Assembly (NCBI GenBank): GCA_021781655.1
Contig: JAJXWJ010000019.1
Span: forward strand, 1 to 50,451
Origin: Bacillota bacterium
GTDB taxonomy: Bacteria; Bacillota; Clostridia; Clostridiales; Clostridiaceae
Length of the DNA stretch: 50,451 nucleotides
Reading direction: 5' to 3'
Position numbers and translations under genes: made by a program. The notes below the pieces were generated by a model. It was not told the DNA's origin. It made no database searches and saw only the letters and a program-made list of their open reading frames with translations. Positions 1 through 50,451 of this stretch are shown piece after piece; the first letter of the stretch is position 1, and each line of letters begins with the position of its first letter.

Positions 1-20
1 CCTCCGTGCTCTGTAGTGTA

Positions 21-48
21 TTGCTATTCCATAAAAAAATATTATACC
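21..48 (+). promoter_or_regulatory. Weak candidate promoter for the first response regulator
   Basis: TTGCTA (21-26) is followed after 16 bases by TATACC (43-48). The match is only partial and no open frame continues convincingly into the next gene from the left edge, so this is a tentative guess. The stretch 49-122 holds no gene. It contains the motif GAGCGAAGCGAAAGG at about 96-110, just before the start codon. Confidence 0.3.
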
Positions 49-122
49 AAAGTGAGGATGGGTGCAACAATTTTTCATAACTTGTTTGTGCCTTGAGCGA
101 AGCGAAAGGAATGGGGTAAATT

Positions 123-1637
123 ATGTTAAAAGTATTAATAATAGATGACGAACCAAATGTAAGACAAGGTTTAAAGCTTATACTTTCTTGGGAAGAAAAC
201 GGTTTTACAATATGTGATGAAGCTGGAGATCCTGATGAGGGACTAAAAAAAATAATAGATATAAAGCCTGATATCGTTTTGATGGACATTAAAATGTCTG
301 GAAAATTAGGAACAGAAGTTATAAAAGAAGCTATTGAAGCTGGTTATAAAGGGAAATTTATAGTTATAAGCGGATATTCTAATTTTGAATATGCAAAAGA
401 TGCTATAAAATATGGTGTCAAGTCATATATTTTAAAGCCTATAGATGAAGATGAATTATTGGAAGTTTTATTAAATTTAAAAAAGGAAATAATTAGTTCT
501 AAACAATTTGAAAGTAATATAAAAATCATTGAAGAAGTGAGGCTTCAAAAGCTAATTTTAGATGGTGAAATTGAAGGTTTAGAAAATATGTATTTAGGCA
601 CCAAAAATTTTCATGTAGCACTTATATATACTAATAAATATAGCATAAAAGAAGACGAAATATTAAAATTTGAAAATGTTATTAAAAAAGAACTTAGCAT
701 TCATAAAGATAAACTAAAGGTGTTAACTGTAAATAATTATGCAGCTATATTATTCAATGATTTTAAACATGAGCGTATTATAAAAATATTTGAAAATTTA
801 AAGAGTAAAATTGGAAAAGAGCTATCAGAAGATATTTTCATTGCAATTGGAGAAGAAGTAAATAGTCTAAATTTAATTAATAAATCATATAAAACGGCAG
901 AGGCTATTATGAATAATAAATTTTTGTATCTAGATAAAGGAATAATATGTTATGAAAGCATTAAAGATAATAATTTTGAAAATACAAATTCAAATGAATC
1001 AGAGTATGACAAAATAGCTAGTTATGTAGAGGTTAATGATATTGAAATGTTAAAGAAATCCATCTACAATATGGAAGATGATATGAGAAAAAATATATAT
1101 ACAGAAAATGAAATCAAAATAAAGTTTATCAAACTATTTTTACAATTAAAAGACAAATTAGTTTCTGACTATGAATTAAATGAAAAGGACTTGCAGTCTG
1201 ACGAACAATTTATGAAAGAAATTCATTCAAAAACTAGTTTAAAAGCAGTAACCTTGTACTTAATTAGTAAATTTTCCGAAATATCAATTTTAATTGGATA
1301 TAAAGCTTCTGATAATATAGTGAAGAGACTAATAAGCTATATCAATATAAATTACTATAAAAATTTAAGGCTTGAAACCTTGGCAGAATTATTTAGTTAC
1401 AACAGCGCATATTTAGGAAAACTTTTTAAAAGTGAAGTTGGCGAAAGCTTCAACACATATTTGGACAAGGTTAGAATAGAAAAAGCAAAAGTATTACTAG
1501 CTGATGAGAAGCTTAAGGTTTATAAGGTTTGTGAAAGGGTTGGATATAATAATCTTGATTATTTCTATAGCAAGTTTAAAAAATATGTAGGTGTAAGTCC
1601 TTTAAATTATAAAAAGCAAAATAGCAAAGCAGAATAG
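123..1637 (+). CDS. Response regulator, AraC-type DNA-binding (YesN family)
   Basis: This is a two-component response regulator that should bind DNA when phosphorylated. The receiver domain covers about residues 1-120, with the acidic pair D8/D9, phosphoacceptor D55 in VLMDIKMSG, S83 and the conserved K105-P106. A poorly conserved middle region of about 280 residues follows. The last 100 residues form two helix-turn-helix units of the AraC/XylS type (YNSAYLGKLFK and VGYNNLDYFYSKFKK). In YesMN-like systems such regulators pair with a sensor kinase and control sugar or peptide uptake, but no kinase gene lies in the window; it may lie to the left. The target is unknown. A GGAATGGGG stretch serves as ribosome binding site. 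Confidence 0.88.
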   Translation: MLKVLIIDDEPNVRQGLKLILSWEENGFTICDEAGDPDEGLKKIIDIKPDIVLMDIKMSGKLGTEVIKEAIEAGYKGKFIVISGYSNFEYAKDAIKYGVKSYILKPIDEDELLEVLLNLKKEIISSKQFESNIKIIEEVRLQKLILDGEIEGLENMYLGTKNFHVALIYTNKYSIKEDEILKFENVIKKELSIHKDKLKVLTVNNYAAILFNDFKHERIIKIFENLKSKIGKELSEDIFIAIGEEVNSLNLINKSYKTAEAIMNNKFLYLDKGIICYESIKDNNFENTNSNESEYDKIASYVEVNDIEMLKKSIYNMEDDMRKNIYTENEIKIKFIKLFLQLKDKLVSDYELNEKDLQSDEQFMKEIHSKTSLKAVTLYLISKFSEISILIGYKASDNIVKRLISYININYYKNLRLETLAELFSYNSAYLGKLFKSEVGESFNTYLDKVRIEKAKVLLADEKLKVYKVCERVGYNNLDYFYSKFKKYVGVSPLNYKKQNSKAE

Positions 1638-1639
1638 TG

Positions 1640-1669
1640 AAGTAAGAGTGAAAATTCTCACTCTTACTT
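1640..1669. terminator. Hairpin between convergent genes
   Basis: AAGTAAGAGTGA (1640-1651) pairs perfectly with TCACTCTTACTT (1658-1669) across a 6-base loop. It lies between two converging genes and probably stops transcription from both sides. The T-run on the plus strand (TTTTT) is short and interrupted, and there is none on the minus strand, so efficiency is uncertain. Confidence 0.65.
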
Positions 1670-1677
1670 GAAGATTT

Positions 1678-3459
1678 TTATACTGCTTCTAGCATTTTAT
1701 ATTGGGACATATATAATTCGTAATAAGCACCTTTTTTATTCATAAGTTCCTCATGGTTTCCAGTTTCAATAATGGTTCCATTGTCAACATACATTATTTT
1801 ATCTGAATTTTTTATTGTAGACAGCCTATGTGCTATTATAAAGGAAGTCCTGCCTTTTAACAGTTGTTTGATGCCATTTTGCACTAATATTTCTGTTTTT
1901 GTATCTAGGCTTGAAGTAGCTTCATCTAAAATTAAAAGTTTTGGATTTGCAAGAAAAGCTCTAGCTAGTGCAAGTAATTGCTTTTCTCCAGCTGAAAGTC
2001 TTCCGCCCCTTTCATTTACTTCTGTATAATAACCATTTTCTAATTTTTCTATAAATTCGTTAGCTGAAGCAGCTTTTGCAGCTTTTATAACTTCATCTAC
2101 AGAGGCATCCAGTTTTCCATATCTAATATTATCAATAATTGTACCAGAAAACACGAAGGTGTCTTGAGGCATAATTCCCATTTGTTGCCTAAGTGATTTT
2201 ATATTTATATCTCTAATATCTTTTCCGTCAATTGATATAACTCCAGAATTAACATCGTAAAATCTACTTAAGAGATTTATTATAGTTGACTTTCCTGCAC
2301 CAGTAGGACCTACAAAAGCGATGGTTTCTCCAGGGTTTACTTTAAAGGATACAGAAGATAAAATTGTATTTTGTGCATCATAGCCAAAGTTAACAGAATT
2401 GAACTCCACATAGCCTTCGATATTTGATATTTCACTAGCATTTACTTTATCTAAAATATCAACGGGTTCATCAATTGTTTCAAAAATTCTTTCAATATAT
2501 GCGGTTGTCATGACTAAGGAATTATAAAAGTTAGCTATATTGGTTATTGGAGCCCAAAACCTCCAAATGTAGCCGATAAAGGCTATTAAAATTCCTACTG
2601 TTATTCCAGAGCCAATCGAGTATATTCCAACCATATAAACAAAAGATATTGTAAGTTGTGAAATATTATCAACACAAGGCCATAAAAGTAGTTGAAGCTT
2701 TATTGAAGTAAACCAAGTCTGTCTATATTCATCGCTAACACCTTTAAAAATATTAAGATTTTCCTCTTCCCTAGCAAAGGCTTGAGTAACTTTCATGCCA
2801 GTTATACTTTCATGAATATAAGCATTTAAATTAGATTGCTTGTTGCTATTTATTTGAAAGGCTTTTCTTTGTAATTTTTTTAAAATAAAAATAGCTGCAA
2901 TTAAAATTGGTAAACCAGCCATACAAACAAGTGTAAGCTTAGGGCTTATAAGTATCATAAAACCGATTATGACAAATAAACTAAAAGAATCCGTTACAAG
3001 GTTAATTAATCCATTTGATAAAAGGTCGCTTAAAGAATTAACGTAGTTTACTACCCTTACTAATATTTTACCATGAGGTCTGCTGTCATAATAAGAAAAT
3101 GGTAGCTCTTGCAAATGTGTAAATATATCTTTTCTTAAATTTTCCACAATTTTATTTCCGATATATGACATTATTCTTATTTTATATTTCAAGGAAATTC
3201 CTGTAATAATTATTGTTAAAAGAAATATAAAAGATAAAACTATAATCATATTAATATTTTTACTTGGAATTTCTTTATCAATTGCAATTTCTATTAAGTA
3301 TGGTCCTAAAAGTCCTGCAACACTGGAAATAAGCATAATAATAGTAGTTACAATCATTTCTCTTTTAAAAGGTGTTATATATCCTAATAGTCTTTTAAAT
3401 TGGTCCATGTTAAATTCTTCAAGTATTTCTTCATCTTCATCATATTTATTTCTAGACAT
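1678..3459 (-). CDS. ABC exporter half-transporter, consensus ATPase partner
   Basis: Second gene of a two-gene exporter operon, 593 residues. An N-terminal six-helix ABC transmembrane domain (about 35-320) is fused to a nucleotide-binding domain (about 350-590). The Walker A motif is GPTGAGKST and Walker B ends LLILDEATSSLD, keeping the catalytic glutamate. The signature motif is altered: LSAGEKQ in place of LSGGQ. This is what is expected of one subunit of a heterodimeric exporter of the BmrC/BmrD, LmrC/LmrD or TM287/288 type. The substrate cannot be read from sequence; drugs, lipids or peptides are all possible. The ATG directly follows the stop codon of the partner gene, with AAGGAAGTGAT as ribosome binding site, so translation is probably coupled. 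Confidence 0.9.
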   Translation of the reverse strand: MSRNKYDEDEEILEEFNMDQFKRLLGYITPFKREMIVTTIIMLISSVAGLLGPYLIEIAIDKEIPSKNINMIIVLSFIFLLTIIITGISLKYKIRIMSYIGNKIVENLRKDIFTHLQELPFSYYDSRPHGKILVRVVNYVNSLSDLLSNGLINLVTDSFSLFVIIGFMILISPKLTLVCMAGLPILIAAIFILKKLQRKAFQINSNKQSNLNAYIHESITGMKVTQAFAREEENLNIFKGVSDEYRQTWFTSIKLQLLLWPCVDNISQLTISFVYMVGIYSIGSGITVGILIAFIGYIWRFWAPITNIANFYNSLVMTTAYIERIFETIDEPVDILDKVNASEISNIEGYVEFNSVNFGYDAQNTILSSVSFKVNPGETIAFVGPTGAGKSTIINLLSRFYDVNSGVISIDGKDIRDINIKSLRQQMGIMPQDTFVFSGTIIDNIRYGKLDASVDEVIKAAKAASANEFIEKLENGYYTEVNERGGRLSAGEKQLLALARAFLANPKLLILDEATSSLDTKTEILVQNGIKQLLKGRTSFIIAHRLSTIKNSDKIMYVDNGTIIETGNHEELMNKKGAYYELYMSQYKMLEAV

Positions 3460-5208
3460 TTATATCACTTCCTTTTTAATATTTAGATCAAAATCTCCCC
3501 ATTGATTTAAATAAACATTATAGTAATAATTTTTATTTAAAAGCAATTGTTCGTGTTTTCCTATTTCTTCCATAATTCCATCTTTAAGTACAATAATTAT
3601 GTCAGCATTTTTAACAGATGATATTCTATTGGCAATAATTATGCATGTTTTTTCTTTACATATAGCTTTTAGGTTTTTTTGAATTTCATATTCAGTTTCC
3701 ATATCTAGTGCAGAAGTAGTATCATCTAGTACTAAAATAGGAGTGTTTTTTATAATAGCTCTTGCAAGTGCTATTCTCTGCTTTTGTCCACCAGAGAGAC
3801 CAACGCCTCTTTCACCTACTATAGTTTCATAGCCATCAGACATTTTTGAAATAAATTCGTGAGCGCAGGCTGCTTTTGCGGTTTCAAAAACGTGGTGTTC
3901 TTCTGAAAATTTAGTACCGTAGCTTATATTTTGCTTTACAGTATCTGAGAATAAAAAAACGTCCTGCATAGCAACAGCTATGTTATCTCTAACTATTCTA
4001 TAATCATAATCTTTAATTTTTTTGCCATCTAATAATATTTCGCCAGAAGTAGTATCATAAAATCTTTCTAAAAGATTAATTAAAGTTGATTTTCCAGAGC
4101 CTGTTGGCCCTATGATGCCTAAGGTTTGACCTGGCTTAACTTTAAAAGTTATATCTTTTAAGATATCTTTCCCCTTGAATGAAAATCTAACATTATTAAA
4201 TTGAATTTCACCTTTAATTTTTTCAATTGAAAGCATATCTTTATTATTTTTAATTTTAGGTTCTGTCATAAGAAGCATTCTTATCTTTTTAGAGCCTGCT
4301 ATAAATCTTTCTATATCGTTAATGAGCCAACCAGCCATTCTCATAGGATTATTTATAGCCCAAATTAAACTGTTAAAAACTACAAGATCGCCTAAAGACA
4401 TCATATTTTTAATTACTAAAATTCCGCCAAAGAAAGTCATCTCCACTAAAAAAAATCCGGCTAACGAATCTAAAATAGGTAAATATTTTTCCCATACAGC
4501 TGCAGATTCGATATTGGCTTTATAAAAGCCTTTATTTTCCTTTGTAAATTTTTCGATTTCAAAATCTTCTTTTGCAAAGGACTTCACTACTCTGTTACCG
4601 CTTATGTTTTCTTGAACAATAGTATTAAGCTTTGATAGTTGCTCTCTTATATTATAGAAGGTTGGTCCTACTTCTAGAGTCATTTTAAAAGCAAGATAAC
4701 CTACAAGTGGGGTAGTTGCAATCATAATTAAAGCAAACTTCCAATTAATATAAAACATAAAACCTACAGAAAAAATAAAAATTGATAGGTTTTCGAATAC
4801 ATTATAAATTACCCAAGAAAGAAAATGTCTAACGGATTCCATGTCGCCTGTCATTCTAGACATCAAGTCGCCAGTGCGGTTTTCACTATAAAATTGAGAA
4901 TCTAAAGCTTGAAGCTTAGTAAACATCTGATTACGTATTTCGTAAATTGAATTTTGAGATATTTTTTCAAATGAAAATTGATAAAAATATTTTACAAAGG
5001 ACTTAATTACTGTTACTAAAATCATTGTTAAAAGAATAGGTATTAATATTTTTTTGTTGTTTTTTTGTATTACTGAATCTACAATTACTCCTGAAAAATA
5101 TGGATTAACCATATTTAATGCTGAATCTACCAATACAAGTAGCATTGCAAAAACAAATGTTAATTTATACTTTTTAACATAATCACTTATCCATTTTATG
5201 CTTTCCAT
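3460..5208 (-). CDS. ABC exporter half-transporter, degenerate ATPase partner
   Basis: First gene of the exporter operon, 582 residues from ATG at 5208; a GTG at 5217 also lies in frame, but GGGGTGAT sits right before the ATG. A six-helix membrane domain (about 15-310) precedes the nucleotide-binding domain. Walker A is GPTGSGKST and the signature is a perfect LSGGQKQR. Walker B reads ILVLDDTTSALD, so the catalytic glutamate is aspartate. This subunit therefore contributes the weak Walker B and the good signature, complementary to its partner. In heterodimeric exporters such an arrangement leaves one hydrolysing and one mainly binding ATP site. Membrane located; substrate unknown. The divergent AraC regulator at 5333 may control it. 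Confidence 0.9.
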   Translation of the reverse strand: MESIKWISDYVKKYKLTFVFAMLLVLVDSALNMVNPYFSGVIVDSVIQKNNKKILIPILLTMILVTVIKSFVKYFYQFSFEKISQNSIYEIRNQMFTKLQALDSQFYSENRTGDLMSRMTGDMESVRHFLSWVIYNVFENLSIFIFSVGFMFYINWKFALIMIATTPLVGYLAFKMTLEVGPTFYNIREQLSKLNTIVQENISGNRVVKSFAKEDFEIEKFTKENKGFYKANIESAAVWEKYLPILDSLAGFFLVEMTFFGGILVIKNMMSLGDLVVFNSLIWAINNPMRMAGWLINDIERFIAGSKKIRMLLMTEPKIKNNKDMLSIEKIKGEIQFNNVRFSFKGKDILKDITFKVKPGQTLGIIGPTGSGKSTLINLLERFYDTTSGEILLDGKKIKDYDYRIVRDNIAVAMQDVFLFSDTVKQNISYGTKFSEEHHVFETAKAACAHEFISKMSDGYETIVGERGVGLSGGQKQRIALARAIIKNTPILVLDDTTSALDMETEYEIQKNLKAICKEKTCIIIANRISSVKNADIIIVLKDGIMEEIGKHEQLLLNKNYYYNVYLNQWGDFDLNIKKEVI

Positions 5209-5251
5209 AAAAATCACCCCATATGCACTTATTAATTCTTTTATAATTATC

Positions 5252-5260
5252 TGTTATAAT
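5252..5260 (+). promoter_or_regulatory. Candidate extended -10 element for the AraC regulator
   Basis: TGTTATAAT is a perfect extended -10 element in the divergent intergenic region; no convincing -35 is visible. A second TATAAT lies at 5303-5308, closer to the start codon. Confidence 0.45.
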
Positions 5261-5332
5261 GAATTAATAATAAATGTATTATCTTATTTTGATGATGTAT
5301 TATATAATCCATATTCATTGGAGGAAAGCTGT

Positions 5333-6205
5333 ATGAGAACGATAGGAATAAGTCAAGAAAATTATAACCCTCAAGTGTTATTTGTTATAGAAGGCATACA
5401 TAAGGATAAAATAAATAGTAAGTATCACTGCCATGATTATTTGGAACTTACTTATATAATTTCAGGAACAGGAACCTACAAAGTGGATGATAAATATTAT
5501 AACGTTAAAAAAGGAGATTTATTGCCATTTAATCCTAATGTTTATCATAGAGAATATATTTCAAAAGGAGAGGAAATACGGGAACTTTATATTGGAGTCA
5601 AAAATTTTAAATTTGATAATCTTCCAAAGGACCATATTTTTAGTGCAAATTTTTATGGTATAGTAAATTTTGAAAAGCAAAGTAAAGGATTTTTAAATTG
5701 CATCAATGAAATTTTAGATGAACAAAGAAACATTGAGCCAGGCTATGACTTAGTATTGAAATCACTTGTTATGAAGTTATTAGTAGCGATTTTGAGAGAA
5801 AAGGGAGAGCTTAAAAATGAGAAAAATTATAAAAGTTGCACTTTTGAGTCTTCTGAAAAAACCAATATAGTCCGTACTATTATTTCTTTTATGACAAGCA
5901 ATTATATGCAGGATATATCTTTAGATAAAATTTCTAAAAATATGTATTTAAGTCCTGTATATATATCAAAGATTTTTAAAGAAGAAACAGGAGATTCGCC
6001 AATAAATTATTTGATAAAAATAAGATTAGATAAAGCTGCACAATTTCTTCAAAAAGAAAATGAAATGACTATAAAGGAAATTTCTAAAAAGGTAGGGTAT
6101 GATGATGCCTATTACTTTAGTAAATTATTCAAAAAACATTTTACTATTTCTCCAATTGAGTATAAAAAGAAAATGCAGTTTGTAGAAAGAGGTGTAAATT
6201 CATGA
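5333..6205 (+). CDS. AraC family transcriptional regulator
   Basis: A 290-residue one-component regulator. The N-terminal half is a cupin-like sensing domain (CHDYLELTYIISGTGTY, then DLLPFNPNVYHRE), as in AraC/XylS sugar regulators. The last 100 residues hold two helix-turn-helix units (LDKISKNMYLSPVYISKIFK; ISKKVGYDDAYYFSKLFKKH). The start is ATG 5333, behind a clean GGAGG; the open frame extends 45 codons upstream but that part lacks family similarity and a good binding site. It is divergent from the ABC exporter, which suggests that exporter as a target, though the stop codon overlaps the addB start (ATGA), so it is also co-transcribed with addAB. The ligand is unknown. Confidence 0.85.
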   Translation: MRTIGISQENYNPQVLFVIEGIHKDKINSKYHCHDYLELTYIISGTGTYKVDDKYYNVKKGDLLPFNPNVYHREYISKGEEIRELYIGVKNFKFDNLPKDHIFSANFYGIVNFEKQSKGFLNCINEILDEQRNIEPGYDLVLKSLVMKLLVAILREKGELKNEKNYKSCTFESSEKTNIVRTIISFMTSNYMQDISLDKISKNMYLSPVYISKIFKEETGDSPINYLIKIRLDKAAQFLQKENEMTIKEISKKVGYDDAYYFSKLFKKHFTISPIEYKKKMQFVERGVNS

Positions 6206-9200
6206 GTTTACGATTTATTTATGGTAGAGCAGGAAGTGGTAAAAGCAGCTTTTGCATAAAGGATATAAAAAAAAGAATAGAAGAAAATGTTAACTATCCA
6301 TTAATATATTTAGTACCTGAACAATTTTCTTTTCAATCGGAAAAAAACATAATTACGGAAATTGGTGAAAGGGCAAACCTTAATGTAAAAGTACTTAACT
6401 TTAAGAGAATGGCTTTTAGGGTAATGAATGAGGTTGGCGGAATAACTAATAAAAGAATGAATTCTTCAGGTAAATGTATGCTTATAAATTACATATTGAA
6501 GGAAGCCACTAGTAGTTTAACGGTTTTTAGAGGTGCTGCAAGTGAAAAGGGCTTTGTTAACACCATTTCAGATAGTATAAGTGAATTTAAAAGATATAAT
6601 GTTACTCCAGAAAAGCTATTTAAAATCGCAGGGGATTTGGAAGATAATACCAACTTAAAAAATAAGCTATTAGATATGGCATTTATATACCAGCGTTTTG
6701 AAAAACTTATTGAAGAGAGTTACATAGATGCAGATGATGATTTAACTATTTTAAAAGATAGTTTAGATAATTGTAATCTTTATGACAATGCTGAAATATG
6801 GATAGATGAATTTTCTTCTTTTACGCCCCAGCAATTAAAGGTTATAGAAAAACTTTTAAAAAAAGCAAGAACAATCAATATTACTTTAGTGGGGGAAAAA
6901 GAAGATGAAGTAAAAGAAGAAATATTTCGTTTTACAAAAGCAACTGAAAATAAACTTTTGAGGCTTGCAATAGACAACAATGTATCTTTAGAAAAAGCTG
7001 TAGATTTAAACAAAAGACCTTTTTATAGATTTAGTAGCAGCAGTGAACTTCAATTTTTAGAAAAAAACCTTTATTGCTTTCCTTATGAAAGGTATGAAAA
7101 AGAAACTTCAAATGTAAAATTATTTAGAGCTCAAAACAGTTATTCTGAAATAGAAAATACTGCAAGAGAAATAATAGAAATGGTAAGAGATAAAGGGTTA
7201 AGATTTAAAGATATAGCGGTAGTTACAAGAGATTTAAAAAGCTATGAAAATATAATTTCCGCACTTTTTAAGGAATATGATATTCCATATTTTATAGATG
7301 AGAAAAAAGAAATAGAAAGCAACCTTTTAGTTGTTTTAATTAATTCAGTAATTGAAATACTAACAAAAAACTGGTCCTATGAGGCTGTATTCAAATATTT
7401 AAAAACTGGTCTTATCGATATAGATAGAGATGATGTAGATATTTTAGAAAACTATGTACTTGCTACTGGCATAAAAGGAAGGAACAAATGGCTCTCAAAA
7501 AACCATTGGAATTATAGAGTAAATTCTTTTTTTGGAGACAGTGAAATTACAAGTGAAGAAATGGAACTTTTAAATAAAGTGAATAGCATAAGAAATTATG
7601 TTAGAGAACCACTTATAAAACTTTATAATAAGGTTAAGGACAAAAAAGAAGGGGAAAAGTTTTGTAAAGCAGTTTTCGAATTTTTAGAAGACATAGCTTT
7701 GCAAAATAAAGTAGAAAAAGTAGTTGATGAGTTTAAAAATACAGGGAATCAAAATTTAGCAAATGAATACAGTCATATTTGGAATGTGATTATGGACCTT
7801 TTAGACCAGACCGTAGAAATAATGGGTAGTGAGTCTCTAGACTTAGAACAATTTCTTGAGATTCTTCAAATAGGGTTTAGAGAGCAAAAGATGGGACTTA
7901 TTCCACCTTCTATAGATCAAGTTTTGGTGGGAAGTATCGAGAGAGTAAAAAGCCATGATGTAAGTCATTTGTATATTTTAGGGGTAAATGACAGCGTTTT
8001 TCCTGCAGTGAATAATGATGAAGGAATTTTAAATGATTTAGAAAGAGAAATTTTAAAAAATAAAGGTATGGAACTTGCAAAGGATACTAGAGAAGCAGCC
8101 TTTGAAGAACAATTTTTAGTTTATACCACACTTACTATTCCTTGCAATTACTTAAAAATAAGTTATCCTATGGCAGATTTTGAAGGAAAGTCGTTAAGAC
8201 CTTCTATAATTGTATCTAGAATAAAAACTATATTCCCTAATATTATAGAAGAAAATGATTTGATGCTTGAAGAAACAGATGAAACAATTATGAACCTTAT
8301 TTCAACTAAAACACCTACTTTTAATGAACTTATAGCGGTTCTTAGAAAGAGATTAGATGGAATAGATGATTCATTAATTTGGAGAGATGTATATAAATGG
8401 TTTAGCAGCAATGAGGAGTGGAAAGTAAAATGCCAGAAAGCTTTTAGTGGAGCAGTATATTCTAATCAGGTTAAAGCTATTAAAAAAGAAAAGGTAAAAA
8501 AGCTTTATGAATATAATTCTAAAATGAATGTTTCAAGGCTTGAACGGTATGTGGAATGTCCATTTTCTTATTATGTACAATATGGACTAAAAGCAAAGGA
8601 TAGAAAAATATTTAAACTAAGTTATCCGGATATTGGAACATTTTTGCATAAAATAATAGATGAATTCAGCAATAAAGTAAAAGAAGATAAACTTTCTTGG
8701 GATGAATTAAGTCCAAATTGGTGTGAAAATGCAATTGAAGCTATTGTTGAAAGTAATATAAATAGTGAGGGTAGCTATATTTTAAAAAGTTCTGCTAGAT
8801 ATGAATATCTTACTGGAAGGCTTAAAAAAGTATTAACAAAAACTGCACTTGTTATTACAAATCATATAAAAACTAGTGGTTTTAAACCAATAGGTTATGA
8901 AATAGATTTTGGGAACGTAGATGGATATCCACCAATTGTTGTGGAGCTTTCCTCAGGAGAAAAAATAAATTTAATTGGAAGAATAGACAGAATAGATATG
9001 CTTATAAAGGATAGTAATACTTACATTAGAATAATTGATTATAAATCTGGAAATAAGATATTTAAATTGTCAGAAGTTTATTATGGGCTTCAAGTTCAGC
9101 TTCTTTTATATTTAGATGCGATACTTTCCCAAAATAAAGATAATCTTCCTGCAGCGGTTTTATATTTTAAAATAGATAATCCTCTTATAAAAACAAATAA

Positions 9201-9642
9201 TGATTTAACTGATGAAGCATTAGAAGAAGAAATAATGAAAAAATTTAAAATGAAAGGTCTATTAATTGATGATGTGGAAATAATTAAAGAAATGGATAAA
9301 GAAATGGATGGGAATTCTTATATAATACCAGCTAGAATAAATAAAGATGGAACTCTAGGAAAGTCTGATGCAGCATCAATTTATCAATTTGAACTTTTAA
9401 GAAAGCATGTAAAAAAAATAATTGCAGAAAACTGTGAAAAATTAATTAGTGGAGATATTAGCATAAGCCCTTGTAAAAATGGTGATTCTATTCCTTGTGA
9501 ATATTGCTCTTATTCTTCCATTTGCACCTTTGAAGAAGAACTTTTAGATAATTCTTATAGGCAAATATATGAAAAAAGTGACGATGAAGTATGGCAGCTT
9601 CTTAATAAAGAATATGGACATGATTTGGTAGGTGAAAAATAA
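6202..9642 (+). CDS. addB: AddB, ATP-dependent nuclease subunit B
   Basis: One subunit of the AddAB helicase-nuclease that resects double-strand breaks and loads RecA, the Gram-positive counterpart of RecBCD. The protein has 1146 residues, the usual size. A Walker A-like motif GRAGSGKS lies at the N-terminus. The C-terminal RecB-type nuclease contains IIDYKSGNK with D946 and K948. Four cysteines, C786 and C1099, C1102, C1108, match the spacing of the iron-sulfur cluster that stabilises this domain in Bacillus subtilis AddB. The start ATG overlaps the stop of the AraC gene, and the stop overlaps the start of addA by one base, so addBA are translationally coupled. Confidence 0.96.
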   Translation: MSLRFIYGRAGSGKSSFCIKDIKKRIEENVNYPLIYLVPEQFSFQSEKNIITEIGERANLNVKVLNFKRMAFRVMNEVGGITNKRMNSSGKCMLINYILKEATSSLTVFRGAASEKGFVNTISDSISEFKRYNVTPEKLFKIAGDLEDNTNLKNKLLDMAFIYQRFEKLIEESYIDADDDLTILKDSLDNCNLYDNAEIWIDEFSSFTPQQLKVIEKLLKKARTINITLVGEKEDEVKEEIFRFTKATENKLLRLAIDNNVSLEKAVDLNKRPFYRFSSSSELQFLEKNLYCFPYERYEKETSNVKLFRAQNSYSEIENTAREIIEMVRDKGLRFKDIAVVTRDLKSYENIISALFKEYDIPYFIDEKKEIESNLLVVLINSVIEILTKNWSYEAVFKYLKTGLIDIDRDDVDILENYVLATGIKGRNKWLSKNHWNYRVNSFFGDSEITSEEMELLNKVNSIRNYVREPLIKLYNKVKDKKEGEKFCKAVFEFLEDIALQNKVEKVVDEFKNTGNQNLANEYSHIWNVIMDLLDQTVEIMGSESLDLEQFLEILQIGFREQKMGLIPPSIDQVLVGSIERVKSHDVSHLYILGVNDSVFPAVNNDEGILNDLEREILKNKGMELAKDTREAAFEEQFLVYTTLTIPCNYLKISYPMADFEGKSLRPSIIVSRIKTIFPNIIEENDLMLEETDETIMNLISTKTPTFNELIAVLRKRLDGIDDSLIWRDVYKWFSSNEEWKVKCQKAFSGAVYSNQVKAIKKEKVKKLYEYNSKMNVSRLERYVECPFSYYVQYGLKAKDRKIFKLSYPDIGTFLHKIIDEFSNKVKEDKLSWDELSPNWCENAIEAIVESNINSEGSYILKSSARYEYLTGRLKKVLTKTALVITNHIKTSGFKPIGYEIDFGNVDGYPPIVVELSSGEKINLIGRIDRIDMLIKDSNTYIRIIDYKSGNKIFKLSEVYYGLQVQLLLYLDAILSQNKDNLPAAVLYFKIDNPLIKTNNDLTDEALEEEIMKKFKMKGLLIDDVEIIKEMDKEMDGNSYIIPARINKDGTLGKSDAASIYQFELLRKHVKKIIAENCEKLISGDISISPCKNGDSIPCEYCSYSSICTFEEELLDNSYRQIYEKSDDEVWQLLNKEYGHDLVGEK

Positions 9643-12600
9643 TGGCTAATAATTGGACCAAAGAGCAAGAAGAGGCAATATATTTAAGGGATTGTAACCT
9701 TTTAGTAGCAGCTGCTGCAGGTTCTGGAAAGACAGCTGTACTTGTTGAAAGAATAATAAAAATTATAACAGACGAGAAAAATCCAGTAGATATTGATAGG
9801 CTTTTAGTAGTTACTTTTACAAATGCTGCAGCAGCAGAAATGAGAGAAAGAATCGGACTAGAACTCGGTAAACTCCTAAATAAAAGCCCGAACTCTAGTG
9901 TTCTTCAAAGGCAGCTGGTACTTTTAAATAAAGCAAAAATTACTACTATCCATTCCTTTTGTTTGGATGTTATAAGAAATTATTTCCATTTAATAGACTT
10001 AGATCCTAAGTTTAGAATAGCTGACGACACAGAAGGAATAATTTTAAAAAATGAAATATTAGATAAGCTTTTTGATGAAAAATATGAAGAAGAGGATGAA
10101 GAATTTTTAAAGCTAGTTGAAGGTTACTGCTCAAATAGGGATGATTCTAATTTAATGGAAATCGTACTTAATCTCTATAATTTTTCAAAAAGCAGTCCTG
10201 ATCCTAGAAGGTGGTTAATAGATGTAAGTGAAGACTTTAACGTTAAGGAAGATTTCATTTTTGGAAATTCAAAATGGGCAAAAGCATTATTATTAAATGC
10301 GGATATAGAGCTTATAGGTATAAAAAGACAGATGGAAAAAGCATTAAAAATTATTGAAAAAGAAGAAACTATGAATTGCTATTTAGAAAACTTTCAAGAT
10401 GATTTAATGCTTGTAGAAGATTTGCTTTTTGCAGGCAAGGCATCCTTTAATAATTTAGTATTTACTTTGAGGGAGATACAATTTTCTAAACTTAAAAGAG
10501 CATCAAAGGAAGCTAATAAAGAAAGCAAGGAACAGCTACAAAAAATTAGGGATAGCTATAAAAAGCAAATAAAAAAACTTCAAGAGGATATTTTAGGTGC
10601 AGTAAGTGTAGATATGCTGGAAAGTTTAAATAAGCTATATCCTATGATGAAAGCATTAACTGACTTAGTAATTCTTTTCGATGAAAAATTTTCTGAAGAA
10701 AAAAGAAAAAGAGGAATGATTGACTTTAACGATTTTGAACACTTAACTTTAAAAATAGTAAAGGAAGATGGAAAACCATCTAAAGCAGCATTAGAACTTA
10801 GAGAAAAATATGAATATATATTAATAGATGAATATCAAGATAGTAACTTAGTACAAGAGGAAATATTAACATCAATTTCTAGACTAGAAAGCAATAAGCC
10901 TAATATTTTTATGGTAGGTGATGTTAAGCAAAGTATATATAGGTTTAGACAAGCTAAACCAGAACTTTTTCTTGAAAAATATGATAATTATTCTGAAAAA
11001 GAAGGAGAAAAATTAAGAAAAATATTGCTGTTTAAAAACTTTCGAAGCAGAAAAAATGTTATAGAAAGTGTTAATTTTATTTTTAAAGCAGTAATGTCAA
11101 AAAATATTGGAGAACTTTTTTATGATGAAAATGAGGAGCTTAAACTTGGTGCAGCGTATCCTTTATTAGATGAAAAGTATACTGAAGGAGAAGTAACTGA
11201 ACTTCATATAATTGAAAGAAGCAAGACTTCAAATACTTTAGAAGACGAGGAAGAGGAAGACTTAGATAACATAAGACTTGAAGGAAGAATGGTAGCAAAA
11301 AGAATAAATGAACTTGTTAGCGAAAATAGTAAAGCACTTGTATTTGATAAAAATATAAATCAATATAGAAAACTTCAATACAAAGATATTGTAATTCTTT
11401 TAAGAGCAACACAAAAGTGGGCTGTAGCCTTTATGGAAGAGTTTGAAAACTTTAACATTCCCGTATTTGCTGATACTGGCAGTGGTTATTTTGAAGCTAC
11501 AGAAATCAAAATCATTTTAGCTTTGCTTCAAATAATAGATAATCCAATTCAGGATATACCGCTTTTAGCAGTGTTAAGAAGCCCTATTGGAGCTTTTTTA
11601 GAAGAAGAGATTATAGATATAAGATGTTTCAAAAAAAATGTAACAATGTATGAGGCATTAACATTTGCTAGTAGTTTTTCAGAAAGTTCAAGTGAGGATT
11701 TGATTTGGTACGAGGATAACTTTATAGACAAAGCTTTAGCAAAAAAATGCAATGATTTTATTGTAATGTTAAATAATTTTAGAAATTTAAGTTTGTTTAT
11801 GAAGACAGATGAATTTATTTGGTTTTTATATACAGAAACTGGCTATTATGGCTATGCTGGTGCAATGCCAGGTGGAAAACAAAGGCAGGCAAATTTAAGG
11901 ATTTTGTTTCAAAGGGCTAAGGTTTTTGAAAATACAAGCTATAAAGGTTTGTTTAACTTTATTTCTTTTATTGAAAAATTAAAAACTAGTAGTAAAGATA
12001 TGGGAAGTGCTAAAATTTTAGGGGAAAATCAAGACGTTGTAAGAATAATGAGTATTCATAAAAGTAAAGGACTAGAATTTCCAGTTGTATTTTTAAGTGG
12101 CACAGGTAAAAACTTTAATTTAAGAGATATGAATAAAGCTATATTATTTCATACAAACCTAGGACTTGGACCAGATTTTGTAGATTACGATAGAAGAATT
12201 TCGTATCCTACTATTTTTAAAAATGCAATTAAAAATAAAATAAAGCTAGAAAGCCTTTCAGAAGAAATGAGAATATTATACGTTGCTTTAACTAGAGCAA
12301 AAGAAAAGTTAATTATTACTGGTTCAGTTAAGGAAATAGAAAAAGCTATACAAAAATGGGCAGAAGATCTTCAAAATAAGGACGAAAAGATTTCTGAAAA
12401 TATCATTATAAAAGGGAAAAACTATTTAGATTGGATATGTCCTCCTATAGTAAAGCATGAGGATGGTTCAGTAATGCTTGATAAAATAGATGTAATAAAT
12501 GAAACTCCAGTAAAGGATGAATCCAAATGGAAGGTAGTCTTTTGGAAAAGAGAAGAGGCAGAAGAAAAGGAAAAAGAAAATATTAGTGATATTTCAGATG

Positions 12601-13361
12601 ATAAGCAAGAAATTTTAGATAATATTTTGTCAGAAGTTGAAAGTAATAAACCTCGAACTGCATATTTTGATGAAATTGATAGAAGATTAAGTTGGGAATA
12701 TAAATATAATTATGCCGAGAAACTTCCGTCTAGCATTACAGTAACAGAGCTTAAGAGACAAAAAAACTTTGAAGAAGAACAAAATTCATCTATATTTACA
12801 CCTTCACTTAAAAAAAGGCCTCAATTTTTAGAAGAAGAAAAAGGTTTAACTCCAGCTGAGAGGGGAACGGCAATGCATAATGTAATGCAAAGATTAGATT
12901 TTAATAAAGGTCTTTCATATGATGCTGTGCAAAAGCAAATACAAGAACTTGTAAGTAGAAACCTAATTACTTTAAAGCAAGCAGAAGCGGTGAAGATTAA
13001 TAGAATAGTAGATTTTTACAAAAGCGAGCTAGGTGTAAGGCTACTAAAGTCCTCTAATATCCAAAGAGAAATTCCTTTTGTAGTTAAAATGAAAGCTAAA
13101 GAAGTGTATAATGATATAGAAGGTGATGATTTTATCATGCTCCAAGGTGCTATTGATTGTTATTTTGAAGAAGAGGATGGAATTGTGCTAATAGACTATA
13201 AAACGGATTATGTAAACAATGAAATTTTAGGCAGTGTTATATCAAAATACAAAAGTCAGCTAAATTATTATGCAAAGGCACTTAAAAAAATTACTGGAAA
13301 AGCTATTAAAGAACAATATTTATATTTATTTTATAATGGAGCTATTATAAGAGCTCAGTAA
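9642..13361 (+). CDS. addA: AddA, ATP-dependent helicase/nuclease subunit A
   Basis: The motor and second nuclease of AddAB, 1239 residues. It is a UvrD-like superfamily 1A helicase: Walker A AAAGSGKT with K30, motif Ia VVTFTNAAAAEMRER, motif II LIDEYQDSN, motif III GDVKQSIYRFRQA, motif V IHKSKGLEFPVV and motif VI ILYVALTRAKE. The C-terminal nuclease holds GAID with D1172 and LIDYKTD with D1185 and K1187, the same layout as the Bacillus subtilis enzyme. Start and stop of the pair share TAATG. No frameshift or missing motif was seen. Confidence 0.97.
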   Translation: MANNWTKEQEEAIYLRDCNLLVAAAAGSGKTAVLVERIIKIITDEKNPVDIDRLLVVTFTNAAAAEMRERIGLELGKLLNKSPNSSVLQRQLVLLNKAKITTIHSFCLDVIRNYFHLIDLDPKFRIADDTEGIILKNEILDKLFDEKYEEEDEEFLKLVEGYCSNRDDSNLMEIVLNLYNFSKSSPDPRRWLIDVSEDFNVKEDFIFGNSKWAKALLLNADIELIGIKRQMEKALKIIEKEETMNCYLENFQDDLMLVEDLLFAGKASFNNLVFTLREIQFSKLKRASKEANKESKEQLQKIRDSYKKQIKKLQEDILGAVSVDMLESLNKLYPMMKALTDLVILFDEKFSEEKRKRGMIDFNDFEHLTLKIVKEDGKPSKAALELREKYEYILIDEYQDSNLVQEEILTSISRLESNKPNIFMVGDVKQSIYRFRQAKPELFLEKYDNYSEKEGEKLRKILLFKNFRSRKNVIESVNFIFKAVMSKNIGELFYDENEELKLGAAYPLLDEKYTEGEVTELHIIERSKTSNTLEDEEEEDLDNIRLEGRMVAKRINELVSENSKALVFDKNINQYRKLQYKDIVILLRATQKWAVAFMEEFENFNIPVFADTGSGYFEATEIKIILALLQIIDNPIQDIPLLAVLRSPIGAFLEEEIIDIRCFKKNVTMYEALTFASSFSESSSEDLIWYEDNFIDKALAKKCNDFIVMLNNFRNLSLFMKTDEFIWFLYTETGYYGYAGAMPGGKQRQANLRILFQRAKVFENTSYKGLFNFISFIEKLKTSSKDMGSAKILGENQDVVRIMSIHKSKGLEFPVVFLSGTGKNFNLRDMNKAILFHTNLGLGPDFVDYDRRISYPTIFKNAIKNKIKLESLSEEMRILYVALTRAKEKLIITGSVKEIEKAIQKWAEDLQNKDEKISENIIIKGKNYLDWICPPIVKHEDGSVMLDKIDVINETPVKDESKWKVVFWKREEAEEKEKENISDISDDKQEILDNILSEVESNKPRTAYFDEIDRRLSWEYKYNYAEKLPSSITVTELKRQKNFEEEQNSSIFTPSLKKRPQFLEEEKGLTPAERGTAMHNVMQRLDFNKGLSYDAVQKQIQELVSRNLITLKQAEAVKINRIVDFYKSELGVRLLKSSNIQREIPFVVKMKAKEVYNDIEGDDFIMLQGAIDCYFEEEDGIVLIDYKTDYVNNEILGSVISKYKSQLNYYAKALKKITGKAIKEQYLYLFYNGAIIRAQ

Positions 13362-13376
13362 GAAAGGAAGAAAATA

Positions 13377-14549
13377 ATGACAGAAAAATTATTTTATAAA
13401 GATCCGTATATTAGAGAAGCTGAATGTGAAGTGGTAAATATATTAGAAAAGGATAGCAAGTATCACGTAGTTTTAAAAAGCACTCCTTTTTACCCTGAAG
13501 GAGGAGGACAACCATGTGACTTTGGATTTATAGACGGGTTAAAAGTTGAATATGTATATGAGGAAGCTGATATAATCTATCATGTTATGTCTGAGAAATT
13601 AGAAAAAGACGTTGTAAACTGTTTAGTAGATTATGATAGAAGAGTAGATCATATGCAGCAGCATTCTGGAGAGCATCTTATGTCTGCAGCTTTTTATAAA
13701 CTATTTGGAGCTTCAAATGATGGTTTTCATTTAGGAGAAGAATATGTTACTATAGATATTTTACTAAAGGAAATATCAGAAGAAATGATAAAACGGGCAG
13801 AAAAAGAGGCCAATTCCTATGTTTTTAGGAATGAAGAAGTCAAAACTTATTTTCTGACTAAAGAAGAAGCACAAAAGCTTCCTATGAGAAAGGCTATAAA
13901 GGCTGAAGGAAATATACGAATAGTTCAAATGGGAGAAAACATAGATTTTAGTTCCTGCTGCGGCACACAAGTAAATAGAACTGGAGAAGTAGGCATTATA
14001 AAAATAACTAAATGGGAAAAATATAAAGGCATGACTAGGGTATATGTTAAATGTGGATTTAGAGCCTTAAATGATTATATGATTAAGCAGGATATAGTTA
14101 AAGAACTTGCAAAAGGTTTTTCAGTTCAGGAAAGTGAAATATTAAACAAAATAAAAAGTCAAAATGAAGAAATAGAAATTCTAAAAAATCAGTTATCAAC
14201 CTTAAATTCAAAAATTGCAGCAAAAGAAGCTGAAAACTTATTAAAAAATTCAGCTGAAGGTAAATTTATAATAGCAGAATATAGTGAATATGGTTTTGAT
14301 TTTTTGGAAAAGATATACGACATTTTAAAGGATGAAAAATATATTTTGATTTTAACTTCACTAAAAGATATGAGGCTTCTTTTTTCTCATGACGGTTCTT
14401 TCGATGTACAATGTGGTAAAATTTTTAAGGAAAAGCTTAAAGATTTTAATGGAAGAGGTGGCGGAAGTCCTAAAAGGGCACAAGCTAATTTTACTGATGA
14501 AAAGTCATTAAGAGGTTTTGTAGCTTATTTACAGGAAAGTCTTAAATAA
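13377..14549 (+). CDS. AlaX-type alanyl-tRNA editing protein with DHHA1 domain
   Basis: A free-standing relative of the alanyl-tRNA synthetase editing domain, 390 residues, expected to hydrolyse Ser- or Gly-tRNA(Ala). The N-terminal half has FYPEGGGQPCD and the zinc motif HSGEH (H96, H100). The second zinc motif, normally CxxxH, reads CCGTQVNRTGEVG, giving C194 but Q198 instead of histidine; the codon is CAA. A coiled-coil stretch (about 245-290) leads to a C-terminal DHHA1 domain with the glycine-rich GRGGGSPKRAQ. It follows addA by 15 bases and precedes hisJ. The glutamine may change or abolish metal binding, so activity is less certain than family membership. Confidence 0.88.
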   Translation: MTEKLFYKDPYIREAECEVVNILEKDSKYHVVLKSTPFYPEGGGQPCDFGFIDGLKVEYVYEEADIIYHVMSEKLEKDVVNCLVDYDRRVDHMQQHSGEHLMSAAFYKLFGASNDGFHLGEEYVTIDILLKEISEEMIKRAEKEANSYVFRNEEVKTYFLTKEEAQKLPMRKAIKAEGNIRIVQMGENIDFSSCCGTQVNRTGEVGIIKITKWEKYKGMTRVYVKCGFRALNDYMIKQDIVKELAKGFSVQESEILNKIKSQNEEIEILKNQLSTLNSKIAAKEAENLLKNSAEGKFIIAEYSEYGFDFLEKIYDILKDEKYILILTSLKDMRLLFSHDGSFDVQCGKIFKEKLKDFNGRGGGSPKRAQANFTDEKSLRGFVAYLQESLK

Positions 14550-14572
14550 TTTAAAGCAAGTAGGTGTAATAT

Positions 14573-15364
14573 ATGATAAACGTAAAAAAAAATAGAGATG
14601 GTCATATGCATTCTCCATTTTGTCCTCATGGAACAAAGGATGCTTTTGAGCTTTATGTGAATAAGGCTATACAGCTTGGCATTGAAGAAATTACATTTAC
14701 AGAACATATGCCACTGCCAGGGATTTTTATGGATAAAAAGTTTTTAGATGAATGTGCTATGGATATTTCGGTGACGGATGCATACCTTCTAGAGGTTAAA
14801 AAGGTTAAAGAAAGTTATAAAAATATAATTAAAATTAATAGCGGCTTTGAAGTGGATTTTGTTGAAGGATATGAAGGTAAAACTAGAGAACTTTTAAATA
14901 GATTTGGATATGGAATAGAAGATGGCATCATTTCTGTTCACTTTATAAAAATAGGAGAGCAATACTTAGCAATAGATGTTTTAGAACAATTTAAGGAAGC
15001 TATTAAAAAGTTAGGAACTATTGAAAAGGTATATGATAAATATTATGAAACCCTTCTCTTAGCTATTAAGGCTGATTTAGGAAACTTTAAACCAAAGCGT
15101 ATAGGGCATCCAACTTTAATCAGGATATTTAATAATAAATATCCATGTGATTATGAACCATATGAATTGCTAGATAAAATTGCTAAAGAAATAAAAAATA
15201 ATAATTATGAAGTTGATATAAATACTGCCGGTCTTAGAAAGCCTTATTGCAAAGAAGTATATCCTTCAGGTGCTTTCCTTGACCTTGTTAAAAAGTACAA
15301 TATAGCTACAGTTTATGGTTCAGATGCCCATAGATCTTCAGATGTAGGTAAAGATTTTATTTAA
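14573..15364 (+). CDS. hisJ: Histidinol-phosphatase, PHP family (HisJ/HisK type)
   Basis: A 263-residue PHP-fold phosphoesterase that fits the HisJ branch, which removes phosphate from histidinol phosphate in histidine synthesis. Visible metal-binding motifs are DGHMHSPFCPHG near the N-terminus, EITFTEHMPLP, the ISVHFI region, KRIGHPTLI and the terminal VYGSDAHRSSDVG. No other histidine gene is nearby, so the substrate could also be another phosphate ester; PHP proteins are often misassigned. The ribosome binding site is TAGGTG and the start is ATG 14573. The gene ends only 8 bases from the convergent orphan gene. Confidence 0.8.
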   Translation: MINVKKNRDGHMHSPFCPHGTKDAFELYVNKAIQLGIEEITFTEHMPLPGIFMDKKFLDECAMDISVTDAYLLEVKKVKESYKNIIKINSGFEVDFVEGYEGKTRELLNRFGYGIEDGIISVHFIKIGEQYLAIDVLEQFKEAIKKLGTIEKVYDKYYETLLLAIKADLGNFKPKRIGHPTLIRIFNNKYPCDYEPYELLDKIAKEIKNNNYEVDINTAGLRKPYCKEVYPSGAFLDLVKKYNIATVYGSDAHRSSDVGKDFI

Positions 15365-15372
15365 ATCTTATA

Positions 15373-15621
15373 TTAGGCTTCAGAATTCTTTATTTCTTTT
15401 AATTTTTGGAGAAGTGCACTAGCAGGATCTTCTTCTACAAGATGCTTGAATTCTATTTCCTTCATTAAATGTTCTATTTTTGAAAAATCTACATATTGAG
15501 ATAGTGAGGCTTCAGCTTTAGTGATTTCATTTTCAAAAGTTGTATCAAAAGTTGATTTCAATTGTATTTTTGGAATGTTATTGTTAGGAAAAATGCTCCT
15601 GTATGCAATCTCGACCATCAT
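15373..15621 (-). CDS. Hypothetical small protein, unrecognised
   Basis: An 82-residue soluble, charged protein that I do not recognise. It has no membrane segment and no cysteines. The second half is rich in glutamate and lysine and probably helical (FSKIEHLMKEIEFKHLVEED). GAGGTGAT lies directly before two adjacent ATG codons (15621 and 15618), which supports a real gene; an upstream GTG at 15627 is inside that binding site. It runs alone on the minus strand between hisJ and gtrA. Confidence 0.6.
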   Translation of the reverse strand: MMVEIAYRSIFPNNNIPKIQLKSTFDTTFENEITKAEASLSQYVDFSKIEHLMKEIEFKHLVEEDPASALLQKLKEIKNSEA

Positions 15622-15684
15622 TATCACCTCGCAAAATAGGTTTTTACAAATTAATTTATATAATAAATTATCGTAAATTTTGGC

Positions 15685-15713
15685 TTGAACTTTAAAATAT
15701 AATAAAGTATTAT
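15685..15713 (+). promoter_or_regulatory. Sigma-A type promoter before gtrA
   Basis: TTGAAC (15685-15690) and TATTAT (15708-15713) are separated by 17 bases, a good match to the vegetative consensus. Transcription would begin about 25 bases before the gtrA start codon. Confidence 0.6.
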
Positions 15714-15744
15714 TATAAGAAAAAATATGATAAGGAAAATATAT

Positions 15745-16182
15745 ATGGATAACAATTATAAAAAAATAAAGCTAAAGTTTTTTACAGAAGAAAATATGGA
15801 AAAAATATCTTATCTTTTTTTCGGAGTGCTAACAACCATCATTAATATAGTTGTGTTTTGGATTATGAGTTCACCACTTAAAATAAATTTTATGGTTGCA
15901 AATGTTATTGCTTGGATAATATCTGTTATTTTTGCTTTTATAACTAACAAGATATTTGTATTCAAAAGCAGCACCACAAAATTTATGGATTTAGCAAAAG
16001 AAGCATTTTCATTTTTCTTTTTTAGAGTGGTAACGTTATTTCAAGACGAAATAACAATGATAATTTTAGTTCAGTTTTTAGGAATTAATGGTGTTATAGC
16101 AAAGGTGATTTCGAATATTTTTGTAGTAATATCTAATTATTTTGCAAGCAAATTAGTTATATTTAGAAAAAAAGCGGATTAA
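15745..16182 (+). CDS. GtrA-like membrane protein
   Basis: A 145-residue protein of the GtrA family, small four-helix membrane proteins linked to flipping of lipid-linked sugars or to decoration of wall polymers. Helices are visible at ISYLFFGVLTTIINIVVFWIM, FMVANVIAWIISVIFAFITN, FFFFRVVTLF and VISNIFVVISNYFAS, with family signatures ITNKIFVFKS and SKLVIFRKK. ATG 15745 is preferred over ATG 15727 because AAGGA lies 8 bases before it. No glycosyltransferase gene is adjacent, so the partner is unknown. Confidence 0.85.
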   Translation: MDNNYKKIKLKFFTEENMEKISYLFFGVLTTIINIVVFWIMSSPLKINFMVANVIAWIISVIFAFITNKIFVFKSSTTKFMDLAKEAFSFFFFRVVTLFQDEITMIILVQFLGINGVIAKVISNIFVVISNYFASKLVIFRKKAD

Positions 16183-16249
16183 AGATATCATAAATAAACA
16201 TCCTTTGAATAATTATAAAAGTGAAGGCTATATAATAGGGGGATTGTTT

Positions 16250-16879
16250 ATGCAAAAATTCGGTGATAGGATGTTTATAATTATTGTACTAGCTATATTA
16301 TTGTTTTCTTTTGGAATAGGAACGATTATTTCTTCATTGACTTTTAAAAACATAAGTGAGACAGTAAATAATTCTAGCACCATAGAAAAAAAATACATAT
16401 ACTTTATTCAAAGCGGAGTGTTTAAAAGTGCGGACAATGCAAATAAGCTTTGTATAGTTTTGAGTAAAATTGGCAGTCCCTTTATTATAATGGATGGTGA
16501 TAAGTTTCGAGTGATTTTTGGGGTTTACACTTCAGAAAATGATGCTGATAAATGTGTAACTCTTTTAAAAAACAATAAATTGGAAAGTGATAAATTAAGG
16601 TTTTTATTAAAAATTAGCGATAAAAGCTCCATAGAAATAATAGAAATAATCGAAGCAGAACTTCAAAACTTAAGAAAATTGGAAGATAAAAATGTGAAAA
16701 GTATAAAAACTGAAAGCTTCAAAGGTTGGATAAACAAATTGCCTAAGGAAGATGGAAATAGAGTATTAACAGAAATAAAAGATTATGTAAACAAACTACC
16801 AGCTGAAATTACAAAAGAAAATGAAGAAAAAAGCATTCAATTTTTATTTTTAGAGCTAAAAAAGCTTCAGAGTAATTAA
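16250..16879 (+). CDS. Membrane-anchored SPOR-like domain protein
   Basis: A 209-residue protein with an N-terminal membrane anchor (IIIVLAILLFSFGIGTIISSL) and, at about residues 45-115, a sequence resembling a SPOR domain (YFIQSGVFKSADNANKLC, then FRVIFGVYTSENDADKC). SPOR domains bind peptidoglycan stripped of side peptides at division or spore septa. The remaining 90 residues are a charged helical tail. The start is ATG 16250 behind AGGGGGATTGTTT; a TTG 15 codons upstream lacks a binding site. Its position near the mre and min genes fits a wall-associated role. Confidence 0.75.
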   Translation: MQKFGDRMFIIIVLAILLFSFGIGTIISSLTFKNISETVNNSSTIEKKYIYFIQSGVFKSADNANKLCIVLSKIGSPFIIMDGDKFRVIFGVYTSENDADKCVTLLKNNKLESDKLRFLLKISDKSSIEIIEIIEAELQNLRKLEDKNVKSIKTESFKGWINKLPKEDGNRVLTEIKDYVNKLPAEITKENEEKSIQFLFLELKKLQSN

Positions 16880-16943
16880 AAAAAATTTAGAATTTTTCGT
16901 AAATGTATAATATAAAAAAATTATGAATAAAAGCCATAAATAC

Positions 16944-16972
16944 TTGTTTAACTAATTTTAAAGTGATAAACT
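16944..16972 (+). promoter_or_regulatory. Candidate promoter before the DUF4321-like gene
   Basis: TTGTTT (16944-16949) and TAAACT (16967-16972) are 17 bases apart. An overlapping TATACT at 16972-16977 is an alternative -10 but would be too far from this -35. Confidence 0.45.
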
Positions 16973-17008
16973 ATACTAGATGTATGTAAAGAGGTGGGAT
17001 GTGCCAAT

Positions 17009-17263
17009 ATGTCTATTAAAAACTCAAAAAATTTAACCCTATATTTTCTAGTTGGAGGTATAGGTGGAACAATAATTGGAAATATTATTGGAAGTTATGT
17101 AAATGGATTAAGTTTTTTAAAATATGCCTACAAAATTGGGACTTCAGTGCCTCTAGTTCTTGACCTAAATGTGTTAAGCATAACCTTTGGAATAAATTTT
17201 AGCATCAATATTATGACTATTATAGGTGTAATATTGGCAATAATGTTATATAGAAAGCATTAG
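17009..17263 (+). CDS. DUF4321-like small membrane protein
   Basis: An 84-residue protein with two or three membrane segments ([35 protein letters not shown]). The length, the GGIGGTIIG start of the first helix and the position directly before maf and radC match small DUF4321 proteins of clostridia; their function is unknown. ATG 17009 follows GAGGTGGG by 10 bases; an in-frame GTG at 16994 falls inside that binding site and is rejected. Confidence 0.75.
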
Positions 17264-17274
17264 GAAGTGAAAAA

Positions 17275-17862
17275 ATGAACTTGATTTTAGCATCAGCGTC
17301 AGAAAGAAGAGTGCAGCTTTTAAAAAGAATTTCTAAAGATTTTAAAGTTATGATTAGTGATTTTGATGAAAAGAGTGTACCTTTTAATGGCAGTGTTTCA
17401 GAATATGTAATTTCACTTGCTAGGGGCAAAGCGGAAGCTGCTTCAAAAAAAATTGATATTACAGAAGCTTTAGATACACTTATTATTGGTTGTGATACAT
17501 TAGTAGCTCTAAATGGTGAAATCTTAGAAAAACCTTCTTCAGAAGTGGAAGCATACGAAATGCTTAAAATGTTAAGCGGCAATACTCACAAGGTTTATTC
17601 AGGTATTGCTATTTATGATTTAAGCTTAAAAACTATGAAAGCTGATTTTGAAGTTACAGAAGTGAAATTTTCAAGCTTATCTGATCTTCAAATAAATAAA
17701 TATGTTTCTACTGGAGATTGTATGGATAAGGCTGGTGCCTATGGAATACAAGGTGAAGCTGCAGTGTTCGTAGAAGGAATAAACGGATGTTTCTACAATG
17801 TTGTAGGGCTTCCTTTAAACAAATTATATAAAATGTTAAAAGGGATGGGGGTAAATCTGTAA
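17275..17862 (+). CDS. maf: Maf family nucleotide pyrophosphatase
   Basis: A 195-residue Maf protein, a house-cleaning enzyme that hydrolyses nucleoside triphosphates (dTTP, UTP or modified forms) to monophosphates; overproduction in Bacillus subtilis arrests septation. Family motifs are [10 protein letters not shown] at the start, FDEKSV, IGCDTLV with D74, [13 protein letters not shown] and the GKAEAA stretch. It sits 14 bases before radC in the classic maf-radC-mreB order. Confidence 0.95.
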
Positions 17863-17876
17863 AAGGAGAACATAAA

Positions 17877-18563
17877 ATGTCAGATTTACTTAAAATTAAA
17901 CAATTGCCTTTAAACGAAAGACCAAGAGAACGACTGTATAGGTACGGTGCAAGTTCTTTATCAAACAGCGAACTTTTGGCAATAATTCTAAGAACAGGTA
18001 GTAAGAAGGAAAGCATTATTAGTTTATCTAATAGACTTTTAGTTTTGTGTGGGGGATTAAATGGATTGCTAAGGCTTAGCTTGGAACAGCTTTTAGAGTT
18101 TGAAGGAATTGGAATGGCAAAAGCTGTTCAAATTCTCGCTATAGCTGAGCTTTCTAAAAGATTTACTTCCTATAAATCTGGAAGTTTATATAAGATTAAT
18201 TGTCCAAAGGATGCAGCGGTTTTGTTAATGCAGGAAATGAGGTACTTAAGTAAAGAGGTATTAAAGGTTATTTTATTAAGCACAAAAAATATTGTGCTTA
18301 AAATTGTAGATGTTTCGATTGGCAATTTGAATTCATCGGTGGTGCATCCAAGAGAGGTATTTAATGAGGCAATTATTTGTCATAGTGCCTCAATAATAGT
18401 ATGTCATAATCATCCTTCTGGGGATCCTAGCCCTAGTAACGAGGATATAAATATAACCCAGAGGCTTAAGGAATGTGGTAAGCTTCTAGGAATAGAACTT
18501 ATTGACCATATTATAATTGGTGATGGGATATATGTTAGTTTTAAAGAAAAGACGATTATATAA
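17877..18563 (+). CDS. radC: RadC family JAMM-domain protein
   Basis: A 228-residue RadC (MPN/JAB) protein. The N-terminal half carries a helix-hairpin-helix region (LLEFEGIGMAKAVQILAIAEL). The C-terminal metal-binding JAMM motif is HNHPSGDPSPSNED with H177, H179 and D190. The link of RadC to DNA repair in the older literature is doubtful, and its real role is not settled. It precedes mreB by 21 bases and is probably part of the same transcript. Confidence 0.94.
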   Translation: MSDLLKIKQLPLNERPRERLYRYGASSLSNSELLAIILRTGSKKESIISLSNRLLVLCGGLNGLLRLSLEQLLEFEGIGMAKAVQILAIAELSKRFTSYKSGSLYKINCPKDAAVLLMQEMRYLSKEVLKVILLSTKNIVLKIVDVSIGNLNSSVVHPREVFNEAIICHSASIIVCHNHPSGDPSPSNEDINITQRLKECGKLLGIELIDHIIIGDGIYVSFKEKTII

Positions 18564-19592
<1,029 letters not shown>

Positions 19593-19602
19593 AGGTTAAA
19601 AG

Positions 19603-20466
19603 ATGAAAAATTTAAAAAATAAACTGGCAGCTACGATTGTAGTGTTGTCAGTTGGGTTTTTGGTTTTAATTGGAATTAGCATCCAAAGAGGAAATGGGTC
19701 CTTTGTTGAAAATGGTGTTGGTGTTGCTTTTAATTCAGTTCAGACTATTATTTACAGAACTATCAGTAATACAAAAGATTGGTTTGGTTTTATAACTCAT
19801 TTTTCACAAACTAAAGCGGAAAATGATTCTTTAAAAGAGCAAAATACAAAAATGGAAAGTGAAATTTCTAAATATAATCAGCTTAAAGCTGAAAATACTA
19901 ATTTAAAAAATATGCTTAATTTTAAAAGTCAAAGAAGTGAATACAACTATATAGGGGCAGATATTTCAGGGATTTCTGGCGTAGACTATTTAAATGGTTT
20001 TGATATTAACCAAGGTAGCAGCACTGGAATAAAGGTTGGTATGGTCGTAATTAGTGTTAATAGTGATGGTAGTGCTGGATATATGATAGGTGAAATAACT
20101 TCAGTAGATAGTAACTATAGTAAGGTTATGACTATTTCAAATCCTAATTTAAAGATAAGTGCTGTAAATCAAAACAGTGGTAAAATTGAAGGAATAGTAC
20201 ATGGCAGCACAGATTATGGCAGCAACGGCCAAGTTATTTTGGATTATCTTCCTGAAGATTCCACAATAAAGGTTGGAGATTCTATTGCTACGTCAGGAGT
20301 GGGTAATATGTTCCCTAGCAATATATCAATTGGTAAGGTGACTAGTATTAAGGATGACAAAGCAAAAGCTTCCATGCAGGCTGTGTTAAGTCCATATGTA
20401 GATTTCACAACTTTAAGAGAAGTAATGGTAGTTGTTCCTAAAGATAGCAGCACAATTAAATATTAG
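19603..20466 (+). CDS. mreC: Rod-shape determining protein MreC
   Basis: A 287-residue elongasome scaffold. It has a short cytoplasmic start, one membrane helix (AATIVVLSVGFLVLIGISI), a coiled coil at about 65-105 (KAENDSLKEQNTKMESEISK) and an extracellular beta-barrel domain. MreC binds PBP2 and activates the RodA-PBP2 pair. It lies 10 bases after mreB. Confidence 0.95.
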   Translation: MKNLKNKLAATIVVLSVGFLVLIGISIQRGNGSFVENGVGVAFNSVQTIIYRTISNTKDWFGFITHFSQTKAENDSLKEQNTKMESEISKYNQLKAENTNLKNMLNFKSQRSEYNYIGADISGISGVDYLNGFDINQGSSTGIKVGMVVISVNSDGSAGYMIGEITSVDSNYSKVMTISNPNLKISAVNQNSGKIEGIVHGSTDYGSNGQVILDYLPEDSTIKVGDSIATSGVGNMFPSNISIGKVTSIKDDKAKASMQAVLSPYVDFTTLREVMVVVPKDSSTIKY

Positions 20467-20475
20467 GGTGATTTT

Positions 20476-20967
20476 ATGAAAAGAATCGTTACAAATACAC
20501 TTTTAGTCATTATATTTTTTATAATGGACAATACTTTTATGCCATTTTTAGCTATACACGGATATTACCCAAGTTTGTTGTTTATTTTTGCTTTATGCTA
20601 TTCTATGCTTAATGAAAGATGGTATGCATTAGGTATGGGAATTATTTGCGGATTTTTGCAAGATATTTATTTTTTTAATGGCTTTGGCGTAAATATGCTA
20701 TTAAACATGCTACTATGCTTAATAGCAGGAGAAATAGGTAGAAGCTTATTTAAAGAAAAGATGTTTATTCCTGTTATATCTATATTTTGTTTGACTTTTA
20801 TAAAAGGTTTATGTATTTATGAAATATTGCACATGTCGGGTTTATATTCTAATATTTACAACTCTGTATTTAATGCGGTTTACAGTTTCTTTATAGCAAT
20901 AATAATGTATAGAGTGATTTATAAATTGTATCAAAAACAATATATGATAAGAAATTGGAAAATATAA
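20476..20967 (+). CDS. mreD: Rod-shape determining protein MreD
   Basis: A 163-residue polytopic membrane protein with five or six hydrophobic segments, in the expected place between MreC and PBP2. The conserved stretch GIICGFLQDIYFFNGFGVN matches the family, where G-x-x-x-D near a membrane segment is typical. The ribosome binding site is GGGTGATTTT. It ends 11 bases before the PBP2 start. Confidence 0.9.
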   Translation: MKRIVTNTLLVIIFFIMDNTFMPFLAIHGYYPSLLFIFALCYSMLNERWYALGMGIICGFLQDIYFFNGFGVNMLLNMLLCLIAGEIGRSLFKEKMFIPVISIFCLTFIKGLCIYEILHMSGLYSNIYNSVFNAVYSFFIAIIMYRVIYKLYQKQYMIRNWKI

Positions 20968-20978
20968 GTGGTGATCAA

Positions 20979-23717
20979 ATGTTAAATTTAGAGAAAAAAC
21001 GTAAAAAGAAGATTTTAAGCAGATATACAGCATTGTTTATGTTCATTTTATTTATAATAGGAACAATAGGTTATCAACTATATAGCCTTCAAGTAGTACA
21101 AGGGGCTGAAAATAGTCAAAAAGCAAGTACGAATTCAATTAAGGACATACCAATAGATGCTCCTAGAGGAAATATTACAGATAAAAATGGCGTCATCCTT
21201 GCAAACAATAAACAAAGCTATAATGTTACCTTTATGGAAAGCAATTATAGTGACAATAAAACCAATAATTTTTATAGCACTATGAACAAGGTTTTTCAAA
21301 CTATGGATGAAAACAGGGAAACTCAAAATGATACTTTCCCGTTAAAGGTAAATCCTTATAGATTTGAATTTAACACAAGCGATCCTAATGTTATTAAAAC
21401 TTTGCAACTTAGGTTTTTAAAAGACAGAGGAGTTCAAAGTTTAATTTTGAAACAAGATTTTAAAAATAAGGCGGAGAGCACCTTAACTACAGCAGAAGAA
21501 AACAAGTTAAATGAAGAACTATTAAGCTTATCTCCGGAAACAGTTTATAATTATTTGATGACTAGTTATGGTATTGATAAAGGCTTGAAAACTGTAGACC
21601 CAAACTATTCTGTAGCTGAATCTAGAAGATACATGCTAGTTAAGGATGCAATAAAAATGCAGAGCTTTACTGGATATCAGCCAATAGACATTTACAGTAA
21701 TATAAGTTATAACAGCTATTTGATAATGATGCAGAAGATGTCCCAATTACCAGGTATAAATGTTGATATACAGCCATTAAGACAGTATCCATATGGAAGC
21801 TTAGCATCTCCAGTAATTGGATATATTAGCAAGATAAGCAGTAGCGATCAAGAAAAGTATCAAGAAAAAGGCTATGACACAAGTACTGAATATATAGGTG
21901 CATCAGGAATGGAAGCGGCAATGGAGAAATGGCTTCACGGAGAAAATGGTGAACAGGTAGTACAGGTAGATAAACAAGGGAATACTACTAAAAACTTATC
22001 AACTAAACCAGCACAGCAAGGTGATAATATTCAGCTTACAATTGATGCAAATGTTCAATATGCAGCAGAGCAAGGTTTAAGTAACGAACTGAAACAGCTT
22101 CAAGCAACTGGTAATATACAAGGTAATATGAATATAAGTAATGCTACAAGAGGAGCTGCTGTTGTTGTAGATGTTCACACTGGTGGAATTCTAGCCCTAG
22201 TAAGTTTACCTGATTTTAACCCAAATGATTTTTCTAATCCTAATGGACTTACCGATGCAGAGATCAATAAATATTTTAATACCGATTATGAAAGCATGGC
22301 TAAAGCCAAGGGAATGTCACAATCTCTTATCGATTTTATGTTTCCTGTAGATACAAGTATAAAAGGAAATACTACAAAGAGAGTAGATAAGTATGATTAT
22401 TTTCCGAAACCTTTATATAATTATGCTACTATGTCCTTAGTACCATCAGGTTCAACCTTTAAACCTGTTGTAGCTGTAGCAGGACTACAAACGGGTGTGA
22501 TAAATTCTAGCTTTACAATCTATGATTCAGGTAGTTTTAACGATGGCAAAGGCTTTACAGATGAATTTTTATCGGATGGAGCCCATGGTATTACTAATAT
22601 TGTGAAGGCGATTACCGTTTCCAGTAACCCATTTTTTATGACTGTTGCACAGCTTTTAAAGGATAAATTTGGACCTAATGAAATTGCTAAATATGCTTGG
22701 TTATTTGGTTTAGGTGCAGACCCTAATGGACCGAGTTCCGCTGCAAGTACAGGAATAGAAATTCCAGAAAATTTTGGTCAGGTTTATAATTCAACTTCTC
22801 AAAAAAATGTGGATGCAGCTCAATTTTTGCTTAATGCGGAGAGAGATCTTTCTACAGGCATTGCATTAGACGGTACTAAAATGCCTGTTGTAGATATTTC
22901 TGACAATGCAAATGATAGCCAAGATGTTGCAAGTATAAAAACTCAAATAAAAACTGAATTTCAGAATGCAATAAAAAATTATACTTCGACAAAAAATGAA
23001 ACTCCAACAAATTTTGCACCTTTACTTAAGCAGTTATTTTCAAAAGATCCTAAATATAAAGGCCAATCGATTTCAGAAGCACAAATAAATTTAATTTCAA
23101 GCGATATGAATACTGAAATTAATCGTGCGATAGATGATATGAATTTGCCATATCACACATATGTTGCAGCTATAGGGCAGGGTATGGATGCTTTTACACC
23201 GCTTCAAATGGCAGGATATGTAGCAACACTTGCAAATGGTGGAAATAGAATGAAACTTCATCTTTTAGATAAAGTGACAGATGCTAATGGAAATGTAGTG
23301 GAGCAAGTACAACCAGAAGTTTTGGATAAGGTTGATATGAGCAGCACTACACAGCAGCTAGTTATGGAAGGAATGAATGGCGTTACATCTTCAAGTCAAG
23401 GCGGAGCAGAAGGAACAGCAGCTGCTGAATTAGGGCCTTTTAGCCAATATATTCAAACTGCAGGTAAAACAGGTACTGCTGAATTTAATACAGCAGATAT
23501 TCAAAATAAGATAGGCAGAACTGACTATGCTTGGTTTATAGGTTATGCACCAGCAACTAATCCTCAAATTGCTGTGTCGGTTGTAATGTTTGATGGTGGT
23601 TACGGTGAATATTCAGCTAATGTAGCTAGAGATATTTATGAAGCATATTTTAAAACAGAGCTTCAACAAAAAGGATTTAAATTTGATATAAATGTAAATG
23701 CACAACCAGAAAATTAA
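20979..23717 (+). CDS. mrdA: Penicillin-binding protein 2, copy 1 (elongation transpeptidase)
   Basis: A class B transpeptidase for cylindrical wall growth, 912 residues from ATG 20979, which follows GGTGAT; an upstream TTG is rejected. There is one membrane anchor (ALFMFILFIIGTIGYQLY), a PBP dimerisation domain beginning at APRGNITDKNG, and the transpeptidase with STFK (S492, K495), SSN (S548-N550) and KTGT (K830). It is longer than most PBP2 proteins because of an insertion of roughly 70 residues between the second and third motifs (about 640-710). It follows mreD directly. A near-identical second copy lies downstream, and all active-site motifs are intact in both. Confidence 0.95.
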   Translation: MLNLEKKRKKKILSRYTALFMFILFIIGTIGYQLYSLQVVQGAENSQKASTNSIKDIPIDAPRGNITDKNGVILANNKQSYNVTFMESNYSDNKTNNFYSTMNKVFQTMDENRETQNDTFPLKVNPYRFEFNTSDPNVIKTLQLRFLKDRGVQSLILKQDFKNKAESTLTTAEENKLNEELLSLSPETVYNYLMTSYGIDKGLKTVDPNYSVAESRRYMLVKDAIKMQSFTGYQPIDIYSNISYNSYLIMMQKMSQLPGINVDIQPLRQYPYGSLASPVIGYISKISSSDQEKYQEKGYDTSTEYIGASGMEAAMEKWLHGENGEQVVQVDKQGNTTKNLSTKPAQQGDNIQLTIDANVQYAAEQGLSNELKQLQATGNIQGNMNISNATRGAAVVVDVHTGGILALVSLPDFNPNDFSNPNGLTDAEINKYFNTDYESMAKAKGMSQSLIDFMFPVDTSIKGNTTKRVDKYDYFPKPLYNYATMSLVPSGSTFKPVVAVAGLQTGVINSSFTIYDSGSFNDGKGFTDEFLSDGAHGITNIVKAITVSSNPFFMTVAQLLKDKFGPNEIAKYAWLFGLGADPNGPSSAASTGIEIPENFGQVYNSTSQKNVDAAQFLLNAERDLSTGIALDGTKMPVVDISDNANDSQDVASIKTQIKTEFQNAIKNYTSTKNETPTNFAPLLKQLFSKDPKYKGQSISEAQINLISSDMNTEINRAIDDMNLPYHTYVAAIGQGMDAFTPLQMAGYVATLANGGNRMKLHLLDKVTDANGNVVEQVQPEVLDKVDMSSTTQQLVMEGMNGVTSSSQGGAEGTAAAELGPFSQYIQTAGKTGTAEFNTADIQNKIGRTDYAWFIGYAPATNPQIAVSVVMFDGGYGEYSANVARDIYEAYFKTELQQKGFKFDINVNAQPEN

Positions 23718-23749
23718 AATCGGAGTATTCACTCCGATTTTTTTTTTTT
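23716..23749 (+). terminator. Rho-independent terminator after PBP2 copy 1
   Basis: AAAATCGGAGT (23716-23726) pairs with ACTCCGATTTT (23731-23741) over an ATTC loop, followed by an unbroken T-run to 23749. It closes the mreBCD-PBP2 transcript. TATAAT at 23752-23757 could be a -10 for the next gene. Confidence 0.93.
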
Positions 23750-23897
23750 AGTATAATAAAACTTAGAAGGATTTTTACAACTTCATGTTGAATAATAAAA
23801 AGAGTGTATTATTTAGTGTGTCTTTGGTAATAAATATAGAACAAATAAGTTTTTTAATAATATATCATAATAAATTGGAGGTGTAAAAGGTTAAAAT

Positions 23898-26645
23898 ATG
23901 CTAAGTTTAAACAAAAAACGTAAAAATAAGTTTCTAAACAGATATGCAGCACTGTTTTTATTTATTTTATTTATAATAGTAACTGTAGGATATAAACTAT
24001 ATAATCTTCAAGTATTACAAGGAGATGAAAATAGTCAAAAAGCAAGTACAAACTCAATTAAAGACATATACATAGATGCTCCTAGAGGAAATATTACAGA
24101 TAAAAACGGTGTCATACTTGCAAACAATAAACAAAGCTATAATGTCACCTTTATGGAAAGCAATTATAGTGACAACAAAAGCAATAATTTTTATGCTACT
24201 ATGGCAAAGGTTTTTCAAATTATGGATGAAAACAAGGAGACTCAAAATGATACCTTCCCTTTAAAGGTAAATCCCTTTAGATTCGAATTTAACACAAACG
24301 ATCCTAATGCTATTAAAACTTTGCAACTTAGGTTTTTAAAAGACAGAGGGGTTCAAGGTATGATTTTGAAAAAATATTTTAATAATAAGTCTGAGAGTAC
24401 TTTAACTTCTGCAGAAGAAAACAAGTTAAATGGGTACCTTATAAGCTTATCTCCAGAGACAGTTTATAATTATTTGATGACTAGCTATGGTATTGATAAA
24501 GGCTTGAAAACTGTAAACTCAAACTATTCTGTAGCTGAATCTAGAAGATACATGCTAGTTAAGGATGCAATAAAAATGCAGAGTTTTACTGGCTATCAGC
24601 CAATAGATATTTATAGTAACATAAGTTATAACAGTTATTTGATAATGATGCAGAAAATATCAAAGCTTCCAGGTATAGATGTTGCAATACAACCATTAAG
24701 ACAATATCCGTATGGCACGCTTGCGTCTCCTGTAATTGGATATATTAGCAAGATAAGTAGCACTGATCAAGAAAAGTATGAAGAAAAAGGATATAATACA
24801 AGTACAGATTATATAGGTGCATCAGGAATGGAAGCAGCAATGGAGAAATGGCTTCACGGACAAAATGGTGAACAGGTAGTACAAGTTGATAAGCAAGGAA
24901 ATACTACTAAAAATTTAGCAACTAAACCAGCACAGCAAGGAAATAATCTTCAGCTTACAATTGATGCAAATGTTCAATATGCAGCAGAGCAGGGTTTAAA
25001 TAATGAGTTTCAAAAGCTTCAGGCAGAAAAGCAGACCTCTGATGGAATGAATATTACAAATGCAAATAGAGGTGCTGTAGTTGTAACCGATATTCATACT
25101 GGTGGAATATTAGCTCTTGTAAGTTTGCCTGATTTTAATCCAAATGATTTTTCTAATCCAAAGGGACTTACAGATGCTGATATTAAAAAATACTTTAATA
25201 CAGATTATGAAAGTATGGCTAAAGCAAAAGAAATGTCACAGGCTCTAATTGATCAAATGTTTCCTATAAACACTAGCATTGCTGGAAATACTACTATGAG
25301 AACAGATAGATATGACTATTTTCCTAAGCCTCTATACAATTATGCTACGATGTCGCTTTTGCCTTCTGGTTCTACTTTTAAACCTATCACTGCAGTTGCA
25401 GGCCTTCAAGAAGGTGTTATAGATGCTAATACTACTGTAAACGACTTAGCAGAATATAATTTAGGAGATGCTACTCATCCTGATATGGTATATTTTAAAA
25501 GTGATGGACCTCATTATGTTACGAATATAGTAAAAGCTATAACAGTATCCAGTAACCCATTTTTTATGGAAGTAGGTAAATTACTTAGGGCAAAGCTTGG
25601 AGCAGATGGATTAGCAAAATATGCTTGGCAATTTGGAATGGGTGCTGACCCTAATGGCCCAACTTCAAACGCTAGCACAGGGATAGAAATACCAGAAAAT
25701 TTTGGCCAAGTATTTAATACTGTATCTCTTAAAAATAACAATGCTAATATGTTTCTAATAAATGCAGAAGGAGATTTAAATTCTGGGGTTAGTATTTCTA
25801 AAGGGAAACTTCCTGTTATAAATTTATACGACAACAGTGGAGATAGTAAAAATGTAGCAAGTATAAAAACAGAGATAAAAAATGATTTTAAAAATGAAGT
25901 TAAAAAACCTGGTATAAAGACAGTTATAACTACGGATTTCAAAACCCTATTTAATAATCTTATAGCATCAGATCCGATTTATAAGGGAAAAAAATTATCT
26001 AATTCAGATATTAATTGTGTAGTTGCAGAAATAACAAATCAAATTATGGCAGCAAGGAATGATATTGATAGACCATATCATTCGTATGAAAGTGCTATAG
26101 GTCAGGATATGGATGCTTTTACTCCCCTTCAAATTGCAGATTACATGGCAACACTTGCAAATGGGGGGACAAGATATAAAAGTCACTTACTGGATCAAAT
26201 TACGGATTCTAATGGTAATGTAGTAGAAAAAGTAAAACCTCAAGTTTTAAATACTGTGCAAATGACTTCTGAAATAAAAAGCCTTGTTTCAGAAGGTATG
26301 AATGGAGTTACGGATGCTGGGGCTGGAGGAATGGCAGGTACTGCTGCACAAGCCTTAGGTGATTTTAATAACTATGTTCCTACAGCAGGAAAAACTGGTA
26401 CTGCCGAATTTGGTGAAAATACAGATCTTCAAACTCAAATTGGTAGAGCGGATTATGCGTGGTTTGCTGGATATGCACCAGCAACAAATCCACAAATATC
26501 GGTTGCAGTTGTTATTTTTGATGGAGGTTACGGTGCTGATGCGGCTAACGTAGCTAGAAATGTATATGAAGCATATTTTAAAACGCAATTGCAGCAAAAG
26601 GGCTATAAATTTGATATAGGTGTAAATGCACAACCAGAAAATTAA
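23898..26645 (+). CDS. Penicillin-binding protein 2, copy 2
   Basis: A 915-residue paralogue of the preceding gene with long identical stretches. The membrane anchor is ALFLFILFIIVTVGYKLY, and the active site is complete: STFK with S492, SSN with S551-N553, KTGT with K832. Differences cluster in the stretch before the SxN motif and in the insertion before KTGT, while the N-terminal 350 residues are nearly the same. It has its own GGAGGTG binding site and lies 180 bases past copy 1, behind a terminator, so it probably has its own promoter. It may be a stage-specific elongation transpeptidase or a recent redundant copy. Confidence 0.93.
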   Translation: MLSLNKKRKNKFLNRYAALFLFILFIIVTVGYKLYNLQVLQGDENSQKASTNSIKDIYIDAPRGNITDKNGVILANNKQSYNVTFMESNYSDNKSNNFYATMAKVFQIMDENKETQNDTFPLKVNPFRFEFNTNDPNAIKTLQLRFLKDRGVQGMILKKYFNNKSESTLTSAEENKLNGYLISLSPETVYNYLMTSYGIDKGLKTVNSNYSVAESRRYMLVKDAIKMQSFTGYQPIDIYSNISYNSYLIMMQKISKLPGIDVAIQPLRQYPYGTLASPVIGYISKISSTDQEKYEEKGYNTSTDYIGASGMEAAMEKWLHGQNGEQVVQVDKQGNTTKNLATKPAQQGNNLQLTIDANVQYAAEQGLNNEFQKLQAEKQTSDGMNITNANRGAVVVTDIHTGGILALVSLPDFNPNDFSNPKGLTDADIKKYFNTDYESMAKAKEMSQALIDQMFPINTSIAGNTTMRTDRYDYFPKPLYNYATMSLLPSGSTFKPITAVAGLQEGVIDANTTVNDLAEYNLGDATHPDMVYFKSDGPHYVTNIVKAITVSSNPFFMEVGKLLRAKLGADGLAKYAWQFGMGADPNGPTSNASTGIEIPENFGQVFNTVSLKNNNANMFLINAEGDLNSGVSISKGKLPVINLYDNSGDSKNVASIKTEIKNDFKNEVKKPGIKTVITTDFKTLFNNLIASDPIYKGKKLSNSDINCVVAEITNQIMAARNDIDRPYHSYESAIGQDMDAFTPLQIADYMATLANGGTRYKSHLLDQITDSNGNVVEKVKPQVLNTVQMTSEIKSLVSEGMNGVTDAGAGGMAGTAAQALGDFNNYVPTAGKTGTAEFGENTDLQTQIGRADYAWFAGYAPATNPQISVAVVIFDGGYGADAANVARNVYEAYFKTQLQQKGYKFDIGVNAQPEN

Positions 26646-26675
26646 AAATCGGAGTATTCACTCCGATTTTTTTTT
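26645..26675 (+). terminator. Rho-independent terminator after PBP2 copy 2
   Basis: The same CGGAGT-ATTC-ACTCCG hairpin as after copy 1, with flanking A and T runs; the T-run is about three bases shorter. A TATAAT at 26678-26683 follows at once and may serve the minCDE operon. Confidence 0.92.
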
Positions 26676-26762
26676 AGTATAATAAAATTTAGAAGGATTT
26701 TTACAGCTTCATGTTGAATAATAAAAAGAGTGTATTATGTGGCATACCTTTGGAGGAGTATT

Positions 26763-27395
26763 ATGGGAGAAGACAAAATAGTTATAAAGGGAAACAAGGA
26801 TGGATTAAGTTTACTAATAGATTTAAACTTTTTTAAAGATTTTAACGATATGCTCGATATATTGGTAGAAAAGCTTTCCAGAGGGAAAAAATTCTACGAA
26901 GGTTGCACTTTGAAAATTTCTACTCAATTAAAGCAAATTAATGAAGTTCAAATGAAAAATTTAAAAAATATACTTTTTGAGCAATTTTTAATTAAAGATT
27001 GTATTTTTGAAGATAGTGAATATAAAACCAATAAGTTTTTTTCGGGTATTTATGAAGGAAAAACAAAATTTTTGAGAAAAACAATTAGAAGTGGTCAGAT
27101 AATAAACTATCAAGGAAATTTAATAATAATTGGAGATGTTAATCCAGGTGCTGAAATTTATGCAGCTGGAAATGTCATAGTTTTTGGTGCACTAAAAGGT
27201 GATGTACATGCTGGGGTTAATGGAAATGATAAAGCAATAATTGCAGCCCTAATGCTACAACCTAAAATACTTCAAATTGCAAATGTAATGACTAGAGCAC
27301 CGGAAAATGATGAAAAGCCGGAATATCCGGAAGTAGCAAAAACAAAAGGGAATACAATAGTTGTTGAACCGTACTCACCAAATAAATTTATATAA
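26763..27395 (+). CDS. minC: Septum site-determining protein MinC
   Basis: A 210-residue FtsZ assembly inhibitor. An N-terminal FtsZ-binding domain (about 1-90) is followed by a linker and the C-terminal beta-helix that binds MinD ([23 protein letters not shown] with repeated turns, then [18 protein letters not shown]). ATG 26763 sits 4 bases after TTTGGAGGAG; an in-frame GTG 11 codons upstream belongs to the duplicated flank and is rejected. First gene of minCDE. Confidence 0.94.
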
Positions 27396-27414
27396 GATAA
27401 TGGAGGAAACTTGA

Positions 27415-28215
27415 ATGGGAGAAGCAATTGTAATAACATCTGGGAAAGGCGGAGTTGGAAAAACTACCACAACTGCCAATATTGGAACAGCTTTAGCTGC
27501 AATGGGAAAAAAGGTTGTAGTGGTGGATGGTGATACAGGACTTAGAAACTTAGATGTTTTAATGGGACTAGAAAACAGAATAGTTTTCACTTTACTAGAT
27601 GTTGTTGAAGAAAACTGTAGAATTAAACAAGCCTTGATTAGAGATAAAAGATATGAAAACTTATTTTTACTGCCTACAGCTCAAACTAGAGATAAAAATG
27701 ATATAAGTACTGAGCAAATGCTTAAACTTATAACTGAATTAAAAAATGAATTTGATTATATTTTAATAGATTGCCCAGCAGGTATTGAGCAAGGCTTTGA
27801 AAACGCTGTAGTAGGTGCTGATAGAGCTATAGTTGTAGTTAATCCAGAAGTAACATCTGTCAGGGATGCAGATAGAGTTATTGGTAAAATGGATGCAAAG
27901 GGACTAGATAATCATAGGTTAATTGTGAATAGGATAGATATGAATATGGTTAAAAACGGTGATATGTTAGGTGTTGATGATATTATTGATAATTTAGCAA
28001 TTAAGCTTATTGGTGTGGTGCCTAGAGATAATGATATAACTGTTTCTACAAATAAAGGAGAGCCTATTGTACTAGTAGAACAATCAAAAGCTGGACAAGC
28101 ATTTAGGGACATAGCTAGAAGAATAACAGGAGAAGATGTTCCGTATATGCAGCTAGAGTCTGAAACTGAAGCAGGAATAGTTTCTGTGTTTAAAAAGCTT
28201 TTTAAAAGGAATTAA
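27415..28215 (+). CDS. minD: Septum site-determining ATPase MinD
   Basis: A 266-residue ParA-type ATPase that recruits MinC to the membrane. The deviant Walker A motif is KGGVGKTT, with the signature lysine at K11 and the P-loop lysine at K16; switch motifs are VDGDTGLRNLD and LIDCPAGIE. The last residues (AGIVSVFKKLFKRN) form the amphipathic membrane-targeting helix. It lies 19 bases after minC. Confidence 0.97.
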   Translation: MGEAIVITSGKGGVGKTTTTANIGTALAAMGKKVVVVDGDTGLRNLDVLMGLENRIVFTLLDVVEENCRIKQALIRDKRYENLFLLPTAQTRDKNDISTEQMLKLITELKNEFDYILIDCPAGIEQGFENAVVGADRAIVVVNPEVTSVRDADRVIGKMDAKGLDNHRLIVNRIDMNMVKNGDMLGVDDIIDNLAIKLIGVVPRDNDITVSTNKGEPIVLVEQSKAGQAFRDIARRITGEDVPYMQLESETEAGIVSVFKKLFKRN

Positions 28216-28226
28216 GGAGGAAAATT

Positions 28227-28496
28227 ATGAGTTTGTTTAGTCTGTTTTCAAATAAACCTTCCTCCAAAGAGGTTGCAAACGAAAGATTAAAGCTGATTTT
28301 AATTCACGATAGAGCAGATTTATCTCCTGAATTATTAGATTTAATTAAAGGAGAAATCATGAATGTAATAAATAAATATGCTGAAATCGATAATTCCGAT
28401 GTGGAGGTTAAGCTAACTAGAACATCTTTAGAAGAAGGTAATTCACCGGCTTTAGTAGCAAATATACCTATTAAAAAGATGAAGGCTAGGAGATAA
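28227..28496 (+). CDS. minE: Cell division topological specificity factor MinE
   Basis: An 89-residue MinE protein. The N-terminal part holds the MinD-contacting stretch (SSKEVANERLKLILIHDRADL) and the rest is the dimerisation domain (LIKGEIMNVINKYAEID). Presence of MinE rather than only DivIVA points to a pole-to-pole oscillating system, as known in some clostridia. GGAGG lies 11 bases after the minD stop. Confidence 0.95.
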   Translation: MSLFSLFSNKPSSKEVANERLKLILIHDRADLSPELLDLIKGEIMNVINKYAEIDNSDVEVKLTRTSLEEGNSPALVANIPIKKMKARR

Positions 28497-28530
28497 GAGA
28501 AAAATATTCTGTTACAATTTCAATTTTAAG

Positions 28531-28559
28531 TTATAAAAATAATTATTTGAAAGTATAAT
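28531..28559 (+). promoter_or_regulatory. Candidate promoter before the SpoIVFB-like gene
   Basis: TTATAA (28531-28536) and TATAAT (28554-28559) are 17 bases apart. In other spore formers spoIVFB is read by sporulation sigma-E; I see no clear sigma-E match, so the assignment is open. Confidence 0.4.
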
Positions 28560-28589
28560 TTAATTGGAGTTATTATTCGGAGTGATACT

Positions 28590-29429
28590 ATGATAAAGTT
28601 TAATAAATACTTTGTTTTGTATTTAGTATTGCTTTTGATAATTGGCTTTAAAGATGATTTTTTTATTACATTTTTAATGGTATTAATACATGAAAGTGCT
28701 CATTACTTATCAGCTAGGCTTATGGGGTTTTCAAGTTTTTCCGTGGAAATATTGCCTTATGGAGCTAAACTTAATTTAAAAGAAATGGATGAAGCTTCTA
28801 TAGAGGAAGACATTATAATATCACTGTCAGGACCGATTATAAATCTATTACTGGCAGTATTTTTTTATTTCTTTACCTTCAAATACAGCGAGTTTATAGC
28901 TAGAGTAAATATTGCACTTTTTATTTTTAATATGCTGCCTGCTTTTCCTTTAGATGGGGGAAGAGTGGTAAGAAGCTTGTTATGTAAAAAAGTTACGTTA
29001 AGAAAAGCAAATAAAATATCAGCTGTTTTAGGTATGTTATTCGGTTTTCTGTTAATGTTTTGTTTTTTTGTTACATTTTTTAAACATAATGTTAATATAA
29101 GTTTAGGAATTGCTTCTGTATTTATTATTACTTTTTCTTACAAGGAAAAGAGGAGGGCAGCTTATATAATTATGGCAGATATTGTAAATAAAAAAATGAA
29201 ATTTTTAAAGCGAGGATATATTGAAAATAAGAGCATTTCTATACATTATAAAAAAGATTTATTAGAAGTCCTTAGTATTATGGAGAAAAATAAATATAAT
29301 GTGTTTACAGTATTAGATGATGAACTTATAATATTGGATATAATATATGAAGGCGAAATAATAAATGGCTTAAAAGCCTATGGAAATATTACTATTGAAC
29401 AATTTATAAGGATAAGAGATAAAAAATAA
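28590..29429 (+). CDS. spoIVFB: SpoIVFB-like M50 site-2 metalloprotease with CBS-like tail
   Basis: A 279-residue intramembrane zinc protease. HESAH (H34, E35, H38) is the HExxH motif within a membrane helix, and NMLPAFPLDGGRV supplies the third ligand. Four to six membrane helices are visible, followed by a soluble tail of about 80 residues resembling a single CBS domain (LLEVLSIMEKNKYNVFTVLD). In Bacillus, SpoIVFB in the outer forespore membrane cleaves pro-sigma-K and its CBS domain senses ATP. The SpoIVFA partner is not seen here; many clostridia lack it. Its place after minCDE is the usual one. Confidence 0.88.
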   Translation: MIKFNKYFVLYLVLLLIIGFKDDFFITFLMVLIHESAHYLSARLMGFSSFSVEILPYGAKLNLKEMDEASIEEDIIISLSGPIINLLLAVFFYFFTFKYSEFIARVNIALFIFNMLPAFPLDGGRVVRSLLCKKVTLRKANKISAVLGMLFGFLLMFCFFVTFFKHNVNISLGIASVFIITFSYKEKRRAAYIIMADIVNKKMKFLKRGYIENKSISIHYKKDLLEVLSIMEKNKYNVFTVLDDELIILDIIYEGEIINGLKAYGNITIEQFIRIRDKK

Positions 29430-29501
29430 TGTAATTGAATTAATAATATGATAAAATATTTAGGCATGTAATAAACGGATAAAATTATAGGAGGAACAGT
29501 A

Positions 29502-31352
29502 ATGAATAAAATAAGTGATGATATTTTACATAGAGTAGAAAAACCAGCAAGATATGTTGGAGGAGAATTTAATAGTTGTATTAAGGATAAAAATAGTGTA
29601 GACATAAGATTTGCATTTTGCTTTCCAGATGTATACGAAGTTGGAATGTCCCATCTTGGAATGAAAATTCTTTATCATGTCTTAAATAAAAGAGAAGATA
29701 CTTATTGCGAAAGAGCTTTTGCACCTTGGCCAGATATGGAAAAGTTGATGAGAGAAAATAACGTTCCATTATATACACTTGAGACAAAAGATTCTTTAGC
29801 TGATTTTGATTTTGTTGCTTTCACTCTTCAATATGAAATGAGCTATACAAATATATTAAATATGCTCCATATGGCGGGTATTCCAATTAGAGCATCGGAA
29901 AGAGGAGACGAATTTCCTATAGTATTATGTGGAGGACCATGTGCTTATAATCCAGAGCCTTTACATGATATTGCAGATATATTTTCAATTGGTGAAGGTG
30001 AAGAACATTTAAATGACGTTTTGGATTTATATAAAAAATATAAAGGAAAAAGTAAAAAAGACTTTTTAAGAGCAGCAGCACAAATTGAAGGCACCTATAT
30101 TCCTAGTCTTTACGATGTAACCTACAAGGAAGATGGAACCATAAAACAATTTAGTCCCAAATATGATGATGTTCCTAAAAAGGTTAAAAAGAGAATAATA
30201 ACTAATTTTAATGAAGTAGAATATCCAGATAAGCTTATAGTACCATATAATGAAATAGTTCACGATAGGATAATGCTTGAAACCTTTAGGGGCTGTACAA
30301 GAGGTTGTAGATTTTGTCAGGCAGGAATGATTTATAGACCAGTAAGAGAAAAAAGAACTGAAAAATTGCTGGAACTTGCGGAAACATTAGTAAAAAATAC
30401 AGGATATGAAGATTTATCCTTGACTTCTTTAAGCATATGCGATTATTCGGATATTCAAAATTTAGTCTATGCTTTAGTAGATAAATATAGGGATAAAAAT
30501 GTTAGCGTTTCACTTCCATCCCTTAGAATAGATTCATTTTCAGTAGATTTAATAAAGGAAATTCAAAAGGTTAGAAAAACGGGTTTAACCTTTGCACCAG
30601 AAGCAGGTTCTCAAAGGATGAGAGATGTTATTAATAAAGGTGTTACAGAACAAAATCTTATGGATTCTGTAAGCAGTGCTTTTAAAGCAGGCTGGTCTAC
30701 TATAAAATTATATTTTATGATAGGACTTCCTTATGAAACTATTGATGATGTAAAAGGAATTGGAGAACTTTCGAAGAAGGTTGTATATGAATATAGAAAA
30801 ATACCAAAGGAAGAAAGAAAAAAGGGACTAAGAATTACTGTTAGTACATCAATATTTGTACCAAAACCTTTCACTCCTTTCCAATGGTCACCAATGGATA
30901 AAATGCCTTCTGTAAGAGAAAAAATAAAAGAACTTAGAGGAGTAATGACAGACAAAGCTATTGTATATAACTGGCATGAAACTCCAGTTAGCTATCTCGA
31001 AGCAGTTTTTGCAAGAGGAGATAGGAAAATTTGTGATGTTTTAATTAAAGCATTTGAAAAAGGAGCAAAGTTTGATGGTTGGTCACAATATTTTAATAAC
31101 GAAATATGGAATGATGCCCTTGAAGAATGCAATGTAGATGGAGATTTTTATGCATATAGAGCTAGAACTTATGATGAAATTCTTCCTTGGGATTTCCTTG
31201 ATATTGGAGTTAACAAAGAGTTTTTGATAAAAGAGAGTGAAAATGCAAAAAATGCAGAAGTTACACCAGATTGCAGACAAGGCTGTAAAAATTGCGGTGC
31301 TAATGTAAACTTTAAAGATGGGAAGTGTTTTGAAGGTGCGATATTTAATTAA
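29502..31352 (+). CDS. Radical SAM protein, B12-binding-like (TIGR03960 type)
   Basis: A 616-residue radical SAM enzyme. The N-terminal part (about 60-200) resembles a cobalamin-binding domain, and the iron-sulfur motif is CTRGCRFCQAG with C265, C269 and C272. A cysteine-rich end (CRQGCKNCG) could hold a further cluster. This family is always found beside, or fused to, a DUF2344 protein, which starts inside this gene's last 17 bases. The reaction is unknown; the neighbourhood (RNase E/G, L21, L27) suggests RNA or ribosome modification. GGAGGAAC precedes the ATG. Confidence 0.9.
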   Translation: MNKISDDILHRVEKPARYVGGEFNSCIKDKNSVDIRFAFCFPDVYEVGMSHLGMKILYHVLNKREDTYCERAFAPWPDMEKLMRENNVPLYTLETKDSLADFDFVAFTLQYEMSYTNILNMLHMAGIPIRASERGDEFPIVLCGGPCAYNPEPLHDIADIFSIGEGEEHLNDVLDLYKKYKGKSKKDFLRAAAQIEGTYIPSLYDVTYKEDGTIKQFSPKYDDVPKKVKKRIITNFNEVEYPDKLIVPYNEIVHDRIMLETFRGCTRGCRFCQAGMIYRPVREKRTEKLLELAETLVKNTGYEDLSLTSLSICDYSDIQNLVYALVDKYRDKNVSVSLPSLRIDSFSVDLIKEIQKVRKTGLTFAPEAGSQRMRDVINKGVTEQNLMDSVSSAFKAGWSTIKLYFMIGLPYETIDDVKGIGELSKKVVYEYRKIPKEERKKGLRITVSTSIFVPKPFTPFQWSPMDKMPSVREKIKELRGVMTDKAIVYNWHETPVSYLEAVFARGDRKICDVLIKAFEKGAKFDGWSQYFNNEIWNDALEECNVDGDFYAYRARTYDEILPWDFLDIGVNKEFLIKESENAKNAEVTPDCRQGCKNCGANVNFKDGKCFEGAIFN

Positions 31353-32052
31353 ATATACAAAAGGATCCAATATAAAATTTGTTGCTCACTTAGATTTGAT
31401 GAGAACAATTCAAAGAACATTTAAAAGATCGAATTTACCAGTAGAATATTCAAAGGGTTTCAATCCACATATGAAGCTTTCTATTGCACAGCCTCTTTCT
31501 GTAGGAGTATATTCAGATGGAGAGTATTTAGATATAGATTTTTATGAAGCGGTGGATGAAGAAGAAATAAAAGAACGGTTTAATGCTTTCTCTACTGAGG
31601 ATATCAAGCTAATTAAAGTAGTTAAAGTAAATGATCTTTATGAAAAATCTGGAAAGAAAATACCACAGGCTATGGCTGCTCTTGATGGAGCAAGTTACGA
31701 AATAAAAATTAAATACAAAAATACAAATAAATTAGAAGAAGAAATAAAAGAAATAAAAGAACGTAAAGAATGGAATATTGTAAAGAAAACAAAAAATTCG
31801 GAAAAGGAAGTTAATATAAAGCCAATGGTTAAAAGCTTCATCACTTTCGTGAAAGGTGATTATTTAGAAGTGAAAGCTTTAGTCTCTTGTGGCAGCAGAG
31901 AAAATCTTTCGGCAGATTTGCTTTCAGAATATATTAAAAGTAATACTTCAAATTTAGAACAATTTGCATTTACAGAAATAAAACGAGAAGACTTATATGG
32001 GCTTAAAGGTGAAGCTTTAGTTCCACTATGGGAGTATTTTAAAAGCAAATAG
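31336..32052 (+). CDS. DUF2344 / TIGR03936 protein, partner of the radical SAM enzyme
   Basis: A 238-residue protein of unknown function. It starts with the family hallmark (M)RYLIKYTKGSNIKFVAHLDL and continues FNPHMKLSIAQPLSVG. GTG 31336 is chosen because it places the start exactly at the conserved RYLIK; ATG 31318 and TTG 31330 are alternatives. The start overlaps the radical SAM gene, so the two are translated together. Its sequence has some likeness to RNA-binding folds, but I cannot assign an activity. Confidence 0.85.
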   Translation: MRYLIKYTKGSNIKFVAHLDLMRTIQRTFKRSNLPVEYSKGFNPHMKLSIAQPLSVGVYSDGEYLDIDFYEAVDEEEIKERFNAFSTEDIKLIKVVKVNDLYEKSGKKIPQAMAALDGASYEIKIKYKNTNKLEEEIKEIKERKEWNIVKKTKNSEKEVNIKPMVKSFITFVKGDYLEVKALVSCGSRENLSADLLSEYIKSNTSNLEQFAFTEIKREDLYGLKGEALVPLWEYFKSK

Positions 32053-32063
32053 AGGTGTTAATA

Positions 32064-33509
32064 TTGAAGGAAATCTTTGTTTCAAGAAACAGTAATATAC
32101 TTAGAATAGCAATAAAAGAAGATGGAGCTTTAGTTTCTTGCTTAATAGAAGAAGGAATGGATGAACCTTTTCCGGGACAGATTTATAAAGGAATAGTTAA
32201 AAATATAGTTCCAGCAATAAAATGTGCATTTGTTGATATTGGAAAAGGAAAAGATACATTTATGTATTTAGATTCAAAGTTCAATAATACTTCCATAAAA
32301 AAAGGTGATGAAATAATAGTTGAGGTTGTCAAGGAAGGTTTGGGCAATAAAGGCGCTAAAGTATCTAATGCCTTCACAATTCCTGGAAGGTATGCTGTAA
32401 TTGAAACCATGAAAAAATCAGTGGAAATATCAAAAAAAATAAATAATGCAGAATATATTGATGAGCTATTGGAAAAAATAAAAAAGCCTCCTTTTGTTGG
32501 AGTAATGATTAGAACTAATGCTGAAAAGGTAGCCATTAAAGAAGTTAACGATGAGATAGAAAAGCTATACAATATATATACAAAGGTAGTTAATGATGGA
32601 ACCTATTCTAATAAGCCCAAGCTACTATACGATACAGGTGGATATATAGGCAAGGTTTTAAGGGATTTTGCTGATGAAGACACACAAAAAATCTTTTTAG
32701 ATGACAAGGAAGACTACAAACTAGTATCAAAATATTTTGAAGAAAAAACAGATGTGAAAATAGAAGTCGGTTTATATAATGGTGAAATAAAAATGTTCGA
32801 TTTTTTTGAAATCGAACAAGAAATAATTAAGCTTATTGATAATAAAATACAATTAAAATCTGGTGGCTCAATAGTTATCGAAAAAACTGAAGCTATGTAT
32901 GTTATAGATGTAAACTCAAATAAGAATATAAAAAGTAACAGTATAGAAAAAACAGCAAAAAACATTAATGTAGAAGCTGCAAAAGAAATTGCAAAACAAG
33001 TAAGATTAAGAAATTTAAGTGGAATTATAGCTATCGATTTTATCGATACTTCCGATGAATATGTTCAAAATCAAATCATAAAAATCTTAAATAAAGGTTT
33101 TGAAAATGATAAGGTTAAAACAGTGGTATATCCTTTTACTGAGTTAAGTATAGTACAAATTGCAAGGAGCAGAAAAGGCAAGCCAATTTCTGAATATATA
33201 GAAGAAAATTGCTACCATTGCAAAGGACATGGTAGGACGTTAAAATTATCTTATTTGGCTAGTTTAATTGAAAACCAAATTATAAAAATCACAGAGGAAA
33301 TGGAAAAAAAAGAAAGTATACTTATAACTTTAGATCCATTTTATCAAGAAAAAGTTAATAGAGATATAAATTTCTTTATTAAATCTATAGGTGCTGAAAA
33401 TTTTCAGGTTTATCTAGACTTTAAAAATATGAAAGATTTTTTCAAAGTAGAAAGTCTTGTCTTTGAAAATCAAAAAATCCAAATGTTAAATAAAAAAGTT
33501 TATGGCTAG
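32064..33509 (+). CDS. rng: Ribonuclease E/G family endoribonuclease
   Basis: A 481-residue RNase G-like enzyme that cuts single-stranded RNA, with roles in rRNA maturation and mRNA decay. An S1 domain lies at about 35-125 (GQIYKGIVKNIVPAIKCAFVDIG). Catalytic metal-binding D282 (YVIDVNSN) and D325 (IAIDFIDTSD) are 43 residues apart, as in E. coli RNase E. The zinc-link is CYHC (C383, C386). TTG 32064 follows GAGGTG by 6 bases and gives the usual MKEIFV start, so TTG is preferred over GTG 32055. Confidence 0.93.
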   Translation: MKEIFVSRNSNILRIAIKEDGALVSCLIEEGMDEPFPGQIYKGIVKNIVPAIKCAFVDIGKGKDTFMYLDSKFNNTSIKKGDEIIVEVVKEGLGNKGAKVSNAFTIPGRYAVIETMKKSVEISKKINNAEYIDELLEKIKKPPFVGVMIRTNAEKVAIKEVNDEIEKLYNIYTKVVNDGTYSNKPKLLYDTGGYIGKVLRDFADEDTQKIFLDDKEDYKLVSKYFEEKTDVKIEVGLYNGEIKMFDFFEIEQEIIKLIDNKIQLKSGGSIVIEKTEAMYVIDVNSNKNIKSNSIEKTAKNINVEAAKEIAKQVRLRNLSGIIAIDFIDTSDEYVQNQIIKILNKGFENDKVKTVVYPFTELSIVQIARSRKGKPISEYIEENCYHCKGHGRTLKLSYLASLIENQIIKITEEMEKKESILITLDPFYQEKVNRDINFFIKSIGAENFQVYLDFKNMKDFFKVESLVFENQKIQMLNKKVYG

Positions 33510-33515
33510 TTTTAC

Positions 33516-33544
33516 TTTACAAAGGATTAAATGTGTGTTAAAAT
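33516..33544 (+). promoter_or_regulatory. Promoter of the rplU-rpmA operon
   Basis: TTTACA (33516-33521), 17 bases, then TAAAAT (33539-33544) preceded by TG at -15/-14. Transcription would start near 33551, placing the L21 leader at the very 5' end of the RNA. Confidence 0.7.
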
Positions 33545-33549
33545 ATCCT

Positions 33550-33624
33550 TCGTAGACCGCGCACATAGGGTTTTTAAATCATGAAGTAAAACTTCATGTA
33601 CCTGAGATGGCGAGACTGGATTGA
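33550..33624 (+). ncRNA. Ribosomal protein L21 leader
   Basis: A structured leader of about 75 bases before rplU, matching the L21 leader class of Firmicutes by position and by elements such as CGCGCACATAGGG and GTACCTGAGATGGCGAGA. An internal hairpin CATGAAGT (33580-33587) / ACTTCATG (33591-33598) with an AAA loop is perfect. Such leaders are thought to bind L21 and limit its own synthesis. Ends are approximate. Confidence 0.75.
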
Positions 33625-33636
33625 GGAGGTGTTTTA

Positions 33637-33948
33637 ATGTACGCAGTTGTAGTTACTGGAGGAAAGCAATATAAAGTTTCTGAAGGAGACGTAATATTCG
33701 TTGAAAAATTAGAAGCAGAAGTTGATTCAAATGTAGAATTAACAGATGTTCTTGCTGTAGGCAAGGAAGATGGTCTTGTAATTGGAAAACCTGTAGTTGA
33801 AGGAGCTAAAGTTGTTGCAAAAGTTGCACAGCAAGGAAAAGCTAAAAAAGTTATAGTTTTCAAGTATAAGAGAAAGAAAGACTACAGAAGAAAACAAGGT
33901 CATAGACAACCATTTACTAAATTAGTAATCGAAAAAATCGAAGCATAA
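33637..33948 (+). CDS. rplU: 50S ribosomal protein L21
   Basis: A 103-residue L21 with the typical start [18 protein letters not shown] and the basic C-terminal [16 protein letters not shown] that binds 23S rRNA. GGAGG lies 8 bases before the ATG. First gene of rplU-prp-rpmA. Confidence 0.98.
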
Positions 33949-33950
33949 TT

Positions 33951-34280
33951 ATGATTAATATTGTTTTTAAAAAGAAAGATAATTTGTTTATTTCTTTTGA
34001 AATAAATGGGCATGCAGGGTACAGTAAAAGCGGTACGGATATAGTTTGTAGTGCGGTATCAGCCTTAGCTTATACTTTTGCCAATGGTATAACTGATGTT
34101 GTAAAGGTAAATGCATGTATAGATGTTTTTGAAGATGGATTTCTAAATTTAGACATAAGTCATTTAGATAAAGAAAACATAGAAAAATGTCAAGTTCTAC
34201 TTGAAACAATGTTTATCGGATTAAAAAGTATGAATGTAATGTATGGAAAATATATAAGTATAAAATTAGAGGAGGTGTAG
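33951..34280 (+). CDS. prp: Ribosomal-processing cysteine protease Prp
   Basis: A 109-residue protease that removes the N-terminal extension of L27 in Firmicutes and related bacteria. Catalytic H21 ([12 protein letters not shown]) and C33 (IVCSAVSAL) match H22 and C34 of the Staphylococcus aureus enzyme. It lies between L21 (2 bases before) and L27 (2 bases after), as always. Its substrate site is present in the next gene. Confidence 0.93.
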
Positions 34281-34282
34281 TT

Positions 34283-34585
34283 ATGTTAATTATGAACCTT
34301 CAGCTATTTGCTCACAAAAAGGGAGTAGGTAGCTCTAGAAACGGTAGAGAAAGTGAGTCTAAAAGACTTGGAGTTAAAAGTGCCGATGGACAATTTGTTC
34401 TTGCAGGAAACATATTAGTAAGACAAAGAGGAACAAAAATTCATCCTGGTACAAACGTTGGTATAGGATCTGATGATACTCTTTTCGCCAAAGTAGATGG
34501 TGTAGTTAGATTTGAAAGAGTAGGAAGAGATAAGAAAAAAGCTAGCGTTTACCCAATAGCAATAGATGAAAGCATAGCAGAATAA
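34283..34585 (+). CDS. rpmA: 50S ribosomal protein L27, precursor with Prp site
   Basis: A 100-residue L27 near the peptidyl-transferase centre. It begins [18 protein letters not shown]. The first nine residues are the Firmicute extension, cut between F9 and A10 by Prp; mature L27 then starts AHKKG. The body ([27 protein letters not shown]) is typical. AGAGGAGGTG overlaps the end of prp. Confidence 0.97.
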
Positions 34586-34587
34586 TT

Positions 34588-34617
34588 AAAAGCACCCTTT
34601 TGTTAGGGTGCTTTTTT
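34588..34617 (+). terminator. Rho-independent terminator after rpmA
   Basis: AAAAGCACCC (34588-34597) pairs with GGGTGCTTTT (34606-34615) over an 8-base loop and is followed by T residues. It ends the L21-L27 transcript. Confidence 0.93.
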
Positions 34618-34627
34618 AAAATCCTAT

Positions 34628-34636
34628 TGTTATAAT
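34628..34636 (+). promoter_or_regulatory. Extended -10 element before obg
   Basis: TGTTATAAT is a perfect extended -10, directly after the rpmA terminator and 45 bases before the obg start. No clear -35 is visible. Confidence 0.5.
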
Positions 34637-34680
34637 AAAATAATTGCATATAAAATGCTAAATAAGATAGAGGTGAAAGT

Positions 34681-35955
34681 ATGTTTATAGATACAGCTAA
34701 GATTTATATAAAGTCTGGTGATGGTGGTAATGGTTCGGTTTCCTTTAGACGTGAAAAATATGTTCCACTTGGAGGACCTGATGGCGGCGATGGCGGTGAT
34801 GGTGGAAATGTAATTTTGATTGCAGATTCCAACATGACCACTTTATTGGATTTTACTTATAAGAGAAAATATATTGCAGAGCAGGGAACGGCAGGTTCTG
34901 GTTCAAAGTGTTACGGTAAAGATGGAGAAGATTTAGTAATTAAAGTTCCAATGGGAACGGTAGTAAAAGATGTTGAAACAAACAAAGTAATGGCAGACTT
35001 ATCAAAGGCAGGAGACAAGGTTATAGTTGCAAAAGGCGGAAAAGGTGGAAAAGGAAATGTTAAGTTTTGTACACCAACTAGGCAGGCACCTAATTTTGCT
35101 GAGCCTGGTATGCCAGGGGAAGAAAGAAACATAATTCTTGAGTTAAAGCTACTTGCCGATGTAGGACTTATCGGATTTCCTAATGTAGGTAAATCAACGT
35201 TACTTTCTGTAGTTTCCAAAGCAAGGCCAAAGATTGCAAACTATCACTTTACAACAATAAAGCCTAATCTTGGTGTTGTAAGCATTCCGGGTATACAAAG
35301 CTTTGTAATGGCAGATATTCCAGGAATAATTGAGGGTGCAGCAGAAGGAATAGGTCTTGGCCTCCAGTTTTTGAGACATATAGAAAGAACTAGACTTTTA
35401 ATTCACATTGTAGACTTATCTGGATGCGAAGATAGAGACCCATTAGAGGACTTTATTAAGATAAATGAGGAATTAAAAAAATATAGCGTTAAGCTTTGGG
35501 ATAGACCACAAATAGTTGCAGCTAATAAGGTTGACTTAGTTTACGATGATGAAGCATTTGAAAATTTTGAAAAAAAGGTAAAGGAACTTGGCTTTCTCCA
35601 TGTATATAAAATTTCTGCGGCTACAAGAAGTGGAGTAGATGAACTATTAAAAGAAGCAGCAAGGCAGCTATCCAATATTCCTATTACTGAATTAGAAATT
35701 AAAGAGGAAGATAGATTCGTTGAAGAAGAAAAAAGATTTACTTACGACATTACAAGAGATGGTGATGTGTATGTAGTAGAAGGATCCTTTGTGGATAGGC
35801 TTTTAACTAGCGTAAATGTTAATGACCCAGAATCGTTAATGTATTTCCATAAGGTTCTCAAAAACAAAGGTGTAATTGAAAATTTAATATCCCATGGAAT
35901 TCAAGATGGAGATATAGTTAGATTAAAAGATTTTGAGTTTGAATTTTTATTATAG
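34681..35955 (+). CDS. obg: GTPase Obg (CgtA)
   Basis: A 424-residue essential GTPase that binds the 50S subunit during assembly and links growth, stress and sporulation. The N-terminal glycine-rich Obg fold ([27 protein letters not shown]) covers about 1-158. The G domain has [26 protein letters not shown] and NKVD. A C-terminal OCT domain (about 345-424) is present. GAGGTG precedes the ATG. Confidence 0.97.
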
Positions 35956-35967
35956 TTGGAGGAAGAT

Positions 35968-36261
35968 ATGTTAACTAGCAAACAAAGAAGTTATTTAAAA
36001 TCACTTTCAAATCAAATGCAGCCTATATTTCAGGTTGGAAAAGGTGGAATAGAAGAGACTTTTATAAATCAAGTTGAAACAGCTTTAGAAGCAAGAGAAC
36101 TAATAAAGCTTTCTGTTCTTGAAACAAGTCCTTATTCAGCCAGAGAAGCAAGTGATCTTTTATGTAAGGAACTAGGTTGTGAAGGAGTTTTAGCAATAGG
36201 CAGAAAATTTGTTTTATATAGAAAGTCTAAGAAAAATGAAAAAATAGAACTTCCTAAATAA
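35968..36261 (+). CDS. yhbY: YhbY family RNA-binding protein (CRM domain)
   Basis: A 97-residue CRM-domain protein that associates with pre-50S particles. It shows the family pattern LTSKQRSYLKSLSNQMQPIF, VGKGGIEETF and the GxxF-type end AIGRKFVLYRKS. ATG 35968 follows GGAGGAAGAT; an upstream in-frame TTG (35956) overlaps that site. The order obg-yhbY-nadD-yqeK is common in Firmicutes. Confidence 0.92.
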   Translation: MLTSKQRSYLKSLSNQMQPIFQVGKGGIEETFINQVETALEARELIKLSVLETSPYSAREASDLLCKELGCEGVLAIGRKFVLYRKSKKNEKIELPK

Positions 36262-36282
36262 TTAGATTACATTTTGCAAAGG

Positions 36283-36312
36283 TTACAACAAAAGGAATAA
36301 ATATGGTATAAT
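36283..36312 (+). promoter_or_regulatory. Promoter before nadD
   Basis: TTACAA (36283-36288), 18 bases, TATAAT (36307-36312), with TG at the extended -10 position. A good vegetative promoter about 45 bases before the nadD start. Confidence 0.72.
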
Positions 36313-36355
36313 GAAATTATTAAAATAAATTTTAAATTACCAAAGAGGTATATTT

Positions 36356-36958
36356 ATGAATAAGAAAGCTTGTTTTGGAGGTACCTTCGATCCGATTCAT
36401 AATGGGCACATAGCTATTGCCTACGAAGCTTTAAATAAACTTCGCTTGGATAAAATAGTGTTCATTCCAGCAGGTAATCCGCCACATAAAGATATAAGAG
36501 AAGTAATAAATGCTAAAGTAAGATATGAAATGGTTCAAAATGCAATAAAATGTGAATCCAGATTTGAAATAGATAACTTTGAAGTTTTAAAAGAAAACTT
36601 TAGTTATACTTTTGAAACTTTAAAGTATCTTAATGAAAAGGAAAGGGACACAAAGTGGTATTTTATAAGTGGCTTAGATTGCCTTTTTAACTTGGAAACA
36701 TGGAAGAATGTTAAAAAAATCTTTGAACTTTGTCAGCTTGTTGTTTTTAATAGACCTGGTTTTGACATGGATGCAGTTTTGGAAAAGAAAGCTTTTTTAG
36801 AAAATAAATATGGGTCAAGTATCATTTTTTTAACAAAACCGGTAGTGGATATATCTTCTACCCATATAAGAGAAAAAATAAAAAAACACCAAAGTGTAGA
36901 AGAGTTTCTTTCTAAAGAAACTTTAAAATTTATTGAGGATAACAAACTGTATGTTTAA
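36356..36958 (+). CDS. nadD: Nicotinate-nucleotide adenylyltransferase NadD
   Basis: A 200-residue enzyme joining nicotinate mononucleotide and ATP to give deamido-NAD in NAD synthesis. GGTFDPIHNGH (8-18) is the nucleotidyltransferase signature with H15 and H18; VFIPAGNPPHK and the C-terminal ISSTHIREKIK complete the family motifs. GAGGTA lies before the ATG. It pairs with yqeK, 22 bases downstream. Confidence 0.95.
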   Translation: MNKKACFGGTFDPIHNGHIAIAYEALNKLRLDKIVFIPAGNPPHKDIREVINAKVRYEMVQNAIKCESRFEIDNFEVLKENFSYTFETLKYLNEKERDTKWYFISGLDCLFNLETWKNVKKIFELCQLVVFNRPGFDMDAVLEKKAFLENKYGSSIIFLTKPVVDISSTHIREKIKKHQSVEEFLSKETLKFIEDNKLYV

Positions 36959-36980
36959 TATTTTGATTTAGGAGGCAGTT

Positions 36981-37556
36981 ATGTGGACAGAAGAACAAAT
37001 GATTGGTTACTTAAAAAATAATATTAAAGAAAAAAGATTAAAGCACTGTCTAAGGGTGAAGGATACAGCAGAAAAATTAGCTAAAATTTACAATGTGGAC
37101 AAAGATAAAGCTGCTATTGCTGGCTTGATGCATGATTTAGCTAAAGAAAAAACCTCTGATGAGGTGATTACACTTTGCAAAAAAGAAGGCTATAATGTAG
37201 ATCCTATTGTTGGCAGTAACCTTAACACCCTTCATGGAGCAGCATCTGCAATAATTGCAAGGGATTTAATGGGTGTAACTGATGAAGATACTTTAAATGC
37301 AATGGCTTACCATACAATAGGAAGAAAAAATATGAGTACACTTGAAAAAGTAATATATTTAGCTGATTATATTGAGCCTTTTAGAGATTTTGATGGTGTA
37401 GAACAACTAAGGATACTTGCACAAGAGAGCCTAGATGAAGCTATGCTAAAGGCTTTTGATAACACTATTAAATTTGTAATTTCAAAAGGTGAATTGGTTC
37501 ATATCGGAACAATAGAGGCAAGAAACTTTATTTTACTTCAAAAAATAAATAAGTAA
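36981..37556 (+). CDS. yqeK: YqeK-type HD-domain diadenosine tetraphosphatase
   Basis: A 191-residue HD-domain hydrolase. The metal-binding motifs are KHCLRV, GLMHDLAKE, TLHGAASA and VIYLADYIEPFRDF. YqeK proteins of Firmicutes cleave Ap4A symmetrically to ADP, clearing a stress nucleotide. GGAGG precedes the ATG. In many relatives a rsfS gene follows; here a LytR-CpsA-Psr gene comes next and I see no rsfS in the window. Confidence 0.9.
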   Translation: MWTEEQMIGYLKNNIKEKRLKHCLRVKDTAEKLAKIYNVDKDKAAIAGLMHDLAKEKTSDEVITLCKKEGYNVDPIVGSNLNTLHGAASAIIARDLMGVTDEDTLNAMAYHTIGRKNMSTLEKVIYLADYIEPFRDFDGVEQLRILAQESLDEAMLKAFDNTIKFVISKGELVHIGTIEARNFILLQKINK

Positions 37557-37591
37557 TTTTATTTATGACATTTGAAAGGCAGGTAAATTGT

Positions 37592-38911
37592 ATGGTAGAC
37601 AATAAAAAAAAAGGCATTAAACCAAGGAAGATAATTAAAGGCTTTGGAATTGGATTATTGGTAGTAATTATTTGTATAGTCGTTGGAGTTACAGGTTTTA
37701 CTGTTTTTTATTTGTCCAGTACTAATGGCATGTCCAATTATTTGAATGTAAATGCAATACCGCCAAGTAAAGATGGTATAGTAAATATATTAGTAGCAGG
37801 TGTAGACGTAGGAGCTAAGGATAACTCCAATTTAAGTGATAGTAATTCAGATGTAACTTCAGTAGCTACTAATATAAATAATACAAAATACGATAATTCA
37901 ATTTTCTTATTTAGCTTCGATACAAAGAATAAAAAACTTAAAATAATATCTATACCGAGAGATACCATGTTTAAGGCAAACAGCAATATGAATACCTTAA
38001 AGTATGCAGATTCTGTAGATGGACCAAAGTATTTAGTAAACACAGTGGAAGCTTTATACAACATAAAAATAAATTATTATGCAGGTTTTACTTATGCAGG
38101 TTTTAAAAATGTTATAGATGCACTAGGCGGAGTAGATTTGAATATAAATAATAATATGAATTATGATGATAATGTTCAAAATCTACATATTCATTTTACA
38201 AAAGGTAGCACAGTTCATATGAACGGTTCAGATGCAGAAAATTATTTTAGATGGGTAAAAAATAATAACGATCAAACAGTTTCGTTTTCTAATGAGGTTA
38301 CTAGAATAAAAGATGAAGAAGATTTAGTAAAACAAGTAATGAGCAAATTCAAGAGATTGTCCACAATATTTAAATATCCAGAGATCATTTCTACTGTTTC
38401 AAAGAGTGTAGAAACAAATATGAGTGCTGGAGATATAATAGGCTATGCAAGAACCTTTGCAGGATTAAATAGTAGTGATATTTCATACAGTATAGCTAAA
38501 GGCTATGATGTTAAGATTCAAGATAAAAAATATTATTTATTTGATAGTGTAAACAACAAGAAGTATGTGTCTTCTAGCGTATCAACTAGTGTTGCAACTG
38601 TTAATAAGGCTGCAACAAATGTTTATGTATGGAATGGAACAAATAAAAATGGACTTGCAATGAATTACAAAAACATTTTAAATGAAAAAGGATTTACTTC
38701 TGTTACTGCTTCTAATCCTCCAGCATCGGTAAAAAAGCCAGTTTCAGAAACTCAAATTCAATTTTATAATATGGATGAAAATAAACTAGTTGAAATCTGC
38801 AATGATTTTGGGAATGCATTTAAAATGAATAATATAGAATTGGTTCCTAAAAAAAGTACCGGCAAAGCAGATGTAATAGTTACATTAGGTACTGATGCAA
38901 TTAATAACTAA
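37592..38911 (+). CDS. LytR-CpsA-Psr (LCP) wall polymer ligase
   Basis: A 439-residue membrane protein that attaches teichoic acid-like or capsule polymers from lipid carriers to peptidoglycan. An N-terminal basic stretch and one helix (IGLLVVIICIVVGVTGFTVFYL) anchor it. The LCP domain shows NILVAGVD, ISIPRDTMF, VDALGGVDLNI and a conserved arginine in EVTRIKDEEDLV. A C-terminal LytR_C-like domain (TNVYVWNGTNKNGLA) follows at about 350-439. ATG 37592 is chosen over ATG 37565 for its AGGCAGG site. Confidence 0.88.
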   Translation: MVDNKKKGIKPRKIIKGFGIGLLVVIICIVVGVTGFTVFYLSSTNGMSNYLNVNAIPPSKDGIVNILVAGVDVGAKDNSNLSDSNSDVTSVATNINNTKYDNSIFLFSFDTKNKKLKIISIPRDTMFKANSNMNTLKYADSVDGPKYLVNTVEALYNIKINYYAGFTYAGFKNVIDALGGVDLNINNNMNYDDNVQNLHIHFTKGSTVHMNGSDAENYFRWVKNNNDQTVSFSNEVTRIKDEEDLVKQVMSKFKRLSTIFKYPEIISTVSKSVETNMSAGDIIGYARTFAGLNSSDISYSIAKGYDVKIQDKKYYLFDSVNNKKYVSSSVSTSVATVNKAATNVYVWNGTNKNGLAMNYKNILNEKGFTSVTASNPPASVKKPVSETQIQFYNMDENKLVEICNDFGNAFKMNNIELVPKKSTGKADVIVTLGTDAINN

Positions 38912-38927
38912 AGAAGTTGAGGTCAAA

Positions 38928-39821
38928 ATGAAAAATAAACTTACATTTATTATAGATGAGTTGGATGATAAAATGAGGCTTAACCTTTACCTTAAAGAAA
39001 AACGGAAGCTGTCTAGTAGGTTTATAAAAAGTGCGGCAATAGAAAAACGTATTGAAGTAGATGGTAAAAAGGTAAAGTTAAATTACGTAGTCAAAACTGG
39101 CGAAATAGTTGAAATAGATGTTGAAAAAGAGGAAACCCAAAATATGGAACCTCAAAAGTTAGACTCTTTAGAAATAGTTTACGAAGATAGTGATATTATA
39201 GTAGTTAATAAGCCTTCTAATATAGTAGTTCATCCTACAAAAAGCCATCCAGATAAAACTTTAGCAAATGGACTTCTATATTATTTTAAAGAAAAAGGTG
39301 AGAATTCAATAGTAAGGCTTGTAAGCAGACTAGATATGGATACCTCAGGCTTGATTTTAGTTGCAAAAAATCAATTTTCTCACATGAGCTTAGCAAGAGA
39401 TATGAATTTAGAAAGCTTTGAGAAAGGATATGTTGCTGTTGTTCATGGCAATTTACAAAATAAGTCAGGAACTATAGATAAGCCTATATATAGAACTGGT
39501 GGAGACTCTATAAGACGAATTATTGACGAAAGAGGTCAAAGGAGCATAACTCATTATGAAGTTGTTGAAAGTTATGCAAAAGGAGACTTGGTAAGACTTC
39601 ATTTAGAGACAGGTAGAACACATCAAATTAGAGTTCATTTATGTAGTATTGGTCATCCTATATTTGGTGATTTGCTCTATGACGGAAAAGATGATTTGAT
39701 AAAAAGACAAGCACTACACGCTTATAAATTGCATTTTCCCCACCCTAAAACAGGAGAAATCATTAAGCTTGAAACAAAACTTCCAGATGATATTAAAAAT
39801 TTAATCTATAATATAAAATAA
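38928..39821 (+). CDS. RluD family pseudouridine synthase
   Basis: A 297-residue RNA pseudouridine synthase. An N-terminal S4 RNA-binding domain (LSSRFIKSAAIEKRIEVDG) precedes the catalytic domain with VSRLDMDTSGL (catalytic D136), GRTHQIRVHL and the C-terminal HAYKLHFPHP. It probably modifies 23S rRNA; RluD and YlyB-type paralogues cannot be told apart here. ATG 38928 has TTGAGGTC before it; an ATG at 38895 lies inside the LCP gene. Confidence 0.9.
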   Translation: MKNKLTFIIDELDDKMRLNLYLKEKRKLSSRFIKSAAIEKRIEVDGKKVKLNYVVKTGEIVEIDVEKEETQNMEPQKLDSLEIVYEDSDIIVVNKPSNIVVHPTKSHPDKTLANGLLYYFKEKGENSIVRLVSRLDMDTSGLILVAKNQFSHMSLARDMNLESFEKGYVAVVHGNLQNKSGTIDKPIYRTGGDSIRRIIDERGQRSITHYEVVESYAKGDLVRLHLETGRTHQIRVHLCSIGHPIFGDLLYDGKDDLIKRQALHAYKLHFPHPKTGEIIKLETKLPDDIKNLIYNIK

Positions 39822-39825
39822 ATAA

Positions 39826-39864
39826 AAAAGGTTTCTGCAGGTGTATTTCCTGCAGAAACCTTTT
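39826..39864. terminator. Bidirectional terminator between pseudouridine synthase and carboxypeptidase
   Basis: A perfect 16-base stem, 39826-39841 with 39849-39864, over a TGTATTT loop. A runs on one side and T runs on the other make it work in both directions. The minus-strand gene's stop codon lies within its edge. Confidence 0.95.
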
Positions 39865-41125
39865 AATATATTCCTTTAAGTTTCTTTCTCTTTCTAAAAT
39901 TAGTAATGAAAAATAAAACAACTCCTATTAAAATCAAAGCAATAATTAAAATAATGATATTATAATTGATACTTGAACTTTTTATTGTATTTGGTACATA
40001 TGTTGTTCCGCATATTAAGCCAAAGGTTTCAAGTTTTTGATTATTAAAGGTTAAAGTTGCATTTAAAACTTCTTTTCCTTTCTTTAAGGCTGAAATCGGT
40101 ATATTTTTTTTGTCTATGGATACTTGTGGCTTTTCTGTAGAACCCTTTGGCAATTCATAATATACATCTTCACTTGCAGTTAAAGGAATGGATACGCCCT
40201 TTTTAGGGGAATAAGAAGAAACCTTTTGACCTTTAGAGTACAATTTAACTAGATCATAATTCATAAAACCGTAATCAAAAAGGCTTTTTGCCTCATCATA
40301 GTAATCTTTTTCAGGATTATGTATTAAAGTAACTATTAAAGTATGGTTATTTCTATTAGCACAAGCAACATATGAAAATAATGATTGAATAGTATAACCT
40401 GTTTTACCACCAACAATACCTTCATAATATTCAGGTCTATTTTTGTATATCATCTTATCTTCATTATACAAAGAACGTTCTTTTATAGTATCAGCAGCAT
40501 CGGTCTTATTTGTTGGAGATAAAGTGTAATGAATAGTAGTTGCTATTTGTGAAAATTCAGGATGCTTCAGTAATTCTCTTAAAATCAAAGCCATATCCTT
40601 TCCAGAAACTTTATGGTTAGGATCGTATAACCCATTTGGATTTGCAAAGTGGGAAGAAGTGCAGCCAAGTTCGGCAGCCCTTTTATTCATTAAAGCAGCA
40701 AAGGCTGGTACGGAGCCACTTATATGTACTGCTAATGCAACGGCGGCATCGTTTGCTGAAAACATAATCATTGCATGAAGTAAATCCTTAACAGTAATTT
40801 GTTCCCCATCCTTTATAGAAATAGAATTGCCATCTAAAAGTTTATAATTTTGCTGTGTAAAATCGTTTCCTATGGTAACTACATCATCTAATTTGCAATT
40901 TTCTAAAGTTAGTAGTGCTGTCATCATTTTAGTAGTTGATGCAGGTGGATATGCAGCATCCATATTTTTGCTGTATAAGATTTGGCCGGTGGTAGCATCC
41001 ATGAGAACCGCACTATCAGCAGTTACTTTAGGTGGTGTAGGTAATTGTGTATCCGCAAAAGTTATAACATTTAAGTTAGCTAAAATTGTCGCTACTATAA
41101 TAAAGATTAGTGTTGCTTGCTTCAT
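39863..41125 (-). CDS. D-alanyl-D-alanine carboxypeptidase (DacF/PBP5 type)
   Basis: A 420-residue penicillin-binding protein that trims the terminal D-alanine from peptidoglycan side chains. A signal peptide is visible (ATLIFIIVATILANLNVITFADT). Active-site motifs are STTK (S63, K66), SAN (S123-N125) and KTG (K241-G243). A C-terminal beta domain and a membrane helix (IIILIIALILIGVVLFFITN) with a basic end anchor it. In spore formers DacF-like enzymes modify spore cortex, but here a good vegetative promoter is present, so a general role is also possible. AGGAGGATAAA precedes the ATG. Confidence 0.93.
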   Translation of the reverse strand: MKQATLIFIIVATILANLNVITFADTQLPTPPKVTADSAVLMDATTGQILYSKNMDAAYPPASTTKMMTALLTLENCKLDDVVTIGNDFTQQNYKLLDGNSISIKDGEQITVKDLLHAMIMFSANDAAVALAVHISGSVPAFAALMNKRAAELGCTSSHFANPNGLYDPNHKVSGKDMALILRELLKHPEFSQIATTIHYTLSPTNKTDAADTIKERSLYNEDKMIYKNRPEYYEGIVGGKTGYTIQSLFSYVACANRNNHTLIVTLIHNPEKDYYDEAKSLFDYGFMNYDLVKLYSKGQKVSSYSPKKGVSIPLTASEDVYYELPKGSTEKPQVSIDKKNIPISALKKGKEVLNATLTFNNQKLETFGLICGTTYVPNTIKSSSINYNIIILIIALILIGVVLFFITNFRKRKKLKGIY

Positions 41126-41172
41126 TTTATCCTCCTAGAGTTTAAGTTGATATTTTTTTAAATTACTAAAAC

Positions 41173-41201
41173 AGTATAGCAAAAAAAAAATAAAATGGCA
41201 A
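41173..41201 (-). promoter_or_regulatory. Promoter of the carboxypeptidase gene
   Basis: On the minus strand TTGCCA (41201-41196), 17 bases, TATACT (41178-41173). A strong vegetative consensus with a T-rich spacer. Confidence 0.78.
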
Positions 41202-41210
41202 AGTTATTAT

Positions 41211-41240
41211 TTGAGTAATTTTATTTTGAATGGTTATAAT
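41211..41240 (+). promoter_or_regulatory. Promoter of comEA
   Basis: TTGAGT (41211-41216), 18 bases, TATAAT (41235-41240), divergent from the carboxypeptidase promoter with only 9 bases between them. The two polymerases could interfere. Confidence 0.65.
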
Positions 41241-41260
41241 GCAATTTAGAGGTGATAATT

Positions 41261-41875
41261 TTGGATAAGAAAAAAATAATTGGATCTGTAATCATTCTTT
41301 TCTTTTTTATACTATTTTTTATAGCAGGATTTTTTATATTTAAAGGTCAAGTTAACAGTAACGATTTAGTGATTTTTAATGGTGAAGATAAAAAAGTTAC
41401 AAGTGAAGGAAATAAAACGGTAGCTACTATAGGCAATGAAACAAAAAAATACATAAAAGCACAAATATATGGTGAAGTCAAAAATCCCGGTGTATATAGC
41501 CTAAAAGAAGGAGATAGAATAAAAGATTTAGTAAATGCGGCTGGTGGTTATAATGAAAATGCAAATAAATTTAGCGTAAATAATGCAAAAAAACTAAGCG
41601 ATGGAGATAATATTGAGATAAAAAAAGTAGGAGAAAAAACTATAGCTGGAGTTTCAAATAATTCATCACAAAATGATGAAAAGTTAAATTTAAACAATGC
41701 TTCTGAAGCTGAAATAGTTAGTAAAAAAATACCAGGTATAGGTGCAGCCCTAGCAAAAAAGATTGTACAATATAGAGAAAATAATAATGGAAGAATAAAT
41801 TCTATGGAGGAGCTAGGAAAAGCTATAGGACCTAAAAGGGCTGCAAACATAATTGGGTATATTACTTTAGATTAA
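41261..41875 (+). CDS. comEA: ComEA-type DNA-binding competence protein
   Basis: A 204-residue membrane-anchored DNA receptor for natural uptake. One helix at the start (IIGSVIILFFFILFFIAGFFI), an SLBB domain at about 70-125 (IYGEVKNPGVYSLKEGDRI) and a C-terminal helix-hairpin-helix pair (LNLNNASEAEIVSKKIPGIG, AKKIVQYRENNNGRI) are in family order. TTG 41261 is preferred, 5 bases after GGTGAT; GTG 41252 lies in the binding site. comEC is 5.6 kb away rather than next door. Confidence 0.9.
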   Translation: MDKKKIIGSVIILFFFILFFIAGFFIFKGQVNSNDLVIFNGEDKKVTSEGNKTVATIGNETKKYIKAQIYGEVKNPGVYSLKEGDRIKDLVNAAGGYNENANKFSVNNAKKLSDGDNIEIKKVGEKTIAGVSNNSSQNDEKLNLNNASEAEIVSKKIPGIGAALAKKIVQYRENNNGRINSMEELGKAIGPKRAANIIGYITLD

Positions 41876-43803
41876 AACCTAAACATGCCGCTATATTGAA
41901 AATCCTCTTCTCCAGAAAAGGTGAGCCTATTAGCCCCAGACTCCCAATTTATATGGTTATTATCTTTTCTAAATAATTTAAATTCAATAATAGAATTTTT
42001 AGGGACATAAATTTTTGTTTCCAATTTATTATCCATAAATTCCAGCTTAACTGCGTTATAATTATTCCACTTGCCAAGCTCTGGTAAATTTCCAATTAAA
42101 TAAAATTCAGTGTTAGGAATAATAATATAATTTGAAGGAAGTTTTAGTGAAAAAAATATACAAACCTCGTTAACTGTATCTTCGTTGCTAAAGCAAGGAA
42201 GCCATATTGAGTAAAAGTTTTTTACAACTTTAAAGTTACCATAGCCTGCTTTATTTATAACTACTTTTTCAAAGGTTGAACCTGTACAATCGTAAAATGA
42301 AGCATTTGCATGATGAGTACCAACATACATCCATTTTGAAACGTTGTTTTCTTTTGAAATTACTGCTGCTAAGCCAGAAGTTTTTATTTTTTTATGACCT
42401 TCTCTTGTCCACCCTATAACATTGCCATCATCAAAATAATCGTGCTGCTCACCATATGCATAATCTTTTCTTACTTTTAATATTAAGTCAAGTGTTTTTC
42501 TCATAGGACATATGTTATAAGAAGAGTTTCCGTAATAGTCACCATAAAATATGCAAGGAATACCTTCTTTTCTTGTCAATATAAAGGTATATGCAAGAGG
42601 TTTAAACCATGGCTTAATCCAAGATTCCAGAGATTGATAAGGTTCAGTATCATGATTGTCAACAAAGGTGACAGCTCTCTGAGGATTAAATTGTGATAAA
42701 GTATCGTCTAGTAGTCTGGAAAAATTAAAATCTTTATTTTGAGAAGCATCATAAAACTTAAAGTGTAAGGGAACATCGAATAAATGCATACAATTTTCAG
42801 TTGCATTTAAATAATATATTAATTTGTTTAAATCACCACTCCAATATTCACCAACAGCAAAAAAATCTTTCTTATATTTATCTCTTAAATAAGAAAGCCA
42901 TTCTTTGTAAAAACTAAACTTAATATGCTTAACAGCATCCAATCTAAACCCATCCACTTTTGTTGTTTCAACATACCAACTTCCCCATTTTTTTAATTCC
43001 TTTACAACTTCCTCTTTTGACATATTTATATCAGCATAAATTAAATATTCAAAATTTCCGTTTTCATTGTCTACATCTTCACTCCAATTGTTGTCATTTC
43101 CATAAAATTTAAAAATACTATTTTCTTTCGTTTTATTGTCAAAATCAACAGCATTAAAATGGCTTGAGTTCCATTTAAAATTAGAATATTTATTTTCTCT
43201 ATTTTTAAAATTAAATCTTGTCCAAGCATCGATAAACAAAGGAGTACCTATAGTTTTATTTCTGTCACTTTTGTCTACTCGTATTGCTTTAACTTTTTCA
43301 GTTTCATCGGCACCACCTTTATGACTTAACACTATATCAGCATAAATTTCTATTCCATACTTATGAGCTTCATTTATTGCTTCTAGGTATTCATCTTTTG
43401 TCCCATATTTTGTTGAAACAGAACCTTTTTGATTGAATTCGCCTAAATCATATAAATCGTAGGGTCCGTATCCAACATCATCTTTTCCATTTGCACCCTT
43501 ATAAGCAGGTGGAAGCCAAAGTGCAGTAATTCCTATTTTTGAAAGGTGCTTAATTTGTAAAGAAATACTTTTCCAAAGTGAACAATCTGGCATAAGGTAC
43601 CATTCAAAATATTGCATAATAGTTTGGTTTTCATGAGCGATTTGACTGATATTTACCACCTCCTGTTCTATTTCTAAACAACTTTCATCTTCATTATTAA
43701 TTTTTTTATCAGTATAGCTAGGTGTGATTTTTTCTATTTGTAATGTATTTTTTCTATTTTGTCTTTGGATAATTGTAAAAAAATATTTTAGAAACAGTTT
43801 CAT
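41872..43803 (-). CDS. GH13 alpha-amylase with C-terminal starch-binding (CBM20-like) domain
   Basis: A 643-residue alpha-amylase. About 60 residues of unknown, charged sequence precede the TIM barrel, which begins TIMQYFEWYL. Catalytic residues are D289 (GFRLDAVKH), E319 (AVGEYW) and D385 (FVDNHDTEP). The layout resembles Bacillus liquefying amylases (GH13_5). The last 100 residues look like CBM20 (FYLIGNLPELGKWN, IEFKLFRKD, WESGANR). The N-terminus MKLFLKYFFTIIQRQNRK lacks a clear signal peptide, so the enzyme may act inside the cell, perhaps on stored granulose. Its end overlaps comEA by 4 bases, convergently. An internal AGGAGGTGG near codon 48 has no good start behind it. Confidence 0.9.
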   Translation of the reverse strand: MKLFLKYFFTIIQRQNRKNTLQIEKITPSYTDKKINNEDESCLEIEQEVVNISQIAHENQTIMQYFEWYLMPDCSLWKSISLQIKHLSKIGITALWLPPAYKGANGKDDVGYGPYDLYDLGEFNQKGSVSTKYGTKDEYLEAINEAHKYGIEIYADIVLSHKGGADETEKVKAIRVDKSDRNKTIGTPLFIDAWTRFNFKNRENKYSNFKWNSSHFNAVDFDNKTKENSIFKFYGNDNNWSEDVDNENGNFEYLIYADINMSKEEVVKELKKWGSWYVETTKVDGFRLDAVKHIKFSFYKEWLSYLRDKYKKDFFAVGEYWSGDLNKLIYYLNATENCMHLFDVPLHFKFYDASQNKDFNFSRLLDDTLSQFNPQRAVTFVDNHDTEPYQSLESWIKPWFKPLAYTFILTRKEGIPCIFYGDYYGNSSYNICPMRKTLDLILKVRKDYAYGEQHDYFDDGNVIGWTREGHKKIKTSGLAAVISKENNVSKWMYVGTHHANASFYDCTGSTFEKVVINKAGYGNFKVVKNFYSIWLPCFSNEDTVNEVCIFFSLKLPSNYIIIPNTEFYLIGNLPELGKWNNYNAVKLEFMDNKLETKIYVPKNSIIEFKLFRKDNNHINWESGANRLTFSGEEDFQYSGMFRF

Positions 43804-43881
43804 ATTTTGGTTACCCCTTACAAAAAAAATAATCTAAATTTATTTTAATATATTTTAGGACTATTAGCTACACCTTTAATG

Positions 43882-44373
43882 TTAATAAAAATAGTTATCA
43901 TAAAGTTTGTTAGTACATCCGTAGTCTATTAGTATTGGCTTTTCATCTAATATTCCCCAAGAAGAAATAGCTTTTATATCAGGGTATAGTAAATCATAAT
44001 GTCTAGCGATTTTTTTGATATTTTTAAAGAATAGGCTATCTGCTTTAATATTGGTGTATTCAAAGATGCTTCCATGCTTATGACCTATTATTTCTGTAAA
44101 GGGCACAGCTTTTCTCATGACTATCATGCCCTTTTTATACCATATTATTGGACAAAAATATTTTTTATTTTTTTCTTGAATGTTAGTATATATATAATTT
44201 TCTGTTCTGCATTGGTAGTTGCCAGTTTTTCCTTTAGATACTTTCATAACATAATCATCATTAATTTCAAATACAATTCTGCTAGCACCTTCACCTAAAT
44301 ATTTATAATTTTTTTTAATATAATTTCGGTTTGCTTCATATATGTTTTCAAACAATTCAAAAGGTACATCCAC
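43882..44373 (-). CDS. Small protein kinase-like fold protein
   Basis: A 163-residue protein that resembles a shortened protein kinase or phosphotransferase. GEGASRIVFEI looks like the glycine loop and DDYVMKVSKG like the ATP-binding lysine strand. Near the end, WGILDEKPILIDYG resembles the metal-binding DFG segment, preceded by YPDIKAISS where a catalytic loop would be. Most of a normal C-lobe is missing. Similar short kinase-like proteins occur in phages and clostridia; activity is unproven. GTG 44373 is chosen because AGGAGG lies 7 bases before it; ATG 44394 is upstream of that site. It probably shares a transcript with the amylase 78 bases downstream. Confidence 0.6.
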   Translation of the reverse strand: MDVPFELFENIYEANRNYIKKNYKYLGEGASRIVFEINDDYVMKVSKGKTGNYQCRTENYIYTNIQEKNKKYFCPIIWYKKGMIVMRKAVPFTEIIGHKHGSIFEYTNIKADSLFFKNIKKIARHYDLLYPDIKAISSWGILDEKPILIDYGCTNKLYDNYFY

Positions 44374-44439
44374 ATTAATCCCTCCTAAAAACATAAATGC
44401 TTTTGTTCATTAATAATATATAAACTTAAGTAAATTATG

Positions 44440-44448
44440 TGATATACT
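44440..44448 (+). promoter_or_regulatory. Candidate extended -10 before the P-type ATPase-like gene
   Basis: TGATATACT fits an extended -10; no good -35 is seen. The leader to 44563 also holds a small TTTAGC/GCTAAA hairpin (about 44466-44481) of unknown meaning. Confidence 0.4.
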
Positions 44449-44563
44449 TAATGCAAAACAATTTTTAGCCTTTGCTAAAGTTTATTTGAATTTAATGCGA
44501 TAAATAAGAGAAAACTACTTTAATTAGGTGTTTTTTATTTAGAAGGATGAGGTGGAATATGCT

Positions 44564-47137
44564 TTGACAGATTGGTATAATTTATCTTCGTCAGCTACTG
44601 TAGATTTACTAAGAAGTGATTCGAATCGAGGGTTAAACGATGAACAAGTTACAAATAATAGAGGTACCTTTGGTAAAAATATAATAACAGAAGTAAAAAG
44701 ATATGAATTTTATAAAAATATTGCAAAGATATTTAAAGAGCCATGGGCTTTAATGCTTTTATGTGTAATAGCCATTCTCATTTTTTTGCATAGCTATATA
44801 GAAGCTGCAATTATATTGCTAATTCTTTTATTAAATTCAATTATATTGCTTTCAGAAAAATATGAGAATCAAAAGAAATTAAAAGAAATTAAAAATTTAA
44901 ATCTTGGAAGATGCAGTGTTTTAAGAAACGGAAATCTTGTAAACCTAGAAACTGCAGAGGTGGTAGTTGGTGATATAGTTATTTTTGGAAGAGGTAGTGT
45001 AATACCAGCGGATATTAGAATTATATCTGCTGAAGATTTAAGAGTTAATGAAGTCTCAATAACTGGAGATAACAACATTGTAGATAAATACTCATCAAAG
45101 CTTTTGGAAACGGATTTAAGTTTATCGGAAATGAGAAATATATTGTTTAAATCATCTAACGTAATTAACGGTAGCGGTGAAGGAGTAGTTGTAGCTGTAG
45201 GTGCAAGTACAGAAATTGGGAAGCTTATGCAGTCTATGATGGAAATAGATAAGGAAGAGAATACCTTTAATAAAGGCATTCAAACAATAATAAATGCACT
45301 ATGTGTCATTTTTTTAGTAGGCTCTATTTTTATTTATATTATTAAGCTTTTAAGCAAAGTTTCAAATTACATCATATTGAAGGGACTAGAAAAGGTGATA
45401 TTAGCTGCAGTGCCTTTTGGAATAGCTATTTGTTTATATTTTATATGGTTAATAATCAAATTGGTTAATAAAAAAGAACAAATACATATAAATAGTTTTG
45501 CAGCTATTAAAGAATTAAGCACCATAGATACTATTTTGACGGACAAAGAGGGTATTTTAACTGAAGATACAATGGAAGTTAGAAAAATATTTGACCTGGA
45601 AAAAATAATTGATGTAAAAGAAAAATTTGAAATGAATTATAATTTAGATAGAATTATTGAAATTGGAGTTTTATGTAATGATTGTTCGCAAAATGATGAA
45701 AAAAACAGTAGAGTCGATATTGCGGAAAAAGCTATAATAAATTTTGCTAATGAAATAGATATAGATAGTGATTTCCTTTTAGATACGCAAAAGAGAATTT
45801 TAAAAATGCCTTATGATAAAGTTAGAAGAATAAAAACTACAGTCCATCATCTTAGTAAAAGTAACTATAGGGCATATATAAAAGGTGCTGTTGACGTTAT
45901 ACTTTCTGAATGTACACACATTATGAAAAATGGAGTGGAAATAGAAATTAATGAAGATGAAGTAAATAGTATTAAAGCTGCAGACATAGAAATGTCAAGC
46001 GCATGTCTTTATGTTTTAGCCTTTGCTTATAGGAGTTTTAAATATAAACCAAGCAATAATGAGAATTTGGAAAGCAATTTAGTTTTTGCTGGACTAATAG
46101 GTTTTTATAATCCAATAAAGGCGGATATGGACTCTTTACTTAGCAAATTTAGGTTGCTTGCAGTTAAACCGATTATTATAACTGAAGACAGCAAATTAAC
46201 CGCCATGGCAATAGGGGAAAAATATAATCTTATCAATCTAGGTGATTTAGTAGTGTCTGGTTTTGAAATCGATAATCTTGAGCAAGGCGAGCTTCAAAAT
46301 AGTATAGATAAGTTTAGCATATTTTCAAGAATAAATAATTGGCATAAAATAAACATAATAAATTTTTTAAAGGAAAAAGGAAAAAATATTGCATTAACAG
46401 GCAATAAATTATTAGATTTGCCATCTTTAAGACTTGCAAAGATTTCAATAGCTTACGGACAAAGCTGCAGCAAAATAGTAAAAAATCTTTCTGATGTTTA
46501 TGTTGAAGATATTAATTTATTAAAAATTGCTGATTTTTTAAAATCCAGTAGAAGTATAATTAATTGTATTCGAGAAATTTGTAAGTTTATTTGTTTTTGT
46601 AGTTTAAGTCAGTTTTTATTTTCCGCGTTAGCTTTTTTACTGATGAGTAAAGATACTTTTAGTTTTACGCAGCTTTTGTGGCTAAATTTAGGGAATTTAA
46701 TTATTAGTTCTTTAATAATATTTTTTAACAGAAACAATATTGAACAAGATATAAATACCAATTATTCAATTGATATAAAAAGTTTAGTTGTAGATAAAAA
46801 TTTAATAGCTTACTTTTCTGTAATTATATGTGCAGTAGCGTTCTCATTGTTATCTATAACGGGGCTTTTAAAAAATATTTCAATTGAAAATATTTTATTC
46901 GGATTTTTCTTATTTGCTGAAACAATTGTTCTTTATAGCAAGATTATAATTAAAGGAATAAAAATAAATTTATTTACTTTATTTCATTTTATACTTAATA
47001 GTGCATTAATTTATTATCTTAATAGGGGAATGGTTGAATTGGTATCAATTTCTTGTGCGGTTTTCGTGTTCATTGCCATAGTATTATTAACAAGGTTTCT
47101 AAATGTATTCGGAGGCGAAGAAGTTATTGATTTTTAA
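44564..47137 (+). CDS. P-type ATPase-like membrane protein, probably catalytically inactive
   Basis: An 857-residue protein with the full layout of a P2-type cation ATPase: cation ATPase N-terminal domain, actuator, phosphorylation and nucleotide domains, and about ten membrane helices. The key motifs are changed. The phosphorylation motif DKTGT is DKEGI (D327 kept). The actuator TGES is TGDN (167-170). TGDGxNDxPAL is TGNKLLDLPSL (612-622). The helix-4 PEGL is PFGI (284-287). The helix-6 ion site NxxTD is NLGNL (708-712). KGAVD in the nucleotide domain is kept. The reading frame is intact over its full length, so it looks selected rather than decaying. TTG 44564 follows GAGGTGG; GTG 44552 is an alternative. 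Role unknown; a regulatory or scaffold pseudoenzyme is my inference. Confidence 0.85.
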   Translation: MTDWYNLSSSATVDLLRSDSNRGLNDEQVTNNRGTFGKNIITEVKRYEFYKNIAKIFKEPWALMLLCVIAILIFLHSYIEAAIILLILLLNSIILLSEKYENQKKLKEIKNLNLGRCSVLRNGNLVNLETAEVVVGDIVIFGRGSVIPADIRIISAEDLRVNEVSITGDNNIVDKYSSKLLETDLSLSEMRNILFKSSNVINGSGEGVVVAVGASTEIGKLMQSMMEIDKEENTFNKGIQTIINALCVIFLVGSIFIYIIKLLSKVSNYIILKGLEKVILAAVPFGIAICLYFIWLIIKLVNKKEQIHINSFAAIKELSTIDTILTDKEGILTEDTMEVRKIFDLEKIIDVKEKFEMNYNLDRIIEIGVLCNDCSQNDEKNSRVDIAEKAIINFANEIDIDSDFLLDTQKRILKMPYDKVRRIKTTVHHLSKSNYRAYIKGAVDVILSECTHIMKNGVEIEINEDEVNSIKAADIEMSSACLYVLAFAYRSFKYKPSNNENLESNLVFAGLIGFYNPIKADMDSLLSKFRLLAVKPIIITEDSKLTAMAIGEKYNLINLGDLVVSGFEIDNLEQGELQNSIDKFSIFSRINNWHKINIINFLKEKGKNIALTGNKLLDLPSLRLAKISIAYGQSCSKIVKNLSDVYVEDINLLKIADFLKSSRSIINCIREICKFICFCSLSQFLFSALAFLLMSKDTFSFTQLLWLNLGNLIISSLIIFFNRNNIEQDINTNYSIDIKSLVVDKNLIAYFSVIICAVAFSLLSITGLLKNISIENILFGFFLFAETIVLYSKIIIKGIKINLFTLFHFILNSALIYYLNRGMVELVSISCAVFVFIAIVLLTRFLNVFGGEEVIDF

Positions 47138-47198
47138 TTTTCACCTAAGAGTTTAAACCTATTATTTTTGGTTAAAATAATAATGAGGTGGTGAAATT

Positions 47199-47495
47199 AT
47201 GTTTGATAATGTTTTAGAAACTGTTGCTATAGATAGCAATACAGTAACTTTAAATATACCTAAAAAAGATTTTTTATTTATGTACGGAAATTATAATAGA
47301 GATTCAGCACAAAATTATGTTGATAATTATTTTAGAGAAAAAGGGAAAGATGGCATACCCTTTGTAAGTGAAATAACTGTTGATGAATTTTCTCATACAG
47401 TTAAAATTTCTATAGAAGTAAATTATAATAGGGACTTCAAATTAGATCAATTTGAAACTCCAGATGCTCTAAATGAAAATAGAAATTACTTTTAG
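47199..47495 (+). CDS. Hypothetical protein before comEC
   Basis: A 98-residue soluble protein that I do not recognise. It has no cysteine or signal peptide, is acidic, and is rich in tyrosine and asparagine (FMYGNYNRDSAQNYVDNYF; VEVNYNRDF). The strong GAGGTGGTGAAATT site shows it is translated. Its end overlaps the comEC start by 23 bases, so comEC is probably made by translational coupling from it. It lies 61 bases after the ATPase-like gene. Confidence 0.7.
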   Translation: MFDNVLETVAIDSNTVTLNIPKKDFLFMYGNYNRDSAQNYVDNYFREKGKDGIPFVSEITVDEFSHTVKISIEVNYNRDFKLDQFETPDALNENRNYF

Positions 47496-49230
47496 ACCTC
47501 TTGTTATTTTTTGTGTTTCACTAATTGTTGGATGTTTATCAGCATTATTGTTTAAGTGCAATATATTTTTAGATGTAGTAATAGCTGCATCTTTTTTTAT
47601 CTTTACATATTTATACTGCCCAAAAAAAATCATAATTATATGCGCCATATTTTTTGTTATCGGCTTTTTAAGCTTCATTACATATTTTAATGTTACCTTA
47701 GAAGATAACAAACTATACTGTTTAAGGATAATTAGTATAAATAAATACTATGCTAAAGCAAATTATTTTGGAAGAAGTTTAGAACTTTCAGGTAATTTTG
47801 ATAAGGTTGAGCGAGGCAATATTGTTTTTGTTAAAGGAAAGTTTGAAAAAAAGGATGATTACCAATATGGTACAATTGGACAGTTGAAAATTAAGAAAAT
47901 AGATAAAATAAATAAAGATAATATTTCAAATATATATGACTTTAAAGAAGCTTTATTTGAAAGATTTAGCAAAAGGATAGGTAATGAAAAAAGTGGAATG
48001 TTAATGGCTCTTTGCTTTGGTGATAGAACAAATTTGCAAAAAGATGATAAAAGTCAGTTAGAAACTTTAGGTATTGTTTATATTATATGCATTTCAGGTC
48101 TTCATATGCTAATAGTTTTTAAATTTTTAAAAAAATTTCTACCACTAGAAGCAGCTATTATAATTACAGCTTTTTATACTGCTTTTACTGGCTGCGAACC
48201 GGCTAGCTTAAGAGCACTTATTATGATAATTAATTTTCAGTTTTCAAAAAGGGTAAGAAGAAATTATGATTTTCTTTCATCCCTTTGCTTATCAGCACTG
48301 CTAATTTTAATTTTTAAGCCATACTATATAGTAAATATAGCTTTTACCTTATCATTTTTAGCCACTCTTGGAATAAAATTATTTTATAAGAAATTAACTA
48401 AGGTATTTTATAGATTACCAAAAAGGTTAAATGAAAGTTTAAGCATAGGCTTAAGCGTTCAAAGTCTTGTAATGCCCTATTCATTGTTTACTTTAAAGAC
48501 TTTAACCTTTGCTTTTGTTTTTGGCAATTTATTTTTAATACCTATATATACAGGTATAATAATATTAGGCATAATATCATTGCCATTTATATATTTACCT
48601 TTGGTTTTTAACTTTATATGTAATTTAATATGGATTTTATACATAGCGGCAATAGGAGCTTCAGGCCTTTTGGAAAAGCTGTCTTTACCTATTTTCTATG
48701 TAACAAGCTATGATGCGTATATTATATTTGCATTATATTTAGTTTATATTTTATTTAAGCTTGGTTACAAAAAAACAGCATATTTGATTCCAATGCTATT
48801 TATTTTGGCAATGGTTCAGTTTTATTCTTTTATTCCATCAGTTTCTTATGTATGCTTAAAAGGTGGAGAAGGCGTTATAGTTAGAAATAAATTTAAATCA
48901 GTTTTGATTTCTAATGTAAATTTAAAAGATCAAGCTGAAAAAGATAAAATTTTAAAAATCATTAATGTAAATAGTTTTATATATGCAGCAAAAGGAGTAA
49001 AGTTATCATTAAATGACAATTATTTTGTAAGCTTTCAAGAACATTGTTTAAAGGTTGAAAATAATACAAAACAAATTTTAATGGCAGATAAAAATGAAGC
49101 TATGTTTAATGGTCTAGGATATAGCAAAAATTATGATATAATGTATTTTGATAATAAAAATAACCAATATCCATTTGAAGAAGGATATTTTTGCATAATA
49201 AAAGATAAAATAATTGGAATTAAAGAGTAG
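47473..49230 (+). CDS. comEC: ComEC/Rec2-type competence channel, short form
   Basis: A 585-residue polytopic protein of the ComEC DNA-uptake channel family. Two helices start the protein, an OB-like region follows (about 75-150), then the competence domain with KSGMLMALCFGDRTNL, the hallmark ISGLHML and TAFTGCEPASLRAL, and further helices to about 455. After that only about 130 residues remain. They begin VCLKGGEGVIVRNKFKSVLIS, like the first strands of the usual metallo-beta-lactamase domain, but the HxHxDH metal site is absent. Bacillus ComEC has nearly 800 residues. The start lies within the preceding gene and has no strong binding site of its own. Confidence 0.85.
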   Translation: MKIEITFRPLVIFCVSLIVGCLSALLFKCNIFLDVVIAASFFIFTYLYCPKKIIIICAIFFVIGFLSFITYFNVTLEDNKLYCLRIISINKYYAKANYFGRSLELSGNFDKVERGNIVFVKGKFEKKDDYQYGTIGQLKIKKIDKINKDNISNIYDFKEALFERFSKRIGNEKSGMLMALCFGDRTNLQKDDKSQLETLGIVYIICISGLHMLIVFKFLKKFLPLEAAIIITAFYTAFTGCEPASLRALIMIINFQFSKRVRRNYDFLSSLCLSALLILIFKPYYIVNIAFTLSFLATLGIKLFYKKLTKVFYRLPKRLNESLSIGLSVQSLVMPYSLFTLKTLTFAFVFGNLFLIPIYTGIIILGIISLPFIYLPLVFNFICNLIWILYIAAIGASGLLEKLSLPIFYVTSYDAYIIFALYLVYILFKLGYKKTAYLIPMLFILAMVQFYSFIPSVSYVCLKGGEGVIVRNKFKSVLISNVNLKDQAEKDKILKIINVNSFIYAAKGVKLSLNDNYFVSFQEHCLKVENNTKQILMADKNEAMFNGLGYSKNYDIMYFDNKNNQYPFEEGYFCIIKDKIIGIKE

Positions 49231-49240
49231 GTGGAATAAC

Positions 49241-50266
49241 TTGATTAATTTTTTAGATTTGGATAACAATTTAAAGGTGAAAAAAATAAATAACTTTTAT
49301 ATTTTTTGTGGATTTAATGAAAATATAATAAAAGAATACATAAAAAATATATCGCTCATTGCTACTAATAATAATTTTCTAGATTTAAATTATTTTGAAT
49401 ATGATGGGAATAAGGTTACATATGATGATATAATAAACAGTTGTGAAACGTTGCCTTTTTTAAGTGATAAAAAGGTTGTTGTAATTTATAGAGCTAATTT
49501 TTTTAGTGACAAAGGCAAAGCTATGAATAAGAATGGTGATGAAATAATTAAACAGCTTATTAAATATGACGTTCCAAGCCACTGTGTTTTAATGATATAT
49601 TATATTTTTGAAAATGATAGAGAAAAGGTAAGCAGCAAGGTAAGAAAGTTTGATAAGAAAGCTTTAGTAGTGGAGTTTACCAAGTTAAAGGGAATGTTGC
49701 TTCAAAAAAAAGTTAAAGAAATGTTTAAGGAAAAAGGGAAAGATATTGGAAAGGCAGAGTTGGGTTTTTTTTGTAGTGAGGTCGAAAACAATCTGGATAT
49801 TATAGAAAATGAAATAGAAAAACTATGCTGCTATTGTGAAGAAAAAAATATTTTAAGGGAAGATATAATTGCACTTCTTCCTCATAAAAGCGATAGTGAT
49901 ATTTTTAATTTGGTCGATTTTCTTTCACAAAAGAAAGTAGAAAATGCGCTGGAAATATTAGATGAACTAATGTTTAGAGGAGAAAAAGCCACATATATTT
50001 TATCTATGTTTGAAAGGCAATTTAGATTGATGATAAATATTAAGTTTAAAATGGAGGAAGGAAAGAGTAAAGAAGAAATTTCAGCAGAAGAGAAGCTACA
50101 TCCCTTTGTTTGCGAAAAACTTATGATGCAATGCAAAAAGTTTACTGCCCTGCAATTAGCTAAAGCTGAAGAACTATGTTTAAAAACAGAACTTTTATTA
50201 AAAAGTACAGGTGGGGAAGACAAAATCAAATTAGAGCTGCTCATAATAAATAGTGCTATGCTGTAA
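49241..50266 (+). CDS. holA: DNA polymerase III subunit delta
   Basis: A 341-residue clamp-loader delta subunit that opens the sliding clamp ring. The family pattern is visible: NNFYIFCGFNENIIKEYI, VTYDDIINSCETLPFLSDKKVVVIYRANF, CVLMIYYIFEN and the C-terminal collar domain IFNLVDFLSQKKVENALEIL with LSMFERQFRLMINIK. TTG 49241 follows GGTGG by 7-8 bases; a TTG 9 codons earlier lies inside comEC. The order comEC-holA-rpsT (opposite strand) is standard in Firmicutes. Confidence 0.92.
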   Translation: MINFLDLDNNLKVKKINNFYIFCGFNENIIKEYIKNISLIATNNNFLDLNYFEYDGNKVTYDDIINSCETLPFLSDKKVVVIYRANFFSDKGKAMNKNGDEIIKQLIKYDVPSHCVLMIYYIFENDREKVSSKVRKFDKKALVVEFTKLKGMLLQKKVKEMFKEKGKDIGKAELGFFCSEVENNLDIIENEIEKLCCYCEEKNILREDIIALLPHKSDSDIFNLVDFLSQKKVENALEILDELMFRGEKATYILSMFERQFRLMINIKFKMEEGKSKEEISAEEKLHPFVCEKLMMQCKKFTALQLAKAEELCLKTELLLKSTGGEDKIKLELLIINSAML

Positions 50267-50274
50267 AAAGAGGA

Positions 50275-50310
50275 AAATAAATACCGGTGAGTTTCACCGG
50301 TTTATTTATT
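50275..50310. terminator. Bidirectional terminator between holA and rpsT
   Basis: ACCGGTGA (50283-50290) and TCACCGGT (50294-50301) form a perfect 8-base stem with a GTT loop, flanked by A-rich sequence on the left and T-rich on the right. It serves both converging genes. Confidence 0.9.
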
Positions 50311-50451
50311 AAGCATTTAAGCTGTTTAATTTTAATGCTAATCTAGATTTAGTTCTTGCTGCTTTGTTTTTATGTATTATACCTTTTGAAGCAGCCATAT
50401 CTAAAGATTTAACAACGTTTGCGAAGTTTGCTTTTGCTTCTTCAACGTTTT
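50309..50451 (-). CDS. rpsT: 30S ribosomal protein S20, C-terminal part
   Basis: The last 47 codons of S20, running off the right edge; the start is outside the window. The translation [20 protein letters not shown] followed by [20 protein letters not shown] matches the S20 helical bundle that binds 16S rRNA. It converges on holA with a shared terminator. Confidence 0.96.

Follow-up and report, generated by a model that had tools for sequence, protein, structure and literature searches.

Upstream of comEC, in the greater part of the Clostridium family, a P-type ATPase homologue has kept the fold of a pump while the chemistry of pumping has been erased, which suggests a new, non-pumping job. 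The gene was analysed in a window of 50,451 nucleotides (the whole stretch of DNA under study, contig JAJXWJ010000019.1 of a Clostridiaceae bacterium), and its product is very probably a non-pumping pseudoenzyme. Judged from the residues encoded, phosphorylation, dephosphorylation and ion binding appear to be lost in a membrane protein that is kept under selection. P-type ATPases are textbook pumps, and their motifs define the superfamily.

44564–47137, + strand: pseudo-P2-type ATPase, 857 aa from TTG (open frame, Pfam matches, AlphaFold2 model)
44550–44555, + strand: likely ribosome-binding site AGGTGG, eight bases 5′ of the TTG (read directly)

The reading frame is uninterrupted, running from 44552 to 47137 with a GTG start (861 codons) or from 44564 to 47137 with the TTG (857 codons), in agreement with the intact 857-codon frame claimed by the sequence-only reading. 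The TTG at 44564 appears to be the better start than the GTG at 44552, because AGGTGG lies eight bases upstream of it and most relatives carry Met at this column of a 25-row alignment; residue numbers nevertheless follow the 861-residue numbering of the GTG start. Pfam E1-E2_ATPase matched at 6.7e-30, Cation_ATPase and Cation_ATPase_N matched as well, and the gathering scores of three Pfam families were passed, as was the cut-off of the NCBIfam model TIGR01494 (HAD-IC P-type ATPase; 108.5 bits vs. 62.3). The closest solved relative by sequence was the Listeria Ca2+-ATPase LMCA1 (1.5e-80). On such scores the homology to P-type ATPases is not attributable to chance, and the protein belongs to the superfamily by descent. 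None of the equivalog cut-offs of the NCBIfam Ca, Mg, H and Na/K pump models was reached by the protein, its top equivalog score being 305.5 bits vs. 798.3 needed (TIGR01522), and the PMCA-type model gave 184 of the 507 required.

The catalytic and ion-site motifs were changed at six places.

45062–45073, + strand: TGDN (171–174) replacing the A-domain TGES (read from sequence)
45413–45424, + strand: PFGI (288–291) replacing the M4 ion-site PEGL (read from sequence)
45542–45556, + strand: DKEGI (331–335) replacing DKTGT (read from sequence)
46181–46192, + strand: TEDS replacing TGDH (column 545)
46397–46429, + strand: TGNKLLDLPSL (616–626) replacing TGDGxNDxPAL (read from sequence)
46685–46699, + strand: NLGNL (712–716) replacing the M6 ion-site NxxTD (read from sequence)

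All the changed motifs quoted in the earlier reading (TGDN, PFGI, DKEGI, TGNKLLDLPSL and NLGNL) were found, together with the two elements it had described as retained, the phosphoacceptor aspartate (D of DKEGI) and KGAVD (444–448). D622, the last aspartate of TGDGxND, is also still there. A normal paralogue in the same genome (L002) has DKTGT, TGES and GDGVND all present, so the motif loss is specific to the comEC-side gene.

The motif columns were then compared between 75 named Clostridiaceae-type loci and 35 canonical pumps. DKTGT occurred in none of the 75 loci, and likewise GDGxND; both were present in five of five non-syntenic pumps from the same scan. In the A-domain motif, E173 was found in 51 of the 75 pseudo-ATPases and S174 in 2 (0.03); the string TGES survives in two named loci, in register with the motif in L093 but not in L102, where the aligned letters read TGET, and also in L030. 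At the ion sites, column 289 was E in 5/75 (0.07) vs. 35/35 canonical pumps, and D716 was seen in 0/75 vs. 35/35, with N712 retained in 60. Column 545 was E or D in 70 of the 75, and G in all 35 canonical pumps. A still active enzyme, an ATPase or phosphatase working by unorthodox chemistry, would be compatible with the residues that persist at the catalytic centre, namely Asp at position 331 in 41/75 loci, K332 in 74, K599 in 71 and D622 in 66. However, the positions that we take to hold Mg2+ and phosphate in P-type ATPases are gone, as T333 was kept in 1/75, G619 in none, N621 in 1 and D618 in 15. Moreover, the acceptor aspartate was replaced in 34/75 (E 14, K 10, N 7 and P 3), which needs at least 15 changes on the FastTree tree; phosphorylation is therefore dispensable, and an unorthodox enzyme is very improbable.

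The 75 named loci stem from one scan, with classification covering the best 80 relatives (49 further relatives were left out) and a minority of the 206 family genomes. Among 57 comEC regions of family genomes, a pseudo-ATPase was found upstream in 42, a normal ATPase in none and no ATPase in 15, of which 12 have enough upstream sequence. Orthologues with normal motifs were thus found neither in the 75 named loci (0/75) nor in the family comEC regions with an upstream ATPase (0/42). The pseudo-ATPases formed one clade (SH-aLRT 100) in trees of 20 and of 11 of them with 35 canonical pumps, and on the HolA tree they were spread over the family core, with at least seven changes between presence and absence. 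One clade in these subset trees and the spread on the HolA tree rule out a lineage-restricted oddity. When a copy elsewhere was sought in five of the 15 genomes lacking one at comEC (G040, G036, G010, G007 and G024), the best matches were canonical, as was the best match in G022, where no comEC was found.

The selection acting on the gene was quantified by dN/dS. Among the nine closest pairs (dS < 0.7), eight gave 0.10–0.16 and the ninth, L056/L058, gave 0.31; comEC gave comparable values of 0.10–0.21. These ratios, far below 1, indicated purifying selection, and the pseudo-ATPase is not decaying. A relic drifting toward a pseudogene might be expected from the lost catalytic motifs and from the absence of the gene in 15 of the 57 family comEC regions, but it is already contradicted by the intact frames, by the new invariants specific to the family and by a dN/dS of about 0.14 over seven pairs, and is scarcely credible. 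A lone decaying copy is likewise ruled out by the clade-wide motif loss, the intact frames and the low dN/dS. The earlier proposal of a maintained pseudoenzyme thus holds, and for the whole clade, because the orthologues covered include none with normal motifs and dN/dS is far below 1.

The AlphaFold2 model of the protein (pLDDT 81.9, pTM 0.77) matched P2 structures with Z of about 27–33, and the whole P2 fold is retained in the model, with A, P, N and membrane domains. SERCA E2 states (5zmv, 4ycm and 2oa0) gave the best overlay, with rmsd 3.0–3.3 over about 845 residues and a Foldseek TM of 0.88 for 5zmv, while the highest Z values were obtained with SPCA1a E2P (7yam, 32.7) and MgtA (8uy9, 32.5). 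The E2-like state of the model was left uninterpreted, because the control with nine canonical sister proteins reached a pLDDT of only 47.4. LMCA1 (lmo0841; PDB 6zhf/9euq) shares the P2A architecture, aligns over residues 9–736 and ranked first by Foldseek E-value against the model (6zhh). However, LMCA1 has DKTGT, TGES, the PE of M4 (PEAL) and TGDGVNDAPAL, whereas the window protein has none of them; the catalytic and Ca2+-site residues of P2 pumps are absent from it. In this respect it resembles pseudoenzymes in general, such as pseudokinases and iRhoms, in which catalytic residues are gone while fold and selection are retained.

The distribution of conservation over the domains was inverted compared with working pumps: the ion path and the phosphorylation site are variable, and the N and A domains are kept. 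In mean pairwise identity (pseudo-ATPases vs. canonical pumps), the N domain reached 0.45 vs. 0.42 and was the sole domain whose conservation exceeds that of working pumps, while the A domain reached 0.46 vs. 0.56, the P domain 0.32–0.37 vs. 0.67–0.78, M3–4 0.18 vs. 0.59 and M5–6 0.19 vs. 0.64. Consistently, dN/dS over seven pairs was 0.07–0.095 in the A, N and P domains and 0.17–0.31 in the membrane segments. A passive membrane device, that is, a channel, scramblase or ComEC chaperone with cytosolic domains as mere scaffold, would fit the P2 membrane helices retained in the model. Contrary to its expectation, conservation is lowest (0.18–0.22) and dN/dS highest in the membrane segments, which makes such a device improbable. 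The pattern rather points to the N and A domains as the place where function sits.

45587–46102, + strand: N domain (residues 346–517; limits judged by eye on the model)
45902–45946, + strand: N-domain hot spot 1 (residues 451–465; identity 0.62 in pseudo-ATPases, 0.30 in canonical pumps)
46031–46084, + strand: N-domain hot spot 2, holding most of the signature YRxFxYxPSxxENIESNLV

Within hot spot 2, the block 496–510 had an identity of 0.76 in pseudo-ATPases and 0.28 in canonical pumps. R494, Y498, P500, E504, N505 and S508 were invariant in 75/75 pseudo-ATPases; E507 was also found in all 75, but likewise in 35/35 pumps. Among the residues that we take, by SERCA mapping, to be equivalents of the nucleotide site, R494, G445 and E/D392 were kept in all 75, R/K426 in 64, K/R444 in 62 and Y/F421 in 56. 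Since the K444 and Y/F421 equivalents are missing from part of the clade, ATP may not be bound by all its members.

The genes around the pseudo-ATPase are as follows.

41252–41875, + strand: comEA-like gene (SLBB + HHH domain matches), upstream of the pseudo-ATPase
47199–47495, + strand: open reading frame of p98, a small protein of 98 aa without annotation, lying between the pseudo-ATPase and comEC
47473–49230, + strand: comEC, 585 aa, Competence domain only (Pfam Competence 2.2e-38)
49214–50266, + strand: holA, DNA polymerase III delta subunit (Pfam DNA_pol3_delta and its C-terminal domain)

The window ComEC had no match to Lactamase_B, to DUF4131 or to an HMM built in-house for the metallo-beta-lactamase region at the C terminus of ComEC. 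ComEC of the family is without this beta-lactamase (nuclease) domain even in lineages that lack the pseudo-ATPase, so no event-level link between the loss of the ATPase motifs and the loss of the domain is claimed. No Pfam or NCBIfam match was found for p98, whose relatives adjoin comEC in the family, in its sister family and in a third family. A promoter scan gave 21 sites vs. a shuffle mean of 26.3, that is, no excess. Terminator-like sites numbered 3 vs. 0.9 in shuffles.

Gene order suggests, without proving, a link between the pseudo-ATPase and ComEC. In 74 of the 75 named loci the pseudo-ATPase is followed by comEC in the same orientation, and in the remaining one the contig ends first. 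The gap to the next of p98 or comEC is at most 150 bases in 61/75 loci, with a median of 62 bases in the family comEC regions (n = 42) and 70 in the named loci (n = 75); in the C. beijerinckii group, seven loci have a gap of −25 to +4 bases. In the 15 of 57 family regions without an upstream pseudo-ATPase, comEC stands alone in this respect, and ComEC is therefore not always dependent on the protein. In 23/75 named loci a comEA-like relative precedes the pseudo-ATPase in the same orientation (within 1 kb in 10), at least 7.5 kb of upstream sequence being available in 70 of the 75. The comEA model scored over its cut-off in 55/59 family genomes, including 14/15 without pseudo-ATPase; being nearly universal, comEA lends no support to the ComEC link. 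The distance correlation is not specific to ComEC: after controls, pseudo-ATPase and ComEC gave 0.49 vs. 0.45 for SpoIIP, which is nearly as strong (27/74 loci usable).

In the sister family of the same order, a normal Ca2+-ATPase-type pump lies upstream of comEC in 11/15 regions. Like the pseudo-ATPase, this pump (L172, L174, L177 and L179–L184) shares its strand with p98 and comEC/holA and precedes them; unlike it, DKTGT, TGES and GDGxND are intact, and two proteins tested pass the PMCA-type NCBIfam cut-off that the window protein fails. The sister-family ComEC, in contrast to that of Clostridiaceae, retains the beta-lactamase domain. A normal pump at comEC may thus be the ancestral state. 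Direct descent from the comEC-linked pump of the sister family is a candidate origin that was not rejected (AU p 0.267); the free tree placed the pseudo clade beside other Clostridiaceae pumps with support 79.

Because the sister-family pump already occupies this neighbourhood, the linkage may be historical. The pseudoenzyme could then be independent of DNA uptake, as a membrane-bound sensor (of nucleotides, ions or stress) or scaffold whose proximity to comEC is inherited from an old gene order. Its presence not tracking comEA and the nearly equal distance signal with SpoIIP agree with such independence, but the gap is looser in the sister family (median 782 bases, n = 11) than in the pseudo-ATPase family, where some species even overlap, and comEC follows almost without exception. 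This explanation is doubtful, though it deserves serious weight. The roles that the sequence-only reading had put forward as possible, sensing of a nucleotide or of the membrane, or else control over a membrane protein encoded nearby, fit the conservation pattern and the fixed place before comEC.

A non-pumping pseudoenzyme that serves as an accessory of ComEC, with an N domain still binding a ligand, has close to an even chance of being right. For this accessory we infer a lack of activity, ligand binding and contact with ComEC. The working part would no longer lie in the P domain and the ion path across the membrane but in the N and A domains, and the N domain would bind a nucleotide or a protein partner via a remodelled surface to which the invariant YRxFxYxPSxxENIESN segment belongs. 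The protein would be neither phosphorylated nor pumping, because the DKTGT/TGDGxND centre is gone. It might act as a conformational, non-hydrolysing subunit of the ComEC encoded next to it, a DNA channel without the metallo-beta-lactamase (nuclease) domain. In its fullest form, a first described P-type pseudo-ATPase clade providing a ligand-responsive, non-hydrolysing ComEC subunit that replaces lost control of the ComEC complex and gates DNA entry, the proposal is speculative and rather unlikely.

In the open-access literature, no description of such a protein was found by title or abstract start among the matches listed, nor any example of a P-type ATPase pseudoenzyme among them. Superfamily surveys of the Saier laboratory may include such sequences among uncharacterised families. 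In Clostridium genome annotation the gene is presumably labelled a cation pump, which would be misleading. A widespread, maintained version without the motifs indicates that the P-type fold can serve a function other than pumping. To our knowledge, natural transformation is little documented in Clostridiaceae, and the fixed place of the pseudo-ATPase before comEC bears on whether and how Clostridium takes up DNA.

The pseudo-ATPase gene of the window lies upstream of p98 and comEC on the same strand:

44552-47137 (GTG start) or 44564-47137 (TTG start, 857 codons), + strand: pseudo-ATPase, a P2-type ATPase homologue, frame intact
47199-47495, + strand: p98, a 98-aa unannotated protein, overlapping the comEC start
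47473-49230, + strand: comEC, the DNA channel gene, Competence domain only

TTG is the likely start codon, as the sequence AGGTGG stands eight bases before it and its alignment column is Met in most relatives; residue numbers below count from the GTG (861 residues). The altered motifs named in the sequence-only reading were all found in the window sequence as quoted. The protein scored above the Pfam cut-offs for Cation_ATPase_N, E1-E2_ATPase and Cation_ATPase and passed the general P-type NCBIfam model, while none of the pump-specific NCBIfam cut-offs was reached; its nearest solved relative by sequence was the Listeria Ca2+-ATPase LMCA1 (1.5e-80). A normal pump, L002, is also encoded in the window genome. 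The window protein is a P-type ATPase by descent and, judged by the defining motifs tested, is not a working pump. An AlphaFold2 model built from 25 family (Clostridiaceae) sequences showed the whole P2 fold (pLDDT 81.9, pTM 0.77). SERCA E2 states gave the best overlay (TM 0.88; rmsd about 3 over about 845 residues) and SPCA1a E2P and MgtA the highest Z scores, but the E2-like state was left uninterpreted because a control model of canonical sister-family proteins reached a pLDDT of only 47.4.

Relatives were then collected to evaluate whether this is a single decaying copy, as orthologues with normal motifs or a dN/dS near 1 would have implied. The search of 98 related genomes gave 29 relatives from other genomes (L004-L032, 31-40% identity), all lacking DKTGT and GDGxND. 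Further, 129 relatives were confirmed when named genomes were scanned, and the best 80 were classified; 75 of these were pseudo-ATPases. Most of the 75 came from species carrying the name Clostridium and a small number from Hathewaya, Haloimpatiens, Inconstantimicrobium and unclassified assemblies. Neither DKTGT nor GDGxND occurred in any of these 75 loci among the best 80 of 129, and L093 and L102 alone among them contained the TGES string. Ordinary pumps with no comEC match beside them made up the remaining five of the 80 (L091, L105, L106, L108 and L111). In trees of 20 or 11 pseudo proteins with 35 canonical pumps, the pseudo proteins formed a single clade on a long stem (SH-aLRT 100). By the Nei-Gojobori method, dN/dS was 0.101-0.162 in eight of nine pairs with dS <0.7 and 0.308 in L056/L058, far below the neutral value, and the same nine pairs gave 0.10-0.21 for comEC and 0.03-0.13 for holA. 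Pooled over seven pairs, the value was 0.141, with 0.07-0.095 for the A, N and P domains and 0.17-0.31 for the membrane segments. Rather than one broken gene, the pseudo-ATPase represents a clade. Among the matches listed by a full-text search of open-licence papers (titles and abstract starts), none was a paper on such a P-type pseudo-ATPase.

Columns were compared between 75 pseudo rows (74 named members and the window) and 35 canonical pumps. Only 24 of the 163 columns conserved at ≥95% in canonical pumps were kept at ≥90% in the pseudo family. The acceptor position held Asp in 41 rows, Glu in 14, Lys in 10, Asn in seven and Pro in three, and at least 15 switches to or from Asp were needed on a FastTree tree; the Lys directly after it was kept in 74/75, and the two Thr of DKTGT were left in 1/75 and 9/75. 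The Gly of TGD was Glu or Asp in 70/75. Of TGDGxND, 66 of the 75 rows retained the last Asp, 15 the first Asp, one the Asn and none the second Gly; the M6 Asp was missing from 75/75. Because Mg2+/phosphate and ion-site residues are missing, pumping by the known cycle appears excluded in practice, and the protein is very probably a pseudoenzyme.

Conservation order in the pseudo family is inverted relative to canonical pumps, in which the P domain and M3-M6 are most conserved and N is among the least. Values for N, A, M3-4 and M5-6 were 0.45, 0.46, 0.18 and 0.19 in the pseudo set vs. 0.42, 0.56, 0.59 and 0.64 in the canonical set, the order inside each set weighing more than absolute values as the sets are unequal in depth. 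Two N-domain stretches stood out, 451-465 (0.62 vs. 0.30) and 496-510 (0.76 vs. 0.28). The family's own invariants cluster in this domain: R440, R494, Y498, P500, E504, N505 and S508 in 75/75 rows, E463 and F496 in 74/75. R494 occupies a Lys/Arg position of the alignment, which we take to be that of Arg560 of SERCA, an ATP contact. Since the remaining nucleotide-pocket positions are also largely, not universally, kept, the N domain may bind a ligand.

The surroundings of the gene were also examined. comEC lay 3′ of the pseudo-ATPase on the same strand in 74/75 named loci, the contig of L067 ending first. The gap separating the pseudo-ATPase from p98 or comEC, whichever follows first, was ≤150 bases in 61/75 and -25 to +4 in seven C. 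beijerinckii group loci, and such short or overlapping gaps suggest one operon. p98, without a Pfam or NCBIfam match, had relatives adjoining comEC in 19/57 family, 13/15 sister-family, 2/2 third-family and 0/19 more distant regions. Within the stretch covered (≥7.5 kb upstream in 70 loci), comEA was found upstream on the same strand in 23/75 loci, at ≤1 kb in 10. In the window, two opposite-strand genes separate comEA from the pseudo-ATPase, an alpha-amylase with a CBM20 starch-binding domain (41872-43803) and a 170-codon ORF (43882-44394). The 170-aa product had no Pfam match, and its similarity to aminoglycoside phosphotransferases was very weak (18.8 bits vs. a cut-off of 625). By tblastn against the 80 named loci, it was detected in L033, L034 and L039 alone, in the corresponding position. 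Elsewhere in the window, a tandem gene pair (20955-23717 and 23898-26645, + strand) encodes PBP_dimer and Transpeptidase domains in each member.

ComEC was located in 94/98 related genomes, and 93 regions, all except the window's own, were analysed. In the 57 family regions, a pseudo-ATPase stood upstream in 42, a canonical one in 0 and none in 15 (3 contig-limited). In contrast, the 15 regions of the sister family, another family of the same order, had a canonical ATPase in 11, a pseudo-ATPase in 0 and none in four (at least one contig-limited). There (L172, L174, L177, L179-L184), a normal Ca2+-ATPase-type pump precedes p98 and comEC/holA in the same orientation, frequently at 0.7-1 kb. A home-made HMM for the C-terminal metallo-beta-lactamase region matched 14/15 sister-family ComECs, but neither the window ComEC nor any of the other family ComECs (0/57), and Pfam gave the same outcome for the window ComEC, four more of the family and three of the sister family. 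In the ComEC literature compared, passages of PMC6299819 and PMC12455585, the former already describes Clostridiaceae ComEC without the beta-lactamase domain and DUF4131. In the HolA tree, the family was one clade whose first-branching six rows had no ATPase upstream (one contig-limited), with further absences scattered. The comEC-linked pump of the sister family may be the ancestor of the pseudo-ATPase (AU p 0.267), a point on which the tree does not decide.

The fixed place of the gene before comEC makes it conceivable, at slightly less than even confidence, that the pseudo-ATPase is an accessory of the ComEC channel. Against this role, comEC occurs without the pseudo-ATPase gene, the comEA model was over cut-off in 55/59 family genomes, including 14/15 of those lacking the pseudo-ATPase, and the distance correlation with ComEC after controls (0.49; 27 loci) was close to that with SpoIIP (0.45). 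The working part of the protein would be the N and A domains, as indicated by the residues that were retained or became fixed in this family.
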